From NCBI RefSeq assembly GCF_001580615.1, contig NZ_LHZC01000050.1, positions 62,001 through 126,000 of the forward strand: a stretch of 64,000 bases of DNA, in the 5' to 3' direction. Source of the stretch: Acetobacter malorum. Its GTDB lineage: Bacteria; Pseudomonadota; Alphaproteobacteria; Acetobacterales; Acetobacteraceae. The translations under genes were made by a program, and so were the position numbers. This document shows positions 1 through 64,000 of the stretch, piece after piece. The notes below the pieces were generated by a model, which was given only the letters and a program-made list of their open reading frames with translations, made no database searches and was not told where the DNA came from. Position 1 is the first letter of the stretch; the number at the start of each line of letters is the position of its first letter.

Positions 1-1
1 G

Positions 2-868
2 GTGCCTAACCCGTCCTACCCCATTCATCAGTTTGGCTTTATTATTGCCGGGGCTTCTGTACGCTCCATTCCCGCCACGCCGGATGATACCATGCTGCGG
101 GCGCTGGAACGCGCTGTGCGCCATTCCGTCCCCAAGCCGACGGCGCTGATTGTCAACTTCCCATCCAACCCCACGGCCTATCTGGCGGATCTGGATTTCT
201 ACAAGGAACTGGTGGCGTTCGCCCGGCGGGAAGAAATCTTCATCCTGTCTGACCTCGCCTATGCGGAAATCTATTTTGGGGATCTCGTGCCGCCCTCCAT
301 TCTGGCGGTGCCGGGGGCGAAGGATATTGCGGTCGAGTTCACCTCGCTCTCCAAAACCTACTGCATGGCAGGCTGGCGTATGGGGTTTGCGGCAGGCAAT
401 GAGCGGCTGATTGCGGCCCTCACCCGCATTAAATCCTATCTGGATTATGGGGCCTTTACCCCCATTCAGGTCGCTGCCGTGGCTGCTCTGAACGGCCCGC
501 AGGATTGCGTGGCCGATATCCGCGCCCTGTATAAAGAGCGCCGGGACGTGCTGATCCGTGGCCTGCATGCCGGTGGCTGGGACGTGCCCTCACCGGAAGG
601 TTCCATGTTTGCATGGGCCCCTATCCCCGAACCCTTCCGGGAAATGGGCAGCGTTGAATTTTCCAAACTTCTGCTGAAAGAAGCTGGTGTGGCCGTAGCC
701 CCCGGCCTTGGGTTTGGCGAGCATGGGGAAGGCTTTGTGCGGATTGGGCTGGTGGAAAATACCCAGCGTCTGCGTCAGGCCACCCGTGCCATTCGTGGTT
801 TTCTTTCAGCCCATGGCGTAAAAGCGCCTCCTTCTTCTGCCAGCAAGCCGGAGCCTGTTGAATCGTGA
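2..868 (+). CDS. alaC: PLP-dependent aminotransferase, AlaC type (5' truncated by window edge)
   Basis: Class I/II fold-type I aminotransferase, about 288 residues visible of an expected ~400. The visible part opens inside the family (NPSYPIHQFGF is an internal motif), so the GTG at base 2 is an internal Val codon and the real start lies before the window. The PLP lysine is in SLSKTYCMAGWRMGFAAG at about residue 118, and the substrate Arg region is near the C-terminus (FVRIGLVEN). The family catalyses pyruvate/glutamate to alanine/2-oxoglutarate or related transaminations in the cytoplasm. Its stop overlaps the start of hom by GTGA, so the two are translationally coupled. Family call is firm; the exact substrate (alanine versus LL-diaminopimelate) is not decided by the sequence. 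Confidence 0.85.
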   Translation: MPNPSYPIHQFGFIIAGASVRSIPATPDDTMLRALERAVRHSVPKPTALIVNFPSNPTAYLADLDFYKELVAFARREEIFILSDLAYAEIYFGDLVPPSILAVPGAKDIAVEFTSLSKTYCMAGWRMGFAAGNERLIAALTRIKSYLDYGAFTPIQVAAVAALNGPQDCVADIRALYKERRDVLIRGLHAGGWDVPSPEGSMFAWAPIPEPFREMGSVEFSKLLLKEAGVAVAPGLGFGEHGEGFVRIGLVENTQRLRQATRAIRGFLSAHGVKAPPSSASKPEPVES

Positions 869-2181
869 CGTCTTCTCCCTCCACTTCCCCCCTTCGTCTT
901 GGTCTCGCTGGTCTCGGCACCGTCGGCGCTGGTGTTATCCGGCTGCTGAACACCAATGCGGATCTGGTCACCGCCCGTGCGGGCCGCCCGCTGAAAGTCA
1001 CCGCCGTCAGCGCCCGCGACCGCACGCGGGACCGCGGGGTCGATCTGTCCGGCATGCGCTGGTACGATAACGCCCCTGATCTGGTCGCTGACCCGGACGT
1101 GGATGTTGTGGTTGAACTGATTGGTGGCTCAGAAGGCACGGCCCGCGCCGTGGTGGAAGCCGCCCTTGCCGCCGGAAAACCGGTGGTGACTGCCAATAAG
1201 GCTCTCCTTGCCATTCATGGCCCGGCTCTTGCCCGGCTGAGTGCTGAAAAATCAGCACCGCTGCTGTTTGAAGCCGCCGTTGCGGGCGGCATTCCCGCCA
1301 TCAAAATGGTGCGTGAAGGTCTGGCCGCAGACCGTCTGTTGCGGATTGGCGGCATTCTGAACGGCACCTGCAACTATATCCTGACCGTGATGCGGGAAAC
1401 CGGGAAGGACTTCGGCACCGTTCTGGCTGACGCCCAGCAGCTGGGCTACGCGGAAGCTGATCCCTCCACTGATATTGACGGACTGGATGCCGCCCACAAG
1501 CTGACCATTCTGGCCGGTCTGGCCTTTGGGCAGCCAGTGGCGTTTGAATCCCTGCATGTAGAAGGTATCCGCCGCATTGGCGCGCTGGACCTCACCTTTG
1601 CCCGCACACTTGGCTATCGCATCAAACTGCTGGGCATGGCCCGTATGGGCGAGACCGGGCTTGAAGCCCGCGTAACCCCCTGCCTTGTGCCGGAAAATGC
1701 CCCCATCGCACAGGTGGATGGCGTGTTTAACGCCGTAGTGGCGGAAGGCGCTTTTGCTGGCCGGCTGATGATTGAAGGCCGTGGCGCAGGGGCTGGCCCC
1801 ACCGCAAGTGCTGTTGCGGCTGACCTTATCGATATCGCCCGTGGGCATACCATTCCTGTTTGGGGCGTGCAGGCCACAGATACGCCTCCTTTGCAGGCTA
1901 ACCCGGTTTCTGCAGGCACTGGCGCGTTCTATCTGCGTTTACTCGTGGAAGATCGTCCCGGTGTGATTGCGGACATCACGGCTGTCCTGCGTGATTGCGG
2001 CGTTTCTCTCCGCAGCATGTTGCAGCACACGCCAGAGCAGAATGATGCCGATCCTTATGTGCCGCTGGTACTGGTGACGCATCAGACGTCTGAAGCCGCC
2101 ATGCAGGATGCTGTCGCGCGGATTGATGGTCTGGATGTGGTGACGGATACGCCGGTGATGATCCGGATTGAAACGGACTGA
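865..2181 (+). CDS. hom: Homoserine dehydrogenase
   Basis: 438-residue monofunctional homoserine dehydrogenase, the NAD(P)H-dependent reduction of aspartate semialdehyde to homoserine in threonine/methionine synthesis. N-terminal Rossmann fold with GLAGLGTVGAGV at residues ~13-24, the family signature GGILNGTCNYIL at ~166-177, the catalytic region YAEADPSTDIDG at ~196, and a C-terminal ACT domain from ~355 (LRLLVEDRPGVIADIT), which usually gives threonine feedback inhibition. The start is GTG at 865, overlapping the aminotransferase stop by 4 bases (GTGA). Normal length, no anomalies. The pairing with the upstream aminotransferase is seen in other alphaproteobacteria. Confidence 0.95.
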   Translation: MTSSPSTSPLRLGLAGLGTVGAGVIRLLNTNADLVTARAGRPLKVTAVSARDRTRDRGVDLSGMRWYDNAPDLVADPDVDVVVELIGGSEGTARAVVEAALAAGKPVVTANKALLAIHGPALARLSAEKSAPLLFEAAVAGGIPAIKMVREGLAADRLLRIGGILNGTCNYILTVMRETGKDFGTVLADAQQLGYAEADPSTDIDGLDAAHKLTILAGLAFGQPVAFESLHVEGIRRIGALDLTFARTLGYRIKLLGMARMGETGLEARVTPCLVPENAPIAQVDGVFNAVVAEGAFAGRLMIEGRGAGAGPTASAVAADLIDIARGHTIPVWGVQATDTPPLQANPVSAGTGAFYLRLLVEDRPGVIADITAVLRDCGVSLRSMLQHTPEQNDADPYVPLVLVTHQTSEAAMQDAVARIDGLDVVTDTPVMIRIETD

Positions 2182-2233
2182 GCGTCTTATAAAAGCCCAG
2201 CCCTGGCCTTAAACAGAGAGGATTATCTCTAGA

Positions 2234-3235
2234 ATGTCTGACGCGATTGAGCCGATTCCGAGTTTTGTGGTTTCTGACCGCAATCTGGCCCTTGAACTGG
2301 TCCGTGTAACAGAAGCTGCTGCTCTGGCCTCTGCCCACTGGACAGGCCGTGGCAAGAAGAACGACGCCGATGGTGCTGCTGTTGAAGCCATGCGCACGGC
2401 GTTTGACACCGTGGCCATTGATGGCACCGTGGTAATCGGTGAAGGCGAGATGGACGAAGCACCGATGCTGTATATCGGTGAGAAAGTCGGCTCTGGTGGC
2501 CCGGCCATGGATATTGCCGTGGACCCGCTGGAAGGCACCAATCTTTGCGCCAAGGACATGCCCAACGCTATTACCGTTGTGGCACTGGCCGAAAAAGGCA
2601 ACTTCCTGCACGCACCCGATGTGTACATGGATAAGATCATCGTCGGCCCCGGTCTGCCCGAAGGCGTGGTGGACCTTGATTCCTCCATTGAAAACAATCT
2701 GCGCAATCTGGCCAAAGCCAAGGGCAAGGCTGTGCGTGACCTCGTTCTCTGCACGCTGGACCGTGAACGGCATGAAGAACTGATTGCCAAAGCTCGGGAA
2801 GCTGGCGCTCGCGTCCGCCTGCTGACCGACGGGGATGTGGCCGGGGCGATTGCCGCGTGTCTGGATACCAGCCAGGTTGATATTTACGCAGGTTCTGGCG
2901 GCGCGCCGGAAGGCGTTCTGGCTGCTGCGGCGATCCGCTGCGTCAACGGCCAGATGCAGAGCCGCCTGCTGTTTGAAGATGACAGCCAGCGCGAACGCGC
3001 CCAGAAAATGAACCCCGGCAAGAACCCGGACCGCAAGCTCGGCCTGCATGATCTGGCTGCTGGCTCCGTGCTGTTCTCTGCCACGGGTGTAACGTCTGGG
3101 ACGCTGCTGAAGGGCATCCATCAGTATCCGAACCATGCCGTCACGCATTCTCTGGTCATGCGCTCCAAGTCCGGCACGGTGCGGTTTATTGAAGGCTATC
3201 ACAACTTCAAAACTAAAACCTGGACCCCGCAATAA
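2234..3235 (+). CDS. glpX: Class II fructose-1,6-bisphosphatase
   Basis: 333-residue GlpX-type phosphatase that hydrolyses fructose-1,6-bisphosphate to fructose-6-phosphate (gluconeogenesis; in some proteobacteria also sedoheptulose bisphosphate). The metal/phosphate motif DPLEGTNLCAKDMPNAI is at about residues 97-113, preceded by GEGEMDEAPML at ~72. AGSGGAPEGVLAAAA near residue 220 is the GlpX-specific glycine-rich segment. Located 52 bases after hom, with GAGAGGA about 14 bases before the ATG, and 17 bases before recJ, so hom, glpX and recJ probably share a transcript. GlpX followed by RecJ is a common alphaproteobacterial order. Confidence 0.95.
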   Translation: MSDAIEPIPSFVVSDRNLALELVRVTEAAALASAHWTGRGKKNDADGAAVEAMRTAFDTVAIDGTVVIGEGEMDEAPMLYIGEKVGSGGPAMDIAVDPLEGTNLCAKDMPNAITVVALAEKGNFLHAPDVYMDKIIVGPGLPEGVVDLDSSIENNLRNLAKAKGKAVRDLVLCTLDRERHEELIAKAREAGARVRLLTDGDVAGAIAACLDTSQVDIYAGSGGAPEGVLAAAAIRCVNGQMQSRLLFEDDSQRERAQKMNPGKNPDRKLGLHDLAAGSVLFSATGVTSGTLLKGIHQYPNHAVTHSLVMRSKSGTVRFIEGYHNFKTKTWTPQ

Positions 3236-3252
3236 GGCGCTCACACACCAGA

Positions 3253-5088
3253 ATGAACGTTTTATTGACTGAGAAAATGGACACACTCTCCCCCATGCCA
3301 GAGGCCCGCGCGGCCCTTGGCGTGGAAAGCAGCCTGACAGGCCGCCGATGGGTATGGCGGGACGGGGCGGAAGACCCCGCCCTGCTCCGCATGGGGGCGG
3401 CCATTGCCCAGCGGGCAGGCCTTCCGGAAGTCGTCGGGCGGCTTTTAGCCCTGCGTGGCATTCCTCTGGAACAGGCTGCCCATTTTCTCGACCCGAAACT
3501 CCGCGCCCTGCTCCCCAATCCGTCCAGCCTGCAGGATATGGATAAGGCCGCTGCCCGCATGGCGCAGGCGGTCCAGCAGGGTGAGACCATTGGGATTTTC
3601 GGGGATTATGACGTGGATGGTGCCTGTGCATCCGCCATCCTCGCCTCGTTTTTTGAAGAACTCGGCTGCACTGTTCACACACATATTCCAGACCGCATGA
3701 CGGAGGGCTACGGCCCGAACGTGCCGGCTCTGGAAGGGCTTGTGGCGCAGGGCGCGTCCCTTGTTATTTGCGTGGACTGCGGCACGGCTGCCGGTTCTGT
3801 TCTGGGTGAACTGGCTGGTAAGGCCGACCTGATTGTTCTCGACCACCATAAATCAGAAGATGCCCTGCCCCCCATTCTGGCGACGGTAAACCCGAACCGG
3901 CCAGACTGCACCTCCGGCCTTGGCCATGTCTGCGCTGCGGCTCTGGCCTTTCTGGCAGCAGTTGCCACCACCCGGGACCTCCGCGCTGCCGGATGGTTTC
4001 ATGACGCCCAGCCCGCGCCGGATCTGCTGCGCCAGCTTGATCTGGTGGCCCTTGCCACCGTGTGCGACGTGATGCCGCTGCATGGGCTGAACCGTGCGTT
4101 TGTGACGCAGGGCCTGAAAATCATGGCGCGTCGCCAGCGCACTGGCCTGAACGCGCTGATGGACATTGCCGGTGTCACCAAAGCGCCGGATGCCTTTACC
4201 TGTGGATTTGCACTCGGGCCGCGCATTAATGCAGGCGGCCGTATTGCGGAAGCCGGACTAGGGCTGACCCTGCTCCGCAGCACGGACGCCCATGACGCCC
4301 GCACCATGGCTGAGCGTCTGGATGCGGTGAACCGCCGCCGACAAGGCGTGGAAGCTGAAATTCTGGACCGCGCCATGGCACAGGCTGCCGAACAGCGCGA
4401 AGCGGGCCACCCGGTTATTCTGCTGACTGGCAAAGACTGGCACCCCGGCGTGGTCGGCATTGTCGCTGGCCGCATCAAGGAACAGTTTAACCGCCCTGCA
4501 CTAGTGGGTGCGGAGCAGGAAGACGGCTCCATTAAAGGCTCCGGGCGCTCTGTGCCGGGGCTGGATCTGGGCACCGTGATTATTGCAGCGCGTCAGGCCG
4601 GTGTGCTGACCAGCGGTGGCGGGCACGCCATGGCAGCCGGTTTCTCTCTGCCTGCGGAAAACATTGAGCGCTTCCATACATTTCTGGATGAGCGACTGGC
4701 CGATGCGGCTGTTTTGCCGGATACGGTGGATGTTGCGCTTGATATCGCTTTGTCTGTCTCCGGTGCCACAGTTGAGCTTGCGGAAAATCTCGCCATGCTG
4801 GCCCCGTTTGGCGCCGGCAATGCTGAGCCGCTCATTGCGGTTTCCAATGCGCAGATTATCCGGTCTGACCGAATTGGTCGGGATGGCAACACCCTACGCC
4901 TGCTTTTGAAAGGGCAGGATGGTGGCCGCCTGAAAGCCTTGCTTTTCCGTGCGAATGACAATCCGCTGGCTATTGGGCTGGAAGACAGCACGCGTCCCCC
5001 GGTTCATCTGGCGGGCTATCTCCGTTCGGAAACATGGAATGGGCGAACAGACGCGACCTTCTTCATTCAGGATGCGGCCCGCGCCTGA
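3253..5088 (+). CDS. recJ: Single-stranded-DNA-specific exonuclease RecJ
   Basis: 611-residue DHH-family 5'-3' exonuclease used in recombination, mismatch and base-excision repair. Motif I GDYDVDGACAS lies at ~116-126, the DHH motif (LDHHKS) at ~196-201, and the DHHA1 motif SGGGHAMAAGF near 453-463, followed by an OB-like C-terminal domain. All metal-ligand motifs appear intact and the length is usual. An internal ATG at 3286 (MDTLSPMPEA) is an alternative start; the first ATG is kept because it directly follows glpX. Convergent with the acetyltransferase gene downstream. Confidence 0.95.
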   Translation: MNVLLTEKMDTLSPMPEARAALGVESSLTGRRWVWRDGAEDPALLRMGAAIAQRAGLPEVVGRLLALRGIPLEQAAHFLDPKLRALLPNPSSLQDMDKAAARMAQAVQQGETIGIFGDYDVDGACASAILASFFEELGCTVHTHIPDRMTEGYGPNVPALEGLVAQGASLVICVDCGTAAGSVLGELAGKADLIVLDHHKSEDALPPILATVNPNRPDCTSGLGHVCAAALAFLAAVATTRDLRAAGWFHDAQPAPDLLRQLDLVALATVCDVMPLHGLNRAFVTQGLKIMARRQRTGLNALMDIAGVTKAPDAFTCGFALGPRINAGGRIAEAGLGLTLLRSTDAHDARTMAERLDAVNRRRQGVEAEILDRAMAQAAEQREAGHPVILLTGKDWHPGVVGIVAGRIKEQFNRPALVGAEQEDGSIKGSGRSVPGLDLGTVIIAARQAGVLTSGGGHAMAAGFSLPAENIERFHTFLDERLADAAVLPDTVDVALDIALSVSGATVELAENLAMLAPFGAGNAEPLIAVSNAQIIRSDRIGRDGNTLRLLLKGQDGGRLKALLFRANDNPLAIGLEDSTRPPVHLAGYLRSETWNGRTDATFFIQDAARA

Positions 5089-5115
5089 TGGGCGAGCGTC
5101 CTGCCTGATGATTGT

Positions 5116-5733
5116 TCAGGTTCGCTGATATTTTTCTGTCAGACACCAGTGCAGATGGTTCCGCACGGCGGGCCATTCTGCGGCGGTCACGCTATACACA
5201 CAGGTATCGCGCAGGGAGCCATCGGGCATCCGCTGATGGCAGCGTAAAATACCATCCAGTCTGGCCCCTAGCCGCTCAATAGCCCGGCGGCTGCGCTGGT
5301 TGAGGTAATGCGTGCGAAACTCCACAGCCAGACAGTCCAGCGTTTCAAACGCGTAGGAGAGCAGAAGCATCTTGGCTTCCGTATTGACGGCGGTTCTCTG
5401 CACACAGGCTGCATACCATGTGGAGCCAATTTCCACACGCGGCCCGGCCTTATCGATATTCATGAAGGTCGTCATACCGACAATGCGGTTATCTGGCAGG
5501 CTGACGACCGTATAAGGCAGCATGGTGCCACGCTGCAGCAAAGCCAGACGGCGCTCAACCTCAGCCTGCATGGCCTCGGGTTTGGGCACCGACGTGCACC
5601 AGACTTTCCATTGCGCTCCATCCTCCACAGCATGCTGCAAGCCCTCCACATGAGCGGGGGACAGCGGCACAAGCTGAACGTGCTGGCCGGTCAGGCCAAC
5701 AGGAGCATCGGGGAAGGCACGTCGTGTCGTCAT
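5116..5733 (-). CDS. GNAT-family N-acetyltransferase (RimJ/RimL-like)
   Basis: 205-residue acetyl-CoA-dependent acyltransferase of the GNAT superfamily. It has the typical start (VGLTGQHVQLVPLSPAHVEGL), a central beta4 region (VEIGSTWYAACVQRTAVNTEA at ~95-115, close to the RimJ/L-type VEIGYWL...GKGYATEA pattern) and the late segment NQRSRRAIERLGARLDGILR, which fits the acetyl-CoA-binding helix of this branch. The acceptor substrate cannot be read from sequence. It starts 17 bases after the rpoH stop on the same strand and is likely co-transcribed with it. Confidence 0.8.
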   Translation of the reverse strand: MTTRRAFPDAPVGLTGQHVQLVPLSPAHVEGLQHAVEDGAQWKVWCTSVPKPEAMQAEVERRLALLQRGTMLPYTVVSLPDNRIVGMTTFMNIDKAGPRVEIGSTWYAACVQRTAVNTEAKMLLLSYAFETLDCLAVEFRTHYLNQRSRRAIERLGARLDGILRCHQRMPDGSLRDTCVYSVTAAEWPAVRNHLHWCLTEKYQRT

Positions 5734-5750
5734 AGGAACTCAGGAGGGCC

Positions 5751-6638
5751 TTAGCCCTCCTTTGCTGCTCCGCGACGGGCTTCGACTTCTTTCTTCATCG
5801 CGGCCTGAACTTTTTCAAAAGCCCGGACTTCAATCTGGCGCACGCGCTCGCGCGAGATGCCATACTGATGTGCCAGATCTTCCAGCGTGGACGGCTCGTC
5901 CGTCAGACGACGTTCGGTAAAGATGTGCCGCTCACGCTCGTTCAGAGAACTCATGGCATTGGCAAGCAGGGCTTTACGGCCAGAGAGCTCTTCGTTTTCC
6001 GCGTAGGTTTCTTCCTGATTGACCTGATCATCCACCAGACGATCCTGCCACTCATTATCCTGATCAGCCCGCATCGGGGCGTTCAGGCTGTGGTCGGGTG
6101 CGGCCATGCGGCGGTTCATGCTCACCACGTCCTGCTCGGACACACCAAGCGTGGTGGCAATCTTGTTCACCTGTTCGGGCTGAAGGTCCCCATCATCAAT
6201 CGCCTGCATCTGCCCTTTCAGGCGGCGCAGGTTGAAGAACAGTTTCTTCTGAGCGGCAGTGGTACCCATTTTAACCAGAGACCAGCTATGCAGGATGTAT
6301 TCCTGAATGGCCGCACGGATCCACCACATGGCGTAGGTTGCCAGACGGAAGCCCTTATCCGGGTCAAACCGGCGCACGGCCTGCATCATGCCGATATTGC
6401 CCTCACTGATGAGTTCATTCACCGGCAGGCCATAGCCGCGGTAACCCATAGCGATTTTTGCAACCAGCCGCAGGTGAGATGTCACCAGTTTGTGCGCGGC
6501 CTTTACATCGCCCTTGTCCTTCCACAAATGGGAAAGACGGAGTTCTTCTTCCGGGGTGAGAAGGGGATATTTGCGGATATCCTGAAGATATCTTGAAAGA
6601 TTATTTTCAGGACCAACATTGATGACAGATGAGACCAT
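5751..6638 (-). CDS. rpoH: RNA polymerase heat-shock sigma factor sigma-32
   Basis: 295-residue group 3/4-type sigma-70 family factor. Region 2 contains AKIAMGYRGYGLPVNELISEGNIGMMQAV (~61-88) and the -10 recognition helix LATYAMWWIRAAIQEYIL (~98-115). The RpoH-specific box QKKLFFNLRRLK follows at ~129, which separates it from RpoD, and region 4 (LEDLAHQYGISRERVRQIEVRAFEKV) sits at the C-terminus. It directs core polymerase to heat-shock promoters (chaperones, proteases). The gene is preceded by a ~400-base untranslated region and followed by a GNAT gene. Adjacency to rluD is a conserved alphaproteobacterial arrangement. Confidence 0.96.
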   Translation of the reverse strand: MVSSVINVGPENNLSRYLQDIRKYPLLTPEEELRLSHLWKDKGDVKAAHKLVTSHLRLVAKIAMGYRGYGLPVNELISEGNIGMMQAVRRFDPDKGFRLATYAMWWIRAAIQEYILHSWSLVKMGTTAAQKKLFFNLRRLKGQMQAIDDGDLQPEQVNKIATTLGVSEQDVVSMNRRMAAPDHSLNAPMRADQDNEWQDRLVDDQVNQEETYAENEELSGRKALLANAMSSLNERERHIFTERRLTDEPSTLEDLAHQYGISRERVRQIEVRAFEKVQAAMKKEVEARRGAAKEG

Positions 6639-7039
6639 CGACTGAGCACTCCTCTTAACTGGAAAGCTCCCTGCAGCGCCTCAGGTTCCGTGAAAATCTG
6701 ATAAGCGTTGCGTAGAGTTAGGCAAGTTTCCGGTTAACAAGCGGATAAAAATTATGTCCTCTTCCATCGCCCCCCGAATGGGCAGCGCGAAGGAAAAAAC
6801 ACCCGGTCCGACGGCCCTCTGGGCATGTCGGAATGGACGTTGACGGTGCGCCGGAATTAGTTTTCTGTCAAGAAAATCCCCGCAAACCCGCAGTTTGCTT
6901 AGGGCATGACTGCTTTCTGCCTTTCAGGCGAAGAGGCAGACTCGGAACCGGACGGAAAGGACTGGCATAGTCTTTGTGACGCACGAGGGTCCGGAAAGTT
7001 CCTCGCCCAGTTTTCAAACACATATCCGGTTTGATAAAG
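6639..7039 (-). other. Long untranslated region between rluD and rpoH
   Basis: About 400 bases without a convincing gene. On the minus strand it carries the rpoH promoter/leader and the end of the rluD message. A perfect 7-bp inverted repeat (TCTGCCT/AGGCAGA, 6916-6922 and 6934-6940) can form a hairpin. A TTGACA-like hexamer reads on the minus strand at 6871-6866 but has no good -10 at standard spacing. I could not identify a sigma-32 consensus or a known RNA family. A long leader could allow temperature-dependent folding as in other rpoH genes, which is only inference. Confidence 0.4.
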
Positions 7040-8077
7040 TCAGACGATCACAGCTTTCTTCGGATTAAGCCCCAGCGCCTCACCCAGCGCCAGCATGTCT
7101 TCGGGCATCGGGGCGTCAAACAGCATCTGTTCACCCGTGCGCGGGTGGGTAAAACCCAGACGCGCCGCATGCAGGGCCTGACGGGGGAAATCCAGCGCTG
7201 CCGCCCGCGCCGTGGCGGAAAGGCCTTTGGCCGCTGCCGGAATACGCCGCAGATAAACCGGGTCACCCATCAGGGGATGGCCATTGGCGGAAAAATGCAC
7301 CCGGATCTGATGCGTGCGGCCTGTTGCCAGACGGCACTGCACTAAGGCCGCGCCCATCTCAAAGGCCTGCAAGGTGCGATAGCGGGTGAGCGCCCATTTG
7401 CCACCGTGGGTAACAATGGTCATGCGTTTGCGGTCCCGCTTATCCCGACCAATGTCACCCTCATACTCCCCTTCCGCTGGCTGCGGGCAACCCCAGCAAA
7501 AGGCCAAATAGGCCCGGTCTATCCTTCGGGCGGCAAAATCAGCTGAAAGGGCAAGGTGCGCCTGTTCCGTTTTGGCCGCCACCATCAGGCCGGATGTATC
7601 CTTGTCCAGCCGGTGCACAATGCCGGGCCGCCGCTCCCCGCCAATACCTTTCAGGCTTTCCCCGCAATGGGCAATCAGGCCATTCACCAGCGTGCCGGTC
7701 TCATTCCCCGGGGCGGGATGCACCACGAGGCCTGCCGGCTTGTTGAGCACAATCAGATCCGCATCTTCATACAGAACATCAAAGTCCACGCGCTCGCCTT
7801 GCGGCACAGCAGGTGTGGCGGGGGGTATGGTCAGAACGTAGGTGATGCCCGCCCGCACGGTCTCGGCAGGTTCTGTAATCGGAGCCGCGTTGCCGACCAG
7901 ATGCCCCTCTTCAATCAACACTTTGACGCGTGAGCGGGACAGCGAGCCGGATTGTGCGGCCACAAAGCGATCCGCACGATCTCCGGCATGCTCCTCGGCA
8001 GCGATAAAAACCAGAGAGGTGCCAGAAGGACTCCCGGCAGGCGTTGAGTCGGGCTGAGGCGTGCCGGTTTGCGTCAA
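7040..8077 (-). CDS. rluD: 23S rRNA pseudouridine synthase RluD
   Basis: 345-residue RluA-family pseudouridine synthase acting on helix 69 of 23S rRNA. N-terminal S4 RNA-binding domain (ADRFVAAQSGSLSRSRVKVLIEEG, ~35-58), catalytic Asp in the motif GIVHRLDKDTSGLMVAAKT at ~151-169, and the family segment ATGRTHQIRVHFSANGHPLMGDPVY at ~257-281. The first possible codon giving this length is TTG at 8077 (TTGACGCAAACC), and no ATG or GTG lies before the S4 domain, so the true start is uncertain. Divergent from the ABC importer genes. Confidence 0.93.
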   Translation of the reverse strand: MTQTGTPQPDSTPAGSPSGTSLVFIAAEEHAGDRADRFVAAQSGSLSRSRVKVLIEEGHLVGNAAPITEPAETVRAGITYVLTIPPATPAVPQGERVDFDVLYEDADLIVLNKPAGLVVHPAPGNETGTLVNGLIAHCGESLKGIGGERRPGIVHRLDKDTSGLMVAAKTEQAHLALSADFAARRIDRAYLAFCWGCPQPAEGEYEGDIGRDKRDRKRMTIVTHGGKWALTRYRTLQAFEMGAALVQCRLATGRTHQIRVHFSANGHPLMGDPVYLRRIPAAAKGLSATARAAALDFPRQALHAARLGFTHPRTGEQMLFDAPMPEDMLALGEALGLNPKKAVIV

Positions 8078-8214
8078 AACTGTTCTACTTCTTTCAGGCG
8101 GGGCGGAAAGCGCGAGTAAAAGCCTTTTATCCTCTGTGGCGTCAAGAACGCAGCAAAACAGCTCGTGCAGTGCCTATGGTTTTATCATGCCGCAACGGGT
8201 GCTACGCAGGTGGC

Positions 8215-9303
8215 ATGACACCCCTCCGCCCTTCCGGCCCCTCTCAGCCTTCCGGCACGCCGTCTCTGGTGCAGATCAGAGCCGCCTATCAGGCGTTGCT
8301 GGCCCGGCGGCTGAGTATTCTGGCCATTCTGGGGGGCGCTATTGTCCTTTCCGTGCTGCTGGATTTCTCTCTGGGGCCAGCCGGGCTTTCCCCTGCACAG
8401 CTTATCCATACGCTCCTGCACCCATCCACTGTGCCCGCCAGCCAGCGGATTATCGTCTGGCAGATCCGTCTGCCTTACGCGCTGATGGCGGTGTGTGTAG
8501 GGGCAGCCCTCGGGCTTTCGGGGGCTGAGATGCAGACCATTCTGGCCAATCCGCTGGCTAGTCCGTTTACTCTGGGGGTTTCTGCCGCAGCCGCTTTCGG
8601 GGCATCTCTTGCCCTCGTATTAGGCCTGCATCTTCCGGGCCTGCCCGATACCTGGCTGATTGCTGGCAATGCGTTTGTTTGCGCCCTTGGCTCGGTCTTT
8701 CTGCTCGATGTGGTCGGGCATCTGCGCCATGCGCGCACCAGCACTGTGGTGCTGTTTGGCATCGCGCTGGTCTTCACCTTTCAGGCGCTGGTGTCCCTCA
8801 TGCAATTTATGGCCAGTGAGGACGCGTTGCAGGACCTAGTGTTCTGGACCATGGGCAGCCTGACGCGCACCACATGGCCCAAACTTGGCTTGCTGGCAGC
8901 CATGGGCGCTCTTGTTATGCCATTCTCTTTCCGGGCGGCGTGGAGCCTGACGACCCTGCGCATGGGGGAAGAACGCGCTGCCAGTCTGGGTGTGAATGTG
9001 CCCCGCGTGCGTCGGGGGGCGCTGCTGCGGGTCAGCCTGTTGTCCGCTCTTGCGGTCTCATTTGTTGGCATTATCGGATTTGTCGGGCTGGTGGCACCGC
9101 ATATTGCCCGGAGGTTGCTGGGAGAAGATCACCGCTTTTATCTGCCGGGCAGCATGCTGGCGGGGGCGCTGATTCTCTCGCTGTCCTCTGTGACGGCCCG
9201 TATGCTGATCCCGGGTGTGATTATCCCCACCGGGATTGTCACGGCACTGGTGGGGATTCCCTTTTTCCTGAGCATCGTGCTGCGGGAGCGTGGTTTGTCA
9301 TGA
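8215..9303 (+). CDS. FecCD-family ABC transporter permease (iron-siderophore/cobalamin type)
   Basis: 362-residue membrane permease of the FecCD/BtuC family with about nine to ten hydrophobic segments. The family hallmark GAALGLSGAEMQTILANPLASPFTLGVS-type segment starts near residue 93, and the C-terminal coupling region GFVGLVAPHIARRLLGEDHRF near residue 286. I chose ATG 8215 because AGGTGG lies just upstream; the reading frame is open further 5' (to 8044), but that part is not permease-like and overlaps rluD. Its TGA overlaps the ATG of the ATPase gene (ATGA). No substrate-binding protein gene is adjacent, so substrate assignment (siderophore, haem or B12) stays open. Confidence 0.88.
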   Translation: MTPLRPSGPSQPSGTPSLVQIRAAYQALLARRLSILAILGGAIVLSVLLDFSLGPAGLSPAQLIHTLLHPSTVPASQRIIVWQIRLPYALMAVCVGAALGLSGAEMQTILANPLASPFTLGVSAAAAFGASLALVLGLHLPGLPDTWLIAGNAFVCALGSVFLLDVVGHLRHARTSTVVLFGIALVFTFQALVSLMQFMASEDALQDLVFWTMGSLTRTTWPKLGLLAAMGALVMPFSFRAAWSLTTLRMGEERAASLGVNVPRVRRGALLRVSLLSALAVSFVGIIGFVGLVAPHIARRLLGEDHRFYLPGSMLAGALILSLSSVTARMLIPGVIIPTGIVTALVGIPFFLSIVLRERGLS

Positions 9304-10115
9304 CCTCACCACCCTCCGCCCAGACCGGTCTGAGTGCCACGCATGTCACGGTGCAGTATGGCAGACGCACCGTGTTGCAGGACGTGACCGCTGGTCCTTT
9401 TAGACCCGGCACCGTTTGCGCGCTGCTGGGGCCAAATGGTGGCGGAAAATCCACCCTCATGCGGGCCATGGCAGGGCTGGTGCCGTCCTCAGCCTGCGTC
9501 ACCCTGAATGGTGTCGAGCTCTCCCGTATGAGCCTGACAGACCGCACTGCGCGATGCCTGTATCTGCCGCAGGCGTTGCCTGCTGCGGTGCATTTGCCAG
9601 TTTTGGAAGCGCTGATAGCGGCCCGTCATACAACTGGCCGCGCCCGCGTTCTTTCGGCCTCAGGCGCGCCGGAAGAAGACGCCATTCAGTCTGCGCTGGA
9701 AAGCCTCACCCTCTTCGGCATTCCACATTTGGCCATGCAAGCCATGGACGAACTTTCCGGCGGCCAGCGGCAACTGGTCGGGCTGGCGCAGGCACTCAGC
9801 CGCAAGCCGGACGCTTTGCTTCTGGATGAACCGCTCAGCGCGCTGGACCTGCACCACCAGTTTGCCGTGATGGAAATTCTGCGTCGGGAAAGCGCTGCCC
9901 ATCAGCTTGTCACAGTGCTGGTGCTGCATGACCTGAACATTGCCCTGAACATGACGGACTTTGTGACGGTGCTGCATGACGGCCAGATGGTTGCCTCCGG
10001 CCCACCTGCTGCGGTGCTGACCCCGGACCTGCTGCGCGAGGTTTATCGCGTCCACGCCCGTGTGGAAGAAGGCGCGGACGGCAGGAAGTTTGTCAGCGTG
10101 GATGGCATTGCGTGA
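9300..10115 (+). CDS. ABC transporter ATP-binding protein, FecE/FhuC type
   Basis: 271-residue cytoplasmic ATPase that energises the FecCD permease encoded immediately upstream. Walker A GPNGGGKST at ~43-51, ABC signature LSGGQRQLVGLAQ at ~155-167, Walker B ALLLDEPLSALDL at ~174-186, and the H-loop histidine in VLVLHDLNIAL. Its start overlaps the permease stop by ATGA, giving translational coupling. The gene is convergent with selO, and only 10 bases separate the two stops, with no clear terminator between them. Confidence 0.9.
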   Translation: MTSPPSAQTGLSATHVTVQYGRRTVLQDVTAGPFRPGTVCALLGPNGGGKSTLMRAMAGLVPSSACVTLNGVELSRMSLTDRTARCLYLPQALPAAVHLPVLEALIAARHTTGRARVLSASGAPEEDAIQSALESLTLFGIPHLAMQAMDELSGGQRQLVGLAQALSRKPDALLLDEPLSALDLHHQFAVMEILRRESAAHQLVTVLVLHDLNIALNMTDFVTVLHDGQMVASGPPAAVLTPDLLREVYRVHARVEEGADGRKFVSVDGIA

Positions 10116-10125
10116 GGTCTTCGCC

Positions 10126-11589
10126 TCAGGTTCCGCAAAATGTATGGCGCACCCGCTCACTGGCCTGTGCCGGGCGGGCATAGGCTTCTTTGCCGGGCTG
10201 GTCGTCATACGGGCGGGTGCAAACGGCAAGCAAGTCTTCAAACAGCGAGAAATCACTCTCCTCCACTGCCGCCTTGATCATGGCTTCCACCAGATGGTTC
10301 CGGGGGATAAAGGCTGGGTTCACCTGCTTCATGGCGTTTATGCGGGTTGAGACGGAGACGCCCCCCTCCTGCGCCAGACGCTGCCGCCAGCGTTCAAGCC
10401 AAGCTTCAAACCCGGCGAGAGGCTCGGGCACTCCCTGCCCGCTTATCGCGCCCTCGGAGCTAAGGGCGCGGAAGGTTTGCGTAAAGTCCGCCTCTTCCGC
10501 CTGCATCGTCTCCAGCAAGCTGCGCAGCAGGCCGGCATCCTCCGGTTGCACCGTGTTCAGCCCCAGCTTGGCCCGCAGACCAGCCAGATAGGTTTGCTGA
10601 AAACGTCCTTCAAACGTCGCCAGAGCCTGCTGCGCCACAGGAACGGCCTGTTCTTCATCCTCTGCCAGTAACGGCAAGAGCGCTTCTGCCAGACGGGTCA
10701 GGTTCCACAGGGCCATACTGGGCTGATTGCCATACGCGTAGCGGCCGCGTTCATCAATGAAGCTGAACACCGTGGCCGTGTCATACTGCTCCATAAAGGC
10801 GCAGGGGCCGTAATCAATCGTCTCGCCAGAGATTGCCATATTATCGGTATTCATCACGCCATGAATGAAGCCTTTGAGCATCCACTGAGCGACCAGATCA
10901 GCCTGTGCGGCAATCACCTGTTCCAGCAAGGCCAGATAGGGAACGGGAGCCTGTGCGGCATCAGGGTAATGGCGGGCTATGGCGTAGTCAGCCAGCAGCC
11001 GCAGGCCTGCAAGATCCTGACGGGCTGCAAAAAACTGGAACGTTCCCACTCGTATGTGGCTGGCGGCCACGCGGGTAATCACAGCCCCCGGCAGAGGGGT
11101 TTCACGCATCACACGCTCGCCAGTCACCACAGCGGCCAGAGAGCGGGTTGTGGGGATCCCCATCGCCGCCATGGCCTCGCTCACCACATATTCCCGCAGC
11201 ACGGGGCCAAGTGCGGCGCGCCCGTCACCCCGGCGCGAATAGGCGGTGCGGCCTGAGCCTTTCAGCTGAATTTCGCGCACGTGCCCTCTGGCGTCCGTCA
11301 CATCCCCCAGCAGAAGCGCCCGACCATCCCCCAGCTGCGGCACGAAATGCCCGAACTGATGCCCGGCATAAGCCAGCGCAAGCGGCTGCACCCCCTCTGG
11401 CATATGAGAGCCGGAGAGCATGGCGACCCCCTCCGGCCCGGAAAGCCAGACCGGATCCAGCCCCAGAGATTTGGCCAGAGGCACATTCAGTTTGATCAGC
11501 TGCGGTGCCGCAACGGGCGAGAGCGCTGCAGAGGCATAAAAATGGTCAGGCAACTGGCTGTAGGTTTGCCGCAGAGAAAAGGAGGTCAT
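10126..11589 (-). CDS. selO: Protein adenylyltransferase SelO (YdiU/UPF0061)
   Basis: 487-residue pseudokinase-fold protein of the SelO family, which transfers AMP to Ser/Thr/Tyr of target proteins in redox homeostasis. Family signatures include QFGHFVPQLGDGRALLLG, LKGSGRTAYSRRGDGRAAL, REYVVSEAMAAMGIPTTRSL and the late HGVMNTDNMAISGETIDYGPCAFM, which contains the catalytic-loop Asn and the metal Asp. The C-terminus ends in FCGT, so a Cys sits near the end as in other bacterial members. I start at ATG 11589 because AAGGGC lies ~7 bases upstream; in-frame ATG 11604 and GTG 11610 are alternatives. Confidence 0.92.
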   Translation of the reverse strand: MTSFSLRQTYSQLPDHFYASAALSPVAAPQLIKLNVPLAKSLGLDPVWLSGPEGVAMLSGSHMPEGVQPLALAYAGHQFGHFVPQLGDGRALLLGDVTDARGHVREIQLKGSGRTAYSRRGDGRAALGPVLREYVVSEAMAAMGIPTTRSLAAVVTGERVMRETPLPGAVITRVAASHIRVGTFQFFAARQDLAGLRLLADYAIARHYPDAAQAPVPYLALLEQVIAAQADLVAQWMLKGFIHGVMNTDNMAISGETIDYGPCAFMEQYDTATVFSFIDERGRYAYGNQPSMALWNLTRLAEALLPLLAEDEEQAVPVAQQALATFEGRFQQTYLAGLRAKLGLNTVQPEDAGLLRSLLETMQAEEADFTQTFRALSSEGAISGQGVPEPLAGFEAWLERWRQRLAQEGGVSVSTRINAMKQVNPAFIPRNHLVEAMIKAAVEESDFSLFEDLLAVCTRPYDDQPGKEAYARPAQASERVRHTFCGT

Positions 11590-11802
11590 GCAAAGGCCCT
11601 TCATGGTCACAGCCAGTGGGGAAAAATCCGGGTCTGGCGCGCAGGAAACAGCCAGACCGCAAGCGTGAAGCTGATATGGGGACGATGGCCCTGCTCTGGC
11701 AACACACTTATGATCATGTTATTTAACCGCCACCATCGCAACAAACCCTGTCAATGCAGGCACAGACACACTGCACAGCAGGCCGCGGAGACGCCAGACG
11801 TT

Positions 11803-12900
11803 ATGAGCACCCCTACCAAGACCGCTTTCCAGATTACGCCAAAAGCCGACCGGGTCTCCCCGGAAGAGCGGGCCGCCCTGCTTGCCAACCCCGGTTTTGG
11901 CCGCGTCTTTTCCGAACATATGGCCGTTGTCACCTACACGGAAGGCAAGGGCTGGCACACACCGCAGATCCTGCCGCGCGGGCCGCTGACGCTGGACCCG
12001 GCTGCCTCTGTCCTGCACTACGCGCAGGAAATTTTTGAAGGCATGAAGGCTTACCGCGCCCCCAATGGTGACGCCCTGCTGTTCCGCCCGGATGCCAATG
12101 CCCGCCGCTTCCGCCATTCTGCGGAACGCATGGCAATGGCGCAGCTGCCGGAAGAGCTGTTTCTGGATGCCGTGACGCAGCTCGTCACCATCGACAAGGA
12201 CTGGATCCCGGCGGCTGACGTTGGCACGCTGTATATCCGCCCCTTTATGATTGCGACGGAAGCTGCTCTGGGTGTGAAGCCTGCTGCGGAATTCAAGTTT
12301 TTGGTCATTGCCTGCGCAGCCGGGGAATATTTCTCCAAGGATGCTGGCCCGGTGAGCGTGTGGGTGGAAGAACGCACGGTGCGCGCCTCCCGCGGCGGCA
12401 CGGGTGAAGCCAAATGCGGTGGCAACTATGCAGCCAGCCTCACGGCCCAGATGGAAGCCAAGGACCATGGCTGCCATCAGGTGCTGTTCCTGGATGCGGT
12501 TGAGCGCAAATGGATTGAGGAAATGGGCGGCATGAACATCGTGATGGTGTTTGATGACGGCACCATCCTGACCCCCCCGCTGGAAGGCACCATTCTGCGC
12601 GGCATTACCCGGGATTCCCTGCTGACGCTGGCACGCGATAAAGGCCTGACGGTGCGTGAAGAACCCTATGCGATTGACCAGCTTTACGCCGATGCCAAAT
12701 CCGGCCACCTGAAAGAAGTGTTTGCCTGCGGCACGGCTGCGGTTGTGACCCCCATCGGCACGCTGAAAAGCGCTGAAGGCACCTGCGTAATCAACGAGGG
12801 CAAAACCGGAGACATCACCACGGCCCTGCGCAAAGCCCTGTGTGACATCCAGTATGGCCGCGCGAATGATGAGCATGACTGGGTAAAGCGAGTTTCCTAA
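11803..12900 (+). CDS. ilvE: Branched-chain amino acid aminotransferase
   Basis: 365-residue class IV (fold-type IV) PLP aminotransferase of the longer BCAT type, interconverting Leu/Ile/Val and their 2-oxo acids. The substrate-binding motif LHYAQEIFEGMKAYR lies at ~76-90, the PLP lysine in AKCGGNYAASL at ~205, and the family segment GGMNIVMVFDDGTILTPPL near ~245. ATG 11803 gives the expected N-terminus (MSTPTKTAFQITP); the open frame upstream of it overlaps selO and is not BCAT-like. A rho-independent terminator follows at 12931-12967. Confidence 0.95.
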   Translation: MSTPTKTAFQITPKADRVSPEERAALLANPGFGRVFSEHMAVVTYTEGKGWHTPQILPRGPLTLDPAASVLHYAQEIFEGMKAYRAPNGDALLFRPDANARRFRHSAERMAMAQLPEELFLDAVTQLVTIDKDWIPAADVGTLYIRPFMIATEAALGVKPAAEFKFLVIACAAGEYFSKDAGPVSVWVEERTVRASRGGTGEAKCGGNYAASLTAQMEAKDHGCHQVLFLDAVERKWIEEMGGMNIVMVFDDGTILTPPLEGTILRGITRDSLLTLARDKGLTVREEPYAIDQLYADAKSGHLKEVFACGTAAVVTPIGTLKSAEGTCVINEGKTGDITTALRKALCDIQYGRANDEHDWVKRVS

Positions 12901-12930
12901 CCTCCTTCCTGCTTTTTCCGCACTTTTTAA

Positions 12931-12967
12931 TCCCGCCCGGAACAGTGTTTCCCGGCGGGATTTTTTT
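12931..12967 (+). terminator. Rho-independent terminator of ilvE
   Basis: Inverted repeat TCCCGCCcGG ... CCcGGCGGGA (12931-12940 and 12951-12960) with a 10-base loop, followed directly by seven T residues. Located 30 bases after the ilvE stop. Confidence 0.9.
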
Positions 12968-12995
12968 ATGCCGAAAGTGGGCAGGATCTTTTTAT

Positions 12996-13040
12996 AAACC
13001 ACTACCTTGCAATAAATGGTTCTGGTTTGTATTGAATAGC
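12996..13040 (+). promoter_or_regulatory. Candidate PadR-controlled promoter with operator dyad
   Basis: A near-symmetric dyad with arms AAACCAnnACC (12996-13006) and GGTnnTGGTTT (13018-13028), separated by 11 bases. It overlaps a promoter-like pair, TTGCAA at 13007-13012 and TATTGA at 13030-13035, with 17-base spacing and a TG just before the -10. Position upstream of the padR gene suggests autoregulation. The dyad is seen; the regulator match is inferred. Confidence 0.45.
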
Positions 13041-13113
13041 TATCGACAGCCACCAGCGAGTCGTCTGCTTCTGCCAAATGCAGGCAGCAGGCCCCTCCGG
13101 AACAGGAAAAACC

Positions 13114-13521
13114 GTGGAACCCAACCTTGTTCAGTTCAAGAAAGGCGTGCTGGAGCTGTGTGTGCTTGCCCTTCTCTCCCGGACAGATTCATACGGTTAT
13201 GACATTGCCAGCCGCTTGTCTGAGGCCATTGATATGGGGGAAGGCACCATCTATCCGCTCATGCGGCGGATGCAGAAAGATGGTCTTGTCTCAACCTATT
13301 TTGTGGAATCATCCTCAGGGCCGCCCCGCAAATATTATGCGCTGACAGAGCATGGCCGCCAGAGCCTGAACAGCCAGCGCACGGCATGGACCGCCTTTAC
13401 AAAAGCCGTCCACGCCATTCTGGGGTCTGACGATACAGCACCCGCCGCCGCTTCCACCGAACCCTCTCCTACCCCCACCACTCTGACGGTGCAGAAAACC
13501 GTAAGGAACACAAAGGCATGA
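13114..13521 (+). CDS. PadR-family transcriptional regulator
   Basis: 135-residue winged-helix repressor of the PadR family. N-terminal segment LVQFKKGVLELCVLALLSRTDSYGYDI is the classic PadR helix 1-2, followed by the recognition helix and wing (GEGTIYPLMRRMQKDGLV, GPPRKYYALTEHGRQSL). GTG 13114 is preferred because AGGAA precedes it at good spacing; ATG 13078, in frame, has no ribosome-binding site and would add 12 unlike residues. First gene of a three-gene operon: its stop overlaps the next start by ATGA. PadR-HAAS-DUF2807/4097 operons are widespread and thought to respond to envelope stress or ligands; the ligand here is unknown. Confidence 0.88.
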   Translation: MEPNLVQFKKGVLELCVLALLSRTDSYGYDIASRLSEAIDMGEGTIYPLMRRMQKDGLVSTYFVESSSGPPRKYYALTEHGRQSLNSQRTAWTAFTKAVHAILGSDDTAPAAASTEPSPTPTTLTVQKTVRNTKA

Positions 13522-14090
13522 ACAGCAGACAGATGTTCCTGGACCAGTTGCGCGCAGGGTTAAAAGGTCTGCCGCGTTCTGTTGTTGAGGATATTCTTGC
13601 CGAATATACCGCGCATTTTGACGAAGGTCGTGCTGCTGGCCGTTCTGACGGTGAGATTGCCGCCGCTCTGGGCGACCCGGGCCGGCTGGCGCGGGAAGTG
13701 CGGGCCGAAACCGGTGTGCGTCGGTGGGAAGATGAACGGAGCCTGAGCAACGCGCTGGGCGCGATTGTGGGCATTCTTGGGCTTGCGGCGCTGGACCTTC
13801 TGGTCGTGCTGCCTGTGCTGATGACGGTGGGCTCCGTGGACCTCGCGTTCTTCATTGCCGGGGCCTGCATCTGTCTGGCAGGCAGCCTGATGCTGCCATT
13901 TGCGTTGATCAACATGCTGCCGGGGTTCGATGGAGACTGGCTTCAGGGCCTGCTGATCAGCCTTGGCATGGCCAGTGGCGGGGCTTCGATTGTGGCGATG
14001 TGTGCCCTCTTTACCATCGGTACGCTTAACCTGCTCATTCGCTATGGCCGCGCCCATTACCGCCTGATTGCCAAAGCCAACCCCTCCTGA
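13518..14090 (+). CDS. HAAS-domain (DUF1700) membrane protein
   Basis: 190-residue protein. The N-terminal ~65 residues form the HAAS domain (FLDQLRAGLKGLPRSVVEDILAEY, then EGRAAGRSDGEIAAALGDPGRLA), a helical module nearly always paired with PadR regulators. About four hydrophobic segments follow (from ~77 to ~175), so the rest is inner membrane. It starts at ATGA overlapping the padR stop and ends 27 bases before the DUF2807 gene. Role inferred from family: sensor or partner in the PadR-controlled envelope module. Confidence 0.85.
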   Translation: MNSRQMFLDQLRAGLKGLPRSVVEDILAEYTAHFDEGRAAGRSDGEIAAALGDPGRLAREVRAETGVRRWEDERSLSNALGAIVGILGLAALDLLVVLPVLMTVGSVDLAFFIAGACICLAGSLMLPFALINMLPGFDGDWLQGLLISLGMASGGASIVAMCALFTIGTLNLLIRYGRAHYRLIAKANPS

Positions 14091-14117
14091 TCCGCCTGTC
14101 CTTCAAGGAATTTCATC

Positions 14118-14909
14118 ATGATCCGTGGCATTACAATGATCGCGCTGGGCGGCGCTGCCCTTTCCGCTCTTTGCTTTGGGACGGCAGCATCCCGTGGGCC
14201 TGTCCTCTTCCCGGCCACAAAATGGACAGTTGACTGGACGGGTACCGAAGCCGCAGGCCCAACCCAGACGCGCACGCTGGACTGGCAGGGCAGCAACGCT
14301 CTGACCCTCAATCTGCCCGCACAGATTATCTATAAGCAGGGGGACAAACCGAGCATAACCGTAAGGGGTTCGGAAAAGCTGGTAGAGCGTGTCAGCCTGA
14401 AAAATAACACGCTGGATATTTCAGAAAGCAAAAGCCACCATATCTTTTGGCGAAACAGTTCACTGACCATCATCATCACGGCCCCGGCACTCAATACGCT
14501 CACGCTGAATGGCTTTGGCTCTCTTGATCTGCAGAATTACCAGCAGCCGCATCTGGACCTCACCATCAACGGCGCTGCCAGCGTGAAAGCCCATGGCCAT
14601 ACGGACAGCCTTAAACTGGCCATTGATGGCGCAGCCTCTGTCAATCTGTCCGACCTGACACTCTCTGACCTTGATCTGTCTATGGATGGAGCCGGGTCTG
14701 TCAAAGCCGGACCGACGGGGCGGGTTAAAGTGTCCATAGATGGGGCGGGGTCCGTCAAACTCACCAACACGCCGCAGTCTCTGGCACAGCGGATCGACGG
14801 CATTGGCTCGGTCTCACTCCCGCACGACACAGCAAAACCTGCGCCCAAAACCGCTCCGCAGTCTGACAAAGACAGTGACGGCGAGGAGAATGAGGATTTG
14901 TCCTTCTAA
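14118..14909 (+). CDS. Exported DUF2807 (head-GIN/auto-transporter adhesin-like) protein
   Basis: 263-residue protein with an N-terminal hydrophobic export segment (MIRGITMIALGGAALSALCFG) and a beta-helical body of repeated strands with turns such as NGFGSLD, NGAASVK, DGAASVN, DGAGSVK and DGIGSVS, typical of DUF2807/DUF4097. The C-terminus (from ~240) is short, charged and low-complexity. Third gene of the PadR operon, followed by a terminator. Such proteins are predicted to sit in the periplasm or at the cell surface; no biochemical role is established. Confidence 0.82.
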   Translation: MIRGITMIALGGAALSALCFGTAASRGPVLFPATKWTVDWTGTEAAGPTQTRTLDWQGSNALTLNLPAQIIYKQGDKPSITVRGSEKLVERVSLKNNTLDISESKSHHIFWRNSSLTIIITAPALNTLTLNGFGSLDLQNYQQPHLDLTINGAASVKAHGHTDSLKLAIDGAASVNLSDLTLSDLDLSMDGAGSVKAGPTGRVKVSIDGAGSVKLTNTPQSLAQRIDGIGSVSLPHDTAKPAPKTAPQSDKDSDGEENEDLSF

Positions 14910-14939
14910 AAACAGAAGGCATCGTGCTTCACCGCGCAA

Positions 14940-14970
14940 CAGGCTGGCACCGGGTGTCAGCCTGTTTTTT
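14940..14970 (+). terminator. Rho-independent terminator of the PadR operon
   Basis: CAGGCTG at 14940-14946 pairs with CAGCCTG at 14958-14964, with an inner CAC/GTG extension, followed by six T residues. It stands between the convergent DUF2807 and SMR genes. Confidence 0.85.
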
Positions 14971-14984
14971 CATGGCCTGTGGGT

Positions 14985-15329
14985 TCAGACAGACTTTGAG
15001 AGCAGGTTGATCACCAGCACCCCGGCCATAATCAGCGCAATGCCCGCAAGGGCTGGCAGGTCCAGTGACTGTCTGAAAACCGTCGCACCAATGAGCGACA
15101 CAAGCACAATCCCCACACCGGACCAGATGGCATAAACCACCCCGACCGGAATGGTCTTGATGGGGAGGGACAGGAAGTAGAAAGCCACCCCATAGCCCAG
15201 CAGGCTAATGACACCGGGCAGGCGTTTTTCAAAACCATGAGACGCGGTCAGGCAGGAGGTTGCAAACACCTCGGCGAGGATGGCCACCGCCAGATAGAGA
15301 TAGGGTTTACCGGGCACGCGTGACCTCAC
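14985..15329 (-). CDS. Small multidrug resistance (SMR) efflux protein, EmrE-like
   Basis: 114-residue four-helix inner-membrane proton/drug antiporter. It matches EmrE closely in pattern: LAVAILAEVFATS carries the essential membrane Glu (~residue 20), YAIWSGVGIVLVSLIG is the helix 3 signature, and the end is LDLPALAGIALIMAGVLVINLLS. GTG 15329 gives this length; GTG 15317 (VPGKPYLYL) matches the EmrE N-terminus better and is a real alternative. Divergent from the RND efflux operon. It probably exports quaternary cations or similar compounds. Confidence 0.9.
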   Translation of the reverse strand: MRSRVPGKPYLYLAVAILAEVFATSCLTASHGFEKRLPGVISLLGYGVAFYFLSLPIKTIPVGVVYAIWSGVGIVLVSLIGATVFRQSLDLPALAGIALIMAGVLVINLLSKSV

Positions 15330-15430
15330 CAGACAGAAAACAAAAAGCGCCGCACGCGCCGCGCAGACCCTGCCAGACAGCAGGGAAAACAGGCAAGAGC
15401 ATGACCTGAAAGGAATGCACCCCTCACGGC

Positions 15431-15466
15431 GTGTTCAGCTTCCTGTCAGGTTCAGGCTCTATGCAG
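15431..15466 (+). promoter_or_regulatory. Candidate regulatory region of the RND operon
   Basis: Two direct GTTCAG copies (15433-15438 and 15450-15455, 17 bases start to start) flank the palindrome CCTGTCAGG (15442-15450). Located about 90-100 bases before the outer-membrane channel gene. Direct repeats at such spacing would suit an OmpR-type regulator like the one encoded at the end of this operon, but this is inference from arrangement. Confidence 0.25.
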
Positions 15467-15538
15467 GTGCTCATCCTCATCTGGCGTGTGCCATGCCAGA
15501 GGGAGCAACCATGTTCAGACCCGGGTGTATGGTATTTG

Positions 15539-16987
15539 ATGAAGCCCTCTCGCTGTTGCTTAGTTCTGCTGATGGCACTCAGCCTTCCGTATCCGGCCCA
15601 TGCACAGAGTGTTTCCGCTTCACTCAACGTGGATGCCTCCCCTCGTGAGCGCCTCTCCTTCCCCGAGGCCCTTGCCCTGGCATGGGCGCAGGACCCGCTC
15701 CGCTCGGAACTGGGCACCAACCGCCGCTCTGCCGAAGCCCGGGCCAGAGCTGCCGGAAGCTGGTTTGCTGGTGGCCCGTCCCTCTCCGGCTCTTATTTTG
15801 ATGATCACGCCATAGGCTCCAACCTTGGCTACACCACCTATCAAGGCGGCGTGAGTGTGCCACTCTGGCTGCCGGGGCAAGGCAACGCCACCCGCAAGCT
15901 GGCCCGCGCAGATGCGGAAACCGCTGCTGAACGCAGCAGTGCTGAGCATATGGCCCTCGCCGTCCGCCTGCTGGACGCTTCCGCCGCCGTCCTGCTGGCG
16001 CGTAAGCGCGTGGCCACCACGCTGGCGCTATCCAGCGCTGCCGCCCGCCTGCGCACCAATGTTGCCCGTGCAGCCCACACGGGGGAGATGACGCAGGCCG
16101 ACCAGCAGATGGCGGAAGCCGCACTCGCCTCAGCTCAAACCGATGCCGCCATGGCGCAGGAGGAAGCCCAGACGGCTACCGCCGGACTGGTGACATTGCT
16201 GGGCTCTCCGGTTGTGCCGGACCTTCTGGCGTTTTCCGCACCGCAAAGTGCTGAGCAAAAACTTGTGGCTCACACGGTGGAAGAGAATGACCCGCGCGTG
16301 CGGACGGCGCAAAAAGAAACCGCCGCAGCCCGTGCGGATCTGGTTCTGGCCCGTCGCTCCTTCATGCCCAACCCGGAAATTGGCGTAGGAGCGCTTCATG
16401 AAAAACAATATGGCAGCCCGTGGGATAGCCGCGTGGGCGTGAACTTCACCATGCCTCTGCCCAGTGCCGTGCATAATGCGCCCCTGCTTGCAGAAGCCCG
16501 CAACCGCGTGGCGGCAGCAGAAACGCAGGAAACACTGGCCCGCCGCATGGTGCGGCAGGAGCTGGTGCAAATCCGCGCCCGTCTGGCCTCGGCCTCTGCC
16601 GCTCTGAAGAGTGCTCAGACTGCCGCCCAGCAACTGGACCGCCGGACGGACCTGATGGAACGCTCCTGGAAACTCCAGGAAAACTCGCTGGATGATGCGC
16701 TCCGGGCCAGACAGGCCGCCTATACGGCTGATCTGGTAAGAGATCGCGCGGAAATCCTCTGGCATAGCGCCATTCTGCGCGCCCTGATTGCCGCAGGAGC
16801 AATACCGGGGCTGGAGCAGGCACCCATCGCACGGCCTCAGCAGGCCGCAACACTGGTTGTGCCCGTAACAGCAGAGACCGACCATATGAACGACGACGCC
16901 CCTCCGCATACACGGCAACCGGGGGAAGCGCTCCGTATCCCGGACATGGTCTCTGCCCCACGCAGTAGCGGGGCACCCATGCCATGA
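15539..16987 (+). CDS. Outer-membrane efflux channel, TolC/CzcC family
   Basis: 482-residue TolC-superfamily protein, the outer-membrane exit duct of an RND tripartite pump. ATG 15539 yields a clear Sec signal peptide (MKPSRCCLVLLMALSLPYPAHAQ), which the longer open frame would bury. Two OEP repeats of long alpha-helix rich in Ala/Gln/Glu follow (~45-245 and ~265-455), with strands such as GGPSLSGSYFDDHAIGS and NPEIGVGALHEKQYGSPWDSRVGV. First gene of the efflux operon; its TGA overlaps the first possible ATG of the adaptor (ATGA at 16984). Confidence 0.9.
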   Translation: MKPSRCCLVLLMALSLPYPAHAQSVSASLNVDASPRERLSFPEALALAWAQDPLRSELGTNRRSAEARARAAGSWFAGGPSLSGSYFDDHAIGSNLGYTTYQGGVSVPLWLPGQGNATRKLARADAETAAERSSAEHMALAVRLLDASAAVLLARKRVATTLALSSAAARLRTNVARAAHTGEMTQADQQMAEAALASAQTDAAMAQEEAQTATAGLVTLLGSPVVPDLLAFSAPQSAEQKLVAHTVEENDPRVRTAQKETAAARADLVLARRSFMPNPEIGVGALHEKQYGSPWDSRVGVNFTMPLPSAVHNAPLLAEARNRVAAAETQETLARRMVRQELVQIRARLASASAALKSAQTAAQQLDRRTDLMERSWKLQENSLDDALRARQAAYTADLVRDRAEILWHSAILRALIAAGAIPGLEQAPIARPQQAATLVVPVTAETDHMNDDAPPHTRQPGEALRIPDMVSAPRSSGAPMP

Positions 16988-18243
16988 TTATGCGCCCCCC
17001 TGCCCCACACACCACACTCTCTGCCAGCAGAACGGCGTTGCTTTACAACCACTCATTTTTTCAAAAACTGAAATTTTCACGCATGAAATCTCTAGCCGCG
17101 GTTTTGTTTGGCCTGACAGCTCTCCCTATGCCGGCTCTGGCGGAGGGGACGCCTTTGCCACCTCTCACACTCTCCGCTGAGGCCATTCGGAATGAGGGGG
17201 TTCATGTCGTTCCTGTCACGCAAGGCACACTGGCGCATATGCTGCCGGCCATGGCCCGCGTGCTGCCGGATACAACGCGCACCGTCACGCTCCATACGGC
17301 GGGCGATGGGAAAGTGCTTTCTGTGCTTGTTTTGCCGGGGCAGACCGTAAAAACGGGCCAGCCTTTGCTGACGTATCAGAACCACACGCTGCATCTGGCC
17401 CGCCTGCAGGACGCCCAGACACGGGCCGCCCTTGCCGCCGCCAGCGCAGACCGCGCCAATGCGGCTGCTGCGTATGAACGGGCTCGCGCACTGGCAGGCA
17501 CGACCGTCTCGATTGGGGAAACACGCCGCCGGCTGGCTGTGCTGAAAGACACCCAGAATACCGTAGCAACCCATGAGGCAGAACTGGGCGTGCTGGCCCA
17601 TCGCCTGCAGGAAGAATATACCTCCCCCACGGAAACACATGGTGAGGATGAAACCTCGACCATCATTTCCCCCATGGATGGAACCGTCACACAGGTTGAA
17701 ACAGCAGTAGCGGCAGACGTCTCCCCACCTGTGCCTCTTCTGACCGTCAGTGACACCGCCCATGTCTGGGTTGTTTCAGACGTGCCGCCACAGGATGCGC
17801 AACGGCTTGTGCCGGGCGGCAGGCAGGAGAGCTTTTTTGCATCCACGGGTGACACACCCCCGTCCCCGCCCCTGCACTCCACCATTGAAACCATTGATAC
17901 TGCGGCCGACCCGACAACAGGGCTGGTGCATGTCCTCAGCCGTGTTGCCAATCCGGCCGGACAGTTGCGCCCCGGCACAATGCTGAACAGCCTTTTGCAA
18001 ACCGCACAGACAGGGTCCGGCCTTATTGTACCGGCGCAGGCCGTTCAGACTCTTGGTGATCAGACTGTCGTTTTTGTGCAAACCGCACCAGACCATTTCC
18101 AGCCAACCCCGGTCCGTATCGGGATGGAGGAGAATGACAAAACCCTTGTTCTGTCAGGCCTGAAAAATGGTGATCAGGTTGTGAGTGATGGGAGTCTGGC
18201 GCTGAAAGCCATGGTCATTCTGCCCGGTATGGATGCGGACTAA
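16984..18243 (+). CDS. RND efflux periplasmic adaptor (HlyD/CzcB family)
   Basis: 419 residues as written. A Sec signal peptide (MKSLAAVLFGLTALPMPALAEG) begins at ATG 17083, so the mature adaptor may really start there (386 residues); ATG 16984 overlaps the channel-gene stop by ATGA. The body has the half-lipoyl motif around VLVLPGQTVKTGQPLLTYQN, a coiled-coil hairpin (~135-210), the second lipoyl half IISPMDGTVTQVETAV, and a beta-barrel region. No His- or Met-rich metal-binding N-terminal extension is visible. It links the pump and channel of this operon. Confidence 0.88.
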   Translation: MIMRPPAPHTTLSASRTALLYNHSFFQKLKFSRMKSLAAVLFGLTALPMPALAEGTPLPPLTLSAEAIRNEGVHVVPVTQGTLAHMLPAMARVLPDTTRTVTLHTAGDGKVLSVLVLPGQTVKTGQPLLTYQNHTLHLARLQDAQTRAALAAASADRANAAAAYERARALAGTTVSIGETRRRLAVLKDTQNTVATHEAELGVLAHRLQEEYTSPTETHGEDETSTIISPMDGTVTQVETAVAADVSPPVPLLTVSDTAHVWVVSDVPPQDAQRLVPGGRQESFFASTGDTPPSPPLHSTIETIDTAADPTTGLVHVLSRVANPAGQLRPGTMLNSLLQTAQTGSGLIVPAQAVQTLGDQTVVFVQTAPDHFQPTPVRIGMEENDKTLVLSGLKNGDQVVSDGSLALKAMVILPGMDAD

Positions 18244-21200
18244 GCCCGTGCAGACATTTTTTGAAAAACTCAATCAGGCCCGCTTTCTGCTGCTCTCCTT
18301 TCTGGTTCTGCTTATGGTCGGGGGCTGTGTGGTTCTGTCCGGCCTGCCGGTGGAGGCTGTACCTGACATCTCCCCCCAGCAGGTTCTGGTATCCGCCGTA
18401 GCGCCCGGTCTGGCGACGGAAGAAGTGGAAAAACTGATTACCTTTCCAGTGGAAAGCAGCATGGCGGGTATTCCGGGCGTGACAGATTTGCGCTCTGTTT
18501 CCCGCTCCGGGGTTTCGGTTGTCTATATCCAGTTTGAAGATAATTCGGACATCAATCTGGACCGCACCCGTGTGAACGAACGCATGGCACAGGCCCGCAC
18601 CCTGCTCAGCGTCCCCGGGGTCAGCCTGAACATGGGACCACTGACCACCGGCATGGGGGAGATTTTCCAGTTCCAGCTCAAAGGCCCCGGCCTGTCGCTC
18701 ATGGCGCTTAACCGCCTGATGAACTGGACCGTGGCCCCGCAGCTCAAGCTGGTGCCGGGTGTTGCGGAAGTTAATATTGGCGGGGGGGCAGAAGAAACAT
18801 GGGAGGTCACGCTCGACCCCAACCGCCTGCTGGCCTACGGCCTCTCCGTAGGTGATGTGTATCGCACCATAGACACCAGCAATGCGGCATCCGGGGGCGG
18901 CTGGATTGAACACCATGCCGAACAGCAGGTTATAGCCGGGCGCGGGCTTTTACGCTCCCTTGCGGATTTCGGGGCGATGACCATCAAAACCGGACCCGGG
19001 GGCACCGCCATCCGCCTGCGGGATCTGGGCCGCATCAGCACAGGCCCCCGCACCCGTCTGGGGGCCGTCACCCGCGATGGAAAAGGGGAAATTGTCACCG
19101 GCGTGGTGATGATGGAAAAAGGTGCCAGCTCCAACGCCACACTGGCAGGTATCCGCGCAGCCCTGCCCGCCATTACGCAATCCCTGCCAGCAGGTGTCAC
19201 ACTGGCCCCCTATTATGATCGCGCCATGCTTACCAACCGCACCATTGCCACGGTGCGGGAAAATCTGCTGATTGGCGCAGCCCTTGTTGTCGCCGTTCTG
19301 CTGGCGGTGATTGGCAATCTGCGTGCATCCCTTCTGATTGCGTCCGTCATTCCCTTCGCGCTGGTGTGCGCCATGACGGGCATGCGGGTGTTTGGTATTT
19401 CCGCCAACCTGCTCAGTCTGGGCGCCATTGATTTCGGCATGATTGTGGATAGTTCTCTGGTGGTGGTAGAGCATGTGCTCAGCCGTCGGCTCAAAGAACC
19501 TGATGTGCCGTTTGGCACGCTGGTCCGCTCCTCCGCACAACAGATTGTCCGGCCAGTCAGTTTCGCCATTCTGGTCATCATCATGGTCTATCTGCCAGTG
19601 CTGACGCTGGAAGGGATTGAAGGCCGGATGTTCCGCCCCATGGCGCAAACCGTCATCATGGCTCTGGCGGCGTCCCTGATTTACTGTCTGGTGTGGGTGC
19701 CCATTCTGTGTGTTTCCGTTCTGCGCACAACACGGGTGCCGCAGGAAACACGACTGATGGCATGGTTACGCAGGCATTATCAGCCACTGTTCTCACGCTG
19801 TGCCCGCAGGCCCCGGCTGCTTGTTGGGGGAAGCCTTGGCATGTGTGTTCTAGCCGCGGCCCTGACCCTCACACTGGGCAGCGAATTTGTGCCGCAACTG
19901 GAAGAAGGTGCGCTGGCACTGCACACCATGCGCCTGCCGTCTGCGTCTCTGAACACAGTCCTGCATTCTGTCCAGCAACAGGAGCGTCTGATCAAAATTT
20001 TTCCAGAAGTAGAAACAGTGGTCAGCAACACCGGCACCGGAGCTATCCCGACAGACCCGATGGGGCAGAACGAGACCGATAGCTTCATCCTGCTCAAAGA
20101 GCCTCGCACCGGACGCTCTCAGGCGGAACTGGTTGCCGCCATGGGCAAGGCCTTGCAGGAGAACCTGCCTGACGCCCTCTATTCCTGGAGCCAGCCGGTG
20201 CAGATGCGGATGGATGATCTGCTGTCGGGCGTGCGCACCCCGATTGCCGTTTCCATTTACGGGGATGACCTGCCAACCCTCACCCGTCTGGGCAACCAGA
20301 TTGTTAAAACCCTCAATAACGTGCGGGGGGCGGCTGATGTGATGGCAGAAGATGAGGGCACGGTGCCGTTTGTGCATATCGACGTGAACCGGGAAAATGC
20401 AGGCCGCCTGAATGTGCGCGTGCAGGATATTCTGGATATGGTGGAAGCCATTGGTGGCCATATCGGGCGCCCTGTAACGGCACAGAATGCCATTATCGCA
20501 ACGCAGGCTCAGCTTGACCCGGCACGAACACACTCACTCGCCGCAATTGGTGCGCTGCGGGTGCCACAGGCAGATGGACGCGGGACTGTCCTGCTCTCTC
20601 AGGTCGCTGATATTAGGCAGCAGGATGGTCCGCCCCGCATCAGCCGCGACGGCATCCGGCGGCGGGTTGTCATTCAGGCCAATGTGCGCGGGCGGGATCT
20701 GGCGTCCTACGTCGCCGAGGCCCAGAAGGCGGTGCAACGCACCATCACACTCCCGCACGGCTATACTATCCGCTGGGATGGGCAGTTCCGAAACCTTCAG
20801 TCTGCCTCAAAAAGGCTGGCCATTGTTGTGCCCGTAGCGCTGACACTTATCTTCCTGCTCCTGATTGCCGCCCTCGGCACAGCACGGCTCGCACTTCTGG
20901 TGTTCTGCAATCTGCCACTGGCTGCCTCTGGCGGGATTTTTGCGCTGGTGCTGCGTGGGCTTCCCTTTAGTATTTCCGCAGGGATCGGGTTTATTGCACT
21001 GTTTGGTGTCGCGGTGCTGAATGGCGTGGTGCTGGTCAGCACCGCTGAGCAGATCCGCCGCCGGGGTGTGGGTGCCGCACGCGCTGGGTTTACTGCGGCC
21101 AGAGAACGCTTCCGCCCCGTAATGGCCACAGCCCTCGTCGCCAGTCTGGGATTTTTCCCCATGGCGTTTTCCGCCTCTGCCGGGGCGGAAGTGGAGCGCC

Positions 21201-21337
21201 CGCTGGCAAGTGTGGTGATTGGCGGGCTGGTCACCTCCACCCTGCTCACATTGTTTGTTTTGCCTCTGCTCTATGCGCGTTTTATGAAACAGAAGACCCG
21301 CCAGACAGAGGATACTAAGCCCGCATGCGCATCCTGA
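18233..21337 (+). CDS. Heavy-metal-type RND efflux pump (CzcA/CusA family)
   Basis: 1034-residue 12-TM inner-membrane proton/substrate antiporter. The N-terminal helix is followed by VEAVPDISPQQV, the usual HME-RND sequence, and TM4 carries LGAIDFGMIVDSSLVVVEH near residues 397-415, the family signature with two membrane Asp residues and a Glu. Porter domains at ~60-330 and ~560-860. Overlaps the adaptor gene by 11 bases and the regulator gene by 13. The signature supports metal-cation efflux, but the residues that separate Cu/Ag, Co/Zn/Cd and Ni classes cannot be settled by eye. Confidence 0.92.
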   Translation: MRTKPVQTFFEKLNQARFLLLSFLVLLMVGGCVVLSGLPVEAVPDISPQQVLVSAVAPGLATEEVEKLITFPVESSMAGIPGVTDLRSVSRSGVSVVYIQFEDNSDINLDRTRVNERMAQARTLLSVPGVSLNMGPLTTGMGEIFQFQLKGPGLSLMALNRLMNWTVAPQLKLVPGVAEVNIGGGAEETWEVTLDPNRLLAYGLSVGDVYRTIDTSNAASGGGWIEHHAEQQVIAGRGLLRSLADFGAMTIKTGPGGTAIRLRDLGRISTGPRTRLGAVTRDGKGEIVTGVVMMEKGASSNATLAGIRAALPAITQSLPAGVTLAPYYDRAMLTNRTIATVRENLLIGAALVVAVLLAVIGNLRASLLIASVIPFALVCAMTGMRVFGISANLLSLGAIDFGMIVDSSLVVVEHVLSRRLKEPDVPFGTLVRSSAQQIVRPVSFAILVIIMVYLPVLTLEGIEGRMFRPMAQTVIMALAASLIYCLVWVPILCVSVLRTTRVPQETRLMAWLRRHYQPLFSRCARRPRLLVGGSLGMCVLAAALTLTLGSEFVPQLEEGALALHTMRLPSASLNTVLHSVQQQERLIKIFPEVETVVSNTGTGAIPTDPMGQNETDSFILLKEPRTGRSQAELVAAMGKALQENLPDALYSWSQPVQMRMDDLLSGVRTPIAVSIYGDDLPTLTRLGNQIVKTLNNVRGAADVMAEDEGTVPFVHIDVNRENAGRLNVRVQDILDMVEAIGGHIGRPVTAQNAIIATQAQLDPARTHSLAAIGALRVPQADGRGTVLLSQVADIRQQDGPPRISRDGIRRRVVIQANVRGRDLASYVAEAQKAVQRTITLPHGYTIRWDGQFRNLQSASKRLAIVVPVALTLIFLLLIAALGTARLALLVFCNLPLAASGGIFALVLRGLPFSISAGIGFIALFGVAVLNGVVLVSTAEQIRRRGVGAARAGFTAARERFRPVMATALVASLGFFPMAFSASAGAEVERPLASVVIGGLVTSTLLTLFVLPLLYARFMKQKTRQTEDTKPACAS

Positions 21338-21993
21338 TTATGGAAGATGAACCCCATCTGGGCGCAGCCGTGCAGGAACGGGTGCGGCAGGCGGGGCATA
21401 CGGTGGACTGGTTCACCACGCTGGAAGATGGCCGGGCCGCTCTGGCCACGGTCCATTATGACGTGCTGTTACTGGATCTTGGCCTTCCCGATGGCAGCGG
21501 CCGCACCCTGCTGCGGGAAATCCGCCAGACCAGTTCCCCGCTGGCGGTGCTGATTACCACGGCGGAAGATCAGGTGAGTGACCGCATTGCCGGCTTATCT
21601 GAAGGCGCGGATGATTATCTGGCCAAGCCGTATGATCTGGATGAACTGGTGGCCAGGATTGCCGCCGTGGGCCGCCGCTACCGCCCGCTGGTCGATAACC
21701 GGTTAAAAGTGGGCGATATCGACATTGATCTGGAACGCTCCCGCCTGACGCGGGACGGACAGGTGATTGACCTGACAGCACGGGAATGGGCGCTGGTGGA
21801 ACTGCTGGCCCGCAGGCCCGGTGCAATCTGCTCACGAGAGCGGATAGAAGATGCGCTTTATAGTCTGGAAGAAGAAGTTGGCAGTAATACCATAGAGGTC
21901 TTCGTCAGCCGGGTACGCAAAAAGCTCGGCGCAGACATTATCCGCACCGTGCGCGGGCGTGGCTACTGCCTTGAACAGCCCGCAACCTCATGA
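21325..21993 (+). CDS. OmpR-family response regulator
   Basis: 222-residue two-component regulator. Receiver domain at 1-115 with acidic pair MEDE at the start, phospho-acceptor Asp in DVLLLDLGLPDGSG (~51) and Lys in LAKPYDLDEL (~101). The winged-helix DNA-binding domain at ~125-220 includes LTAREWALVELLARRPG and the closing VRGRGYCLE. It overlaps the pump gene by 13 bases and the kinase gene by ATGA, so it is co-expressed with the pump it probably controls. Confidence 0.93.
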   Translation: MRILIMEDEPHLGAAVQERVRQAGHTVDWFTTLEDGRAALATVHYDVLLLDLGLPDGSGRTLLREIRQTSSPLAVLITTAEDQVSDRIAGLSEGADDYLAKPYDLDELVARIAAVGRRYRPLVDNRLKVGDIDIDLERSRLTRDGQVIDLTAREWALVELLARRPGAICSRERIEDALYSLEEEVGSNTIEVFVSRVRKKLGADIIRTVRGRGYCLEQPATS

Positions 21994-23474
21994 CCCCCTC
22001 CGCCGAAAAATCTGCACGCCCCTGGCGGCTGGCAACGCGGCTGATCCGGGGTGTGACGGGGGTCGTGATTGGCTGTCTTGCAATTGTCGCGCTGATGACA
22101 GCCGGTTTCACAAAATACGAGATTACGGAACGGCTGGATGACTCCCTGCAGGAAGTGGGCGAGCGACTGCAATTTGCCGTTCTGGCCCTCAACCAGCAAG
22201 GGCCGGGCCATGATGTGGCGCATCTGTCCGACATCAAACCCACATCGCTGGCCTATCAGATTACCGATACCGCAGGGCATGTTCTGCTGCGGTCCTCCAA
22301 TGCGCCCGCAACCCGTTTTACCGTGCCGCTCTCCAGCGGATTTTACATGCTGCCGCAGTTCCGCGTGTATGTAACACCTGCAGCACAGGTGGACCGGTTT
22401 ATTCTGGTAGGTGAACCCCGCCTGCACCGCACACAGGCCACCCATAAAGCCATTCTGATTGCCGTGCTGCCCATTATCGGCTCGGTGCCGTGCATCTGGC
22501 TTCTGGTCATCTGGATTGTACGCCGGGGGCTGCGCCCGCTGGTGCGCTTGCAGGATGAAATCCGGGAACGTGGCAGCGGCAACCTCAAGCCGGTGCCGGA
22601 ACTGGCTTTGCCAGTTGAACTCTCAACCATTCAGGTCGCTGTCAATTCTCTTTTAGAGCGTTTGCAAAAAGCACTTTCTGCAGAACGCGCTTTTGCCGCC
22701 AATGCCGCGCATGAACTCCGCAACCCCATTGCCGCCCTGCTGGCACAGGCGCAGATGCTGCGTTCCATAGCCCTCCGCAAAGCCTCTGACGCAGTTACTC
22801 CGAAACCAGAAAATGACACTGCTCAGGAGACTGCAAACATCCCACAACGGCTGGATGCACTCATCAGCCAGATCCATCGCCTAAGTAGGACGGTGGAAAA
22901 ACTGCTGCAACTGTCACGCGCCGTAGCAGGCACGGCCTTGCGGCGGGATCGGTTTGATCTGCTGCCTGTGCTGCATGTGGTGGCGGATGAGCTGGACCGG
23001 CCCGACCACGCCTCCCCACGTATTGTGATTGAAACTGGCGACCTGACTCATCTGGATGTTCTGGGAGATCTGGATGCGGCAGGCATCCTGTTCCGCAATC
23101 TGCTGGAAAATGCCCTACGCCATAGTCCGCAGGGGTCTGCCGTGCAGGTGCATGTCTCGACCAATGCTGCGGTTCCCCCTTGCTGCGTTGCAGAGGCCCC
23201 TGCTGCGGCTGGTCAGGCACAGGCGGTGGAACAGAGCACCTGTGTGACGATCCAAAATACCTGCCCGCCGCTTGCGCCGGATTTGCTCACCCGTCTGACT
23301 GACCCGTTTGTACGCGGCAATGCCAGCACGGAGGGCAGCGGGCTGGGGCTGGCCATTGCACGGACAATCGCCCGGCAAATGGCCATTCGGATGGATCTTT
23401 TCTCCCCCATCCCCGGACAGGACGACGGGTTTATGGTGCAGCTGACATTCCAGAAAGCACCACCCCGCGCCTGA
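21990..23474 (+). CDS. Sensor histidine kinase (QseC/CusS-like)
   Basis: 494-residue membrane kinase. TM1 at ~25-43, periplasmic domain to ~150, TM2 at ~155-177, HAMP-like linker, then the H-box with phospho-accepting His in FAANAAHELRNPIAAL (~235-250), N-box FRNLLENALRHSP (~368), and G-box GSGLGLAIARTIARQM (~451). Cognate partner of the upstream OmpR regulator, with an ATGA overlap. It likely senses the substrate of the RND pump in the periplasm. Last gene of the operon; 11 bases separate its stop from the convergent serS stop. Confidence 0.92.
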   Translation: MTPSAEKSARPWRLATRLIRGVTGVVIGCLAIVALMTAGFTKYEITERLDDSLQEVGERLQFAVLALNQQGPGHDVAHLSDIKPTSLAYQITDTAGHVLLRSSNAPATRFTVPLSSGFYMLPQFRVYVTPAAQVDRFILVGEPRLHRTQATHKAILIAVLPIIGSVPCIWLLVIWIVRRGLRPLVRLQDEIRERGSGNLKPVPELALPVELSTIQVAVNSLLERLQKALSAERAFAANAAHELRNPIAALLAQAQMLRSIALRKASDAVTPKPENDTAQETANIPQRLDALISQIHRLSRTVEKLLQLSRAVAGTALRRDRFDLLPVLHVVADELDRPDHASPRIVIETGDLTHLDVLGDLDAAGILFRNLLENALRHSPQGSAVQVHVSTNAAVPPCCVAEAPAAAGQAQAVEQSTCVTIQNTCPPLAPDLLTRLTDPFVRGNASTEGSGLGLAIARTIARQMAIRMDLFSPIPGQDDGFMVQLTFQKAPPRA

Positions 23475-23485
23475 CAGAACGGCTG

Positions 23486-24754
23486 TTAGCCGATCCGTTC
23501 GAGACCGCCCATGTAGGGCCGCAGAACTTCTGGCACCGTGATGGAGCCATCTTCATTCTGGCCGTTTTCCATCACCGCAATCAGCGTGCGGCCTACAGCC
23601 AGACCGGAGCCGTTCAGTGTGTGCACAAACACCGGAGCGCCACCACCCTGCGGGCGGAAACGGGCATTCATGCGGCGCGCCTGAAAGTCCCGCGTATTGG
23701 AGCAGGAAGAAATTTCACGCCATGCTGCCTGACCCGGCAGCCATGCTTCCAGATCAAACGTCTTGGCAGCGCCAAAACCGGTATCACCCGCGCACAGCAG
23801 AACCCGGCGATACGGCACTTCCAGCTTTTCCAGAATTTTTTCAGCACAGCGCGTCATGCGCTCATGCTCTGCTTCACTCTCTTCCGGAGTGGTGACGGAC
23901 ACCATTTCCACTTTTTCAAACTGATGCTGACGCAGCATCCCCCGCACATCCCGCCCGGCAGACCCGGCCTCACTGCGGAAGCACTGGCTCAGCGCCGTCA
24001 TACGGCGGGGCAGTGTGCTGGCATCCAGAATATCACCTGCGACAGACGCCGTCAGCGGGACTTCCGCCGTCGGGATCAGCCAGCGGCCATCTTCCGTGCG
24101 GAAGGACTGGTCCGCAAATTTGGGCAGCTTGTCCGTGCCATACATGGCGGCATCATTCACCAGCACCGGCACCTGAGTTTCCTCGTAGCCGTTCTCATCC
24201 GTGTGCTGATCCAGCATGAACTGCCCCAGTGCGCGGGCCATACGAGCCAGCGCGCCACGCAGCACCACAAACCGTGCACCGGAGAGTTTGGAGGCCGTGG
24301 CGAAGTCCATCAGGCCCAGCGCTTCACCAAGTTCAAAATGCTGGCGCGCGGCAAAGCTGAACTCACGCGGCGTGCCCCACACATGCTGGACCACATTGGC
24401 TGTCTCGTCCGGGCCATCCGGCACGGAAGCGTCAAGCCGGTTGGGCAGGCTGGCCAGAATCTCAGCACTCTGGCCTTCCAAATCGGCCACACGCCGTTCC
24501 AGTATTTCCATCTCAGCGCGGATTTCAATACCTTCGGCTTCCAGCGCACTGCTGTCTCCACCGGTGCGCTTCATGCCGCCGATTTCACGCGCCAGAGCCT
24601 TCCGGCGGGCCTGTTTTTCCTGCAGGGCTGTCTGAGCCTGACGCCGTTCTTCATCCCATGAGACAAGCTTCTGCGCGACGGGGTCGATCCCGCGGCGGGC
24701 GAGATCGGCATCAAAAGCGGCAGGGTCTGCGCGCAGAGCGCGGATATCATGCAT
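23486..24754 (-). CDS. serS: Seryl-tRNA synthetase
   Basis: 422-residue class II aminoacyl-tRNA synthetase charging tRNA-Ser. It has an N-terminal coiled-coil tRNA-binding arm (~30-100), motif 2 region [27 protein letters not shown] (~262-288) and motif 3 [17 protein letters not shown] (~382-398). Normal length with a canonical N-terminus ([22 protein letters not shown]). It is the last gene of the dgt-to-serS operon, 3 bases after tatC. Confidence 0.97.
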
Positions 24755-24757
24755 GGA

Positions 24758-25585
24758 TCAGGAAGCCTCTTCCTCTGGAGTGGTTTCTTCGGACAGCGGG
24801 TCCGGCTTAGTCTTAGGTTCAACAAGCCGGGCTGCCACAATGGAAATTTCGTAAAGAAGGACAAGCGGCACCGCCAGCCCTACCTGGGTAATCACATCCG
24901 GCGGCATCAGAATGGCGGCGATGACAAACGCCCCCACAATGGCATACCGACGGAAGCGCTTGAGCATATCGGCGGTGACAATCCCCACCCGCGCCAGCAG
25001 GGTGAGCACCACCGGCAATTCAAACGCGACCCCAAACGCCATAATCAGCTTCATGACCAGCGAGAGATATTCAGACACCTTGGCCTGAAGTTCAATCTGC
25101 ACGCCGCCAGAGCTGCCCGGTGTCTGGAAGGACAGGAAGAACCGCCATGCGATGGGGAAAATGAAGTAATAGGCCAGCGCCGCACCCAGCAGGAACAGGA
25201 TGGGCGTTGCAATCAGAAACGGAGCAAAAGCCCGCTTTTCCGACCGGTACAAACCGGGTGCGATAAAAATCCACGCCTGAATGGCAATAATGGGGAAGGA
25301 CATAAATGCCGCCCCGAAAAATGCCACGCGGATATAGGTGAAAAAGGCCTCATACAGCGCCGTATAGATCAGATGCGGCTGCTCACCCTGCTGCCGCATG
25401 ATCTCACCCAGAGGCCGGGCCAGAAAGAGATAGATGTCACCTGCAAAATGGTAACACAGCGCAAAACACACCAGAAAGGCCGCGCCGGACCATAAAAGGC
25501 GGCGGCGCAGTTCAAGCAGATGGTCAATCAGCGGCATGGGCTGATCGTGAATGGGATCATCCTGCAGAGGTTCGTTCTCCTTCAT
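24758..25585 (-). CDS. tatC: Twin-arginine translocase subunit TatC
   Basis: 275-residue inner-membrane core of the Tat system, which exports folded proteins and recognises the RR signal peptide. Six TM segments are visible. Family motifs are PLIDHLLELRRRLLWSG near residue 17 and the conserved FGVAFELPVVLTLLARVGIV near ~165. It overlaps tatB by ATGA and lies 3 bases before serS. The charged C-terminal tail (KTKPDPLSEETTPEEE) is unremarkable. Confidence 0.96.
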   Translation of the reverse strand: MKENEPLQDDPIHDQPMPLIDHLLELRRRLLWSGAAFLVCFALCYHFAGDIYLFLARPLGEIMRQQGEQPHLIYTALYEAFFTYIRVAFFGAAFMSFPIIAIQAWIFIAPGLYRSEKRAFAPFLIATPILFLLGAALAYYFIFPIAWRFFLSFQTPGSSGGVQIELQAKVSEYLSLVMKLIMAFGVAFELPVVLTLLARVGIVTADMLKRFRRYAIVGAFVIAAILMPPDVITQVGLAVPLVLLYEISIVAARLVEPKTKPDPLSEETTPEEEAS

Positions 25586-26259
25586 AGCCCGCGCCCGGCC
25601 TCCATGCCGTCAGCCGCTTGCGCAGGATATTCGCCTGTTGACTGGCCCGGCACTGCTGGCCCCGGTGCCACCCGGCGCTGCCCGTGTATCAGCCGCACCG
25701 GCGGCAGAATGGCAGGCGGGAAAAGCCGCGTGCGTTCCTTAACAATCCGCCGCACGTGGTTGGGCGGCAGTTCCGGCGGGGCATCCACCACTTCATCTTC
25801 TACCAGTGGGTTGAGATCATCCAGCCCAGCACCGCTTGCCGCAGAAGGAGGCAAGCTCGGCAGACCGACGCTGCGTTCTTCCAGCATGGCAGTCGAAGCA
25901 CCGGTCGTGCCAGCAACAGCGGTGGGGCGCGGCGGCGCATCCAGTCCGCGCGGGCCTGCGGGGCGAACGCCCGGCGGTTCATCGAAAGACCGTGCCAGCG
26001 TGCCATCACCATCGATAGCTTTCATGATGCGGCCCCGCACATTCAGGTTCCGCAGATCCCGCACATGGTCGCGCACTTCCGTCAGGTCCGCCTCGCGCAC
26101 CATTTCATCCACGTGCGACTGAAACTCACTCGCCAGCTTGCGTGCTTTTTTGACAAACCCGGCCAGCCCCCGGATGGCCACAGGCAGATCCTTCGGACCA
26201 ATGACGACCAGCGCCACCGCTCCTATCAGCGCAATTTCCGACCAGGCAAAATCAAACAT
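25582..26259 (-). CDS. tatB: Twin-arginine translocase subunit TatB
   Basis: 225-residue membrane-anchored TatB. The N-terminal TM helix (FDFAWSEIALIGAVALVVIGPKDLP) contains the Glu and the Gly-Pro hinge typical of TatB, followed by an amphipathic helix (VAIRGLAGFVKKARKLASEF) and a long Pro/Ala-rich tail. ATG 26259 has GGTGG upstream and gives the standard start (MFDF); an in-frame GTG at 26271 is less likely. A tatA gene is normally next to it in this alphaproteobacterial operon but none is visible between tatB and scpB. Confidence 0.9.
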   Translation of the reverse strand: MFDFAWSEIALIGAVALVVIGPKDLPVAIRGLAGFVKKARKLASEFQSHVDEMVREADLTEVRDHVRDLRNLNVRGRIMKAIDGDGTLARSFDEPPGVRPAGPRGLDAPPRPTAVAGTTGASTAMLEERSVGLPSLPPSAASGAGLDDLNPLVEDEVVDAPPELPPNHVRRIVKERTRLFPPAILPPVRLIHGQRRVAPGPAVPGQSTGEYPAQAADGMEAGRGL

Positions 26260-26391
26260 CCGCAGGACCACCCATCAGCATGAAGCGGGAGAACGGGCCT
26301 CTCCCCCCATGCGTCTCTCTTGCACGCGCAGCCCCGCCCCTTAGCAGTATGCCGGAGAAGGCAGGATTTACGCGCAGACGCCGCAGATCTA

Positions 26392-27474
26392 TCACGACCG
26401 CCCCGGCTCGGAAACAGTTGGCGCTCCGGCATCTGCTTCCGGCTCAGCAGATACGTCCTCAGGCAGAGTTTCCGCGTCCGGTTCCAGTTCCGGCTGAACG
26501 GGGGCAATCTCCCCCTCAGCAGGGGTTAAGTCAGGGTCCGTTTCAACCGCATCGCCTTCTGCATCGCCTGCGGGGAGAACAGTTTCCTCGGCATTACCCA
26601 AATGCTCTTCAGGCGCTTCCGGCTCTGAAGTGATATGCTCTGCAGCCTTTGTTGAAGCGCTATGGACCGTCGTTTCCCCATCTAGAGACAGGACCGTGCC
26701 TGACAAAACGATGCTGTGGCTATCATGCGCCTCATCCGGCCCACTTTCCTGCGGCTCCGCTGATCCATCGTGTGCGGACTTTCTGCCAGAGGTCAGCGTA
26801 TCCGGCACATCCACCAGAAGCTCCTCGCGCCGGGGGAGGTCCGACAGAGCACGCAGGCCGAAATGCCGCAGGAAATCGGGCGTTGTGCCCCACAGCACCG
26901 GGCGACCCGGCACTTCCTTGCGTCCGCGCGGGGCAACCAGAGAGGCCTCGATCAACGTATCCAGCACATTCTGGCCGAGGCTGACGCCGCGAATTTCTTC
27001 AATTTCCACGCGGGTACAGGGCTGGTGATAGGCAATAATCGCCAGCGTCTCCATAACCGCACGCGGCAGCCGACGGGGTTTTTCCAGCACACGGGTCAAA
27101 GCCGGAGCCAGATCTGGCGCCGTGCGGAACTGCCAGCCGCCAGCCACTTCCACCGGCAGGACGCCGCGTCCTTCATACCGCGCCACCAGCGCCCCCATGA
27201 CAGCTGCCACGAAAGCCCCGAGGTCTTCCACGCCCTCTGGCACCAGTTGCCGGAGTTCCAGCAATTCCGCCAGACGCCGAAGGCTGACCGGTTCGGTGCC
27301 CGCAAAAATCAGAGCTTCCGCCAGACGCACGGCATCATCCGGCACGGCAAACGCAGCATCTGTCCCTTGCGGTTCAGCACCAGACAGAGCGGCTATGATT
27401 TCCGGCGCACCCGCCGCCGCCTGTGAGGGCGATGCCTGCGAAGCGTGCGGGATCGTCTCAGATTTTTCGCTCAT
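26392..27474 (-). CDS. scpB: Segregation and condensation protein B
   Basis: 360-residue kleisin-associated winged-helix protein of the SMC-ScpAB condensin complex. The ScpB core lies at ~45-220 (LAEALIFAGTEPVSLRRLAELL, LPRAVMETLAIIAYHQPCTRVEIEEIRGV, LVAPRGRKEVPGRPVLWGTTPDFL). The C-terminal ~140 residues are acidic, Pro/Glu-rich and probably disordered, making it longer than the usual ~200-250. It overlaps scpA by ATGA. Confidence 0.92.
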   Translation of the reverse strand: MSEKSETIPHASQASPSQAAAGAPEIIAALSGAEPQGTDAAFAVPDDAVRLAEALIFAGTEPVSLRRLAELLELRQLVPEGVEDLGAFVAAVMGALVARYEGRGVLPVEVAGGWQFRTAPDLAPALTRVLEKPRRLPRAVMETLAIIAYHQPCTRVEIEEIRGVSLGQNVLDTLIEASLVAPRGRKEVPGRPVLWGTTPDFLRHFGLRALSDLPRREELLVDVPDTLTSGRKSAHDGSAEPQESGPDEAHDSHSIVLSGTVLSLDGETTVHSASTKAAEHITSEPEAPEEHLGNAEETVLPAGDAEGDAVETDPDLTPAEGEIAPVQPELEPDAETLPEDVSAEPEADAGAPTVSEPGRS

Positions 27475-28508
27475 GGGGTCTCCCTGCCTGTGCGCCGCGT
27501 CTTGCGTCCGGGCCTGTCATCATCCGCGACTGGCGTAGCACTTCCCTGCGCTGCTTCAACGTCCTTTGGCTGCGTGCTGGCCCTTGCGGCATCATTCACA
27601 TAGTCAGCATCCTCGTCCGGCGGAACGTCCTGCTCCTCATGCGGGCGCAGCATGATTTTGCCGAAGGTTTCATCCTGCCGCAGTTCCAGCCGACCGCTTT
27701 TGGCCAGTTCTAATCCCGCAATCAGGGTGCCTGCCACGGCAGCCCGACGCTGGCGCATGGCTTCTTCCCCCACGCCTTCTTCCGGTAACTGCTCCGGCAA
27801 AAAAGCATCCAGACTGTTCCAGCCCGGTGGAGTTTTGCCCAGCAGGCGCGTCAGGCGGGCAAGTGCATCCTGCACCGTCCAGAACCGGATGGTGCGGGGC
27901 GCGTAAATACGCTTCCGGGCGTTACGCCGCATGGCCGCCATATAGGCGCGCATGAGTTGCGGCATATCCAGCGCCAGACCCGAGCGGTCAATTTCAATCA
28001 GGGTTTCGCTTTCACCTCGGGCAAAGACATCACGCCCAAGCCGAGGCCGGACCTCCAGCCAGCGGGCCAGCTCCGTCATGCAGGCCAGCTCAATCAGCCG
28101 TTCCTGCAACAGCTCGGCGGCATCTTCCCCCTCCGCAGCCAGTTCATCTTCTGCTGGCAGCAGCAGGCGGGATTTTAGCCAGGCCAGCCAGGCTGCCATA
28201 ACCAGCCAGTCCGCCGCCAGTTCCAGTCGCACTTTGCGGGCAGATTCCACAACCGCGAGATATTGTTCCACCAGTTGCAGGATGGAAATGCGGGACAGAT
28301 CAACCTTCTGCGCCCGCGCCAGATCCAGCAACAGATCCAGCGGGCCTTCAAACCCGTCCAGTGACAGCAGGGGCACACGCGGCACACCGCCATCCCCGCC
28401 AGCGTCCGCGCCTACCGCAACAGCAGCGCCAGAAGCCTCTGCCGGGTCTGGCAGAGGCTCTGATGTTTCCAGCTCTGGCACGCTCTCAGGCGGCTGCGCG
28501 GCATCCAT
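27471..28508 (-). CDS. scpA: Segregation and condensation protein A
   Basis: 345-residue kleisin subunit of bacterial condensin, bridging SMC heads during chromosome segregation. Core motifs LDGFEGPLDLLLDLARAQKVDLSRISILQLVEQYL (~48-83) and LVMAAWLAWLKSRLLLP (~105-121) are typical. The N-terminal ~45 residues and the C-terminal ~50 are low-complexity additions. In many alphaproteobacteria nagZ lies just upstream; here the SPOR-domain gene is directly upstream, 11 bases away. Confidence 0.93.
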   Translation of the reverse strand: MDAAQPPESVPELETSEPLPDPAEASGAAVAVGADAGGDGGVPRVPLLSLDGFEGPLDLLLDLARAQKVDLSRISILQLVEQYLAVVESARKVRLELAADWLVMAAWLAWLKSRLLLPAEDELAAEGEDAAELLQERLIELACMTELARWLEVRPRLGRDVFARGESETLIEIDRSGLALDMPQLMRAYMAAMRRNARKRIYAPRTIRFWTVQDALARLTRLLGKTPPGWNSLDAFLPEQLPEEGVGEEAMRQRRAAVAGTLIAGLELAKSGRLELRQDETFGKIMLRPHEEQDVPPDEDADYVNDAARASTQPKDVEAAQGSATPVADDDRPGRKTRRTGRETP

Positions 28509-28519
28509 TCTGTCTGCCC

Positions 28520-29551
28520 TTAATGGACCTGTGTGCAGCCCAGCCCGCGTTCCCGCACGGCACTACAGAAGCTGCGCGTTTCCGCCACAGAGGCAAAGCC
28601 CCCCACCCGCAGGCGATAGAATACAGCGTTATCCCGCTGTACTTTTTCGATCACCGGTGAGCGGTCTGCAAACAGGGTCGGGTAGCGCGTTTTCAGGCGG
28701 CTCCATTCCTGCTGTGCCTGAGCTTCGTTCTGGAGTGCCGCCAGCTGAACGCGGAACTTCCCACCGGTGCCTGCACTGGCCGCCGGGGCGGCCTCTTCCG
28801 TTTTACGGGCGGCTTCAGTGTCCTCCGCAGGCGCAACCTTTTTCGGTGCGGGTTTGGGAGCTACCTTGCTGGGCACGGGAGCAGCGGGGGGTGCTGCCGG
28901 TGCGTTGGCTGCGGCATCCCCGGAAGCGGAATCATCCGCAACACCTGTGCCCGTTTCAGGCAGGCTTTCAGGCTGCTGAGGAGCATCGGTTTGTGCAGAC
29001 GTGCCCGCAGGAGCAGACGCGTCACCTTCCGGCGCAGCCCCATCCGCTCCGGCGGGGGGAGCTTTGGCCTGATCGGCAGATGCTACGTCACCGGGGGCGG
29101 AACCTTCCGTGGCTGCCGTTTTGGCTGCCTGCTGGCCATATTGTGCGGCCAGCGCCCCCGGATTAGGCTTTTCCGGCGCGGGAACCGGATGCGCCTGCCC
29201 ATCATCAGCCTCCGGTGTGCTCAGGCCATCAACCTGCATCCCGCCCGGATCAACCGGTTTGGTCTTCATGGCAACCGGCGGCGGTCCGAGAACGGGCACA
29301 CCACTCTGGTGGTGGCCCATCAGCGCCCAGCCCCCAATGCCCAGCACCAGCAGGCCACCCAGCCCGGCAGCCCCGTAAACCAGCCTGCGGGTTCCGGTAT
29401 CGCTGCTCAGAAACTGAGAAATCACGCCTGCCCCTACGCCGCCTGCAGGGGCAGCCGGGCGGCGCGGAGGCGGCGCATCATAATCCGTGCTCATGCGTTC
29501 CCGCGCACGGTTGATCCGCTCGTCAAAAGAACCTTTGTTGTCTTCGCTCAT
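28520..29551 (-). CDS. SPOR-domain membrane protein
   Basis: 343-residue bitopic protein: cytoplasmic N-terminus, one TM segment (LVYGAAGLGGLLVLGIGGWALMG, ~57-79), a long Ala/Pro/Glu-rich periplasmic linker, and a C-terminal SPOR domain (~265-343; FRVQLAALQNEAQAQQEWSRL and VFYRLRVGGFASVAETRSFCSAV) that binds denuded septal peptidoglycan. It starts at TAATG shared with the argS stop, so it is coupled to argS. Position in the argS-scpA operon is conserved in alphaproteobacteria. Probably involved in cell division. Confidence 0.88.
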   Translation of the reverse strand: MSEDNKGSFDERINRARERMSTDYDAPPPRRPAAPAGGVGAGVISQFLSSDTGTRRLVYGAAGLGGLLVLGIGGWALMGHHQSGVPVLGPPPVAMKTKPVDPGGMQVDGLSTPEADDGQAHPVPAPEKPNPGALAAQYGQQAAKTAATEGSAPGDVASADQAKAPPAGADGAAPEGDASAPAGTSAQTDAPQQPESLPETGTGVADDSASGDAAANAPAAPPAAPVPSKVAPKPAPKKVAPAEDTEAARKTEEAAPAASAGTGGKFRVQLAALQNEAQAQQEWSRLKTRYPTLFADRSPVIEKVQRDNAVFYRLRVGGFASVAETRSFCSAVRERGLGCTQVH

Positions 29552-31338
29552 TAACGCATCTCCTCCACAGGCTCTACGCCCATGACAGCCAACCCGGACC
29601 GGATAACAGTTGCGGTTGCTGCAACCAGTGCCAGCCGCGCCCGCGTGGCATCAGGCGCATCGGGCTGGAGAAAGCGCAGAGACGCATCATCCCGCCCACG
29701 GTTCCACAGCGCGTGGAAGTCACCCGCCAGCTCCGCCAGATAGAAGGCCACGCGATGCGGTTCCCGCGCAAGTGCCGCTGCTTCCACCAGACGCGGCCAT
29801 TCTGCCATACGGCGCACCAGTGCCATTTCTGCATCGGAATTCAGGCAATCCAGCGGCACGGCAGCCAGAGCGTCCGGCGTGATGGCCCCATAAGAGCCTT
29901 CTTCCTGCGCGGCCCGCAGCACGGAGCGGCAACGCGCATGGGCATACTGCACGTAAAAGACCGGGTTATCGCGCTTTTGCGCCACAACCAGATCCAGATC
30001 AAACTCCATCTGCGCATCGCTTTTGCGGGTGAGCATGGTGAAGCGCACGGCATCCTTGCCCACTTCATCAATCAGATCCCGCAGCGTGACGAAGGTGCCT
30101 GCCCGCTTGGACATTTTCACCGGCTGGCCGTCACGCAGGATATGCACAATCTGGCACAGCACTACTTCCAGCGGCACAGCATCATTCGTCACAGCGCGCA
30201 CGGCGGCCTTCATGCGTTTGACGTAACCGCCATGGTCCGCCCCCCACACATCCACCATCATCTGCGCCCCACGGGCCACCTTGTCCGCATGATAGCCAAT
30301 GTCATTAGCGAAGTAGGTGTTGGTGCCGTCCGACTTACGCATCGGGCGATCCACGTCATCACCAAACTGGGTGGAACGGAAGAGAAGCTGCTCGCGCTCT
30401 TCCCAGTCATCCGGCAGCTTGCCTTTGGGGGGCTCAAGCACGCCCTCGTACAGCAGGCCCTGTTTTTCCAGCTTATCAATGGCGGCATCTGTCACGCCAT
30501 CACGCAGCACCTGTGCCTCAGACGTAAAGACATTCTGGTGCACACCAAGGGCTGCCAGATCATCTTTGATGACCAGCAGCATCTGCGCCACGGCAAAGTC
30601 ACGCACCGTATCCAGCCAGGTCAGTTCCGGGGCCGGATTTGCGCCGGGTTCCGCCAGATTATCGCCATACTGGGCAACCAGCGCTTCCCCCACCGGGATC
30701 AGATACTCACCACGATACTGCAGGCCGGTCGGGGTCAGAGCGTCAAACGCCTCTTCCGTCACGGTGGTGCCCAGAGCCTGCAGGTAGCGCCAGTAAACTG
30801 CCCATGCCAGCGCCTTAACCTGCGCGCCGGCATCGTTGATGTAGAATTCCTTGGTGACGTCAAAGCCTGCCTTGGCCATCAGGTTGGCCAGCGCATCACC
30901 CACCACGGCGCCACGGCAATGGCCCACATGCATCGGGCCGGTGGGGTTGGCGGACACATATTCCACATTTACCCGCACACCGGCACCAGACTGCGACTCG
31001 CCGTAGGCTTCCTCTGCCTTCAGCACGGCAGGCAGGGTAGCGCGCAGCACGTCCGGGGTGAGCGTGATGTTTACAAAGCCCGGACCGGCAGCGGCCACGC
31101 GGGCAACGCCTTCAACCTTTTCCAGCTCGGCAACAAGGTCCGTTGCAATGTCGGCAGGCTTGCGGCGCGCCGGTTTGGCCAGCAGCAGGGCCGCATTGGT
31201 TGCCATATCCCCATGCGAGGGGTCACGCGCCGGGGTGACTTCCACACGGGCCAGCGTTTCTTCCGACACATCAGGCAGCATCGCCCGAACGGCGGCCAGA
31301 ACGTGGTGACGATAACGCTGGAACAAACAGTCTGACAT
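29551..31338 (-). CDS. argS: Arginyl-tRNA synthetase
   Basis: 595-residue class I synthetase charging tRNA-Arg. N-terminal Add1 domain, HIGH-like signature in SANPTGPMHVGHCRGAVVGDALANL (~118-142), a KMSK-like site KMSKRAGT (~409) and a C-terminal DALR anticodon-binding domain. ATG 31338 is chosen; the longer frame would need TTG 31347. It overlaps the SPOR gene at its stop by one base and lies 39 bases after the dgt stop. Confidence 0.96.
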   Translation of the reverse strand: MSDCLFQRYRHHVLAAVRAMLPDVSEETLARVEVTPARDPSHGDMATNAALLLAKPARRKPADIATDLVAELEKVEGVARVAAAGPGFVNITLTPDVLRATLPAVLKAEEAYGESQSGAGVRVNVEYVSANPTGPMHVGHCRGAVVGDALANLMAKAGFDVTKEFYINDAGAQVKALAWAVYWRYLQALGTTVTEEAFDALTPTGLQYRGEYLIPVGEALVAQYGDNLAEPGANPAPELTWLDTVRDFAVAQMLLVIKDDLAALGVHQNVFTSEAQVLRDGVTDAAIDKLEKQGLLYEGVLEPPKGKLPDDWEEREQLLFRSTQFGDDVDRPMRKSDGTNTYFANDIGYHADKVARGAQMMVDVWGADHGGYVKRMKAAVRAVTNDAVPLEVVLCQIVHILRDGQPVKMSKRAGTFVTLRDLIDEVGKDAVRFTMLTRKSDAQMEFDLDLVVAQKRDNPVFYVQYAHARCRSVLRAAQEEGSYGAITPDALAAVPLDCLNSDAEMALVRRMAEWPRLVEAAALAREPHRVAFYLAELAGDFHALWNRGRDDASLRFLQPDAPDATRARLALVAATATVIRSGLAVMGVEPVEEMR

Positions 31339-31377
31339 TACACTCAAGATCCCAAAGAAAGCGGTAGAACCGCGTTT

Positions 31378-32571
31378 TCAGCCTGCTATGGACAGATCAG
31401 TCAACCGGCGATGTTCTTCCATCGCGTAGCGATCCGTCATGGAGGCGACATAATCGGCCACTGTACGCCGCAATCCGGCCTCGTCTCCCGCCAGAGCGGG
31501 CTCGCGCCAGCCATCGGGCAGCAATTGGGGCGACTCCACCAGAATGGTAAACAGTTCGGACGTCACATGCTTGGCCTTGTAGGTCATGCGGTTGACGCGC
31601 CAGTGGCGGTAAAGCTTGGCAAACAGGAACTTCCTGATGCTCTTGTTGGCCTCTGCCATCTCCGGGCTGAAGGCCACAACGGGTTCCGATGCCGCCCGAA
31701 TCTCTTCCACGCTCTGCGGGGCCAGATCGGCCAGCCGCTTACGGGTGCAAACCAGCACATCGGTTGTCAGGGCATGAATCACACGCCGGACCATTTCGTG
31801 CCGGATGCGCTGCTTTATGTGCGGGGTGTCCTTCGGTAAATTGGCGGCCAGCTTGCGGGCATCCCGCAGAGCATCCCCTACCAGCGGCACATCCACCAGA
31901 TCATCCAGTGAAAGCAGGCCGGATTTTACGCCGTCATCCAGATCATGCCCGTGATAGGCAATGTCATCCGCAAGAGCGGCCACCTGCGCCTCAGCCGACG
32001 CATACGTCCCCAGATCCAGCGACCACTGTGCATCAATCTCCCGCAAACGGGCGGAGGGATTCCTTACCGGGCCATTATGTTTGGCCAGCCCTTCCAGTGT
32101 TTCCCAAGTCAGATTCAGGCCATCAAACGCCAGATAGCGCCGCTCCAGCAGGGTCACCTGCCGCAGGGCCTGCGTATTATGGTCAAACCCGCCCCATGGC
32201 TGCATCTGGGCGGCAAGAGCTTCTTCCCCCGCATGACCAAACGGCGTGTGGCCCAGATCATGCGCCAGAGCCACAGCTTCCGTCAGGTCCTCATCCAGCC
32301 GCAGATACCGCGCCATGGAGCGCGCCACCTGTGCGACTTCCAGAGAATGGGTCAGTCGAGTGCGAAAAAAATCGCCTTCATGGTTGATGAAGACCTGCGT
32401 CTTGTATTGCAGGCGACGAAAGCCGGAGGAATGCACCACACGGTCCCGGTCACGCTGCCAGGGGGAGCGGGTGAGTGAGTCCTCTTCCGCATGCAAGCGG
32501 CGCCCCCGCTCTGGTGCCATATGCACGGCGTAGGGTGCGAGAGACATCTGTGCGGCAGCCTGTAATCCCAT
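31378..32571 (-). CDS. dgt: Deoxyguanosinetriphosphate triphosphohydrolase-like protein
   Basis: 397-residue HD-domain dNTPase that splits dNTP into deoxynucleoside and triphosphate. Signature RDRDRVVHSSGFRRLQYKTQVF at ~34-55, HD metal site ALAHDLGHTPFGHAGEEAL at ~105-123, and ADDIAYHGHDLDDG at ~200. ATG 32571 has GGAAG five bases upstream and gives the expected start; the frame is open further 5' but without similarity. Divergent from erpA with about 146 bases between the starts. First gene of the dgt-argS-SPOR-scpAB-tatBC-serS operon. Confidence 0.92.
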   Translation of the reverse strand: MGLQAAAQMSLAPYAVHMAPERGRRLHAEEDSLTRSPWQRDRDRVVHSSGFRRLQYKTQVFINHEGDFFRTRLTHSLEVAQVARSMARYLRLDEDLTEAVALAHDLGHTPFGHAGEEALAAQMQPWGGFDHNTQALRQVTLLERRYLAFDGLNLTWETLEGLAKHNGPVRNPSARLREIDAQWSLDLGTYASAEAQVAALADDIAYHGHDLDDGVKSGLLSLDDLVDVPLVGDALRDARKLAANLPKDTPHIKQRIRHEMVRRVIHALTTDVLVCTRKRLADLAPQSVEEIRAASEPVVAFSPEMAEANKSIRKFLFAKLYRHWRVNRMTYKAKHVTSELFTILVESPQLLPDGWREPALAGDEAGLRRTVADYVASMTDRYAMEEHRRLTDLSIAG

Positions 32572-32717
32572 AAGTCTTCCGGTCCTGCTTGCTCTGGTGT
32601 GGGCGGTTTTACTCCCGCGTCCACAGAAGAGGCACACTAGGCCATTGCGTGAAAATTGACCATGCACGCCCTCACTGCCCCTTCAAACCAGAGCCCGCGC
32701 ACGCTATCTACAAAGAC

Positions 32718-33089
32718 ATGACCCAGCCCCAGCCCTTTTCCGTCTCCGATGCCGCAGCCGCGCGCATTGCCCGCGTGATTGCATCACGCACCGCTTCTGC
32801 TTCCGCAGAGGGGAAAGCCCCGCCTGCCGCCCTGCGCGTGGCGGTGGAAGCCGGGGGCTGTAATGGCTTCCAGTATCAGTTCAAACTGATTGGCCCGGAT
32901 GATATTGAGCCGGATGACATCAGACTGGACAAGGGCGAGGCTCTGGTGGTGGTGGACCCTGTCAGCCTCGACCTGCTGGCCGGTGCGCAGCTGGACTTTG
33001 CGGACAAGCTGATGGGCGCGCATTTCACCGTGAACAACCCGAATGCAGCCTCCTCCTGCGGGTGCGGCACGAGCTTTTCCGTCGCATGA
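32718..33089 (+). CDS. erpA: Iron-sulfur cluster insertion protein ErpA
   Basis: 123-residue A-type carrier that delivers Fe-S clusters to apoproteins. The three conserved cysteines are in EAGGCNGFQYQF (~55) and SSCGCGTSFSV at the C-terminus. A ~16-residue Ala/Ser-rich insertion follows the first helix. ATG 32718 gives MTQPQPFSVSDAAAARI. Its TGA overlaps the xthA ATG (ATGA). Divergent from dgt, a conserved alphaproteobacterial pairing. Confidence 0.93.
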   Translation: MTQPQPFSVSDAAAARIARVIASRTASASAEGKAPPAALRVAVEAGGCNGFQYQFKLIGPDDIEPDDIRLDKGEALVVVDPVSLDLLAGAQLDFADKLMGAHFTVNNPNAASSCGCGTSFSVA

Positions 33090-33868
33090 AAATCGCCAGC
33101 TGGAACGTCAATTCTGTCCGTCAACGGCAAGACCTGATTCTGGACTGGCTAAAACGCCACGAACCAGATGTGCTGATGATGCAGGAAATCAAATGCGAAA
33201 CCGCGCAGTTTCCTGCCGAAATCTTTCAGGATGCTGGCTATAAATGCGCCGTTGTGGGCCAGAAATCCTACAATGGCGTAGCGACACTGGTGCGGGGTGA
33301 GTTTGAAACCACGACCGACCACCTGCCGGGGTTTGAAAACCCCGCCGCCCGCTATGTTGAAGTGCGCACACAGGGCGTGACACTGGGCAACCTCTACCTC
33401 CCCAATGGCAATTCCGGTGGGGAAGAAGGCTATGCAACCAAACTGGCGTTTTTCGATGCCCTCGCCAGCCGCGCCCAAAGCTTCATGCAGTCTGAAACCG
33501 ATTTTGTGCTGGCTGGAGATTATAACGTCTGCCCAACTGCTGAAGACTGCGCCCCCGGCGCTCTGGGACCAGACGATGCACTGGTGCGGCCTGAAAGCCG
33601 TGCCGCATGGCGGCGTCTGGTCTGGCTGGGGCTGACCGATGCTCTGCGTGCCGTCCACCCCACCGGCACCGCGTATACATTCTGGGATTATCAGGCTGGC
33701 GCATGGCAGCGTGACTGCGGCCTGCGTATTGACCACGCCCTGCTCTCCCCCCGCGTGGCGGAGCGGCTGATTGATGCACAGCCCGACAAGGAAGAGCGCG
33801 CCATGGAGCGCCCGTCCGACCATGTCCCGCTGATTGTAACGCTGAAAGACCCGGCTCCCACAGCCTGA
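33086..33868 (+). CDS. xthA: Exodeoxyribonuclease III (AP endonuclease)
   Basis: 260-residue EEP-family Mg-dependent AP endonuclease/3'-5' exonuclease for base-excision repair. Motifs: KIASWNVNSVRQR (start), MMQEIKCE with the metal Glu (~33), DFVLAGDYNVCPT (~140), and the catalytic SDHVPLIV at ~244. The start at 33086 overlaps the erpA stop (ATGA). The stop is followed by a GC-rich hairpin at 33888-33906. Confidence 0.95.
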   Translation: MKIASWNVNSVRQRQDLILDWLKRHEPDVLMMQEIKCETAQFPAEIFQDAGYKCAVVGQKSYNGVATLVRGEFETTTDHLPGFENPAARYVEVRTQGVTLGNLYLPNGNSGGEEGYATKLAFFDALASRAQSFMQSETDFVLAGDYNVCPTAEDCAPGALGPDDALVRPESRAAWRRLVWLGLTDALRAVHPTGTAYTFWDYQAGAWQRDCGLRIDHALLSPRVAERLIDAQPDKEERAMERPSDHVPLIVTLKDPAPTA

Positions 33869-33887
33869 TCGCACACCCTGGATTAAG

Positions 33888-33906
33888 TCGCCCCGCCTGA
33901 CGCGGG
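33888..33906 (+). terminator. GC-rich hairpin after xthA
   Basis: GCCCCGC (33888-33894 region) and GCGGGGC pair around a five-base loop CTGAC, 20 bases after the xthA stop and 23 bases before the amidase ATG. There is no T-run, so it may be a weak or factor-dependent terminator or a processing signal. Confidence 0.4.
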
Positions 33907-33928
33907 GCGCAAGACGGAGTTTGTCTGC

Positions 33929-35305
33929 ATGAGCACTGCCCCTCAGTCCCTTCTTTCTATGGCAGAGGCTCTGGCAGACGGCAGGCTGCGCAGTCGGGAT
34001 CTGGTGGAACAGGCGCTGGACCGCATTGCGGACCCACAGGGTGAGGGTTCCCGCACGTTTGTCGCCGTGCATGCCGCTGCCGCTGCCGCTCGCGCTGCGG
34101 CGGATGAGAGTGACCGCCTGCGCAAGCTGGGCGGTCCCCTTCCCGCTCTTTCGGGCCTCCCGGTCTCAGTCAAAGATCTGTTTGATGAAGCCGGGTCCGT
34201 GACCAAAGCAGGCTCCCGCATTCTGGAAGACGCCGCTCCCGCCACACAGGACGCTCCCGCTATTGCTAATGTGCGCAAAGCAGGGCTGATTTCCATTGGC
34301 CGCACCAGCATGACCGAATTTGCGTTCTCGGGCGTGGGCATCAATCCGCATACAGGCACTCCCGCCAATCCGTGGGACAGAGCAAACCGTCGCATTCCGG
34401 GGGGCTCTTCCTCGGGGGCGGCCATTTCGGTCACAGATGGGATGGCTGCGATCGGCATTGGCAGTGATACAGGCGGCTCCTGCCGTATCCCCGCAGCCCT
34501 GACCGGACTTGTTGGTTACAAGCCCACCGCCTCCCGCATTTCCACAGCAGGCACAGTTCCGTTGTCTTTTACGCTGGATTCCATCGGCAGTCTGGGGCGC
34601 ACCGTGTCCTGCTGCTGGGCGGCGGACCGCGCCTTGTCCGGGCAGAGCATCAACCCGACCGATGCGCCTGTGGCAGACACCGTCAGCGCCCCGCGTCTGG
34701 GGGTGCTGCGTAACTACGTGACTGCGGGTGTGGATGACACTGTGGCCCGTACCTATGAGCAGGCGCTCCAAAGGCTTGAGCAGGCTGGCGCTATTCTGAC
34801 GGATGTGACCTTCCCAGAGCTGGGCACCCTGCCGGAGATTAACGCGCTGGGCGGTTTTCCCGCACCCGAATCTCTCACATGGCATGCAAAACTAATTGAA
34901 GACCACGGGGATCTTTATGATCCCTTTGTTTTAAAGCGCATTTTGCGTGGCAAAGAACAGACTGCCGTAGACTACATTACACTCCGGCTGCGTCGCCGCT
35001 CCTTGATTGCCAAAGCTGCCGAGGCACTGGACGCGTATGACGCCATCCTGATGCCCACAGTGCCTATCATTGCTCCCCGCATTGATGACCTGCAGGATGA
35101 CGCCGTGTACGCCGCCACCAACCTGCTGCTTCTGCGTAACCCGACAATCACCAATTTTCTGGACCGCTGCGCCATCAGCCTGCCCTGCCATGAGCAAGGC
35201 TCCGCGCCGGTTGGGATCATGGCGATGGGGCATCATATGCGCGATGACCATTTGTTTAGTGTTGCTGCGTGGATGGAGCAGGTTTTGGGACAAACTCCTT
35301 CTTAA
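33929..35305 (+). CDS. Amidase-signature-family amidohydrolase
   Basis: 458-residue Ser-cisSer-Lys hydrolase. Catalytic Lys in SGLPVSVKDLFDEAG (~74-88), the Gly/Ser-rich signature IPGGSSSGAAISVTDGMAAIGIGSDTGGS (~152-180), whose last Ser before CRIPAALTGLVGYKP is the nucleophile position. Cleaves a carboxamide, but substrate is not predictable. It does not look like GatA (no gatC/gatB neighbours, shorter C-terminus). Start ATG 33929 with GGAG upstream. No operon partner is obvious. Confidence 0.88.
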   Translation: MSTAPQSLLSMAEALADGRLRSRDLVEQALDRIADPQGEGSRTFVAVHAAAAAARAAADESDRLRKLGGPLPALSGLPVSVKDLFDEAGSVTKAGSRILEDAAPATQDAPAIANVRKAGLISIGRTSMTEFAFSGVGINPHTGTPANPWDRANRRIPGGSSSGAAISVTDGMAAIGIGSDTGGSCRIPAALTGLVGYKPTASRISTAGTVPLSFTLDSIGSLGRTVSCCWAADRALSGQSINPTDAPVADTVSAPRLGVLRNYVTAGVDDTVARTYEQALQRLEQAGAILTDVTFPELGTLPEINALGGFPAPESLTWHAKLIEDHGDLYDPFVLKRILRGKEQTAVDYITLRLRRRSLIAKAAEALDAYDAILMPTVPIIAPRIDDLQDDAVYAATNLLLLRNPTITNFLDRCAISLPCHEQGSAPVGIMAMGHHMRDDHLFSVAAWMEQVLGQTPS

Positions 35306-35403
35306 ATTAGCCCCGCTCCCCTTATGATTCTCAAAAGAACTTTTACAAAATTCTGTTTTTAAAAAGATCAGAAACGCCTGCTCCCGAAAGGAAAAACTCA
35401 ATC

Positions 35404-35556
35404 ATGAGATGGTTCAGGTCACGCCTCATTTGTCACCTTCTTGGACATCAATGGTCTCCGTGGGTGCTCCAGCGTTCATGGGATGGGAAGCAGGATTTTC
35501 TCCATCGCCACTGCACGCGGCAGGGATGCCTGGCAACCGAGAAAAAAGCCCCTTGA
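35404..35556 (+). CDS. Small cysteine/histidine (zinc-ribbon-like) protein, 50 aa
   Basis: Fifty codons from ATG 35404, preceded by AAAGGA at about 10 bases. The pattern CHLLGHQW (residues 10-17) followed by HRHCTRQGC (34-42) resembles small prophage-type CxxxGHxW...CxRCG proteins thought to bind zinc. The frame is different from the overlapping upstream extension of the lipoprotein gene. No homologue can be named with certainty; family likeness is from pattern only. Ends 75 bases before the TTG start of the lipoprotein. Confidence 0.4.
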   Translation: MRWFRSRLICHLLGHQWSPWVLQRSWDGKQDFLHRHCTRQGCLATEKKAP

Positions 35557-35630
35557 TCCTGAGCAGAACGAAGACGTTTCCAGCTTCGCTCCATCCGGCT
35601 ATCGTCTTCCCAATCGCGCAGGAGGCGAAT

Positions 35631-35984
35631 TTGAAAAGAATTATTCCGGCAACACTCACATTTTTTTTGGCGGCATGCGCAACGCAGGAAAAGCCCCTGG
35701 CACCTGCGGACGATATGAGCACGTCTCAGCCTGTCCCGACTGCACCGGCTTCTCCAGAACCGACGGCACAGAACAACGCGGAAGCCACCGTTGTGATGAA
35801 AGCCGACATCAGCAAAGACGGCCACAACGTAAACTGTCGAATTGTTTCAAGCGAAAAACCTGATCTTGACGATATCTCTCTGGATTATTGCCGTAATGAG
35901 AAATATCGCCGCCCCATCAAAAACGGTGTTCCTGTGATCGAGCATGACCATCTGGTGACCGTTAAATATCACGTGGACAACTGA
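35631..35984 (+). CDS. Putative lipoprotein with TonB-C-terminal-like domain
   Basis: 117 residues from TTG 35631, chosen because AGGAGGCG sits ideally upstream and it creates a lipoprotein signal (KRIIPATLTFFLAAC, lipobox LAAC). After a Pro/Ala linker, the C-terminal domain reads KADISKDGHNVNCRI ... LDYCRNEKYRRPIKNGVPVIEHDHLVTVKYH, the spacing of a TonB C-terminal fold (dG motif, then P-x-x-NGxPV) with two cysteines that could form a disulfide. No membrane-spanning TonB N-terminus or ExbBD neighbours. A paralogue of equal length lies at 36995-37348. Function unknown. Confidence 0.65.
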   Translation: MKRIIPATLTFFLAACATQEKPLAPADDMSTSQPVPTAPASPEPTAQNNAEATVVMKADISKDGHNVNCRIVSSEKPDLDDISLDYCRNEKYRRPIKNGVPVIEHDHLVTVKYHVDN

Positions 35985-36024
35985 CTAAGGGACCGCCGTC
36001 TGACTACGCGGCACGTCTAATTCC

Positions 36025-36720
36025 TCAGGAAGCAGGCTTGCTGCCATCATTTGCGTAAGCATAAGCCCCACCACGATGCAAGGCGCGTTGATAAGCCGGA
36101 CGGGCATGGATACGGCTCAGGAACGCTTTCACATGAGGCCGACCGTCCGTTGCCTCGGCGCGGGCGGCGGCGGCTTCAAGGGGGAAGCTCATCTGGATAT
36201 CCGCCGCGGTAAAATCATTACTGGCGAACCATGCGCTGTCGGACAGGCTGCGTTCCCAATAATCCATATGCAGTTTAACCTGCGGATTGATAAATTTTGT
36301 CTGTGCTCCTTTTGCAATCAGGAAAGCAAAAGGACGGAAAGGCAAAGGAGCCTTTTCGGGCAGCATCCCGAATATCAGTTTGAGCAGAAGCGGCGGCATA
36401 GCCGACCCTTCTGCATAATGCAGCCAGTAGATGAAGCGGATATACTCGGGTGTATCGCGCGCAGGTGCCAATCGGCCGTTGCCGTACTGATTAATAAGAT
36501 ATTCGATAATCGCCCCGCTTTCTGCCAGCGTCACATTACCATCAGTATTTGTGATGACGGGAGCCTTGCCCAGAGGATGAACGGCCAACAGAGATTTTGG
36601 GGCCATCATGGTTTTGGGGTCGCGCTTATAAAACTTAATGTCATAGGGCAATTCCAGTTCCTCCAGCAGCCAGAGGATCCGCTGGGAACGTGAATTATCC
36701 AGATGATGCACGGTAATCAT
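36025..36720 (-). CDS. Glutathione S-transferase family protein
   Basis: 231-residue GST. Thioredoxin-like domain (MITVHHLDNSRSQRILWLLEELELPYDI) with a catalytic-Ser-like region SRSQR near residue 10 and the GSH-binding cis-Pro/ESGAI motif (KAPVITN, LAESGAIIEYLINQYG), then an all-helical C-terminal domain. ATG 36720 has AGGAAGGA upstream and gives the canonical start; the frame is open 18 codons further. Substrate unknown. Lies on the opposite strand between the two TonB-domain-like genes. Confidence 0.88.
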   Translation of the reverse strand: MITVHHLDNSRSQRILWLLEELELPYDIKFYKRDPKTMMAPKSLLAVHPLGKAPVITNTDGNVTLAESGAIIEYLINQYGNGRLAPARDTPEYIRFIYWLHYAEGSAMPPLLLKLIFGMLPEKAPLPFRPFAFLIAKGAQTKFINPQVKLHMDYWERSLSDSAWFASNDFTAADIQMSFPLEAAAARAEATDGRPHVKAFLSRIHARPAYQRALHRGGAYAYANDGSKPAS

Positions 36721-36843
36721 GATAAGCGATCCTTCCTGTTGGTATGAGGCCTCGACCGCCCTCTCGCCCGTCATTCCGGACCAGATTGTAATGTTGATGT
36801 GGACCTGAGCGTCGCCCCAGACAGTGTCTATAAGGACCCGATC

Positions 36844-36930
36844 ATGACTTTGGTTCCGTGCATCGGGTGCGGCATGCGCATCTATGGTCTATTCCAGAAC
36901 ACGTGTTTAAGAAGATGCGCGCCGCGATGA
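36844..36930 (+). CDS. Possible 28-aa cysteine-rich micro-ORF
   Basis: ATG 36844 with AAGGA about 8 bases upstream opens 28 codons ending TGA at 36930. The peptide contains CIGCG (residues 6-10) and CLRRC (21-25), a CxxC...CxxxC layout able to hold a metal. It lies 64 bases before the second TonB-domain-like gene, as the 50-aa Cys/His ORF lies before the first. Real expression is unproven. Confidence 0.25.
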   Translation: MTLVPCIGCGMRIYGLFQNTCLRRCAPR

Positions 36931-36994
36931 GCTTTTGACTCCCCCACCCCGTCCCGTACGGCTAACGTCTCCTGTATTGTAATGGGAGGCGAAT

Positions 36995-37348
36995 TTGAAA
37001 AAACTTATGGTCATTACCGTCGGGCTTCTTGCCTTTTGCGCTGAGGCCAAAGCTGACGGCACAGCCCAACTCCAACAGGTCAGTCATCAGGCTCTCTCTC
37101 ACAACCCAATACGCATGAGCCCGTCTGAGTTAAAAAAATGGCAGGATAGCGCCGTTACCATTTACGCAGATATCAGCGAAGACGGGCGTGCAATAAATTG
37201 CAGAATAACACCAAACCCTAATCCCGATTTCAATGCTGAAGCACTAAAATACTGCCAAACCGCCAGATACAAGCCTGCTATGAAAAATGGCGTTCCTGTC
37301 GTCGAGCATAACCGAAAAATCGTTCTAAGATTTCACCCTGATGATTAA
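36995..37348 (+). CDS. Exported protein with TonB-C-terminal-like domain
   Basis: 117 residues from TTG 36995, behind GGGAGGCG. The bases around this start (GGAGGCGAATTTGAAAA) are identical to those of the paralogue at 35631. It has a Sec signal (KKLMVITVGLLAFCAEAKADG) rather than a lipobox. The C-terminal domain VTIYADISEDGRAINCRI ... ALKYCQTARYKPAMKNGVPVVEH matches the paralogue, including both cysteines. The fold assignment rests on the dG / KPAxxNGxPV spacing. No TM anchor, so not a classical energy-transducing TonB. Confidence 0.65.
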   Translation: MKKLMVITVGLLAFCAEAKADGTAQLQQVSHQALSHNPIRMSPSELKKWQDSAVTIYADISEDGRAINCRITPNPNPDFNAEALKYCQTARYKPAMKNGVPVVEHNRKIVLRFHPDD

Positions 37349-37911
37349 TCGCGTTGCCTGATCTTATTGGAGCAGTCCGATTGAAGGTCCTTCATTCTGG
37401 CTGCGCTGGCACGCCCACTTATTAACAGACCCAAGCTATACGTTAGCTTTGCTTATCCACAGGGAAAGGTTCCTTCTAACCGGCAGCCACATACTCCGGC
37501 GTTCTTTTTAAGCGTAAAAGAGCTAGCGCAGGAGCACTACCGACAAGGTCGATGGAGCTATCAACCACTGTTTGTAAGCTAGTTATTTTTATTTGGGATT
37601 TTGTGGCTGACGGAGAGAGAGAGACAATCAATAATTTTAAATAATTATATGATTTACATAAATCATATATAGCGACATTCCGATGGAATACCCCTTTCTA
37701 TACCCCAACATTCACGTTGCTGCATAACATAGTAGTCAGATGGTTACGGGGACACGCAAGCGCCGATACCGACAATTACTGACATTTTCAGTATAGGTGC
37801 ATAGATCACTCAAACGCACCATGGATGCAAATGGAGGATTCGAAAAAAGCAGTGGTTTTTGGCCCTTTTTTGTGACTCCATTCCTCATAGGGAGAGTGAG
37901 GGAATGGCTGC
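37349..37911 (+). other. Intergenic region at the island boundary
   Basis: About 560 bases with no supported gene. GC content falls along it, with an A/T-rich stretch (37620-37680). The right end carries an imperfect hairpin, CCATTC-CTCA / TGAG-GGAATGG (about 37876-37907), just before the truncated transposase start and may belong to the insertion sequence's left end. Confidence 0.35.
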
Positions 37912-38205
37912 ATGAAGCAACTAGATTTCTTTGATGTTGAAGAGGGACTTGCTGGGCTGAGCGGGCTTAGTGATCAGCTCGAAGCATTTTCCCGGACTGT
38001 GGATTTCGAAGCATTTCGTCCTGACCTAGATAAAGCTCTGGCCTATGCAGACGGTAGTAGAGGCGATCGTCCACCGTTTGATCCGGTGCTGATGTTCAAA
38101 ATCCTAGTGATCCAGACGCTGAACAATCTGTCCGACGAACGGACGGAATACCTGATCAATGAGCGTCTCTCCTTCATGCGCTTTTTAGGGCCAATCGACA
38201 TTTAG
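37912..38205 (+). pseudogene. IS5-family transposase, N-terminal fragment
   Basis: 97 codons encoding only the N-terminal DUF772 region of an IS5-type transposase: RPDLDKALAYADGSRGDRPPFDPVLMFKILVIQTLNNLSDERTEYLINERLSFMRFLG. The catalytic DDE portion is missing; the frame stops at TAG shortly after and the following sequence is unrelated. It marks the left edge of the low-GC block. Confidence 0.8.
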
Positions 38206-38317
38206 GATCCCCATCACCCTCTCCTCCTATCAACACGGAGACCTATGAAGCAGCGATTAGCCTATTTGGGAATCCTGAATGTCGATTAGCCATAGCGGGC
38301 TTAAACGGTAACCCGGC

Positions 38318-39811
38318 TTATTTATTCTTGTATTTATATGTAATAAGACCAAAAACAGACGCAACAACCATAAAAATAATCGGAAAATAATGTAGATACC
38401 AGTGGGTATTGCCGGGGTCAAAAACAGACAATCTTGGCCACGCCACATTAACAAGTAGAAGAGCCCCAATAACAACAGCAACAAAATTAATGATAAGCCC
38501 TTTACTCCGTCCCAAATAAAAATACTCCATACCCCCTGAGACAGGGTTAACACCCTTGATGCGTAAAATAAGCATAGGGAGGGTAACCAACAAATAAGCA
38601 AAATAAATTGTAACAGTCGTAACAGAACACAAAGCACTAAAAATAGCGGAGTCACCGTAAGACAGCCACAACAGTGCTATAGCCAGCACAGTTACTACGA
38701 GTGTTGCAACCCAAGGTGTTCCGGTTCTGACTGATACGCGTGTCAAAAAAGGAGACAGAGGCAACGCACCATCGCGCGCCATCGAAAACATAACTCTTGC
38801 TGCCGCGTTTTGAATGGCAAGAGTGGCAGAGAGAATGGAAATTGCGACCATTGCAAACAGTACGTGCCCTGCAAAACCACCTGTTACAGCAGCCAAAACA
38901 TAGGAAACACCATCTTTGGCCAAATTGCCGTCTGTTAACGATGGCGCGGCCATAAGAGCCCCCATGACCATAAGAGCCCCGCCAAAAAATGAAACCATAA
39001 GACACTGAATAATAGCTTTGGGCGTGGTGCGTCGTGGGTCATTGGTTTCTTCTGAGAGCTCTGCTGCGCTATCAAACCCATACATGACATAGGCCGCCAT
39101 TAAGGTAGATGACAAAAAACTCCAGAATGTGGGTGATTGCACTCCGCCGCCCAGCACAACAGACGGGCCACGACTGGTATGGGTAAACAAAACAACAAGC
39201 AGGATAATCAAACCGATTATTTCACAATACACACCGATTGCTGTTGCCGTAGCTGCTGCCCGCACCCCTAGGGAAGAGATTAGGGAGCAAATAGCAATGG
39301 CCACTGTTCCTAAAATAACAGCATTGGCCGCCCCTGTTGGCGAACCCAAGGCTGTATCACCCCCAAGAACCTGAAAGCCAATCCAGACACTTGGCAACAC
39401 AGATTGCATGGCAATAGCAATGGCCGCCACACTCATAATATAGCCAAGCAGCATAAACCAGCCCGCAGACCAGCCTATGCTGTCATTGGATAAACGCCGA
39501 GACCATTGGTACACCGCTCCGGCCACAGGATAAGAAGCAGCAAGTTCTGCAAAGCAGAGCGCAGTAGAAAACTGGCCGATAAAAACGATCGGCCATGTCC
39601 AGAAAAAAAGCGGACCACCAAAGCCATAACCCGTAGCAAAAAGTTCGAAAATTGTCGATAAAATAGATACAAATGAAAAACCAGATGCAAAAGATGCAAA
39701 TGGCCCTAATTCTCTGCGCAATTCCTGACCATAGCCAAACTGCGCAAGATCTTCCGCCCCAGAGAGCTCAGATACAGCTTTAACAGAAGACATTTTTTGA
39801 GAACATGACAT
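38318..39811 (-). CDS. APC-superfamily amino acid/amine permease
   Basis: 497-residue 12-TM permease of the amino acid-polyamine-organocation family. Typical features: ELRRELGPFASFASGFSFVSI at the N-terminus, FAELAASYPVAGAVYQWSRRL (helix 2-3 region), GFDSAAELSEETNDPRRTTPKAI (~260), and FSMARDGALPLSPFLTRVS (~352). ATG 39811 is preferred (GAGGG upstream); 7 codons of open frame precede it. Permeases of this kind accompany urea-carboxylase/guanidine genes in other bacteria, and here one lies downstream of that operon in the same orientation, so guanidine or a related cation is a possible substrate (inference). Confidence 0.88.
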   Translation of the reverse strand: MSCSQKMSSVKAVSELSGAEDLAQFGYGQELRRELGPFASFASGFSFVSILSTIFELFATGYGFGGPLFFWTWPIVFIGQFSTALCFAELAASYPVAGAVYQWSRRLSNDSIGWSAGWFMLLGYIMSVAAIAIAMQSVLPSVWIGFQVLGGDTALGSPTGAANAVILGTVAIAICSLISSLGVRAAATATAIGVYCEIIGLIILLVVLFTHTSRGPSVVLGGGVQSPTFWSFLSSTLMAAYVMYGFDSAAELSEETNDPRRTTPKAIIQCLMVSFFGGALMVMGALMAAPSLTDGNLAKDGVSYVLAAVTGGFAGHVLFAMVAISILSATLAIQNAAARVMFSMARDGALPLSPFLTRVSVRTGTPWVATLVVTVLAIALLWLSYGDSAIFSALCSVTTVTIYFAYLLVTLPMLILRIKGVNPVSGGMEYFYLGRSKGLIINFVAVVIGALLLVNVAWPRLSVFDPGNTHWYLHYFPIIFMVVASVFGLITYKYKNK

Positions 39812-39932
39812 CAGTTTACCCTCGACAAGCAATCATAACAACACTGAACATGGGAGCAGACCTAAAAGAACAAAGAGCATCATGCAGAAACTAACTATAC
39901 CAAACATTTTGCAGGAAGAATGATACAACGGG

Positions 39933-39976
39933 GTAAAAAACCACCACTTTTACACACGTCAAAAAAGGATGGTTTT
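39933..39976 (-). terminator. Probable terminator after the TPR-sulfotransferase gene
   Basis: On the minus strand AAAACCA (39976-39970) and TGGTTTT (39943-39937) pair across a ~26-base loop and the 3' arm runs into T residues. It starts at the base following the gene's stop. Confidence 0.5.
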
Positions 39977-41566
39977 CTACAATGTAATTCCTGCCTGCTC
40001 CAAAATATGACGTGCAGGCATTAAATCTTCCTCATGCTGCTTCCAACGTTCTAAAGCATCTCGGTAAAGTGGACGGCGCACCTGAGCCGCGCTCGGTGTA
40101 GACACTGCGGCATTGTTCTTATGAAAAGAAAGGCAGGCATCGTTCCAGCTTAAACCGCAATGTTCGAGAATACTCCTCGTGATGTTTTCTTGGTCTAGAA
40201 CAATATTTTCATACTGCACCTCCAAGATACGCTCCGGTATTTCCTGTTGCCAAAAACGCATTAATCTATCAAAACGCACGTAATATCTGGCAATATCCTC
40301 TATGCTATAGCTGTAGTCGTAATAACGTGATGTTGTAGCAAATAGGTTTTTGAAATTACTTAAAACGGTATCCATCGGATGTCTGCGCAGGCAAATAATA
40401 CGTGCAGAGGGCAGCGCTCTGGCGATAAGCCCTGCATACATAAAGTTGCCGGGAAATTTGTCGCTAAACCGCATGCCTTGTGCTGGCAAATGTGAGCGTG
40501 CACGCGCAATATAGTCGCGCCCTATCATACCAAGGTTTTTATCTGCAGCTTTCGCAATTGTCTCCACATCCAGAACCAATCTGGTTCTGACACCAGAGGC
40601 GGCTTTGACTGCGATGGGAAAAGCCTGAAGTTCACCAGCGCTCACCATATCTGGATGAGAGGAAATAATACGATCCACCAAGGTTGTACCTGTTCGTGGC
40701 ATACCTATAATAAAAACCGGTTCCTCTACAGGCGCATTATTGACGGGCGCTTGAGCATAAAGCGGCCAATTTTGTTCTATAGCATCAAAAATTTTTTCAT
40801 CCTGCTCAATGCTATACGCCAACTGCTTTTTATGTGCTTTGTTGGCATCAAACAAAAACTGAAAAGACTCCTTTGCCTGCCCAATTTCTTCGAGTTCTTT
40901 TGACAGCGCATAACCCAGCAGTAAACGCGCTTCTGGGTCTTCTGCCCGAGCTAGTGTTGCGCGTAAACGGGGCACATGGTTACGCTCTGCAGTTTGCCGC
41001 CGCAACCCACTCAAACCGTGGTGAGCCCGTGCATTATCAGGAGCACGGGCTATAAGGGCCTCAAAAGCCTTATCCGCCTCATCTATCCGCCCAACAAAGC
41101 TTAAAGCTACTGCCCAATTATAAAAAAATGCTGTATTACTTGGCGCACCACGGGTTGCCGCTTCAAAATGTGCGAGAGATGCCGCGTGCATACCTAAACG
41201 CGAATAGGCACAGCCTATTGTATCGCGCGTTATAGCATCAGATTCTTTGCCAGTGTTTAAGCAAGCTTCGGCTTCCTGCAACGCAGCTAAGGCATCTGCA
41301 TCGCGCCGCAATAGTAAAAAAACACGTGCTAGCTGGGCGCAACCTTCCACAGAGGGTTCAAAACCAACAGATGTTTCTAAAAGATCTTTTCCTGAACGTA
41401 TGTTTCCCCTTGTCATTTCACAAACACCGAGCAGAAAATATGCAGCGGCTGAACGAGCATCTTGCGCCAAGACGGCCATGGCAAGAGATTGTGTTTTTGG
41501 CACGTTGCCCTGTTCAAGCGCGCTACGAGCCTGCTTAAGGTTGCTGAGAAGAAAATTCGGCATCAT
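39977..41566 (-). CDS. TPR-repeat sulfotransferase family protein
   Basis: 529-residue cytoplasmic fusion. Residues ~1-250 are tetratricopeptide repeats (for example SAAAYFLLGVCEMTRGNIRSGKDLLETS and TAFFYNWAVALSFVGRIDEADKAFEAL). Residues ~275-500 are a PAPS-dependent sulfotransferase domain with the 5'-phosphosulfate loop FIIGMPRTGTTLVDRIISSHP at ~278-298 and the later RLICLRRHPMDTVLSN-like segment ARIICLRRHPMDTVLSNFKNLFA. The family transfers sulfate to carbohydrates, lipids or peptides; the acceptor here is unknown. Lower GC than backbone genes. Confidence 0.88.
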   Translation of the reverse strand: MMPNFLLSNLKQARSALEQGNVPKTQSLAMAVLAQDARSAAAYFLLGVCEMTRGNIRSGKDLLETSVGFEPSVEGCAQLARVFLLLRRDADALAALQEAEACLNTGKESDAITRDTIGCAYSRLGMHAASLAHFEAATRGAPSNTAFFYNWAVALSFVGRIDEADKAFEALIARAPDNARAHHGLSGLRRQTAERNHVPRLRATLARAEDPEARLLLGYALSKELEEIGQAKESFQFLFDANKAHKKQLAYSIEQDEKIFDAIEQNWPLYAQAPVNNAPVEEPVFIIGMPRTGTTLVDRIISSHPDMVSAGELQAFPIAVKAASGVRTRLVLDVETIAKAADKNLGMIGRDYIARARSHLPAQGMRFSDKFPGNFMYAGLIARALPSARIICLRRHPMDTVLSNFKNLFATTSRYYDYSYSIEDIARYYVRFDRLMRFWQQEIPERILEVQYENIVLDQENITRSILEHCGLSWNDACLSFHKNNAAVSTPSAAQVRRPLYRDALERWKQHEEDLMPARHILEQAGITL

Positions 41567-41740
41567 GACAGCCTATTCTTGCAGCATACTGATATTCCTG
41601 CGCTCTTTACCCTAAAAGGGGCATTATGAGCGACGGGCAATGTCGGCATCTATTTTATACTCCCTTAAGTGATAGCTACGTGAAGGAAAAGACTTATTCT
41701 ATTTTGTTAGTCAATAGATTTTTATAATATTGATCTGTCC

Positions 41741-42667
41741 TCACTTAGTCATTGTTGCCATAGCAATAGCTGCGGCTGATGTTCTGTTTTCAATACCAAG
41801 TTTAACAAAGATCTGCTCAAGATGTTTGTTGACCGTGCGTGGGCTGATGTTCAAGATAATACTCACGTCTCTGTTAGACTTACCCTTGCTGATCCAGAGC
41901 AATACTTGTGCCTCACGCACCGTAAGCCCAAGGCGTGTTTCAAGCAAACGCTCCTCGTCACCTGGGCGTTTTAATAAAAGCGATATTGCGTTTATGCTGT
42001 CATCCATTGTCCCCATCAACACACACTCTATCACCCCACCAGCAACCTCTATTGTTTGCCGCATCGCAAGGGAGCGCTGCTGGAGGAGGTTGATGATGAC
42101 GGCACGCAGTGGCTCTGGCAGAGGCTGATTAATGGCCCAACCGGGAAAAGCACTAGTTAAAACAACAGCGGACTGTGGGGTGTGCCACAACAAGATGCCC
42201 TGATTATCGACACCAACGGTTGGGCGGTGACCAAAATCGAGTGCCTGCGTAACAGCCTGCCCTGTTCTGGCATTGTGCAAATGTACATGTACACGTGCCA
42301 CCAGTTCGTTCACATCAACCGGCTTACGAATATAATCAACGCCCCCCGCTTTAAGGCCCTGCACAACGTGCTCAGTTCCGGTCAGGCCTGTCATAAAAAT
42401 AACCGGCACATGAGTAAACGTTGGATCGGCCCGTAGCCGCCGCGTAACCTCAAAACCATCTAGACCCGGCATTAACCCATCCATCATAATAATATTGGGC
42501 ACCACCTTCTTAAGAAGGTCCAGTGCCGCAAAACCATCACGAGCTATAAGCACGGTCATGCCTGCTTCCTCCAGTGCAGCTGTCACAAAATGCAGTGACT
42601 GAGGCATATCATCGACAACCAGAACACATGGCTGTGCTCTTTCTGTCAGTTGATCATAATTCGGCAT
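41741..42667 (-). CDS. LuxR/NarL-type response regulator
   Basis: 308 residues: receiver domain at ~12-130 with acidic pair at 19-20, phospho-acceptor Asp63 in IIMMDGLMPGLDG and Lys in YIRKPVD. A ~100-residue middle region is not recognised. The C-terminal LuxR HTH (~235-303) reads LGLTVREAQVLLWISKGKSNRDVSIILNISPRTVNKHLEQIFVKLGI. Overlaps the upstream kinase gene by 14 bases, so they form a pair. Its position after the guanidine operon suggests control of that operon or of the downstream permease (inference). Confidence 0.88.
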   Translation of the reverse strand: MPNYDQLTERAQPCVLVVDDMPQSLHFVTAALEEAGMTVLIARDGFAALDLLKKVVPNIIMMDGLMPGLDGFEVTRRLRADPTFTHVPVIFMTGLTGTEHVVQGLKAGGVDYIRKPVDVNELVARVHVHLHNARTGQAVTQALDFGHRPTVGVDNQGILLWHTPQSAVVLTSAFPGWAINQPLPEPLRAVIINLLQQRSLAMRQTIEVAGGVIECVLMGTMDDSINAISLLLKRPGDEERLLETRLGLTVREAQVLLWISKGKSNRDVSIILNISPRTVNKHLEQIFVKLGIENRTSAAAIAMATMTK

Positions 42668-44372
42668 CGTTAATTGCTCTGGTTATTGCTGCCAGGTCAA
42701 AGTCACGCACATACCGTTTTATTATCGCAATAAATATTCTATCAGATTCCGTTTCGATTGCGAGAGAATTCAGCACGTTTTCCACGCCTCGAACATGCCC
42801 CAGCTCTGATGCTTGGCGAATTTTGTGGAAAGACTGTCGAATTTTCGATGAAAGACCCGAAAAATAATCGTTAGAAAAATCAGGTATGTCGATTTCCACC
42901 TCATCGTCATTCACGTAAATCCACTCTAGGTGTAGTACGTGGCCGATAGTGGTGAGTAAGGTGTTACTATCAACGGGTTTTGTAACAAAAGCATCATAAT
43001 CTGCGGCTCTGTCTGCATCTGCATTTAGTTCGGCATTGCAGGCAGAAACTATAATGATAGCTGGTTTGCGTGGGTGTTCTGAGCGTATTTTAGCCGCCGT
43101 TACCAGATCGTTTTCACCGGGCATTTTCACGCTCAGCAGCACCATATCTGGGTGGAATTGCGCCACGGCGTGAAGGCCTGAAAGGCCGTCATACGCTTGA
43201 TGCACACCAAAGCCTAGCGGCACCAACAAGGCCTCCAGAAAGTCACGCTGGAGCGCATCATTATCGACCACCAGCACGGAAAGCGGTTTGCCTCTATACC
43301 CTACAATCTGACCTTTAGAGGGCGCGGGTTCTGCTGTGTCGGACAGGTTATGAACGATGGGCAGCATAATTCTGAGGCAAAATGTGCTCCCAACACCCAC
43401 CTGACTGTCTACTGTGATCTCGCCTCCCAACATCTGCGTAAGCACTCGTGTTATGGCAAGGCCAAGTCCTATGCCGGGCTTGCCCCGAATTTGCGCACCG
43501 CAACCACGTTCAAAAGGTTCAAACACACGCTCCAGATCATCTGTGGCAATGCCTGCCCCTGTGTCATTCACGTCAATCCGCGCCACCTCATTTCGATAGT
43601 GCACGGAAAGCGTTACGCAGCCTTCATCTGTATATTTAATGGCGTTTGAAAGGAGGTTTACGAGAATTTGGCGAAGCCGTTTTTCATCTGTCCTGATCGT
43701 GGTTGGTAATGGATCATGTGCAATGAAGTCTAGTTTAAGACCTCTTGCTTGTGCTTGTACCCGAAACATCATGATAACATGTTCAAGCAAGTCTCGTATT
43801 GAAACAACGTCTGACTGGACTTCTACATGTTTGCTTTCTATTTTTGAAACTTCCAGCAGGGCCTCGACAAGGCTTGTTAGATACTCGGTTGATTGACGAA
43901 TAACAGCCCCAGCTTCTTTGGGGGGAAACGGGTTGCCACGCTCTAACAGTTGGGCATAGCCATAAATGGTATTTAGTGGTGAGCGAACATCATGACTGAC
44001 AGAGACCAGATAACGTGTTTTTGCTTCATTAGCGGCAAGAGCGGCATCGTGCGCTCTACGTAGGGCCGTCTGCGCTCTGGTGCTCTCATCAAGCTCTGCT
44101 TTTAACGCATTGAAGCGGTTTTGCGCCTCTACCTCTGCTGTGCGGTGGCGTTTTTCTTGTAACACCAACTGCCATATACCAACCCCTGCCTGCAGGCAGA
44201 GGCAAAGAATAACACTCACACTATACCAGATGAGTGTAGCCCACCCCACCAAAACCACACCACACCAAAACACGGCCCCAAACAAAACAACAGCAAGAAA
44301 ACACGCAGTAAGTAGCATTGTCGCAATAAGCAACCAATGCTGTTTCTCCCACATTTTTTTGCGTATCTTCAT
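42654..44372 (-). CDS. Hybrid sensor histidine kinase with degenerate receiver
   Basis: 572 residues. Two TM helices at ~13-30 and ~34-70 with almost no periplasmic loop, a coiled linker, H-box with His127 in YLVSVSHDVRSPLNTIYGYAQLLERG, N-box ILVNLLSNAIKYTDEG (~225), and G-boxes DTGAGIATDDLERVFEPFERG and GIGLGLAITRVLTQML. A receiver domain follows (~358-480), but the phospho-acceptor position is Ser414 (HPDMVLLSVKMPGEND) instead of Asp; the acidic VVDND and Lys of VTKPVD are kept. A C-terminal helical tail (~490-572) may be Hpt-like, but I see no clear Hpt His. Pairs with the overlapping LuxR regulator. Confidence 0.88.
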   Translation of the reverse strand: MKIRKKMWEKQHWLLIATMLLTACFLAVVLFGAVFWCGVVLVGWATLIWYSVSVILCLCLQAGVGIWQLVLQEKRHRTAEVEAQNRFNALKAELDESTRAQTALRRAHDAALAANEAKTRYLVSVSHDVRSPLNTIYGYAQLLERGNPFPPKEAGAVIRQSTEYLTSLVEALLEVSKIESKHVEVQSDVVSIRDLLEHVIMMFRVQAQARGLKLDFIAHDPLPTTIRTDEKRLRQILVNLLSNAIKYTDEGCVTLSVHYRNEVARIDVNDTGAGIATDDLERVFEPFERGCGAQIRGKPGIGLGLAITRVLTQMLGGEITVDSQVGVGSTFCLRIMLPIVHNLSDTAEPAPSKGQIVGYRGKPLSVLVVDNDALQRDFLEALLVPLGFGVHQAYDGLSGLHAVAQFHPDMVLLSVKMPGENDLVTAAKIRSEHPRKPAIIIVSACNAELNADADRAADYDAFVTKPVDSNTLLTTIGHVLHLEWIYVNDDEVEIDIPDFSNDYFSGLSSKIRQSFHKIRQASELGHVRGVENVLNSLAIETESDRIFIAIIKRYVRDFDLAAITRAINDAEL

Positions 44373-44471
44373 GCCATTACCTGCCTTGTATGCACGCTAT
44401 TACAATACTTACCTAACGTAGCTCCCCACGCCAATGATAAAGGCTATTGCAGACCCATTTTTAAGACTATT

Positions 44472-44492
44472 CAATGAATCATTACTTCATTG
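44472..44492. repeat. Perfect 7-bp inverted repeat upstream of the kinase gene
   Basis: CAATGAA (44472-44478) and TTCATTG (44486-44492) with a 7-base spacer, in the 145-base gap between the allophanate hydrolase stop and the kinase start. No T-run follows on the minus strand, so it may be an operator rather than a terminator. Confidence 0.3.
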
Positions 44493-44517
44493 GAAATGGA
44501 GCCGAACCCGCCTCGCT

Positions 44518-46332
44518 TTATGAAGCGCGTGACTTCAGCCATGCACGCCACCCCCCCCAACTGGTAATTTCCTGTGCGTCGGCAAGGGCATAGCCATCAC
44601 AGACAAAGCCTGTCTCCCATGAGCCATCTGCCAGTTCCACTTTACCAAGGGCTAATGGGGCTGGAATGTTGGTTAAGAAAGACCCAAGCTCTGCTGAGGG
44701 CACTTCCCACACTTCTACTTCAATGGCCTGCCCGCCTTCGCTAGCGCGTACCATGGCAGGGCGCATAGGCGGCCCACCCGGCAAGGCATATAGGCGGTAA
44801 TGCGCAGAGGTTGTGGTGGCAGAGACCAAACGCCCCTGCCGCTCACGCAGTTGCCAGTTAAGCGGCAAACCTTCCAGATGGGCACCGCAAACAACAACGC
44901 GAGCTCTGTCATTACTTGCCCGGCGCATTTTACCTACAGAATCCGGCAGTGTGTTGCCGCCCACCAGCGCTAACTTGGTAGTATGCTGGAATTTGTTGGC
45001 AACAGACAGAAGGTACTGATCTGTAAATACCCGCCCAAACAACGTAATGCCCCATGGTAGGCCATTGGTCATAAAACTGGCAGGCACGGCTACAGCAGCG
45101 TAGTCCAGCAGGTTCATGAAGTTGGTGTACCAGCCCAATTTTGAATTGGCCGCAACAGGTTCCCTATACAAGTCATTAAGGGTAACCGGGTGGGGCATGG
45201 AAGGGGTTATTACAAAGTCGAGGTCAGCCATCAGGGCATCACACACCATTTTTAGGTGTTGCAGCCGGTATAAGGCCTTGAAGTGATCGAGTGCTGAATA
45301 ATGCGGTGCTTTTTCAAGAACATCATGAATAACCGGCAAAACGGCTTCTGGGGTTTTTGTTATTAATGGACCCGCAACCAGGTAACGCTCTGCCACCCAT
45401 GGCCCTTCATACAGTAAGCGGGCGGCTTCCAAAAATGGAGAAAAATCTAAGGAGACTTCTGTTCCACCCATGTTTTTGAGTTTGGCGATAGAGGCGGCAA
45501 AGAGTGCTGCGCTTTCATCATCACCAAAAAATTCTGTTACTTTTGGCACACCAAACCGAAAACCCGGTTCAATGTCACCAAAGGCTGTTGCATCGTTCCA
45601 TGCCGGGTTGTGGCGGCTAAAATCATCACGGGGGTCGTGCCGGGCAACCAACCCCAGTAAGCGGCTGGCTTCTGCCGCCGTAGCGGTAAAAAGGGTCGTG
45701 CAATCAAGCGTGCGACAGGCAGGCACAACACCAGCTGTTGAAATAAGTCCTTTACTGGCTTTAAGGCCAACCAGATTATTATACGCCGCAGGAATACGCC
45801 CACTACCGGCTGTATCTGTACCCAAAGAGAAACTGGCCACACCCAACGCAACCGCCAATGCAGAGCCCGCACTTGACCCGCCTGAAGGATACTCCGGCAG
45901 AACACTGTTTTTGCAGATACCGTAGGGGGAGCGTGTGCCGTTAAGCCCTGTTGCAAATTGATCCAGATTGGCTTTTCCTACAGGTAAAGCCCCTAATTCA
46001 ATTAGCTGTTCAACAATGGTCGCACTTTCCTTAGGCATATAGGCAAAAGCCGGGCACGCGGCTGTGGTTGCAACACCTTTTAGGTCAATATTATCTTTTA
46101 TAACAAACGGAATACCATAAAGCGGTTTGGTTTTGGCTGCCGGATTTTCAAGTCTTTCCAGATAAGGCTCGAGTTCTGCTTCATCTAGAATATGTATAAA
46201 TAGATTAAATTCTGCATTCAGTTTTGTCGCACGGCGTTTCAGCTGTGCCATCAGGTCGCGCGGGGTTATGTCGCCGCGAGTATAAGCTGCGGAAAGACTA
46301 TCAATATGTAAATTAGGAAAATCGTTTTTCAT
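44518..46332 (-). CDS. atzF: Allophanate hydrolase
   Basis: 604-residue enzyme that hydrolyses allophanate to CO2 and ammonia, the final step after urea or guanidine carboxylation. N-terminal amidase-signature domain (~1-440): catalytic Lys in YGIPFVIKDNIDLKG (~73), Gly/Ser motif YPSGGSSAGSALAVALGVASFSLGTDTAGS (~148-178). The C-terminal ~140-residue AtzF domain (from ~460) has AVFGAHLEGLPLNWQL-type sequence (VVCGAHLEGLPLNWQLRERQGRLV) and ends in GWRAWLKSR. Lies 4 bases after the stop of the carboxylase gene, so the two are co-translated. Confidence 0.94.
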   Translation of the reverse strand: MKNDFPNLHIDSLSAAYTRGDITPRDLMAQLKRRATKLNAEFNLFIHILDEAELEPYLERLENPAAKTKPLYGIPFVIKDNIDLKGVATTAACPAFAYMPKESATIVEQLIELGALPVGKANLDQFATGLNGTRSPYGICKNSVLPEYPSGGSSAGSALAVALGVASFSLGTDTAGSGRIPAAYNNLVGLKASKGLISTAGVVPACRTLDCTTLFTATAAEASRLLGLVARHDPRDDFSRHNPAWNDATAFGDIEPGFRFGVPKVTEFFGDDESAALFAASIAKLKNMGGTEVSLDFSPFLEAARLLYEGPWVAERYLVAGPLITKTPEAVLPVIHDVLEKAPHYSALDHFKALYRLQHLKMVCDALMADLDFVITPSMPHPVTLNDLYREPVAANSKLGWYTNFMNLLDYAAVAVPASFMTNGLPWGITLFGRVFTDQYLLSVANKFQHTTKLALVGGNTLPDSVGKMRRASNDRARVVVCGAHLEGLPLNWQLRERQGRLVSATTTSAHYRLYALPGGPPMRPAMVRASEGGQAIEVEVWEVPSAELGSFLTNIPAPLALGKVELADGSWETGFVCDGYALADAQEITSWGGWRAWLKSRAS

Positions 46333-46336
46333 GAGT

Positions 46337-49300
46337 TCAGTCTTCCTTGATTACAATGACGCATTGTCCGGATCTGACTGGAGCGCCAGGTTGAATGCGA
46401 ATTTCCATAACTGTGCCAGAACAGGGTGCAACAAGAGATATTTCCATTTTCATGGATTCCAGAACAACAACAACCTGACCTACTTCAACTCTGTCGTTCA
46501 GGCTAACAAGTACCTGCCATAGGTTGCCGGCAATGCCGCTTTCAACGGCCTGCAGACCGTTGGCTAACGGTACATCTTCCCCTTCCCCTAGGGCTACATC
46601 GTTACTTTCAAAATTAGCCGTACCATTTTCTATCCAGCGTTGGCGTTCTGCATCAAAAGCGGCCTGCTGGCATTTTTGGAACGTGGAAATTGCCTCATGA
46701 TGCTGCTCAAGAAACGCATGATAATCTGAAAGAGCGATTTCTGTTTGTTCAATTTTGATATCATAACGGCCCAACGGAAAGTCTCGGCGGATAACTTCAA
46801 GCTCTTCGGCTGAAACCGGATAAAAACGGATCTGGTCAAAAAAGCGCAAGAGCCATGATTTACCCTGAAACGCTTCTGGCAAGCGATACCGCATCCACAT
46901 TTGCAAGGTACGGCCTACAAACTGATAGCCCCCCGGACCTTCCATACCGTAAACGCACAGGTAAGCCCCGCCGATGCCAACCGAGTTTTCCGCTGTCCAG
47001 GTGCGGGCTGGGTTATATTTTGTGGTTACCAACCTATGACGCGGGTCTAGCGGCGTTGCGACTGGAGCGCCCAGATAGACATCTCCCAGCCCCATAACCA
47101 CGTAGCTGGCGTTAAAGACAATGTTGTACACGTCATCAATGCTGCCAAGGTCATTAATACGGCGGATAAATTCTAAATTACTGGGGCACCATGGTGCATC
47201 TTTACGCACGGTGGTCATGTATTTACGAATGGCCAACTGGCAAGCGGGGTCGTCCCATGAGAGAGGGAGGTGCACAATACGAGACGGAACACGTAGATTG
47301 GTTTTTTTTAAAACATCTGCCCACAGTTGCTTAATGATGCTGAGCAACTGCCCAGAAGTGATTAGATTGGATGCATAATGAATCTGTAAGGAACGAATGC
47401 CGGGCGTTAGATCAATAATGCCGTTGAGATTTTCTGCCTCCATTGCGCGCATGAGCGCATGCGCCCTAAACCTGAGTGTCAGATCAAGTTCGGGATCGCC
47501 AATTTCAAGCAGAAGGTTTGCATCACCAGAGAGCCGGGCCACAAGGCGTGTGCTGCCCTCCCCTTCGGTCATGACAATAGGGGAGGAAAGCTGTGCGCGC
47601 TCCCACGATGGGCTTTGCTCTTGCAGTGTCTGGACTTCAGCTTCATCCGAACGGGCCAAGCTGTGCGCCGTGGGGAGGTCAACCGGTACAAAGCGCACCA
47701 GATCACCTGCCCGTAGCTGCCCCAGTTTCCATAGGTCCGCGCTTATAACGGTTACAGGACACACAAACCCACCTAGGCTAGGGCCGTCTGGCCCCAGAAT
47801 AACCGGCATATCTCCCGTAAAATCGACTGCCCCAATGGCATATGGATTGTCATGAATATTGGAGGGGTGAAGGCCTGCTTCTCCACCACTTTCACGCACC
47901 CATTCCGGCTTGGGGCCAATAAGGCGAATGCCCGTGCGACTGGAGTTAAAATGGATTTCCCACTTTGTAGCGAAAAATGTTTCCATATAAGCGGGTGTGA
48001 AATATTCCGGTGCGGCATGGGGGCCATAGATCACACGCACGGTCTGCACATCGGGCAGTGTTGGGGTAAGCGATACAGGCAGCACAGCACCATCGGTTAG
48101 GCTCTGTGACGGCGGGAGATGCAATACATCACCTACACGCAACGCGCGCCCCGCATGCCCGCCAAACTGACCCAGAATAAACGTGCTGCAACTGCCCAGA
48201 TAAGAGGGAACAACAATCCCGCCGCGAAGGGCCAGATAACTACGTGCCCCTTTTCTGACGATACTACCCAGCTTTAAAACAGACCCTGCACAAACACGGA
48301 ATACGGTGTTCATTGAGCAAGCCTGCCCATCAAGCTCAATAACAATTTCGGCACCGGTAACGGCAACAACAGCGTCTGTGTTAAAACGCAGAGTTGGGCC
48401 ATTCATGGTTATTTCAAGACCAGGCGTTCCTGCGGCATTACCCAAAAGCCTGTTAGCCAACTGGAAGGATCGGTTATCCATAGGGCCAGAGGGGGGAATA
48501 CCAACAGCCCAGTACCCCAACCTGCCGGGAAAATCTTGCACGGTGGTTTGTGTGCCAGCGACAAGAACTTCAAACGTATTGGCTTTATAGGTTAAGCCCT
48601 CAAGGCATCTTGTCCATGGGTTGCTTTCTACAAACGGTTGATAGGCTAGAATTTGCCTAAGATAGGCACAATTAGTTTCAACCCCGTAAATCTCTGTTTT
48701 GGCGAGTGCTTCATCCAGCCGGGCAACGGCTGCTTGCCGCGTGCTATCATGCGCAATAACCTTAGCCACCATGGGGTCAAAAAACGCAGGGATTTCTGCG
48801 CCAGCTTCTATCCATGTATCTATACGCAGAGCTTTTCCGTCTGCTGGTGGAAAGTGAACATGCGTGACAAGGCCAGGAGAGGGCTGAAAATTACGGCCGG
48901 GGTCTTCAGCATACAGTCTGGCTTGAATGGCATGCCCCTGCGGCGTTAAGCCAGCCATGAGCATGCTGAGCGGGGGCAGTGTGCCTGCCGCCAGTTCAAC
49001 CATCCACCGAACCAGATCTACACCCCAGACCTGCTCCGTTACCCCGTGCTCAACCTGTAGCCGTGTATTAACTTCTAGAAAGTAAAATTGCTTGACATCA
49101 CTATCATAAACAAACTCTACAGTGCCAGCACTGCGGTAGTGCGTGGCTTTACCGAGCCGAATTGCAGCTTCACACAAGGCTTCAGCTATGCCATCGGGCA
49201 GGCCAGGGGCTGGGGTTTCTTCTATAACTTTCTGGTTTCGGCGTTGTATTGAACAGTCGCGCACTCCAAGGGCAATAACTCCACCTTCTCCATCACCAAA

Positions 49301-49936
49301 TATCTGAACTTCAAGATGCCGTGCATGCTCAATATATTTTTCAATAAATACTCCTCCATCAGAGAAGTTGTTAAGGCCTAACTGACGAACTTTATCAAAG
49401 GCCTCTATCAATTCTTCTTCAGAGTAACAGACACGCATGCCTATGCCGCCACCGCCGGCCGTACTTTTGAGCATGACCGGGTACCCGATCTGGGTAGCGG
49501 CATCTGTTGCGTCTTGCGCTGTATTGAGCAAAGGGGTGCCACGCAGCATAGGCACGCCTTGTGCGGCGGCCAGATCTCGCGCGGTATGTTTTAAACCAAA
49601 AGTACGAAGCTGCTCCGGTGTAGGTCCAACAAACGCAAAACCTTGACTCTCACACTTTTCAGCAAAAGCGGCATTTTCAGACAAAAACCCGTAACCAGGA
49701 TGAATAGCCTGAGCCCCCGCCTGCCGAGCTGCGGCCAGAATTTTATCTATTCTCAGATATGTCTCGGCTGCAGCGCCTTCTCCAAGCGAAATAGCCTGAT
49801 CCGCATTGCGTACATGAAGACTGCAAAGGTCTGCTTCCGAATAGACAGCCACCGAACCAACATGCAGGTCTTGTAAAGTCCGCTCAATACGGGCTGCAAT
49901 GGCACCACGGTTAGCTATGAGTAATTTTTCAAACAT
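46337..49936 (-). CDS. uca: Biotin-dependent urea/guanidine carboxylase
   Basis: 1199-residue multidomain carboxylase. Biotin carboxylase/ATP-grasp part at ~1-445 (KLLIANRGAIAARIERTL at the start, KSTAGGGGIGMRVC at ~160, EVNTRLQVEHGVTEQ at ~287). KipA-like (AHS2) domain at ~465-770, KipI-like (AHS1) at ~800-1000, biotinyl domain at the end with the biotinylated Lys1163 in LESMKMEIS. It carboxylates urea to allophanate or guanidine to carboxyguanidine. The riboswitch and DUF1989 partners favour guanidine. ATG 49936 gives the canonical MFEKLLIANRG; 11 codons of open frame precede it. A hairpin separates it from UAAP1. Confidence 0.94.
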   Translation of the reverse strand: MFEKLLIANRGAIAARIERTLQDLHVGSVAVYSEADLCSLHVRNADQAISLGEGAAAETYLRIDKILAAARQAGAQAIHPGYGFLSENAAFAEKCESQGFAFVGPTPEQLRTFGLKHTARDLAAAQGVPMLRGTPLLNTAQDATDAATQIGYPVMLKSTAGGGGIGMRVCYSEEELIEAFDKVRQLGLNNFSDGGVFIEKYIEHARHLEVQIFGDGEGGVIALGVRDCSIQRRNQKVIEETPAPGLPDGIAEALCEAAIRLGKATHYRSAGTVEFVYDSDVKQFYFLEVNTRLQVEHGVTEQVWGVDLVRWMVELAAGTLPPLSMLMAGLTPQGHAIQARLYAEDPGRNFQPSPGLVTHVHFPPADGKALRIDTWIEAGAEIPAFFDPMVAKVIAHDSTRQAAVARLDEALAKTEIYGVETNCAYLRQILAYQPFVESNPWTRCLEGLTYKANTFEVLVAGTQTTVQDFPGRLGYWAVGIPPSGPMDNRSFQLANRLLGNAAGTPGLEITMNGPTLRFNTDAVVAVTGAEIVIELDGQACSMNTVFRVCAGSVLKLGSIVRKGARSYLALRGGIVVPSYLGSCSTFILGQFGGHAGRALRVGDVLHLPPSQSLTDGAVLPVSLTPTLPDVQTVRVIYGPHAAPEYFTPAYMETFFATKWEIHFNSSRTGIRLIGPKPEWVRESGGEAGLHPSNIHDNPYAIGAVDFTGDMPVILGPDGPSLGGFVCPVTVISADLWKLGQLRAGDLVRFVPVDLPTAHSLARSDEAEVQTLQEQSPSWERAQLSSPIVMTEGEGSTRLVARLSGDANLLLEIGDPELDLTLRFRAHALMRAMEAENLNGIIDLTPGIRSLQIHYASNLITSGQLLSIIKQLWADVLKKTNLRVPSRIVHLPLSWDDPACQLAIRKYMTTVRKDAPWCPSNLEFIRRINDLGSIDDVYNIVFNASYVVMGLGDVYLGAPVATPLDPRHRLVTTKYNPARTWTAENSVGIGGAYLCVYGMEGPGGYQFVGRTLQMWMRYRLPEAFQGKSWLLRFFDQIRFYPVSAEELEVIRRDFPLGRYDIKIEQTEIALSDYHAFLEQHHEAISTFQKCQQAAFDAERQRWIENGTANFESNDVALGEGEDVPLANGLQAVESGIAGNLWQVLVSLNDRVEVGQVVVVLESMKMEISLVAPCSGTVMEIRIQPGAPVRSGQCVIVIKED

Positions 49937-50006
49937 TACAATTTCATTCAGAAGAAAGTGGCTACCCACTACGGGAAAAAGATTCGCCTGGCTCTACAAC
50001 CCACCT

Positions 50007-50031
50007 AAAAACAGCCAAAGTGGCTGTTTTT
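50007..50031 (-). terminator. Intrinsic-terminator-like hairpin between UAAP1 and the carboxylase
   Basis: Perfect 10-bp inverted repeat AAAAACAGCC (50007-50016) and GGCTGTTTTT (50022-50031) with a five-base loop. On the minus strand the 3' arm ends in T residues directly at the end of UAAP1 (its stop codon overlaps the hairpin), and it lies about 70 bases before the carboxylase start. It is symmetrical and could act on both strands. Confidence 0.65.
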
Positions 50032-50665
50032 AATTCCAGACTAGCACTTCAGCAGGTGTGGGATTCCACCCATTGCAGGGATTGTTCAATTGCGGACAAT
50101 TAGAAATAAGAACCATAACATTTTGTTCGGCACGCATTTCAACATATTTTCCGGCGGCGGAAATACCATCTTCAAACGTAAGCCCACCATCTGGTGTAAC
50201 AGGCACGTTCATGAAAAAGTTGATATTGGCACCAATATCACGCTTGTCTAATCTGCCATCATGCAGACAGGCACACAAGAAATTGTCACGGCAACTATGC
50301 ATAAACCGGCGGTCGTGCGCGTAGCGAACGGTATTGCTCTCTTGCGCGCAAGCGCCACCCAAAGTGTCATGCCTACCGCATGTATCTGCCACAATTGTCA
50401 ACATAGGATTACCCATATTGGAATACAGCACTGTGCCACACGTAAGGTAAACGCTATTTTGGCGCCGTATTGTACGCTGGGGGTCGTAACGCTCCCGTGG
50501 CGCTTGAGCGTTATAAAATAAAGTATCTATGGCCTGATTACCTTCCAGATCGAGAAGGCGCAGTGTTTGACCAGCTTTTATTTCAAAAAGAAACGGTTCA
50601 CCTGCGGGAATCACATGGCGGAAAAACGCTGTTTCGGGTGATAGAGCACTTGGCGTCAATTTCAT
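50030..50665 (-). CDS. Urea carboxylase-associated protein 1 (DUF1989; carboxyguanidine deiminase subunit)
   Basis: 211-residue DUF1989 protein. Motifs: [35 protein letters not shown] (~23-57), [37 protein letters not shown] (~69-105) with Cys/His residues suited to metal binding, and [20 protein letters not shown] (~150). By family knowledge UAAP1/UAAP2 (CgdA/CgdB) form the enzyme converting carboxyguanidine to allophanate plus ammonia. ATG 50665 follows AAGGAAAA; a longer frame has no support. Starts 11 bases after UAAP2 ends. Which subunit carries the active site is not decided here. Confidence 0.9.
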
Positions 50666-50676
50666 GTCCGTTTTCC

Positions 50677-51408
50677 TTACACGCAATAAAGAGCTGTATT
50701 GAAAAAAGCGCGCCCATTTTCTGGCCGAGAGGTGTGACAACCAAAAGAAATACCGTCTTCCGCAACATCATGTACTGAAAAAGAGATAGGTTTTGGGTTG
50801 TACTGCGGTGAAGGGTCCATGGGGTGCTGCAACGCAGTCAGAATAATCAGCACATCCATCGGAGCGTACAAGTCGATATAATCACCCGCAGAAGAGTTGC
50901 CCTCCACAAAGGAAAACTGACCCGTTTCATCAGCTATGACTTTACTGAAAAAATTAACAACCATCAGGAGGTCTTGAATATTAAGGTTCCACTTTCCCAT
51001 TTCTACAAGAAGGTTATCGTGTCCATTGCGATGGAATTTATTGCGCAGCTCCTGATAGCGGCCAGGGCCGTATTTTTCTTCTACTTCCTGCGCGTTCAGT
51101 ACGCCGCCAAAAGAGTCGTGCCAGCCACAGCTATCCTCTGATATAGCGAGTAAAACGCGTCCCATATCAGAATACAGACAGTGCCCCGCAGTCAGTTTTG
51201 CAGTATGCTGCCCCTTTAGGGTATCTGGTAGGTTAAAACGCTCACTTTTCTGATCTGCATTGAGAAAAGTGGCACTTACATTTGCACCGCCCTCTATATC
51301 TTTAATGCGCAAAACACGCCCACGCTTAAGGATAAAAGACGTATGCCCCCCACCAGGGACAAGTTCTTCGTAAAGACACGGACGTAACGTCGACATATCA
51401 TTTTTCAT
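50677..51408 (-). CDS. Urea carboxylase-associated protein 2 (DUF1989; carboxyguanidine deiminase subunit)
   Basis: 243-residue DUF1989 paralogue of UAAP1. Shared motifs include [36 protein letters not shown] (~15-50), [29 protein letters not shown] (~73-101) and [30 protein letters not shown] (~146-175). The Cys/His pair in SCGWHD parallels TCGRHD of UAAP1. Longer than UAAP1, as usual. Its ATG at 51408 shares one base with the TAA of a 48-codon ORF upstream (TAATG), suggesting translational coupling; AGGAGC lies ~12 bases upstream within that ORF. Confidence 0.9.
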
Positions 51409-51554
51409 TATAGACTCTCAGCTCCTGGAGGGTGGAAAGCGCAACAGCGTGAACAAGCACGCGCAGCAGCAGGAACAGAAAACTCAGGCCTACAAGATTG
51501 TGTAAGCGAGAGTCCTATCTCATTGATAAATAAGGCGGAAGGAGAGAAATGCAT
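51408..51554 (-). CDS. 48-aa leader-like ORF between riboswitch and UAAP2
   Basis: ATG 51554 is preceded by GGAGGT at an ideal 7 bases. The 48 codons (MHFSPSALFINEIGLSL..., ending ...HPPGAESL) stop with TAA whose last A is the first base of the UAAP2 ATG. Four cysteines cluster in the second half (C21 and CSRCC at 34-38). I recognise no family. It stands directly behind the riboswitch, so it is the first translated frame of the guanidine operon and could couple riboswitch control of its ribosome site to UAAP2 translation. Confidence 0.5.
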   Translation of the reverse strand: MHFSPSALFINEIGLSLTQSCRPEFSVPAAARACSRCCAFHPPGAESL

Positions 51555-51610
51555 TTTAAAGACCTCCGGTTAACACGACGACAAACAGAGCAGCGCGACA
51601 CAAAAAGTGT

Positions 51611-51712
51611 GCTGTCTCCCGGGCTTTTGTCCCGCCGTGTAACCTCAACCAGAGGTCGTTCGCTCTCGGACCAGGCACCTGCATAAACAGGTCGGAACCC
51701 TAGCGAACCATT
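51611..51712 (-). ncRNA. Guanidine-I riboswitch (ykkC-yxkD class)
   Basis: Read on the minus strand, the conserved elements appear in order: CTAGGGTTCCG (51703-51693), hairpin ACCTG-tttatg-CAGGT, GGTCCGAGAG (51672-51663), a variable stem GACCTC-tggtt-GAGGTT (51657-51641), ACGGCGGGA (51638-51630) and GCCCGGGAGA (51624-51615). These match the guanidine-I aptamer consensus. Downstream lie a CAGC-ACAC/GTGT-GCTG hairpin and the Shine-Dalgarno of the 48-codon ORF. The riboswitch is ~57 bases before that start and controls the DUF1989-carboxylase-allophanate hydrolase operon. Confidence 0.93.
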
Positions 51713-51800
51713 GCATATTGTTACAGTCTAACTAAGACTGCATAACGCTTTGATAGCAGAGTCTCTGACATTGAATCAATACCGTAATGGATTTTTTGGA
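51713..51800 (-). promoter_or_regulatory. Candidate promoter region of the guanidine operon
   Basis: On the minus strand TTGATT is followed after 18 bases by TATCAA, a weak sigma-70-like pair, and a 6-bp inverted repeat CAGTCT/AGACTG (51724-51729, 51735-51740) lies between it and the riboswitch. The repeat could be bound by the nearby LuxR-type regulator. Position is supported; function is inference. Confidence 0.3.
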
Positions 51801-51895
51801 AGAAACATTTATTTTACCGGAGCGAAGCTTGCCTATACGCCATAAAGAACATGGTTAACGTATTGTATTGTAAGTGTTTTTTATCTAAAATTAAG

Positions 51896-51938
51896 GGGTG
51901 CTTTCAACTAAGGTCAAAAGCACCCATTTTTCTTTTTT
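51896..51938. terminator. Hairpin between the Rieske gene and the guanidine operon
   Basis: GGGTGCTTT (51896-51904) and AAAGCACCC (51917-51925) pair across a 12-base loop. A T-rich run (51927-51938) follows on the plus strand; on the minus strand the 3' side is only moderately T-rich. Most useful role is ending the Rieske ferredoxin transcript, which reads on the minus strand towards the guanidine operon. Confidence 0.55.
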
Positions 51939-51980
51939 GACGTAAAGATGACAGCTTAAATCCGCATAAGATGGGGAAGA

Positions 51981-52301
51981 TTAATCCTCCAACAAACCGA
52001 AAATATCATCACCCTCAACAACGGTGGAATATGTTTTGAGCGGAACAGTACACGGCGGAGAAACAGCCTTACCCGTACAAACATCAAAACCACCACCGTG
52101 CAATGGGCAGTAAATGGTGGTTCCCTCCAGATCACCCTCCCTAAGAGCTACTTTACCATGGGTGCAAAGGGCGTCTGTCGCATAAACCTTACCCTTAACC
52201 TTATAAACCACCAGTGAGGCATCTATTCCCGCAACGGCCACCTGGCGCATAGCGCTCTCTTTAAGCTCGCTGTTACGGCACAAAAAAACTTTTTCGACCA
52301 T
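51981..52301 (-). CDS. Rieske [2Fe-2S] ferredoxin
   Basis: 106-residue soluble Rieske-type ferredoxin like those of aromatic dioxygenase systems. Cluster ligands in CTHGKVAL (~43-50) and CPLHGGGFDVCTGKAV (~63-78), with the typical end PLKTYSTVVEGDDIFGLL. ATG 52301 is preferred (GGAG 8 bases upstream); the frame is open 22 codons further 5'. It needs a reductase and a terminal oxygenase; a ferredoxin reductase is at 60351 and no Rieske oxygenase is in the window. Divergent from the TonB receptor gene. Confidence 0.9.
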   Translation of the reverse strand: MVEKVFLCRNSELKESAMRQVAVAGIDASLVVYKVKGKVYATDALCTHGKVALREGDLEGTTIYCPLHGGGFDVCTGKAVSPPCTVPLKTYSTVVEGDDIFGLLED

Positions 52302-52783
52302 TGCTTTCTCCAGCATACATTTTTGTAAATTTGTAGACCGTTTCGATCTGAGAATTGAAGCTGACATAGGTTGCCTAGTTTTACAATCACCATGCCCTCC
52401 CTATGCCACAAAAAATATTTTACCAAACCAGATTATGCCTACAGCACGCTTAGTACGTGTCGTTATAGCACCGCACAGAAACCGCAGGATATATTGTATT
52501 TTTTATTATTTTATCATTATTTTTTATAATTATATAAATTAGGAAAATCGCTGTTTTGCATTTGATATGCCTTACCATATCTCAATGATAACGATCATTT
52601 AATGCACTTCATTTTTGAAAACCAACGCTTTTTTGATGACAAACACCTTTAATTACGTCAAACGACATATATCGGTTACGAAATGATTGATCTACGCTCC
52701 ACATGAATTTGTTTAGCAACTTTCGTCTTAGTTGCTCAAACTGGCAACTGAGATACTCACCAAAGTGAAAACAGGAGTAATGT
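52302..52783. promoter_or_regulatory. AT-rich divergent promoter region with Fur-like palindrome
   Basis: Intergenic region between the Rieske gene and the TonB receptor gene. It holds a long A/T-rich tract (about 52495-52550) and a perfect inverted repeat AATGAT-AACG-ATCATT (52584-52599) that resembles part of a Fur box (GATAATGAT type). The palindrome is ~185 bases before the receptor start. Iron control of the receptor is plausible but unproven. No small gene was found here. Confidence 0.35.
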
Positions 52784-55270
52784 ATGCAGGATTGTCCGGC
52801 TAAAAGAAGGGCATATCTGTTTTGCGCCACCATGTTGATTAGTGGCGCTCCCTTTGCTCTCGCTGCCTCTGCTCATGCAGCCTCGTCTGACCAGAAGAAT
52901 GGCCCAGTGGCAGAAAAGAAGACACGCTCTGGCGCATCAGCAAAGCAGCAACCTGCAACAACGAAAGCCGCAGCTGTTAAGCCTGTTCAGCAGAAAGTGC
53001 GCGCTGCCCAAGAAGAGCAGATTATGGTTACGGCAACACGGCGTTCAACCAAGCTGGAAGACTCGCCCATTAATATTTCTGTCGTTGATCAGAAGCTGAT
53101 GAAGAATGAGCGGATCACTGACATTCGCCAGTTGAGCTCTTTTGTGCCGGGTTTGACCATTACCGATAACGGCCCGGGCAATACCGGTAACATTATTATG
53201 CGCGGCCTCTCTTCTGGCTCAACGTCAACAACCGGGAACTTCACCAACAACTCGGTTGGTGTCTATCTGGGTGAAGTGCCGCTTTATACAGACTTCAAAA
53301 TGGTCGATATAGATCGCCTTGAAGTACTACAGGGGCCACAGGGCACCCTATACGGTTTAGGCACCTTGGCCGGTGCTATTCGTTATATGCCCCACCGCCC
53401 TGTTCTGAACCACTGGTCTGCAGATGTGACCGGCAAGACCTTTGGGGAATCGCACAGTGGCTCCCCCGGTGGTGAAACAACAGGCACGTTTAATATCCCA
53501 CTCATCAAAGACCATCTGGCGTTCAGAACGGTTGTGGGGTACTATAATGACCCCGGCTTTATGGACTACAATTACCTGCTGAAGACACCAGGAGTTTCTA
53601 ACCCGCAGCCGGGTGCTAACTCTTTGGGTACAGTTGAACAGCGCGCCCAGAATTTTTACCGCCGTAAAGATCTGAATTACGACCACACCTTTACAACCCG
53701 TAACCAGCTCTTGGTGCAGGTTAATCCTAACATTAAGGGCTACCTGACCTATATGCACCAGGAAACCCGTACAGGCGGCCAGCAGGCCAATGCTGCGGGC
53801 GTGCTCGGGACTGGCCATTATGATGCACCGTGGCGTTATCAGGAGCCAGTAAACCGCAAATCAGACCTTTATAGCGGGGAATTCTATTTCAACATTTTCA
53901 ACTTTGCTCAGTTGGTCAACACAACGGCTTATACACACCAGACCATAGACTCAGTTGAAGATAATACGGATCTTCTGCTTGATCTTGATTATGGGTACCA
54001 AGCCTTCCCAAACTTCTCTTCCTATGCAGAGAATCACAGAAAATACACACAGTTCAACGAAGAGCTGCGCCTTGTTTCTACCCATAAGGGGCCGATAAGC
54101 TGGGTTATTGGTGGTTTTTACAACGACCAGAAAACAGATACCAACCGCCACGAGTATGTCCCTGGGTATACATCTTGGGCGGATATCGATCGGCCTGATG
54201 AACTTGAATATGCCTCACGCGTGCACACCAAAACGCAGGAGCGCGCAGTGTATGGCGAGCTTACCTACCATATCTTGAAAAATCTTCAGATTACAGGTGG
54301 TTTCCGGTACTTTGATTATGACTCTTCGGTAGATGGTGGCACTGCATTGCCGCTCTTCCAAACCTACCCGAATGTAAACTATAGCTCACAACAGGGTTCT
54401 ACCGGTGCCAATGGCACCATGTGGAAAGCGAACATTTCCTACCGTATTAACCCGAATATCATGACCTACTTCACTTACAGCACTGGTTATCGTGTGGGTG
54501 GGGTAAACAAAGTGGCCCCCTGCTCCATGCCATTGGACACAAGCGTCCAGCATGCTTGCGCCCTACCAAATGAAGTCAGTTATAAACCAGATAAAACACG
54601 CAATGCTGAACTTGGTATCCGTGGGAATTTTTTCCACCGTCGGTTAATATTTACATTGGCTGGCTACAATATTGACTGGACAAACATACAGGTTCCCGGC
54701 CAGACTCAATATGGGAATGTTGGAATTACGAAAAATGGCGCGGCTGCGGTCTCAAGAGGCTTCGATGCGTCTGTAAATGTAAAGGTTCTGCCAAACTTTA
54801 CGATTTCAGCGACCTATTCTTATGTTGATGCACACTTGACAAAATACTCTCCAGGATTAGTCACCAACGTACTAGGCTCCTATGCAGGAAAGCCAGGAGA
54901 CCGTTTACCCGGCTCGACCAAGAATTCGGGCAGTATTATTGCAAACTACACCCTGCCCCTAGATGAAGACCGAAATATCCAGTTTAATTGGGCAACGACT
55001 TATCAAGGCAGCATCTTCTCTCGTGTGGGGCTAGAAGGCTATGGCTACCGCATGCCCAGTTATGTAACGCACCGAGCGTCTATTACATACAACACAAGGA
55101 AATGGAGTGTTGATCTTTTTGTCAATAACCTGACTGATCAGTATGCTGTAACTGCAGTCAGTAATGATATGAGCTCCATTCGTTCCCGTGATGGCATTGC
55201 TGAACGCTATTATGCCTATAGCGTTTTAACACCACGCACCTTTGGGCTGGAAGCAAGCGCACATTTCTAA
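52784..55270 (+). CDS. TonB-dependent outer-membrane receptor
   Basis: 828-residue outer-membrane transporter. Signal peptide within the first ~33 residues (ends in ASAHAASS), a Lys/Gln/Ala-rich spacer, TonB-box-like segment EEQIMVTATRR (~77-87), plug domain (SPINISVVDQKLMKNERITDIRQLSSFVPGLTI; VDRLEVLQGPQGTLYG-type motif IDRLEVLQGPQGTLYGLGTLAGAIRYM at ~178-204), a 22-strand barrel and C-terminal Phe in GLEASAHF. It belongs to the broad iron-siderophore/vitamin/carbohydrate receptor family; substrate unknown. Lower GC. Neighbouring oxidoreductases suggest a large organic ligand rather than free siderophore (inference). Confidence 0.92.
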   Translation: MQDCPAKRRAYLFCATMLISGAPFALAASAHAASSDQKNGPVAEKKTRSGASAKQQPATTKAAAVKPVQQKVRAAQEEQIMVTATRRSTKLEDSPINISVVDQKLMKNERITDIRQLSSFVPGLTITDNGPGNTGNIIMRGLSSGSTSTTGNFTNNSVGVYLGEVPLYTDFKMVDIDRLEVLQGPQGTLYGLGTLAGAIRYMPHRPVLNHWSADVTGKTFGESHSGSPGGETTGTFNIPLIKDHLAFRTVVGYYNDPGFMDYNYLLKTPGVSNPQPGANSLGTVEQRAQNFYRRKDLNYDHTFTTRNQLLVQVNPNIKGYLTYMHQETRTGGQQANAAGVLGTGHYDAPWRYQEPVNRKSDLYSGEFYFNIFNFAQLVNTTAYTHQTIDSVEDNTDLLLDLDYGYQAFPNFSSYAENHRKYTQFNEELRLVSTHKGPISWVIGGFYNDQKTDTNRHEYVPGYTSWADIDRPDELEYASRVHTKTQERAVYGELTYHILKNLQITGGFRYFDYDSSVDGGTALPLFQTYPNVNYSSQQGSTGANGTMWKANISYRINPNIMTYFTYSTGYRVGGVNKVAPCSMPLDTSVQHACALPNEVSYKPDKTRNAELGIRGNFFHRRLIFTLAGYNIDWTNIQVPGQTQYGNVGITKNGAAAVSRGFDASVNVKVLPNFTISATYSYVDAHLTKYSPGLVTNVLGSYAGKPGDRLPGSTKNSGSIIANYTLPLDEDRNIQFNWATTYQGSIFSRVGLEGYGYRMPSYVTHRASITYNTRKWSVDLFVNNLTDQYAVTAVSNDMSSIRSRDGIAERYYAYSVLTPRTFGLEASAHF

Positions 55271-55297
55271 AAATTGCGTCTGACTGATACAATAAAA

Positions 55298-55350
55298 AAA
55301 GACCCATCTATGTGAAACATATTTTCCATACGAGGGTCTTTCTATTATTT
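55298..55350 (+). terminator. Probable terminator of the TonB receptor gene
   Basis: AAAGACCC (55298-55305) pairs with GGGTCTTT (55334-55341), with an inner ATGT/ACAT hairpin; T-rich sequence follows. It begins 28 bases after the receptor stop. Confidence 0.6.
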
Positions 55351-55414
55351 TGGTGTGCACCTCGTGTCGGTGCACATATCAACTCAAAAACTACCATAAG
55401 CAAGGAAATTTCTG

Positions 55415-56113
55415 ATGGAAATAACACAAAAAGTCATTATGGTTTCAGGCGCAGCAAGAGGCATGGGGGCTGCAATTGCCAAAAAATTTTACAATGAAGG
55501 CTGGTGTGTTAGCCTTGGTATGCGCAGATCCCAAATACCAGCATGGGCAACAGACAAAGAGCGCGTTTTGATTGGCCACTACGATGCCTTAGACACAACA
55601 ACAGAAGCCAGTTGGGTTGATAGCACAATAAGCCATTTTGGGCATATTAATGCGGTTGTTGCAAATGCCGGCATTGGCATTTGGAAAAACATTATAGATA
55701 TCAATGAAGATGAGATGGATGATCTTCTGGACGTCCATATTAAAAGCCCCCGCCGCCTAGTAAAAGCTGCATGGGAACAACTTGTTGCCTGTGGCAGCGG
55801 CCGAGTTGTTATGATTGGCTCCCTGTCGAGCAAACGTGTTTATGATTCAGATTCTGGCCCTTATGCCGTGTCCAAATTTGCAACGCTTGCTTTGGCGCAC
55901 TCCATTCGTCACACTGGGTTTGAATATGGCATTAGAGCCACGGTTATCTGCCCCGGCTTTGTAAAGACCGACATGGTTGAAGGCATGATGCCAGAACTGA
56001 ACATGACCCCACCAGAAGAAATTGCCCGCGTTGCGCATTTCCTTGTCACGTCGCCCAATGAGGTTAGTATTTCGGAAATTCCCGTAAATTGCAGGGCAGA
56101 AGAAAGCTACTAA
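55415..56113 (+). CDS. Short-chain dehydrogenase/reductase (SDR)
   Basis: 232-residue classical SDR. Nucleotide-binding SGAARGMGAAIAKKF (~11-25), NAG motif VVANAGIGIW (~81-90), catalytic Ser136 region (MIGSLSSK), Tyr150 and Lys154 in PYAVSKFA, and PGFVKTDM near 183. Likely oxidises or reduces a hydroxyl/keto group with NAD(P). AAGGAA precedes ATG 55415 at ~9 bases. It follows the receptor gene after a terminator-like hairpin, so may have its own promoter. Substrate unknown. Confidence 0.9.
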   Translation: MEITQKVIMVSGAARGMGAAIAKKFYNEGWCVSLGMRRSQIPAWATDKERVLIGHYDALDTTTEASWVDSTISHFGHINAVVANAGIGIWKNIIDINEDEMDDLLDVHIKSPRRLVKAAWEQLVACGSGRVVMIGSLSSKRVYDSDSGPYAVSKFATLALAHSIRHTGFEYGIRATVICPGFVKTDMVEGMMPELNMTPPEEIARVAHFLVTSPNEVSISEIPVNCRAEESY

Positions 56114-56369
56114 GGTCGGCTTTAAAATAAACTTGAAAAGCAAGGCTGAGTTCACAAGAACTTTGCCTTGGCCATTCCAATAACCCTGACAGACGCTTTG
56201 GGTGGAACTATTTTTACTCGCTTTACTTTCTCTCCTCGTCCTTGAGACTATTAGGTGACAAACGCACAAATGCCTTCTCTTTTTGTTAGCAACGCTGACA
56301 ACGTTTTGAATCCTCTTTTACAACCCCACTTCTTGGGAGGGGGCAGCACACAAGCTAGATACTAATGCT

Positions 56370-57029
56370 ATGGCCGATGCAGTAGATACATTTTATGATT
56401 TTCCCCAGATATTTGTAACATGGAGTCGTGCTGACACACCTGTGCCAGTTGAATGGTGCCGGGGTGTTAGCCCAGCGCACAATACAGGTTACGCCATTTG
56501 GGCAAAAATCCTCGTTCCTAGCAGGTCTAAAACGTGTTGCGGAAGAAAGCCAATCGAGCAGACTGTTCCCCACAGGCACCGGCCGTGGCCCGGCCCTACA
56601 TAATGCTTTTGGGTCCCATTGCGCTGTGGTCACTGAAGCAGTGGTAACGGATAAAAAATCTATTGCTATAAAAAAATTTCCGCCGTTGTGGATTGCAGAA
56701 TAACTGTTAATACAGATGCACTTATAGCACAAATGGAAGGTGGGCTCCTTTTTGGGTTTAGCACCGCGCTTTATGAAGAAATAAACATAAAAGATGGGCG
56801 CATAGAACAAAGTAATTTTCATAACTACCCGATTATGTGCATTAATGACGCACCGCCCATTGATGTGCATATCACCAAAATTACCGAAAACCCCGGCAGT
56901 ATTGGAGAGGTCAGTACGACTGCGGCGTTTCCGTCACTTGGCAATGCACTTTTTAATGCTATAGGCAAAAGATGTAAGCGCTATCCGTTCTCTCCCCATT
57001 TTTTAATGGAAATTGTTTCTCGTTTTTGA
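56370..57029 (+). pseudogene. Broken xanthine dehydrogenase-family molybdopterin-binding subunit
   Basis: Three frames together resemble the C-terminal third of an aldehyde/isoquinoline oxidoreductase large subunit. Frame A (56370 on) has YDFPQIFVTWSRADTPVPVEWCRGVSPAHNT, matching the usual ETPVPVGxWRxVGPxHN motif. Frame B (56428 on) has LKRVAEESQ and PTGTGRGPALHNAFGSH. Frame C (from ~56686) has VVDCRITVNTDALIAQMEGG and KDGRIEQSNFHNYPIM, then the end GSIGEVSTTAAFPSLGNALFNAIGK. Segments between A and B are deleted. At least two frameshifts and loss of the N-terminal two thirds make it non-functional. A hairpin AAAGCTCA/TGAGCTTT (57030-57058) follows, likely its old terminator. Confidence 0.85.
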
Positions 57030-57058
57030 AAAGCTCACCCAATAAGAGGATGAGCTTT
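57030..57058 (+). terminator. Hairpin after the molybdenum-hydroxylase pseudogene
   Basis: AAAGCTCA (57030-57037) and TGAGCTTT (57051-57058), 13-base loop, 1 base after the pseudogene stop. Only a weak T content follows. Confidence 0.5.
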
Positions 57059-57201
57059 ATCAGAGGGTTCTTTTTATGCTCGCCTCTATATTGGCAAAGT
57101 TAGGCAAGCAGAGCTTACCTTGTCGCTACTTTTATAAAATGAGACACTACCCGACACGCGCGAAGCAGCTGCCACGCCATAAGATAACTTTCTTCAGCTT
57201 T

Positions 57202-58149
57202 TTAATTCCCGATATTTTCCGGGTTTGCCCACCATGCCAGAACATGAATATCGTGAGATGTTGTCCAAATACCTTCTGGGGTGTACCGCAAGGCGCCACT
57301 GCCCGTTTGTGCACCAACTCGTGCACGAATGGCCAGAGTTTGGGGGTCAATGACAACAAATGTTTGATGGTCTGTGGTACGCAGCCAGATCTTACCACCC
57401 CCAGCATCAATATCCCCATACATTAATGAATTATCGACTTTTACCCGACCAGAAACCTCTCCTGTTTCTGGGGAGACACGAGCAACTGTTCCGTCACCCT
57501 GCTCTTGCACCCAAACAGCCCCTTCCCCCGCAGCAAGAAAGCCAGGAGCACGTCCAAGAACGGTTTTTTTGACGACGGTGTTAGTTTGCGGATCGATTTT
57601 TTGAAGCGTGTTATGGGTAGCGCTTACACCCCATAGGGCACCATAACCGAATGCAAGATAATAGGTTTCAGAATCGACCGGGATAGATGCAATGACCTTG
57701 TTTGTAAGTGGGTCAACACGGGCAACTTTCCCGCTGCCATCACTAGCTACCCAGATAGAGCCGTCACCACTGACAACATTCAGCTCGCCTCTGGGGTTTG
57801 CTATACCTGTTTGAATAACAACGTTTTTTTGCGTAGTTTTGATATTTATTCGGTTTAGGCTATTCGCTTTGCAATCAGCAACCCAAAGGGAGCCAAACGT
57901 TACTGACATAGCACCACAAGGATGGCCCAGCTTAACTTCTGCCAGTTTCCCCGACACAGACCAGTGCTCTACACGCCCTCTGTTCATAACCCAAACTGAG
58001 GCACCATCAACGGCAAGAAAATCTGGTGAACCCGGTACATGGATAACCTGCTGTGTGGACCCTGTTGCCGCAAATGCATGAGGGAGACAGGTAACCGGTG
58101 AAAACACCGCTAACATTAGAGCATTTTTTAGTATTTTTTTAATACGCAC
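57202..58149 (-). CDS. Exported beta-propeller (YVTN/streptogramin-lyase-like) protein
   Basis: 315 residues with a Sec signal peptide (KNALMLAVFSPVTCLPHAFAA, cleavage ~28). The mature part is built of ~40-residue blades with repeated phrases such as DGSIWVASDGSGKVARVDPLTNKVIASIPV, GEGAVWVQEQGDGTVARVSPETGEV and GGKIWLRTTDHQTFVVIDPQT. This is the fold of YVTN and virginiamycin-B-lyase-like proteins, but the lyase active-site residues were not verified. Starts 29 bases after the stop of the membrane protein gene, so it is the last gene of a three-gene minus-strand operon. Possibly a periplasmic scaffold or binding protein. Confidence 0.85.
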   Translation of the reverse strand: MRIKKILKNALMLAVFSPVTCLPHAFAATGSTQQVIHVPGSPDFLAVDGASVWVMNRGRVEHWSVSGKLAEVKLGHPCGAMSVTFGSLWVADCKANSLNRINIKTTQKNVVIQTGIANPRGELNVVSGDGSIWVASDGSGKVARVDPLTNKVIASIPVDSETYYLAFGYGALWGVSATHNTLQKIDPQTNTVVKKTVLGRAPGFLAAGEGAVWVQEQGDGTVARVSPETGEVSGRVKVDNSLMYGDIDAGGGKIWLRTTDHQTFVVIDPQTLAIRARVGAQTGSGALRYTPEGIWTTSHDIHVLAWWANPENIGN

Positions 58150-58178
58150 ACCGCAACCTTTTCTAATGTCTCAGAAAA

Positions 58179-58841
58179 TTAATACTCAGACAAATATCTT
58201 CTAAAAAGAGACTTTACGGACAAAGCCTCGCTAATCCTGCCGACAACGTATAAGACCGAAAAGATACCGGCAAAAACGTAAGCCGCTACAGGAGAGAGTT
58301 TTTTCTTGCCCTGTTTCTCGTCGTCTTTATCTGTTTTCTTTTCTGGCGCGGGCACCCCCAAAGCTTTGTCTATCGGGCTTTGAATAAGATATCTGGCCTC
58401 TTCCTCTTTTTCCTTCTCGGCTAAAGATTGTGACAATTCGGTTGATGGTTTTTGGAGGTGTTTAACCACAATTGTAAGTTCTGCCATTGCCAGAAAGAAA
58501 AACGGTGCCAGAAAACAAAAAAGGAGTGTTTTACTTCTTAAGTCATACTGTAAGACAGAACCTTCTTTTTTGCTCTCTATGCTCAAAACACCATCATCAA
58601 ATGCGGCCATCTTATCTTGAGAAGGTTGATTTTTTTTAGTAAAAACCAGACTCTCACTTTTCAATTCATGCGTTGTCCCAAATTCCTGAAACAAAGGATC
58701 TATTTTACAAAAGACTTCGCTGCTGGTTTGTTGCGCGGGAATTGAAAGACACCCTCTTATATGCCATATCCAGTCAATAAGATGCCAGTTCACTTTTGTG
58801 TCCCTTCTCTTTAACCATTTTAATTGGTCAAACCTATTCAA
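58179..58841 (-). CDS. Unknown two-helix membrane protein
   Basis: 220 residues of no recognised family. A hydrophilic N-terminal part (~1-104), TM1 (LLFCFLAPFFFLAMAELTIVV, ~106-126), a charged Lys/Glu-rich loop (~127-182) with predicted coiled coil and KKTDKDDEKQGKKK, TM2 (AAYVFAGIFSVLYVVGRI, ~187-204), and a short tail with LFRRYL. It lies between the desaturase-like gene (25 bases) and the propeller gene (29 bases), so it is likely a partner of one of them. Confidence 0.7.
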   Translation of the reverse strand: MNRFDQLKWLKRRDTKVNWHLIDWIWHIRGCLSIPAQQTSSEVFCKIDPLFQEFGTTHELKSESLVFTKKNQPSQDKMAAFDDGVLSIESKKEGSVLQYDLRSKTLLFCFLAPFFFLAMAELTIVVKHLQKPSTELSQSLAEKEKEEEARYLIQSPIDKALGVPAPEKKTDKDDEKQGKKKLSPVAAYVFAGIFSVLYVVGRISEALSVKSLFRRYLSEY

Positions 58842-58866
58842 TAGTAGTGAAACAATGTTTTAGGGC

Positions 58867-59862
58867 TTATTGCCGCGCTTTTGCTCCAAACCATTGCTTG
58901 GTCACTTTTTTGACTTTCCTCTTATAGTAGCGCCAACCATTCGTGAACGGGTACGTCATTTGTTCACTAATTGTAAGACGACGCCCCCCTTCTGTTCCAA
59001 GCAGTTCTGCTTCGCCGTCAACGCAAGTACCGAACATTCTATCTATAAAAATATAAACGCTCGCATAGTTGCTACATGTTGCTTCGTAATCCTGTGCATG
59101 ATGCAAACTATGATGCTCCGTAGTATTAAACAAATATCTCCACCAACGCGGTGTGTTAAACCTTACGTTAATATGCTGATATTCCCCAATTGCCATAGAT
59201 ATGGCTCCAGCTAACAAAACAGCTCGTGGCAAAAAATCAAAAAAGCCACCCAAACCAAGCCCAATAAGAAACAACTCCGTTGGATTGCCTACTGCACCTT
59301 TATTAATATTCAACTGGGTAACATAATGATGAACCGAGTGCGGTAACCACAAAGGATACCATGTATGCATACCGCGATGCATCCAATACTGACCAAAATC
59401 AAAAATAAATGAAATAATAAATGCCTGCACCAAAAGAGGGAGAACAAGAAACCACATGACTTTATCAAAATGAAAATAATTCTGGATGAAATCAATCACC
59501 GCATCGCTACCAATATAACTATTTACAATACGTAAAAAAGTATAACCCACGCCGACATAAAAAAGGTCCGTGACCAGCTCTTTCCAAGTCAAACGCCAAC
59601 TTTCATAACGTGGATTTACCCATTCGAGGGCCATCAAGAGAACCCGAAAGCCTACACCTATCCAGATGGATGTCGTGGCCGTCGCTATTGAATTGGGAGC
59701 GTAATACCAAAAAACAATCAAGGCGAGGAGCATAGCCGGCTGAAAATAGGTGAAGACAAATTTCTTAACCTTACCCCCCTCCACTTTTGGTATATTATCC
59801 CAGCCAATCGTGACGGGAGCTTGCGAACCGATCACTCTGTTTCCAACGCGAGTTCCGCTCAT
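58867..59862 (-). CDS. Fatty acid hydroxylase/sterol desaturase family membrane protein
   Basis: 331-residue di-iron membrane oxidase. Histidine clusters: HRGMH (HX3H), LPHSVHH (HX2HH) and EHHSLHH (HX2HH), followed by YASVYIFIDRMFGT, the family's classic order. At least four TM segments between ~30 and ~225. Members hydroxylate or desaturate sterols, fatty acids, carotenoids or sphingoid bases using electrons from ferredoxin or cytochrome b5. ATG 59862 has GGAGGTGGAG upstream; an in-frame TTG at 59874 is less likely. First gene of an operon with the membrane protein and propeller; divergent from the ferredoxin reductase. Confidence 0.9.
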   Translation of the reverse strand: MSGTRVGNRVIGSQAPVTIGWDNIPKVEGGKVKKFVFTYFQPAMLLALIVFWYYAPNSIATATTSIWIGVGFRVLLMALEWVNPRYESWRLTWKELVTDLFYVGVGYTFLRIVNSYIGSDAVIDFIQNYFHFDKVMWFLVLPLLVQAFIISFIFDFGQYWMHRGMHTWYPLWLPHSVHHYVTQLNINKGAVGNPTELFLIGLGLGGFFDFLPRAVLLAGAISMAIGEYQHINVRFNTPRWWRYLFNTTEHHSLHHAQDYEATCSNYASVYIFIDRMFGTCVDGEAELLGTEGGRRLTISEQMTYPFTNGWRYYKRKVKKVTKQWFGAKARQ

Positions 59863-60350
59863 CTCCACCTCCAAAAATTCATTGGTTTGAATTTACCTCA
59901 TTCTCCATCAGAGTTTCATACGTCATTCGACGCAGCCCGAAGGGTTTCTGGCTGGCTTTTCCGTTCTTGAAACGCAACAATTCTCTTTTAAGCTCTTTTT
60001 ATGGTTATATGCACTATAAATTTTTAGTATTTTTAAAATTCTAGCTTACAAAAAATGACGAGATATTTATGCTTTACAGAGCGAAATATTGATAATTTTT
60101 AATATGAGAACCAAGCGATCCTGCGTAAGAAGTTCCTGTACGTCCTGCCCGCTGATTAAAATAGTGCATTCCACTCGCCAATCACGAACAACTCTCAAGT
60201 TATTCATTTCGAATGGCAAACATGATTTTTTCTTATTCCGACGTAATTTTTAATATATTCCCTCTCTTGTGAGAGAAAAATTTATCTGACATAGGGGTAA
60301 AGTATTATTTTTTTCTTGTATACACATTAACAAGTAAGTGAGAGTCGAGA
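59863..60350. other. AT-rich divergent intergenic region with transposase fossil
   Basis: About 490 bases between the desaturase-like and reductase genes. It must contain both promoters, but I could not place a convincing -35/-10 pair. CTCTC/GAGAG hairpin near 60259-60272. On the minus strand, 60110-60180 translates to MHYFNQRAGRTGTSY, matching the FNxxxGRTGT motif of REP-associated (Y1) transposases, with stops on both sides; see the separate entry. Confidence 0.4.
60105..60180 (-). pseudogene. Possible fossil of a REP-associated tyrosine transposase
   Basis: Only ~20 codons are recognisable (YFNQRAGRTGTSYAGSL), like the late YxxRxGRTGTLWEGR motif of RAYT/Y1 transposases. No flanking homology is visible. 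Short similarity, so low confidence. Confidence 0.25.
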
Positions 60351-61574
60351 GTGAAAGAAAAAATGGTTGTCATTGTAGGGGCTGGCATAGCAGGCGTATC
60401 TGCCGCCCAAGCCCTGCGGGAAAATGGCTTTAAAGGGCAGATTATCTTGTTAAGCCGTGAAAATAGAATGCCTTATGACAGGCCACCGCTCTCTAAAGAT
60501 GCTCTGCATACAAGCACACCGCCCACCACTTTCTTGCTCCGTGACGAAGCTTTTTACAAGACAAACCAGATAGACCTAAGGCTAGGTGCTGAAGCGACCG
60601 CCATTGATGCTGCTGCCCATTTTGTAACGCTCTCTGACGGGACAGAACTACCTTACAGTACGCTCCTTTTGACCACAGGCTCACGCCCCCGCACGCTGCC
60701 TCTTTTTCCTTACGGTGCACCCTTTATCCATTATTTGCGCACGTCGTCTGATGCGCAAAGACTAAGACAGGACATGCAAAGCCTACCCAAAGGGGCCAGT
60801 ATGGTTATTGTGGGTGCAGGCATTATTGGCCTTGAAGTGGCTGCCTCAGCAACGACGCAAGGCTTTCATGTTACTATTATTGAGGCTGGGGAAAGGCCGC
60901 TGGGGCGCTCTGGCAGCCCGTTACTAGCCAACTTTCTTGCGGCAGAACACACTAAACACGGTGTAGATATTCGGTGCAAAACCCATATTATAGATGTAGA
61001 AAAAAGCGAGTCTGGCTATTCTCTCACCCTCTCTGACAAGAGCACTCTCCCCGCAGATTTGATTGTTGTTGGCATTGGCGTGTGTCCTGAACACGAACTT
61101 GGCAGCCTTGCTGGGATTGAGGCTGCAGCTGGTGGCATTTCTGTTGATGCACAAGGCAAAACCAGCATTAAAGACATTTATGCTGCGGGAGAGGTCGCCT
61201 TTCATCACAACGTACATTATGGCACGCAACGCCGGGATGAAACATGGCAGCATGCAGCGAGCCATGGCGAGCACGTAGCCAAAGCGATTCTTGGTGTACC
61301 TGATGACTACTCATCACCTGGGTCATACTGGACAGACCAGTATACCTTTAACATTCAAGTTGTAGGCAACCCGCTTGGAACCAGCGAAGTTGTGCGTGGT
61401 AACCCAAGTGATGGAGTTTTTGTTATTTTCCACCTCATTGGGTCAGTTATCTGCGGGATAACGGCTGTTAACGCCACGCGCGAGTTACGCAAACTACGGC
61501 GCTTAGTGAGAAATTCCAGCGCAGTACCACCGCATATTCTAGAAGACACCACAATAGACCCAACACATTACTAA
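60351..61574 (+). CDS. FAD-dependent ferredoxin reductase
   Basis: 407 residues of the oxygenase-coupled NADH-ferredoxin reductase family (BphA4/RhoB-like). FAD-binding VIVGAGIAGVSAAQAL (~7-22), NADH-binding VIVGAGIIGLEVAAS (~149-163), second FAD motif DIYAAGEVAFH near 280 and the W-containing C-terminal reductase domain (SYWTDQYTFNIQVVGNP). GTG 60351 with GAG just upstream; ATG 60363 is an alternative. It transfers electrons from NADH to a [2Fe-2S] ferredoxin, for which the only candidate in the window is the Rieske protein at 51981. Confidence 0.9.
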   Translation: MKEKMVVIVGAGIAGVSAAQALRENGFKGQIILLSRENRMPYDRPPLSKDALHTSTPPTTFLLRDEAFYKTNQIDLRLGAEATAIDAAAHFVTLSDGTELPYSTLLLTTGSRPRTLPLFPYGAPFIHYLRTSSDAQRLRQDMQSLPKGASMVIVGAGIIGLEVAASATTQGFHVTIIEAGERPLGRSGSPLLANFLAAEHTKHGVDIRCKTHIIDVEKSESGYSLTLSDKSTLPADLIVVGIGVCPEHELGSLAGIEAAAGGISVDAQGKTSIKDIYAAGEVAFHHNVHYGTQRRDETWQHAASHGEHVAKAILGVPDDYSSPGSYWTDQYTFNIQVVGNPLGTSEVVRGNPSDGVFVIFHLIGSVICGITAVNATRELRKLRRLVRNSSAVPPHILEDTTIDPTHY

Positions 61575-61993
61575 ATGTAAATTTCCTTTACTACCATTTT
61601 ATGGACTGGACTTTTCCTCAATGGAACGGTCTGTTCCGGTATAAGGAAAAATGAAGAACCGTTCATTGAAGATACTCGATGGTCTAGTTCCGGCTGAGCA
61701 AAATATGCTGATGCCTTGCGCAGGATCTCATTAGTCTTCCGCAGTTCGCAGTTTTCGCGCTCTCCAGTTGCCAGATCTTCTCCCCCATTAGACAACTCAC
61801 TCACCGTAGGTACATGCGCACGTTCATGCAGATGGGTCCATTTTGATAGCGTGTTGGGATGATGAATATCCAGCTTTGGCGCGATCATCATTACTGTAGG
61901 CTAGCGCGAGGAATGGTGCTTCTCTTCCTCCAGAACCATGCGAACCGCGCACTCACGAAATTTAGGCGAAAAACGCTTCGATTTGTTACTCAT
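61571..61993 (-). pseudogene. IS3-family transposase OrfA, broken by a nonsense codon
   Basis: From ATG 61993 the frame reads MSNKSKRFSPKFRECAVRMVLEEEKHHSSR, then a TAG, then continues in the same frame as IAPKLDIHHPNTLSKW and GERENCELRKTNEILRKASAYFAQPELD, the normal HTH and leucine-zipper part of OrfA. OrfB is missing; the frame runs into unrelated sequence after ~61680. Non-functional remnant. Confidence 0.75.
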
Positions 61994-62054
61994 GACTATA
62001 CTTTTTACCTCACGGGCCTTCCTGTCTTCACAAAACCCAAGGCACTTCACCAGC

Positions 62055-62205
62055 ACAGGCTCTACCGTGGTTCTTTGAGAAAAAGGCCACAGACGCCCCA
62101 TTTGTTCATCCATCAGCCAAAACAGGTCGCTCATCTCCAGTCTCCTCACAGAACCTGAATCAGCTTTCCACAATCAAATTAATGCGTCCTGAGCCTAAGG
62201 TCTCG
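62055..62205 (-). pseudogene. IS5-family (IS1031-type) left-end remnant
   Basis: MSDLFWLMDEQMGRLWPF from ATG 62134 matches the N-terminus of Acetobacter IS1031/IS5-type transposases, then similarity ends and the frame runs into the IS3 OrfA remnant. The GAGACCTTAGGCTC segment at ~62191-62204 on the minus strand may be its terminal inverted repeat, followed by ~70 bases to the start codon. Truncated. Confidence 0.6.
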
Positions 62206-62527
62206 TATCGATAAATACAGCCTGTTTGTGAAGATGGTTCAAAGGCTGCAGGTTCTATCGCAATAGTTTCCGGAGTCATTTGACCTCGACGCGTGAATAC
62301 GTACGGGTTGAGATGGAAAGTTTTTTGTTTTCCAATAGGGCTTATGAAGCGCGGGATGGTGCTCCTGCCTGCATAGGAAACGGCAGAGAGATAGCTTTTC
62401 TACGGAGGCATATGGACCCAGTGACCGCCTTCGGCACAGATTGTTCTCTGTGGCGATGCGGTTATCTTCCTTCAACAAAGCGAAGGGTTTCCGTAATTTT
62501 TGGGTTTAAATGATAAATTAAGAATAC
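62206..62527. other. Intergenic sequence between IS remnants and sugar porter
   Basis: About 320 bases with only short open frames, none of which resembles a known protein. Probably the 3' flank of the sugar-porter gene interrupted by the IS insertion. No terminator was identified. Confidence 0.4.
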
Positions 62528-63997
62528 CTATTTCTTATGTATTTTATAGAAATTTCTATGCAGCAAAGATCCTTCGATATATTCTAATGTCGTGCCGGCT
62601 GTTTCAGGGACATATTTCCAGATAAAAAGAAACGCAGCGACGTTAACAAGCCCAAATAGCCAGAAGGTTCCTGTCGTACCTAATGTTTCAACTAGAGAAA
62701 GTGTAATCAGAGATACGATGGTGTCTGAAAACCAGACTGTTGCACTTGCCAGCCCCATTGCTTTGCTGCGTATAATAAGAGGGAATACCTCAGACGCAAC
62801 CAGCCATACTGCAACGGACAGCGAGCCAAAATTAAAGAAAATATATCCCAATAAAGAAATTATCATCAGTGTCAGACGCATCCCGGTGAGTGGCGCGGAA
62901 CTGATGAAAATAGCACCCAGTACAAACAGGGAGAGCGCAGCCAGCGGAAGCATAACCAGCATCATGCGGCGTCTCCCCACTCTGTCAATCAGGGCGATCC
63001 CCATGGCTGTTGTGATGGTAGATGTGACGCCAACGGACACAGATGTCAGTAATGCTGCGGAATGTCCGAGCCCTGCCTGCGACAGGATGATGGGAGCATA
63101 ATAGACAATAACATTAGGCCCGGACAGTTGGGAAAAAGCAGCTATTCCTAAAGCGGCGATAAGTGCCGGCCTTACCCACTTCTGCGTCAGGCTTTTCCAA
63201 TCAGATCCATTGTGTTCTTCAGCTCTGACAACAAGTGCCTCATCGAGCTCATCGCGTACTACGTCCTTATGGCCACGAAGCCGATAAAGTACAGAGACAG
63301 CATGATGTTCCTGTTCGTTATGCAGCAGCCAGCGCGGGCTCTCGGGTAAGAAAAGCATGCCAAACGCAAGAAGCAAGGCGGGCACGGCACCAAGCATGAA
63401 CATGGCCCGCCATGATTCCGCCCTGCCGGATAGTTCGTAACCGACAAAAAATGCCAGAAGCAGTCCTAAGGAAAACACAAGCTGGAACAGGGATACCAGC
63501 CCGCCCCGGCGAGACGCAGGGGCCAATTCCGCCACATAGACTGGCACGATCTGCGTAGTGGCGCCAATGGCAACTCCCAGACCAAGCCGGGCCACGATCA
63601 ATACCGCTACATCAGGAGCCAGTCCGCATCCGATTGAGGCCACGATAAAGACTGCCGCTGCCGCCATAATGGCAGGGCGTCTGCCCCAGCGGTCCGAAAC
63701 CGGACCGCTTAACACTGCGCCGAAAATCGCACCGATGTTTAACGAAGCAGCAACCCATTCCTGTCCTATGGTGGAAAGAGAAAACGTTTGCGTTACGAAA
63801 ATCAGTGCGGATGCGATGATGCCGGTATCATAGCCAAAAAGGAGCCCACCAACCGCAGCGACAGCGGCAGCAATGGAAACATACCGACGTGCAGACTGTC
63901 TTTGATCCTCTTCATGAGCCTGAGCATCAAAGGCAGATATGGCACGCTTATGCATTAAGGACGTGGCTTTGTCGTAGGTGTCTGACGCGGGAGTCAT
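62528..63997 (-). CDS. MFS sugar porter
   Basis: 489-residue 12-TM major facilitator of the sugar porter family. Signatures: GGLLFGYDTGIIASAL (~55-70), GPVSDRWGRRPA (~98-109), PVYVAELAPASRRGGLVSLFQL (~151-172), LPESPRWLL (~219-227) and, at the end, YVPETAGTTLEYIE (PET motif). Probably a proton-sugar symporter for a hexose or pentose; substrate is not decided. The ATG at 63997 is three bases from the window edge, so the ribosome site cannot be checked. Confidence 0.92.
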   Translation of the reverse strand: MTPASDTYDKATSLMHKRAISAFDAQAHEEDQRQSARRYVSIAAAVAAVGGLLFGYDTGIIASALIFVTQTFSLSTIGQEWVAASLNIGAIFGAVLSGPVSDRWGRRPAIMAAAAVFIVASIGCGLAPDVAVLIVARLGLGVAIGATTQIVPVYVAELAPASRRGGLVSLFQLVFSLGLLLAFFVGYELSGRAESWRAMFMLGAVPALLLAFGMLFLPESPRWLLHNEQEHHAVSVLYRLRGHKDVVRDELDEALVVRAEEHNGSDWKSLTQKWVRPALIAALGIAAFSQLSGPNVIVYYAPIILSQAGLGHSAALLTSVSVGVTSTITTAMGIALIDRVGRRRMMLVMLPLAALSLFVLGAIFISSAPLTGMRLTLMIISLLGYIFFNFGSLSVAVWLVASEVFPLIIRSKAMGLASATVWFSDTIVSLITLSLVETLGTTGTFWLFGLVNVAAFLFIWKYVPETAGTTLEYIEGSLLHRNFYKIHKK

Positions 63998-64000
63998 AAC

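Follow-up and report, generated by a model that had tools for sequence, protein, structure and literature searches.

Guanidine-I riboswitches are described in a 2025 review as usually being transcriptional ON switches (PMC12186494), and a 2025 study presumed a terminator for the guanidine-I riboswitch of a guanidine carboxylase operon (PMC12508155). The locus described here shares with these terminator-type riboswitches (ykkC subtype 1) its aptamer, its proposed ligand-ON logic and the kinds of gene it precedes (guanidine carboxylase, UAAP1/2 and allophanate hydrolase), but differs in that, in the window (the whole 64,000-nt stretch of Acetobacter DNA that was analysed), no terminator was found between it and the ORF that follows, that its own P2 arm can pair with a Shine-Dalgarno (SD) sequence, and that its target is a leader ORF. 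Guanidine-II (mini-ykkC) is likewise proposed to free an SD on guanidine binding, but its aptamer is unrelated and its SD is masked by a P0 helix (PMC9561414); no guanidine-II match was present in the window or in the two Acetobacter loci scanned. The alphaproteobacterial guanidine-I loci (e.g. L103-L105) also appear, by eye, to mask an SD (CCAATCC against GGATTGG), but they do so with a separate anti-SD 3' of the aptamer, P2 being uninvolved.

Of the precedents that we found for a riboswitch that works via a short, coupled ORF, the closest is the B12 riboswitch of M. tuberculosis ppe2 (PMC11260477). As in our locus, the ORF under riboswitch control is short and ends in a stop that overlaps the start codon of the main gene, and ppe2 is described as needing translation of this uORF; it differs in being an OFF switch with another ligand and aptamer, and in having been tested by experiment, whereas the relay proposed for the window comes from sequence and models. 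No earlier description of P2-SD pairing in a guanidine-I riboswitch was found in the accessible portions of PMC12186494, PMC12508155, PMC9788540, PMC7266159, PMC9561414, PMC6031431, PMC2211319 and PMC3766115; the founding guanidine-I papers lie outside this set and may mention it.

The aptamer and its operon

RF00442 was the only Rfam model to match the window at its gathering threshold, and it did so over its full length, in agreement with the guanidine-I identity given to the aptamer in the first-pass annotation. The genomic setting fits the class i.e. the aptamer precedes genes of guanidine metabolism (UAAP1, UAAP2, carboxylase and allophanate hydrolase). Judged by covariance-model match and gene context, 51614-51714 (minus strand) is a genuine guanidine-I riboswitch. 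The features of the locus are as follows.

51896..51925, minus strand: terminator-like hairpin of the upstream unit (consensus match only)
51889-51862, minus strand: promoter-like site after the upstream unit's terminator-like hairpin (consensus match only)
51614..51714, minus strand: guanidine-I riboswitch aptamer (RF00442; 97.3 bits against a gathering score of 63; model positions 1-107 of 107)
51647..51657, minus strand: P2 5' arm and loop, GACCTCTGGTT, putative anti-Shine-Dalgarno (letters, fold, energy model)
51641..51646, minus strand: GAGGTT, the 3' arm of P2, which pairs with GACCTC when the aptamer is folded
51626..51640, minus strand: aptamer core, ACACGGC + GG + GACAAA, which the strand downstream takes in the OFF fold (minimum-energy fold)
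51573..51585, minus strand: TTTGTC GTCGTGT, partner of the aptamer core and likely strand-displacement entry point (pairs at prefix length 140-145)
51561..51571, minus strand: AACCGGAGGTC, leader ORF ribosome site (GGAGG at 51567-51563), which pairs with the P2 arm
51408..51554, minus strand: 48-codon leader ORF, its stop TAA overlapping the UAAP1 ATG by 1 nt (TAATG)
51421..51476, minus strand: stem predicted within the leader ORF (energy of the local fold -20.9 kcal/mol; codons 30-48 have a low pS)
50677..51408, minus strand: UAAP1 (TIGR03425, 306 bits)
50030..50740, minus strand: UAAP2 (TIGR03424, 326.7 bits)
46337..49969, minus strand: urea/guanidine carboxylase (TIGR02712, 1823.7 bits)
44518..46332, minus strand: allophanate hydrolase (TIGR02713, 756.4 bits)

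We take UAAP1 and UAAP2 to be the proteins since re-named carboxyguanidine deiminase (its subunits). A reference title cited in PMC12186494 equates proteins annotated for urea metabolism with carboxyguanidine deiminase. Directly downstream of the allophanate hydrolase gene, on the same strand, lie a hybrid histidine kinase and a LuxR-type response regulator (42654-44372 and 41741-42667, minus strand). About 4.7 kb past the operon, 38318-39832 (minus strand) matches the urea carboxylase system permease family (TIGR03428) at 575 bits, under the cut-off of 740; this permease-like protein is perhaps a guanidine importer replacing the ABC transporter of the relatives.

Pairing of the P2 arm with the ribosome site

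According to the first-pass annotation, GACCTCTGG in the variable stem of the aptamer (51657-51649) is complementary over nine positions, with one G-U, to CCGGAGGTC (51569-51561), the ribosome site of the 48-codon ORF. The minus-strand letters are as claimed and bear out the complementarity, GGAGG lies 8 nt 5' of the ATG, and the pairing of GACCTC with GAGGTT that was assigned to the aptamer is present in the fold of the isolated aptamer. The pairing is in fact larger than had been proposed, extending to 11 bp between GACCTCTGGTT (51657-51647) and AACCGGAGGTC (51571-51561) and to a run of 13 contiguous complementary positions if a second G-U is allowed. When the 62 nt downstream of the P2 hairpin were dinucleotide-shuffled, runs of at least 13 with the hairpin arose in 90 of 20,000 shuffles. 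The two strands of the window hold 95 GGAGG sites (leader site included), and the 13-nt run was unique to the leader site, the next best being a single site with a run of 12.

In the minimum-energy fold the helix extends beyond P2 into the ligand core, where ACACGGC (51640-51634) pairs with GTCGTGT (51579-51573) and GACAA with TTGTC, so that this OFF helix takes P2, the ligand core and P3. Capture of the ligand core, the overlap with UAAP1 and the recurrence in other classes of the phylum are all additions to the first-pass annotation. Sequence and energy model thus describe an aptamer strand that is complementary to the SD and cannot pair with it while the aptamer fold is in place. In A. orientalis, three of the 11 ribosome-site positions differ from those of the window (GGAGGTC to AGGGGTT) and the arm is unchanged; read off the alignment, all three substitutions retain a standard pair with the arm.

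We folded the RNA from 51714 to 51520 with and without the aptamer imposed. In the unconstrained fold (-69.0 kcal/mol) the ribosome site at 51569-51561 was wholly paired (unpaired probability 0.0), as the proposal of a hidden SD requires. With the aptamer forced, the SD core became re-paired with codons 5-7. The translational switch put forward in the first-pass annotation therefore stands in part: the OFF half, in which the arm hides the SD, is well supported by thermodynamics, cognate matching and the A. orientalis substitutions, and the ON half, i.e. ligand-driven release of the SD by guanidine, is something that we infer.

In the nearest-neighbour model, forcing the Rfam aptamer gave a fold 20.5 kcal/mol worse than the free OFF fold. 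One guanidine-I riboswitch has a published affinity of 44 uM (PMC12508155), which at millimolar guanidine would by our estimate repay only a few kcal/mol. Because the gap exceeds what guanidine binding could repay, simple equilibrium switching is unlikely, and the choice between OFF and ON would have to fall during transcription. Folding of successive prefixes in 5-nt steps gave a plausible kinetic path for such co-transcriptional timing. The aptamer-like fold was best up to 135 nt, the core was captured by TTTGTC-GTCGTGT at 140-145 nt, and P2 was taken at 155 nt i.e. the core is captured before the ribosome site enters P2, and bound ligand would block this first step.

Since the unpaired probability of the SD showed little release, opening energy was computed in addition, and both measures are given. 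The cost of opening positions -15 to +3 in the window fell from 12.7 to 6.5 kcal/mol once the aptamer was withheld; with the aptamer withheld and present the costs were 8.5 and 11.6 kcal/mol in A. orientalis, and 5.7 and 13.1 kcal/mol in A. senegalensis. Across the loci compared in the next section, the mean drop was 2.9 kcal/mol in the group with the same type of P2 as the window (P2-type) against 0.9 kcal/mol in the other group, and drops of at least 3 kcal/mol were found at 26/66 P2-type and 14/51 other loci; at one Pseudomonas locus (L025) the cost rose. Withholding the aptamer raised the mean SD unpaired probability of P2-type loci from 0.12 to 0.21, with an increase of more than 0.3 at only 5 of the 66. 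The modelled release effect across P2-type loci is therefore modest.

Cognate matching and leader ORFs across Pseudomonadota

A strict aptamer pattern fitted 140 of 160 loci, which held 131 distinct aptamers (some loci carry two); among the 20 misses, three were regained by a looser pattern and 14 from recorded coordinates, and the stretches fetched for L055, L093 and L094 contained no aptamer. This yielded 148 aptamer records, 143 of them distinct and 142 with a start site (L002 was lost). After L131 was dropped, the 141 loci reduced to 119 distinct ones, 67 P2-type and 52 other, of which 66 and 51, respectively, were covered by the folding and opening-cost analyses. P2 type was defined as ..ACC...GGTTA, the start site was taken as the first SD-led ATG (doubtful picks include L157, L016, L128 and L129), and duplex energies were computed between P2 and the 24 nt before the ATG. 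Loci L023-L102 were found via UAAP1 similarity (best 80 of 112), hence Pseudomonas is over-represented; L001-L022, L103-L131 and L132-L160 came from draws at own, family, genus, class and phylum level.

At the 67 P2-type loci the duplex between cognate partners averaged -18.95 kcal/mol against -16.02 kcal/mol for permuted partners, a difference reached in 0 of 5000 permutations, which leave some relatedness among loci. The 52 other loci had no cognate excess (-14.04 vs -13.87 kcal/mol; 1616/5000). The excess persisted when one locus was taken per distinct P2 hairpin (n = 29; -16.52 vs -13.3 kcal/mol; 0/1000 in each of 50 draws) and when all loci were pooled without grouping (-16.81 vs -14.19 kcal/mol; 0/5000). 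In a strict ungapped register of arm against SD the total excess was small (7.73 vs 7.45 of 10 positions; 0/2000), and the loop positions alone showed no significant covariation in that register (2.51 vs 2.37 of 4; 194/2000); several Pseudomonas arm:SD pairs seem to need a bulge. Matched pairs include CCAGT/ACTGG in Pseudomonas, GGT/ACC in Erwinia rhapontici, TGG/CCA at L152 and CAAA/TTTG at L031, and at L159 the match has shifted to the loop and 3' arm and is still kept. As judged from these sequences, complementarity in the relatives is conserved specifically between cognate partners.

Folding gave a similar division. The SD was paired with the P2 region at a probability above 0.5 at 44/66 P2-type loci and at 2/51 other loci; at the remaining 22 P2-type loci such pairing was not predicted at this level. 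The two exceptions in the other group, L102 and L155, are its only non-alphaproteobacterial loci, and the only P2-type loci within the alphaproteobacteria are the three from Acetobacter. The split therefore follows classes, as assigned from kinship records (for L102, from the record name), and outside the alphaproteobacteria P2 looks like a built-in anti-Shine-Dalgarno. Two other arrangements were seen. By eye, loci L103-L105 (alphaproteobacteria) carry GGATTGG..CCAATCC..GGATTGG just 3' of the aptamer, which looks like a separate anti-SD/anti-anti-SD device. L003 and L008 each carry a divergent pair of neighbouring guanidine-I aptamers, which lie on opposite strands with about 130 bp between them; by eye, one precedes a carboxylase-like gene and the other a short ORF.

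Leader ORFs also recur. Of the 142 riboswitch loci, 36 start with an ORF of fewer than 75 codons, and 24 of these ORFs are SD-led and overlap the next ATG by 1-10 nt. These are not 24 independent events: 15 of them form one related set (L030-L101; Pseudomonas, Stutzerimonas and Halopseudomonas), whose members share a 10-nt overlap but are 25-42 codons long and encode differing peptides. Overlapping leaders also recur in Acetobacteraceae loci. For background, the 574 long ORFs of L023-L102 include 25 with such an overlap (1-16 nt), of which 17 were riboswitch leaders by position, leaving 8/557.

In all three Acetobacter genomes with the riboswitch, the 48 codons and the TAATG stop/start fusion are kept. 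Between the window and A. orientalis, leader codons 1-29 are nearly unconstrained (pN 0.375, pS 0.444) and free of indels and stops. Codons 30-48 are conserved at both kinds of site (pN 0.095, pS 0.27; 0.049 and 0.64 for UAAP1), with the low pS expected for an RNA element. In the window these codons are predicted to mask, through the stem in which GUUCCUG (51476-51470) pairs with CAGGAGC (51427-51421), the SD-like AGGAG that, with GAGAG, lies before the UAAP1 ATG (13 and 6 nt, respectively); in A. orientalis a different predicted stem masks GGGAG before UAAP1. A 24-nt block, GCGTGCTTGTTCACGCTGTTGCGC (51439-51462, minus strand), is identical in the three genomes, within an ORF whose first half drifts. 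The peptide matched no NCBIfam or Pfam family, and hence no known family of regulatory peptides, as would be expected of a cysteine-rich leader peptide attenuator; a large protein search returned one 48-aa homologue, so that translation of the leader is putative. Descent of the ORF from donor genes was also considered and was unsupported, the fetched non-Acetobacter loci giving short matches only (E of at least 0.36). This pattern suggests that translation of the leader counts for more than its product, and the TAATG overlap means that the switch probably gates the operon via translational coupling.

Proposed mechanism, alternatives and origin

We think it likely that this guanidine-I riboswitch acts as a translational ON switch, with the leader ORF relaying its state to UAAP1 and the operon. 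During transcription, P1, P2 and P3 of the aptamer would form first. With guanidine bound, P2 and the P3/ACACGG core would be locked, leaving the leader ribosome site in weak local structure only. Without guanidine, the emerging TTTGTC-GTCGTGT would take the aptamer core, and AACCGGAGGTC would then invade P2 and pair with its 5' arm, burying the SD in a helix of about 24 bp. Because the SD-like sequence of UAAP1 is predicted to be masked by the leader-ORF stem, translation would be handed from the leader to UAAP1 through the TAATG overlap, and the guanidine carboxylase operon would be placed under one gate.

Transcription attenuation, in which unliganded RNA would form an intrinsic terminator competing with P3 and the match between arm and SD would be secondary, draws on the statements in PMC12186494 and PMC12508155 that guanidine-I is usually or presumably transcriptional, and on an apparent remnant of a terminator stem in the window, GGGAGACAGCACAC..GUGUCGCGCUGCUCU, which resembles a Pectobacterium stem that is followed by T6 and, by eye, looks like a real terminator. 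In the window, however, this stem is followed by GTTTGTCG rather than by a U tract, and its T5 lies within the hairpin loop; in Acetobacter the core-capturing strand stands where the U tract would be, and the stem looks like a terminator platform turned translational. A stronger competing terminator was the rival structure named in the first-pass annotation, and the consensus-based scan from 51613 to 51554 i.e. between aptamer and ORF returned no terminator-like site, and so no intrinsic terminator overlapping P3. It returned terminator-like sites elsewhere, at 51925-51896, inside the leader ORF and inside UAAP1; of these, the one at 51507-51488 in the leader ORF was discarded because the T run is interrupted in A. 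senegalensis. No T run of at least 5 precedes the SD at 58 of the 67 P2-type loci, and two of the nine that have one are Acetobacter loci, where it lies in the hairpin loop. We therefore regard attenuation as improbable for this locus; the T runs at nine loci and the Pectobacterium stem mean that some of the P2-type group may be under transcriptional control. A translational block combined with Rho, in which an untranslated leader would expose the RNA to termination inside the leader ORF, is a reading that we hold to be possible but rather unlikely. It would fit leader ORFs that stay open while their peptides drift; PMC12508155 cites a paper that connects translational riboswitches with Rho, and PMC11260477 discusses this connection, but in ppe2, the closest precedent, the authors' stop-codon data argued against Rho (PMC11260477). 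This reading is compatible with the translational-switch explanation and not exclusive of it.

The match itself could be a by-product, with GACCTC/GAGGTT present in P2 for reasons of the aptamer and any SD resembling GAGGTT. The cores of P2 and SD do match by construction, permuted duplexes already reach -16.0 kcal/mol, and the strict-register test on the loop was not significant. Cognate pairs nevertheless beat permuted pairs that have the same cores, L159 relocates the match and keeps it, and the guanidine-I aptamers of the alphaproteobacterial draws mostly lack GACCTC in P2, from which it follows that the aptamer does not need it; this explanation is disfavoured and very improbable. That the 48-codon ORF is untranslated, its SD serving nothing and UAAP1 starting independently, would agree with the absence of a peptide family, the single homologue and the AGGAG and GAGAG before UAAP1. 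Against this, three genomes retain the frame, length and TAATG while codons 1-29 diverge, leaders with start/stop overlaps recur in Stutzerimonas, Halopseudomonas, Pseudomonas and Acetobacteraceae, and the SD-like sequence of UAAP1 is predicted to be masked, and we consider this explanation improbable as well.

Guanidine-I riboswitches were found in 3/49 genomes of the genus and 16/299 of the family (the window's own genome counted in both). Close relatives of the window's UAAP1 occur in Acetobacter senegalensis (99%) and A. orientalis (91%); it is 70-74% identical to UAAP1 of two P2-type genomes of another class (G767 and G885) and, among the best 80 of 112 loci, 69-76% identical to most named gammaproteobacterial relatives, 67-68% to Pectobacterium and 65% to Erwinia. 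In eight family genomes outside the genus, chosen for bearing the aptamer, UAAP1 identity was 59% and 55% in two, 33-44% in five, and one had no UAAP1 match. All six non-Acetobacter loci scanned had guanidine-I upstream and guanidine-II downstream of UAAP1; both Acetobacter loci scanned had guanidine-I alone, directly before the leader ORF. Acetobacter probably acquired the P2-type switch together with the operon, and these data fit a transfer from beta- or gammaproteobacteria with loss of intervening genes, as read from identities and gene order.

More broadly, we see about an even chance that guanidine-I riboswitches of beta- and gammaproteobacteria (and of Acetobacter by transfer) are mainly translational, the variable P2 being a co-evolving anti-SD, and that several lineages carry a disposable leader ORF that hands over ribosomes. 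If so, the P2 arm, which looks merely variable in the aptamer consensus, would be under selection from the ribosome site of each host gene. The comparison suggests that many members of the Pseudomonadota carry an aptamer-encoded anti-SD matched to their own gene, including Erwinia rhapontici (L095), which is described as using guanidine as a nitrogen source (PMC12186494). Models of guanidine operons would then change, the variation of P2 between species would have a reason, and guanidine sensors could be read by a rule open to direct test. Leader ORFs, being recurrent, would add natural candidates for the relay of riboswitch control through translational coupling.
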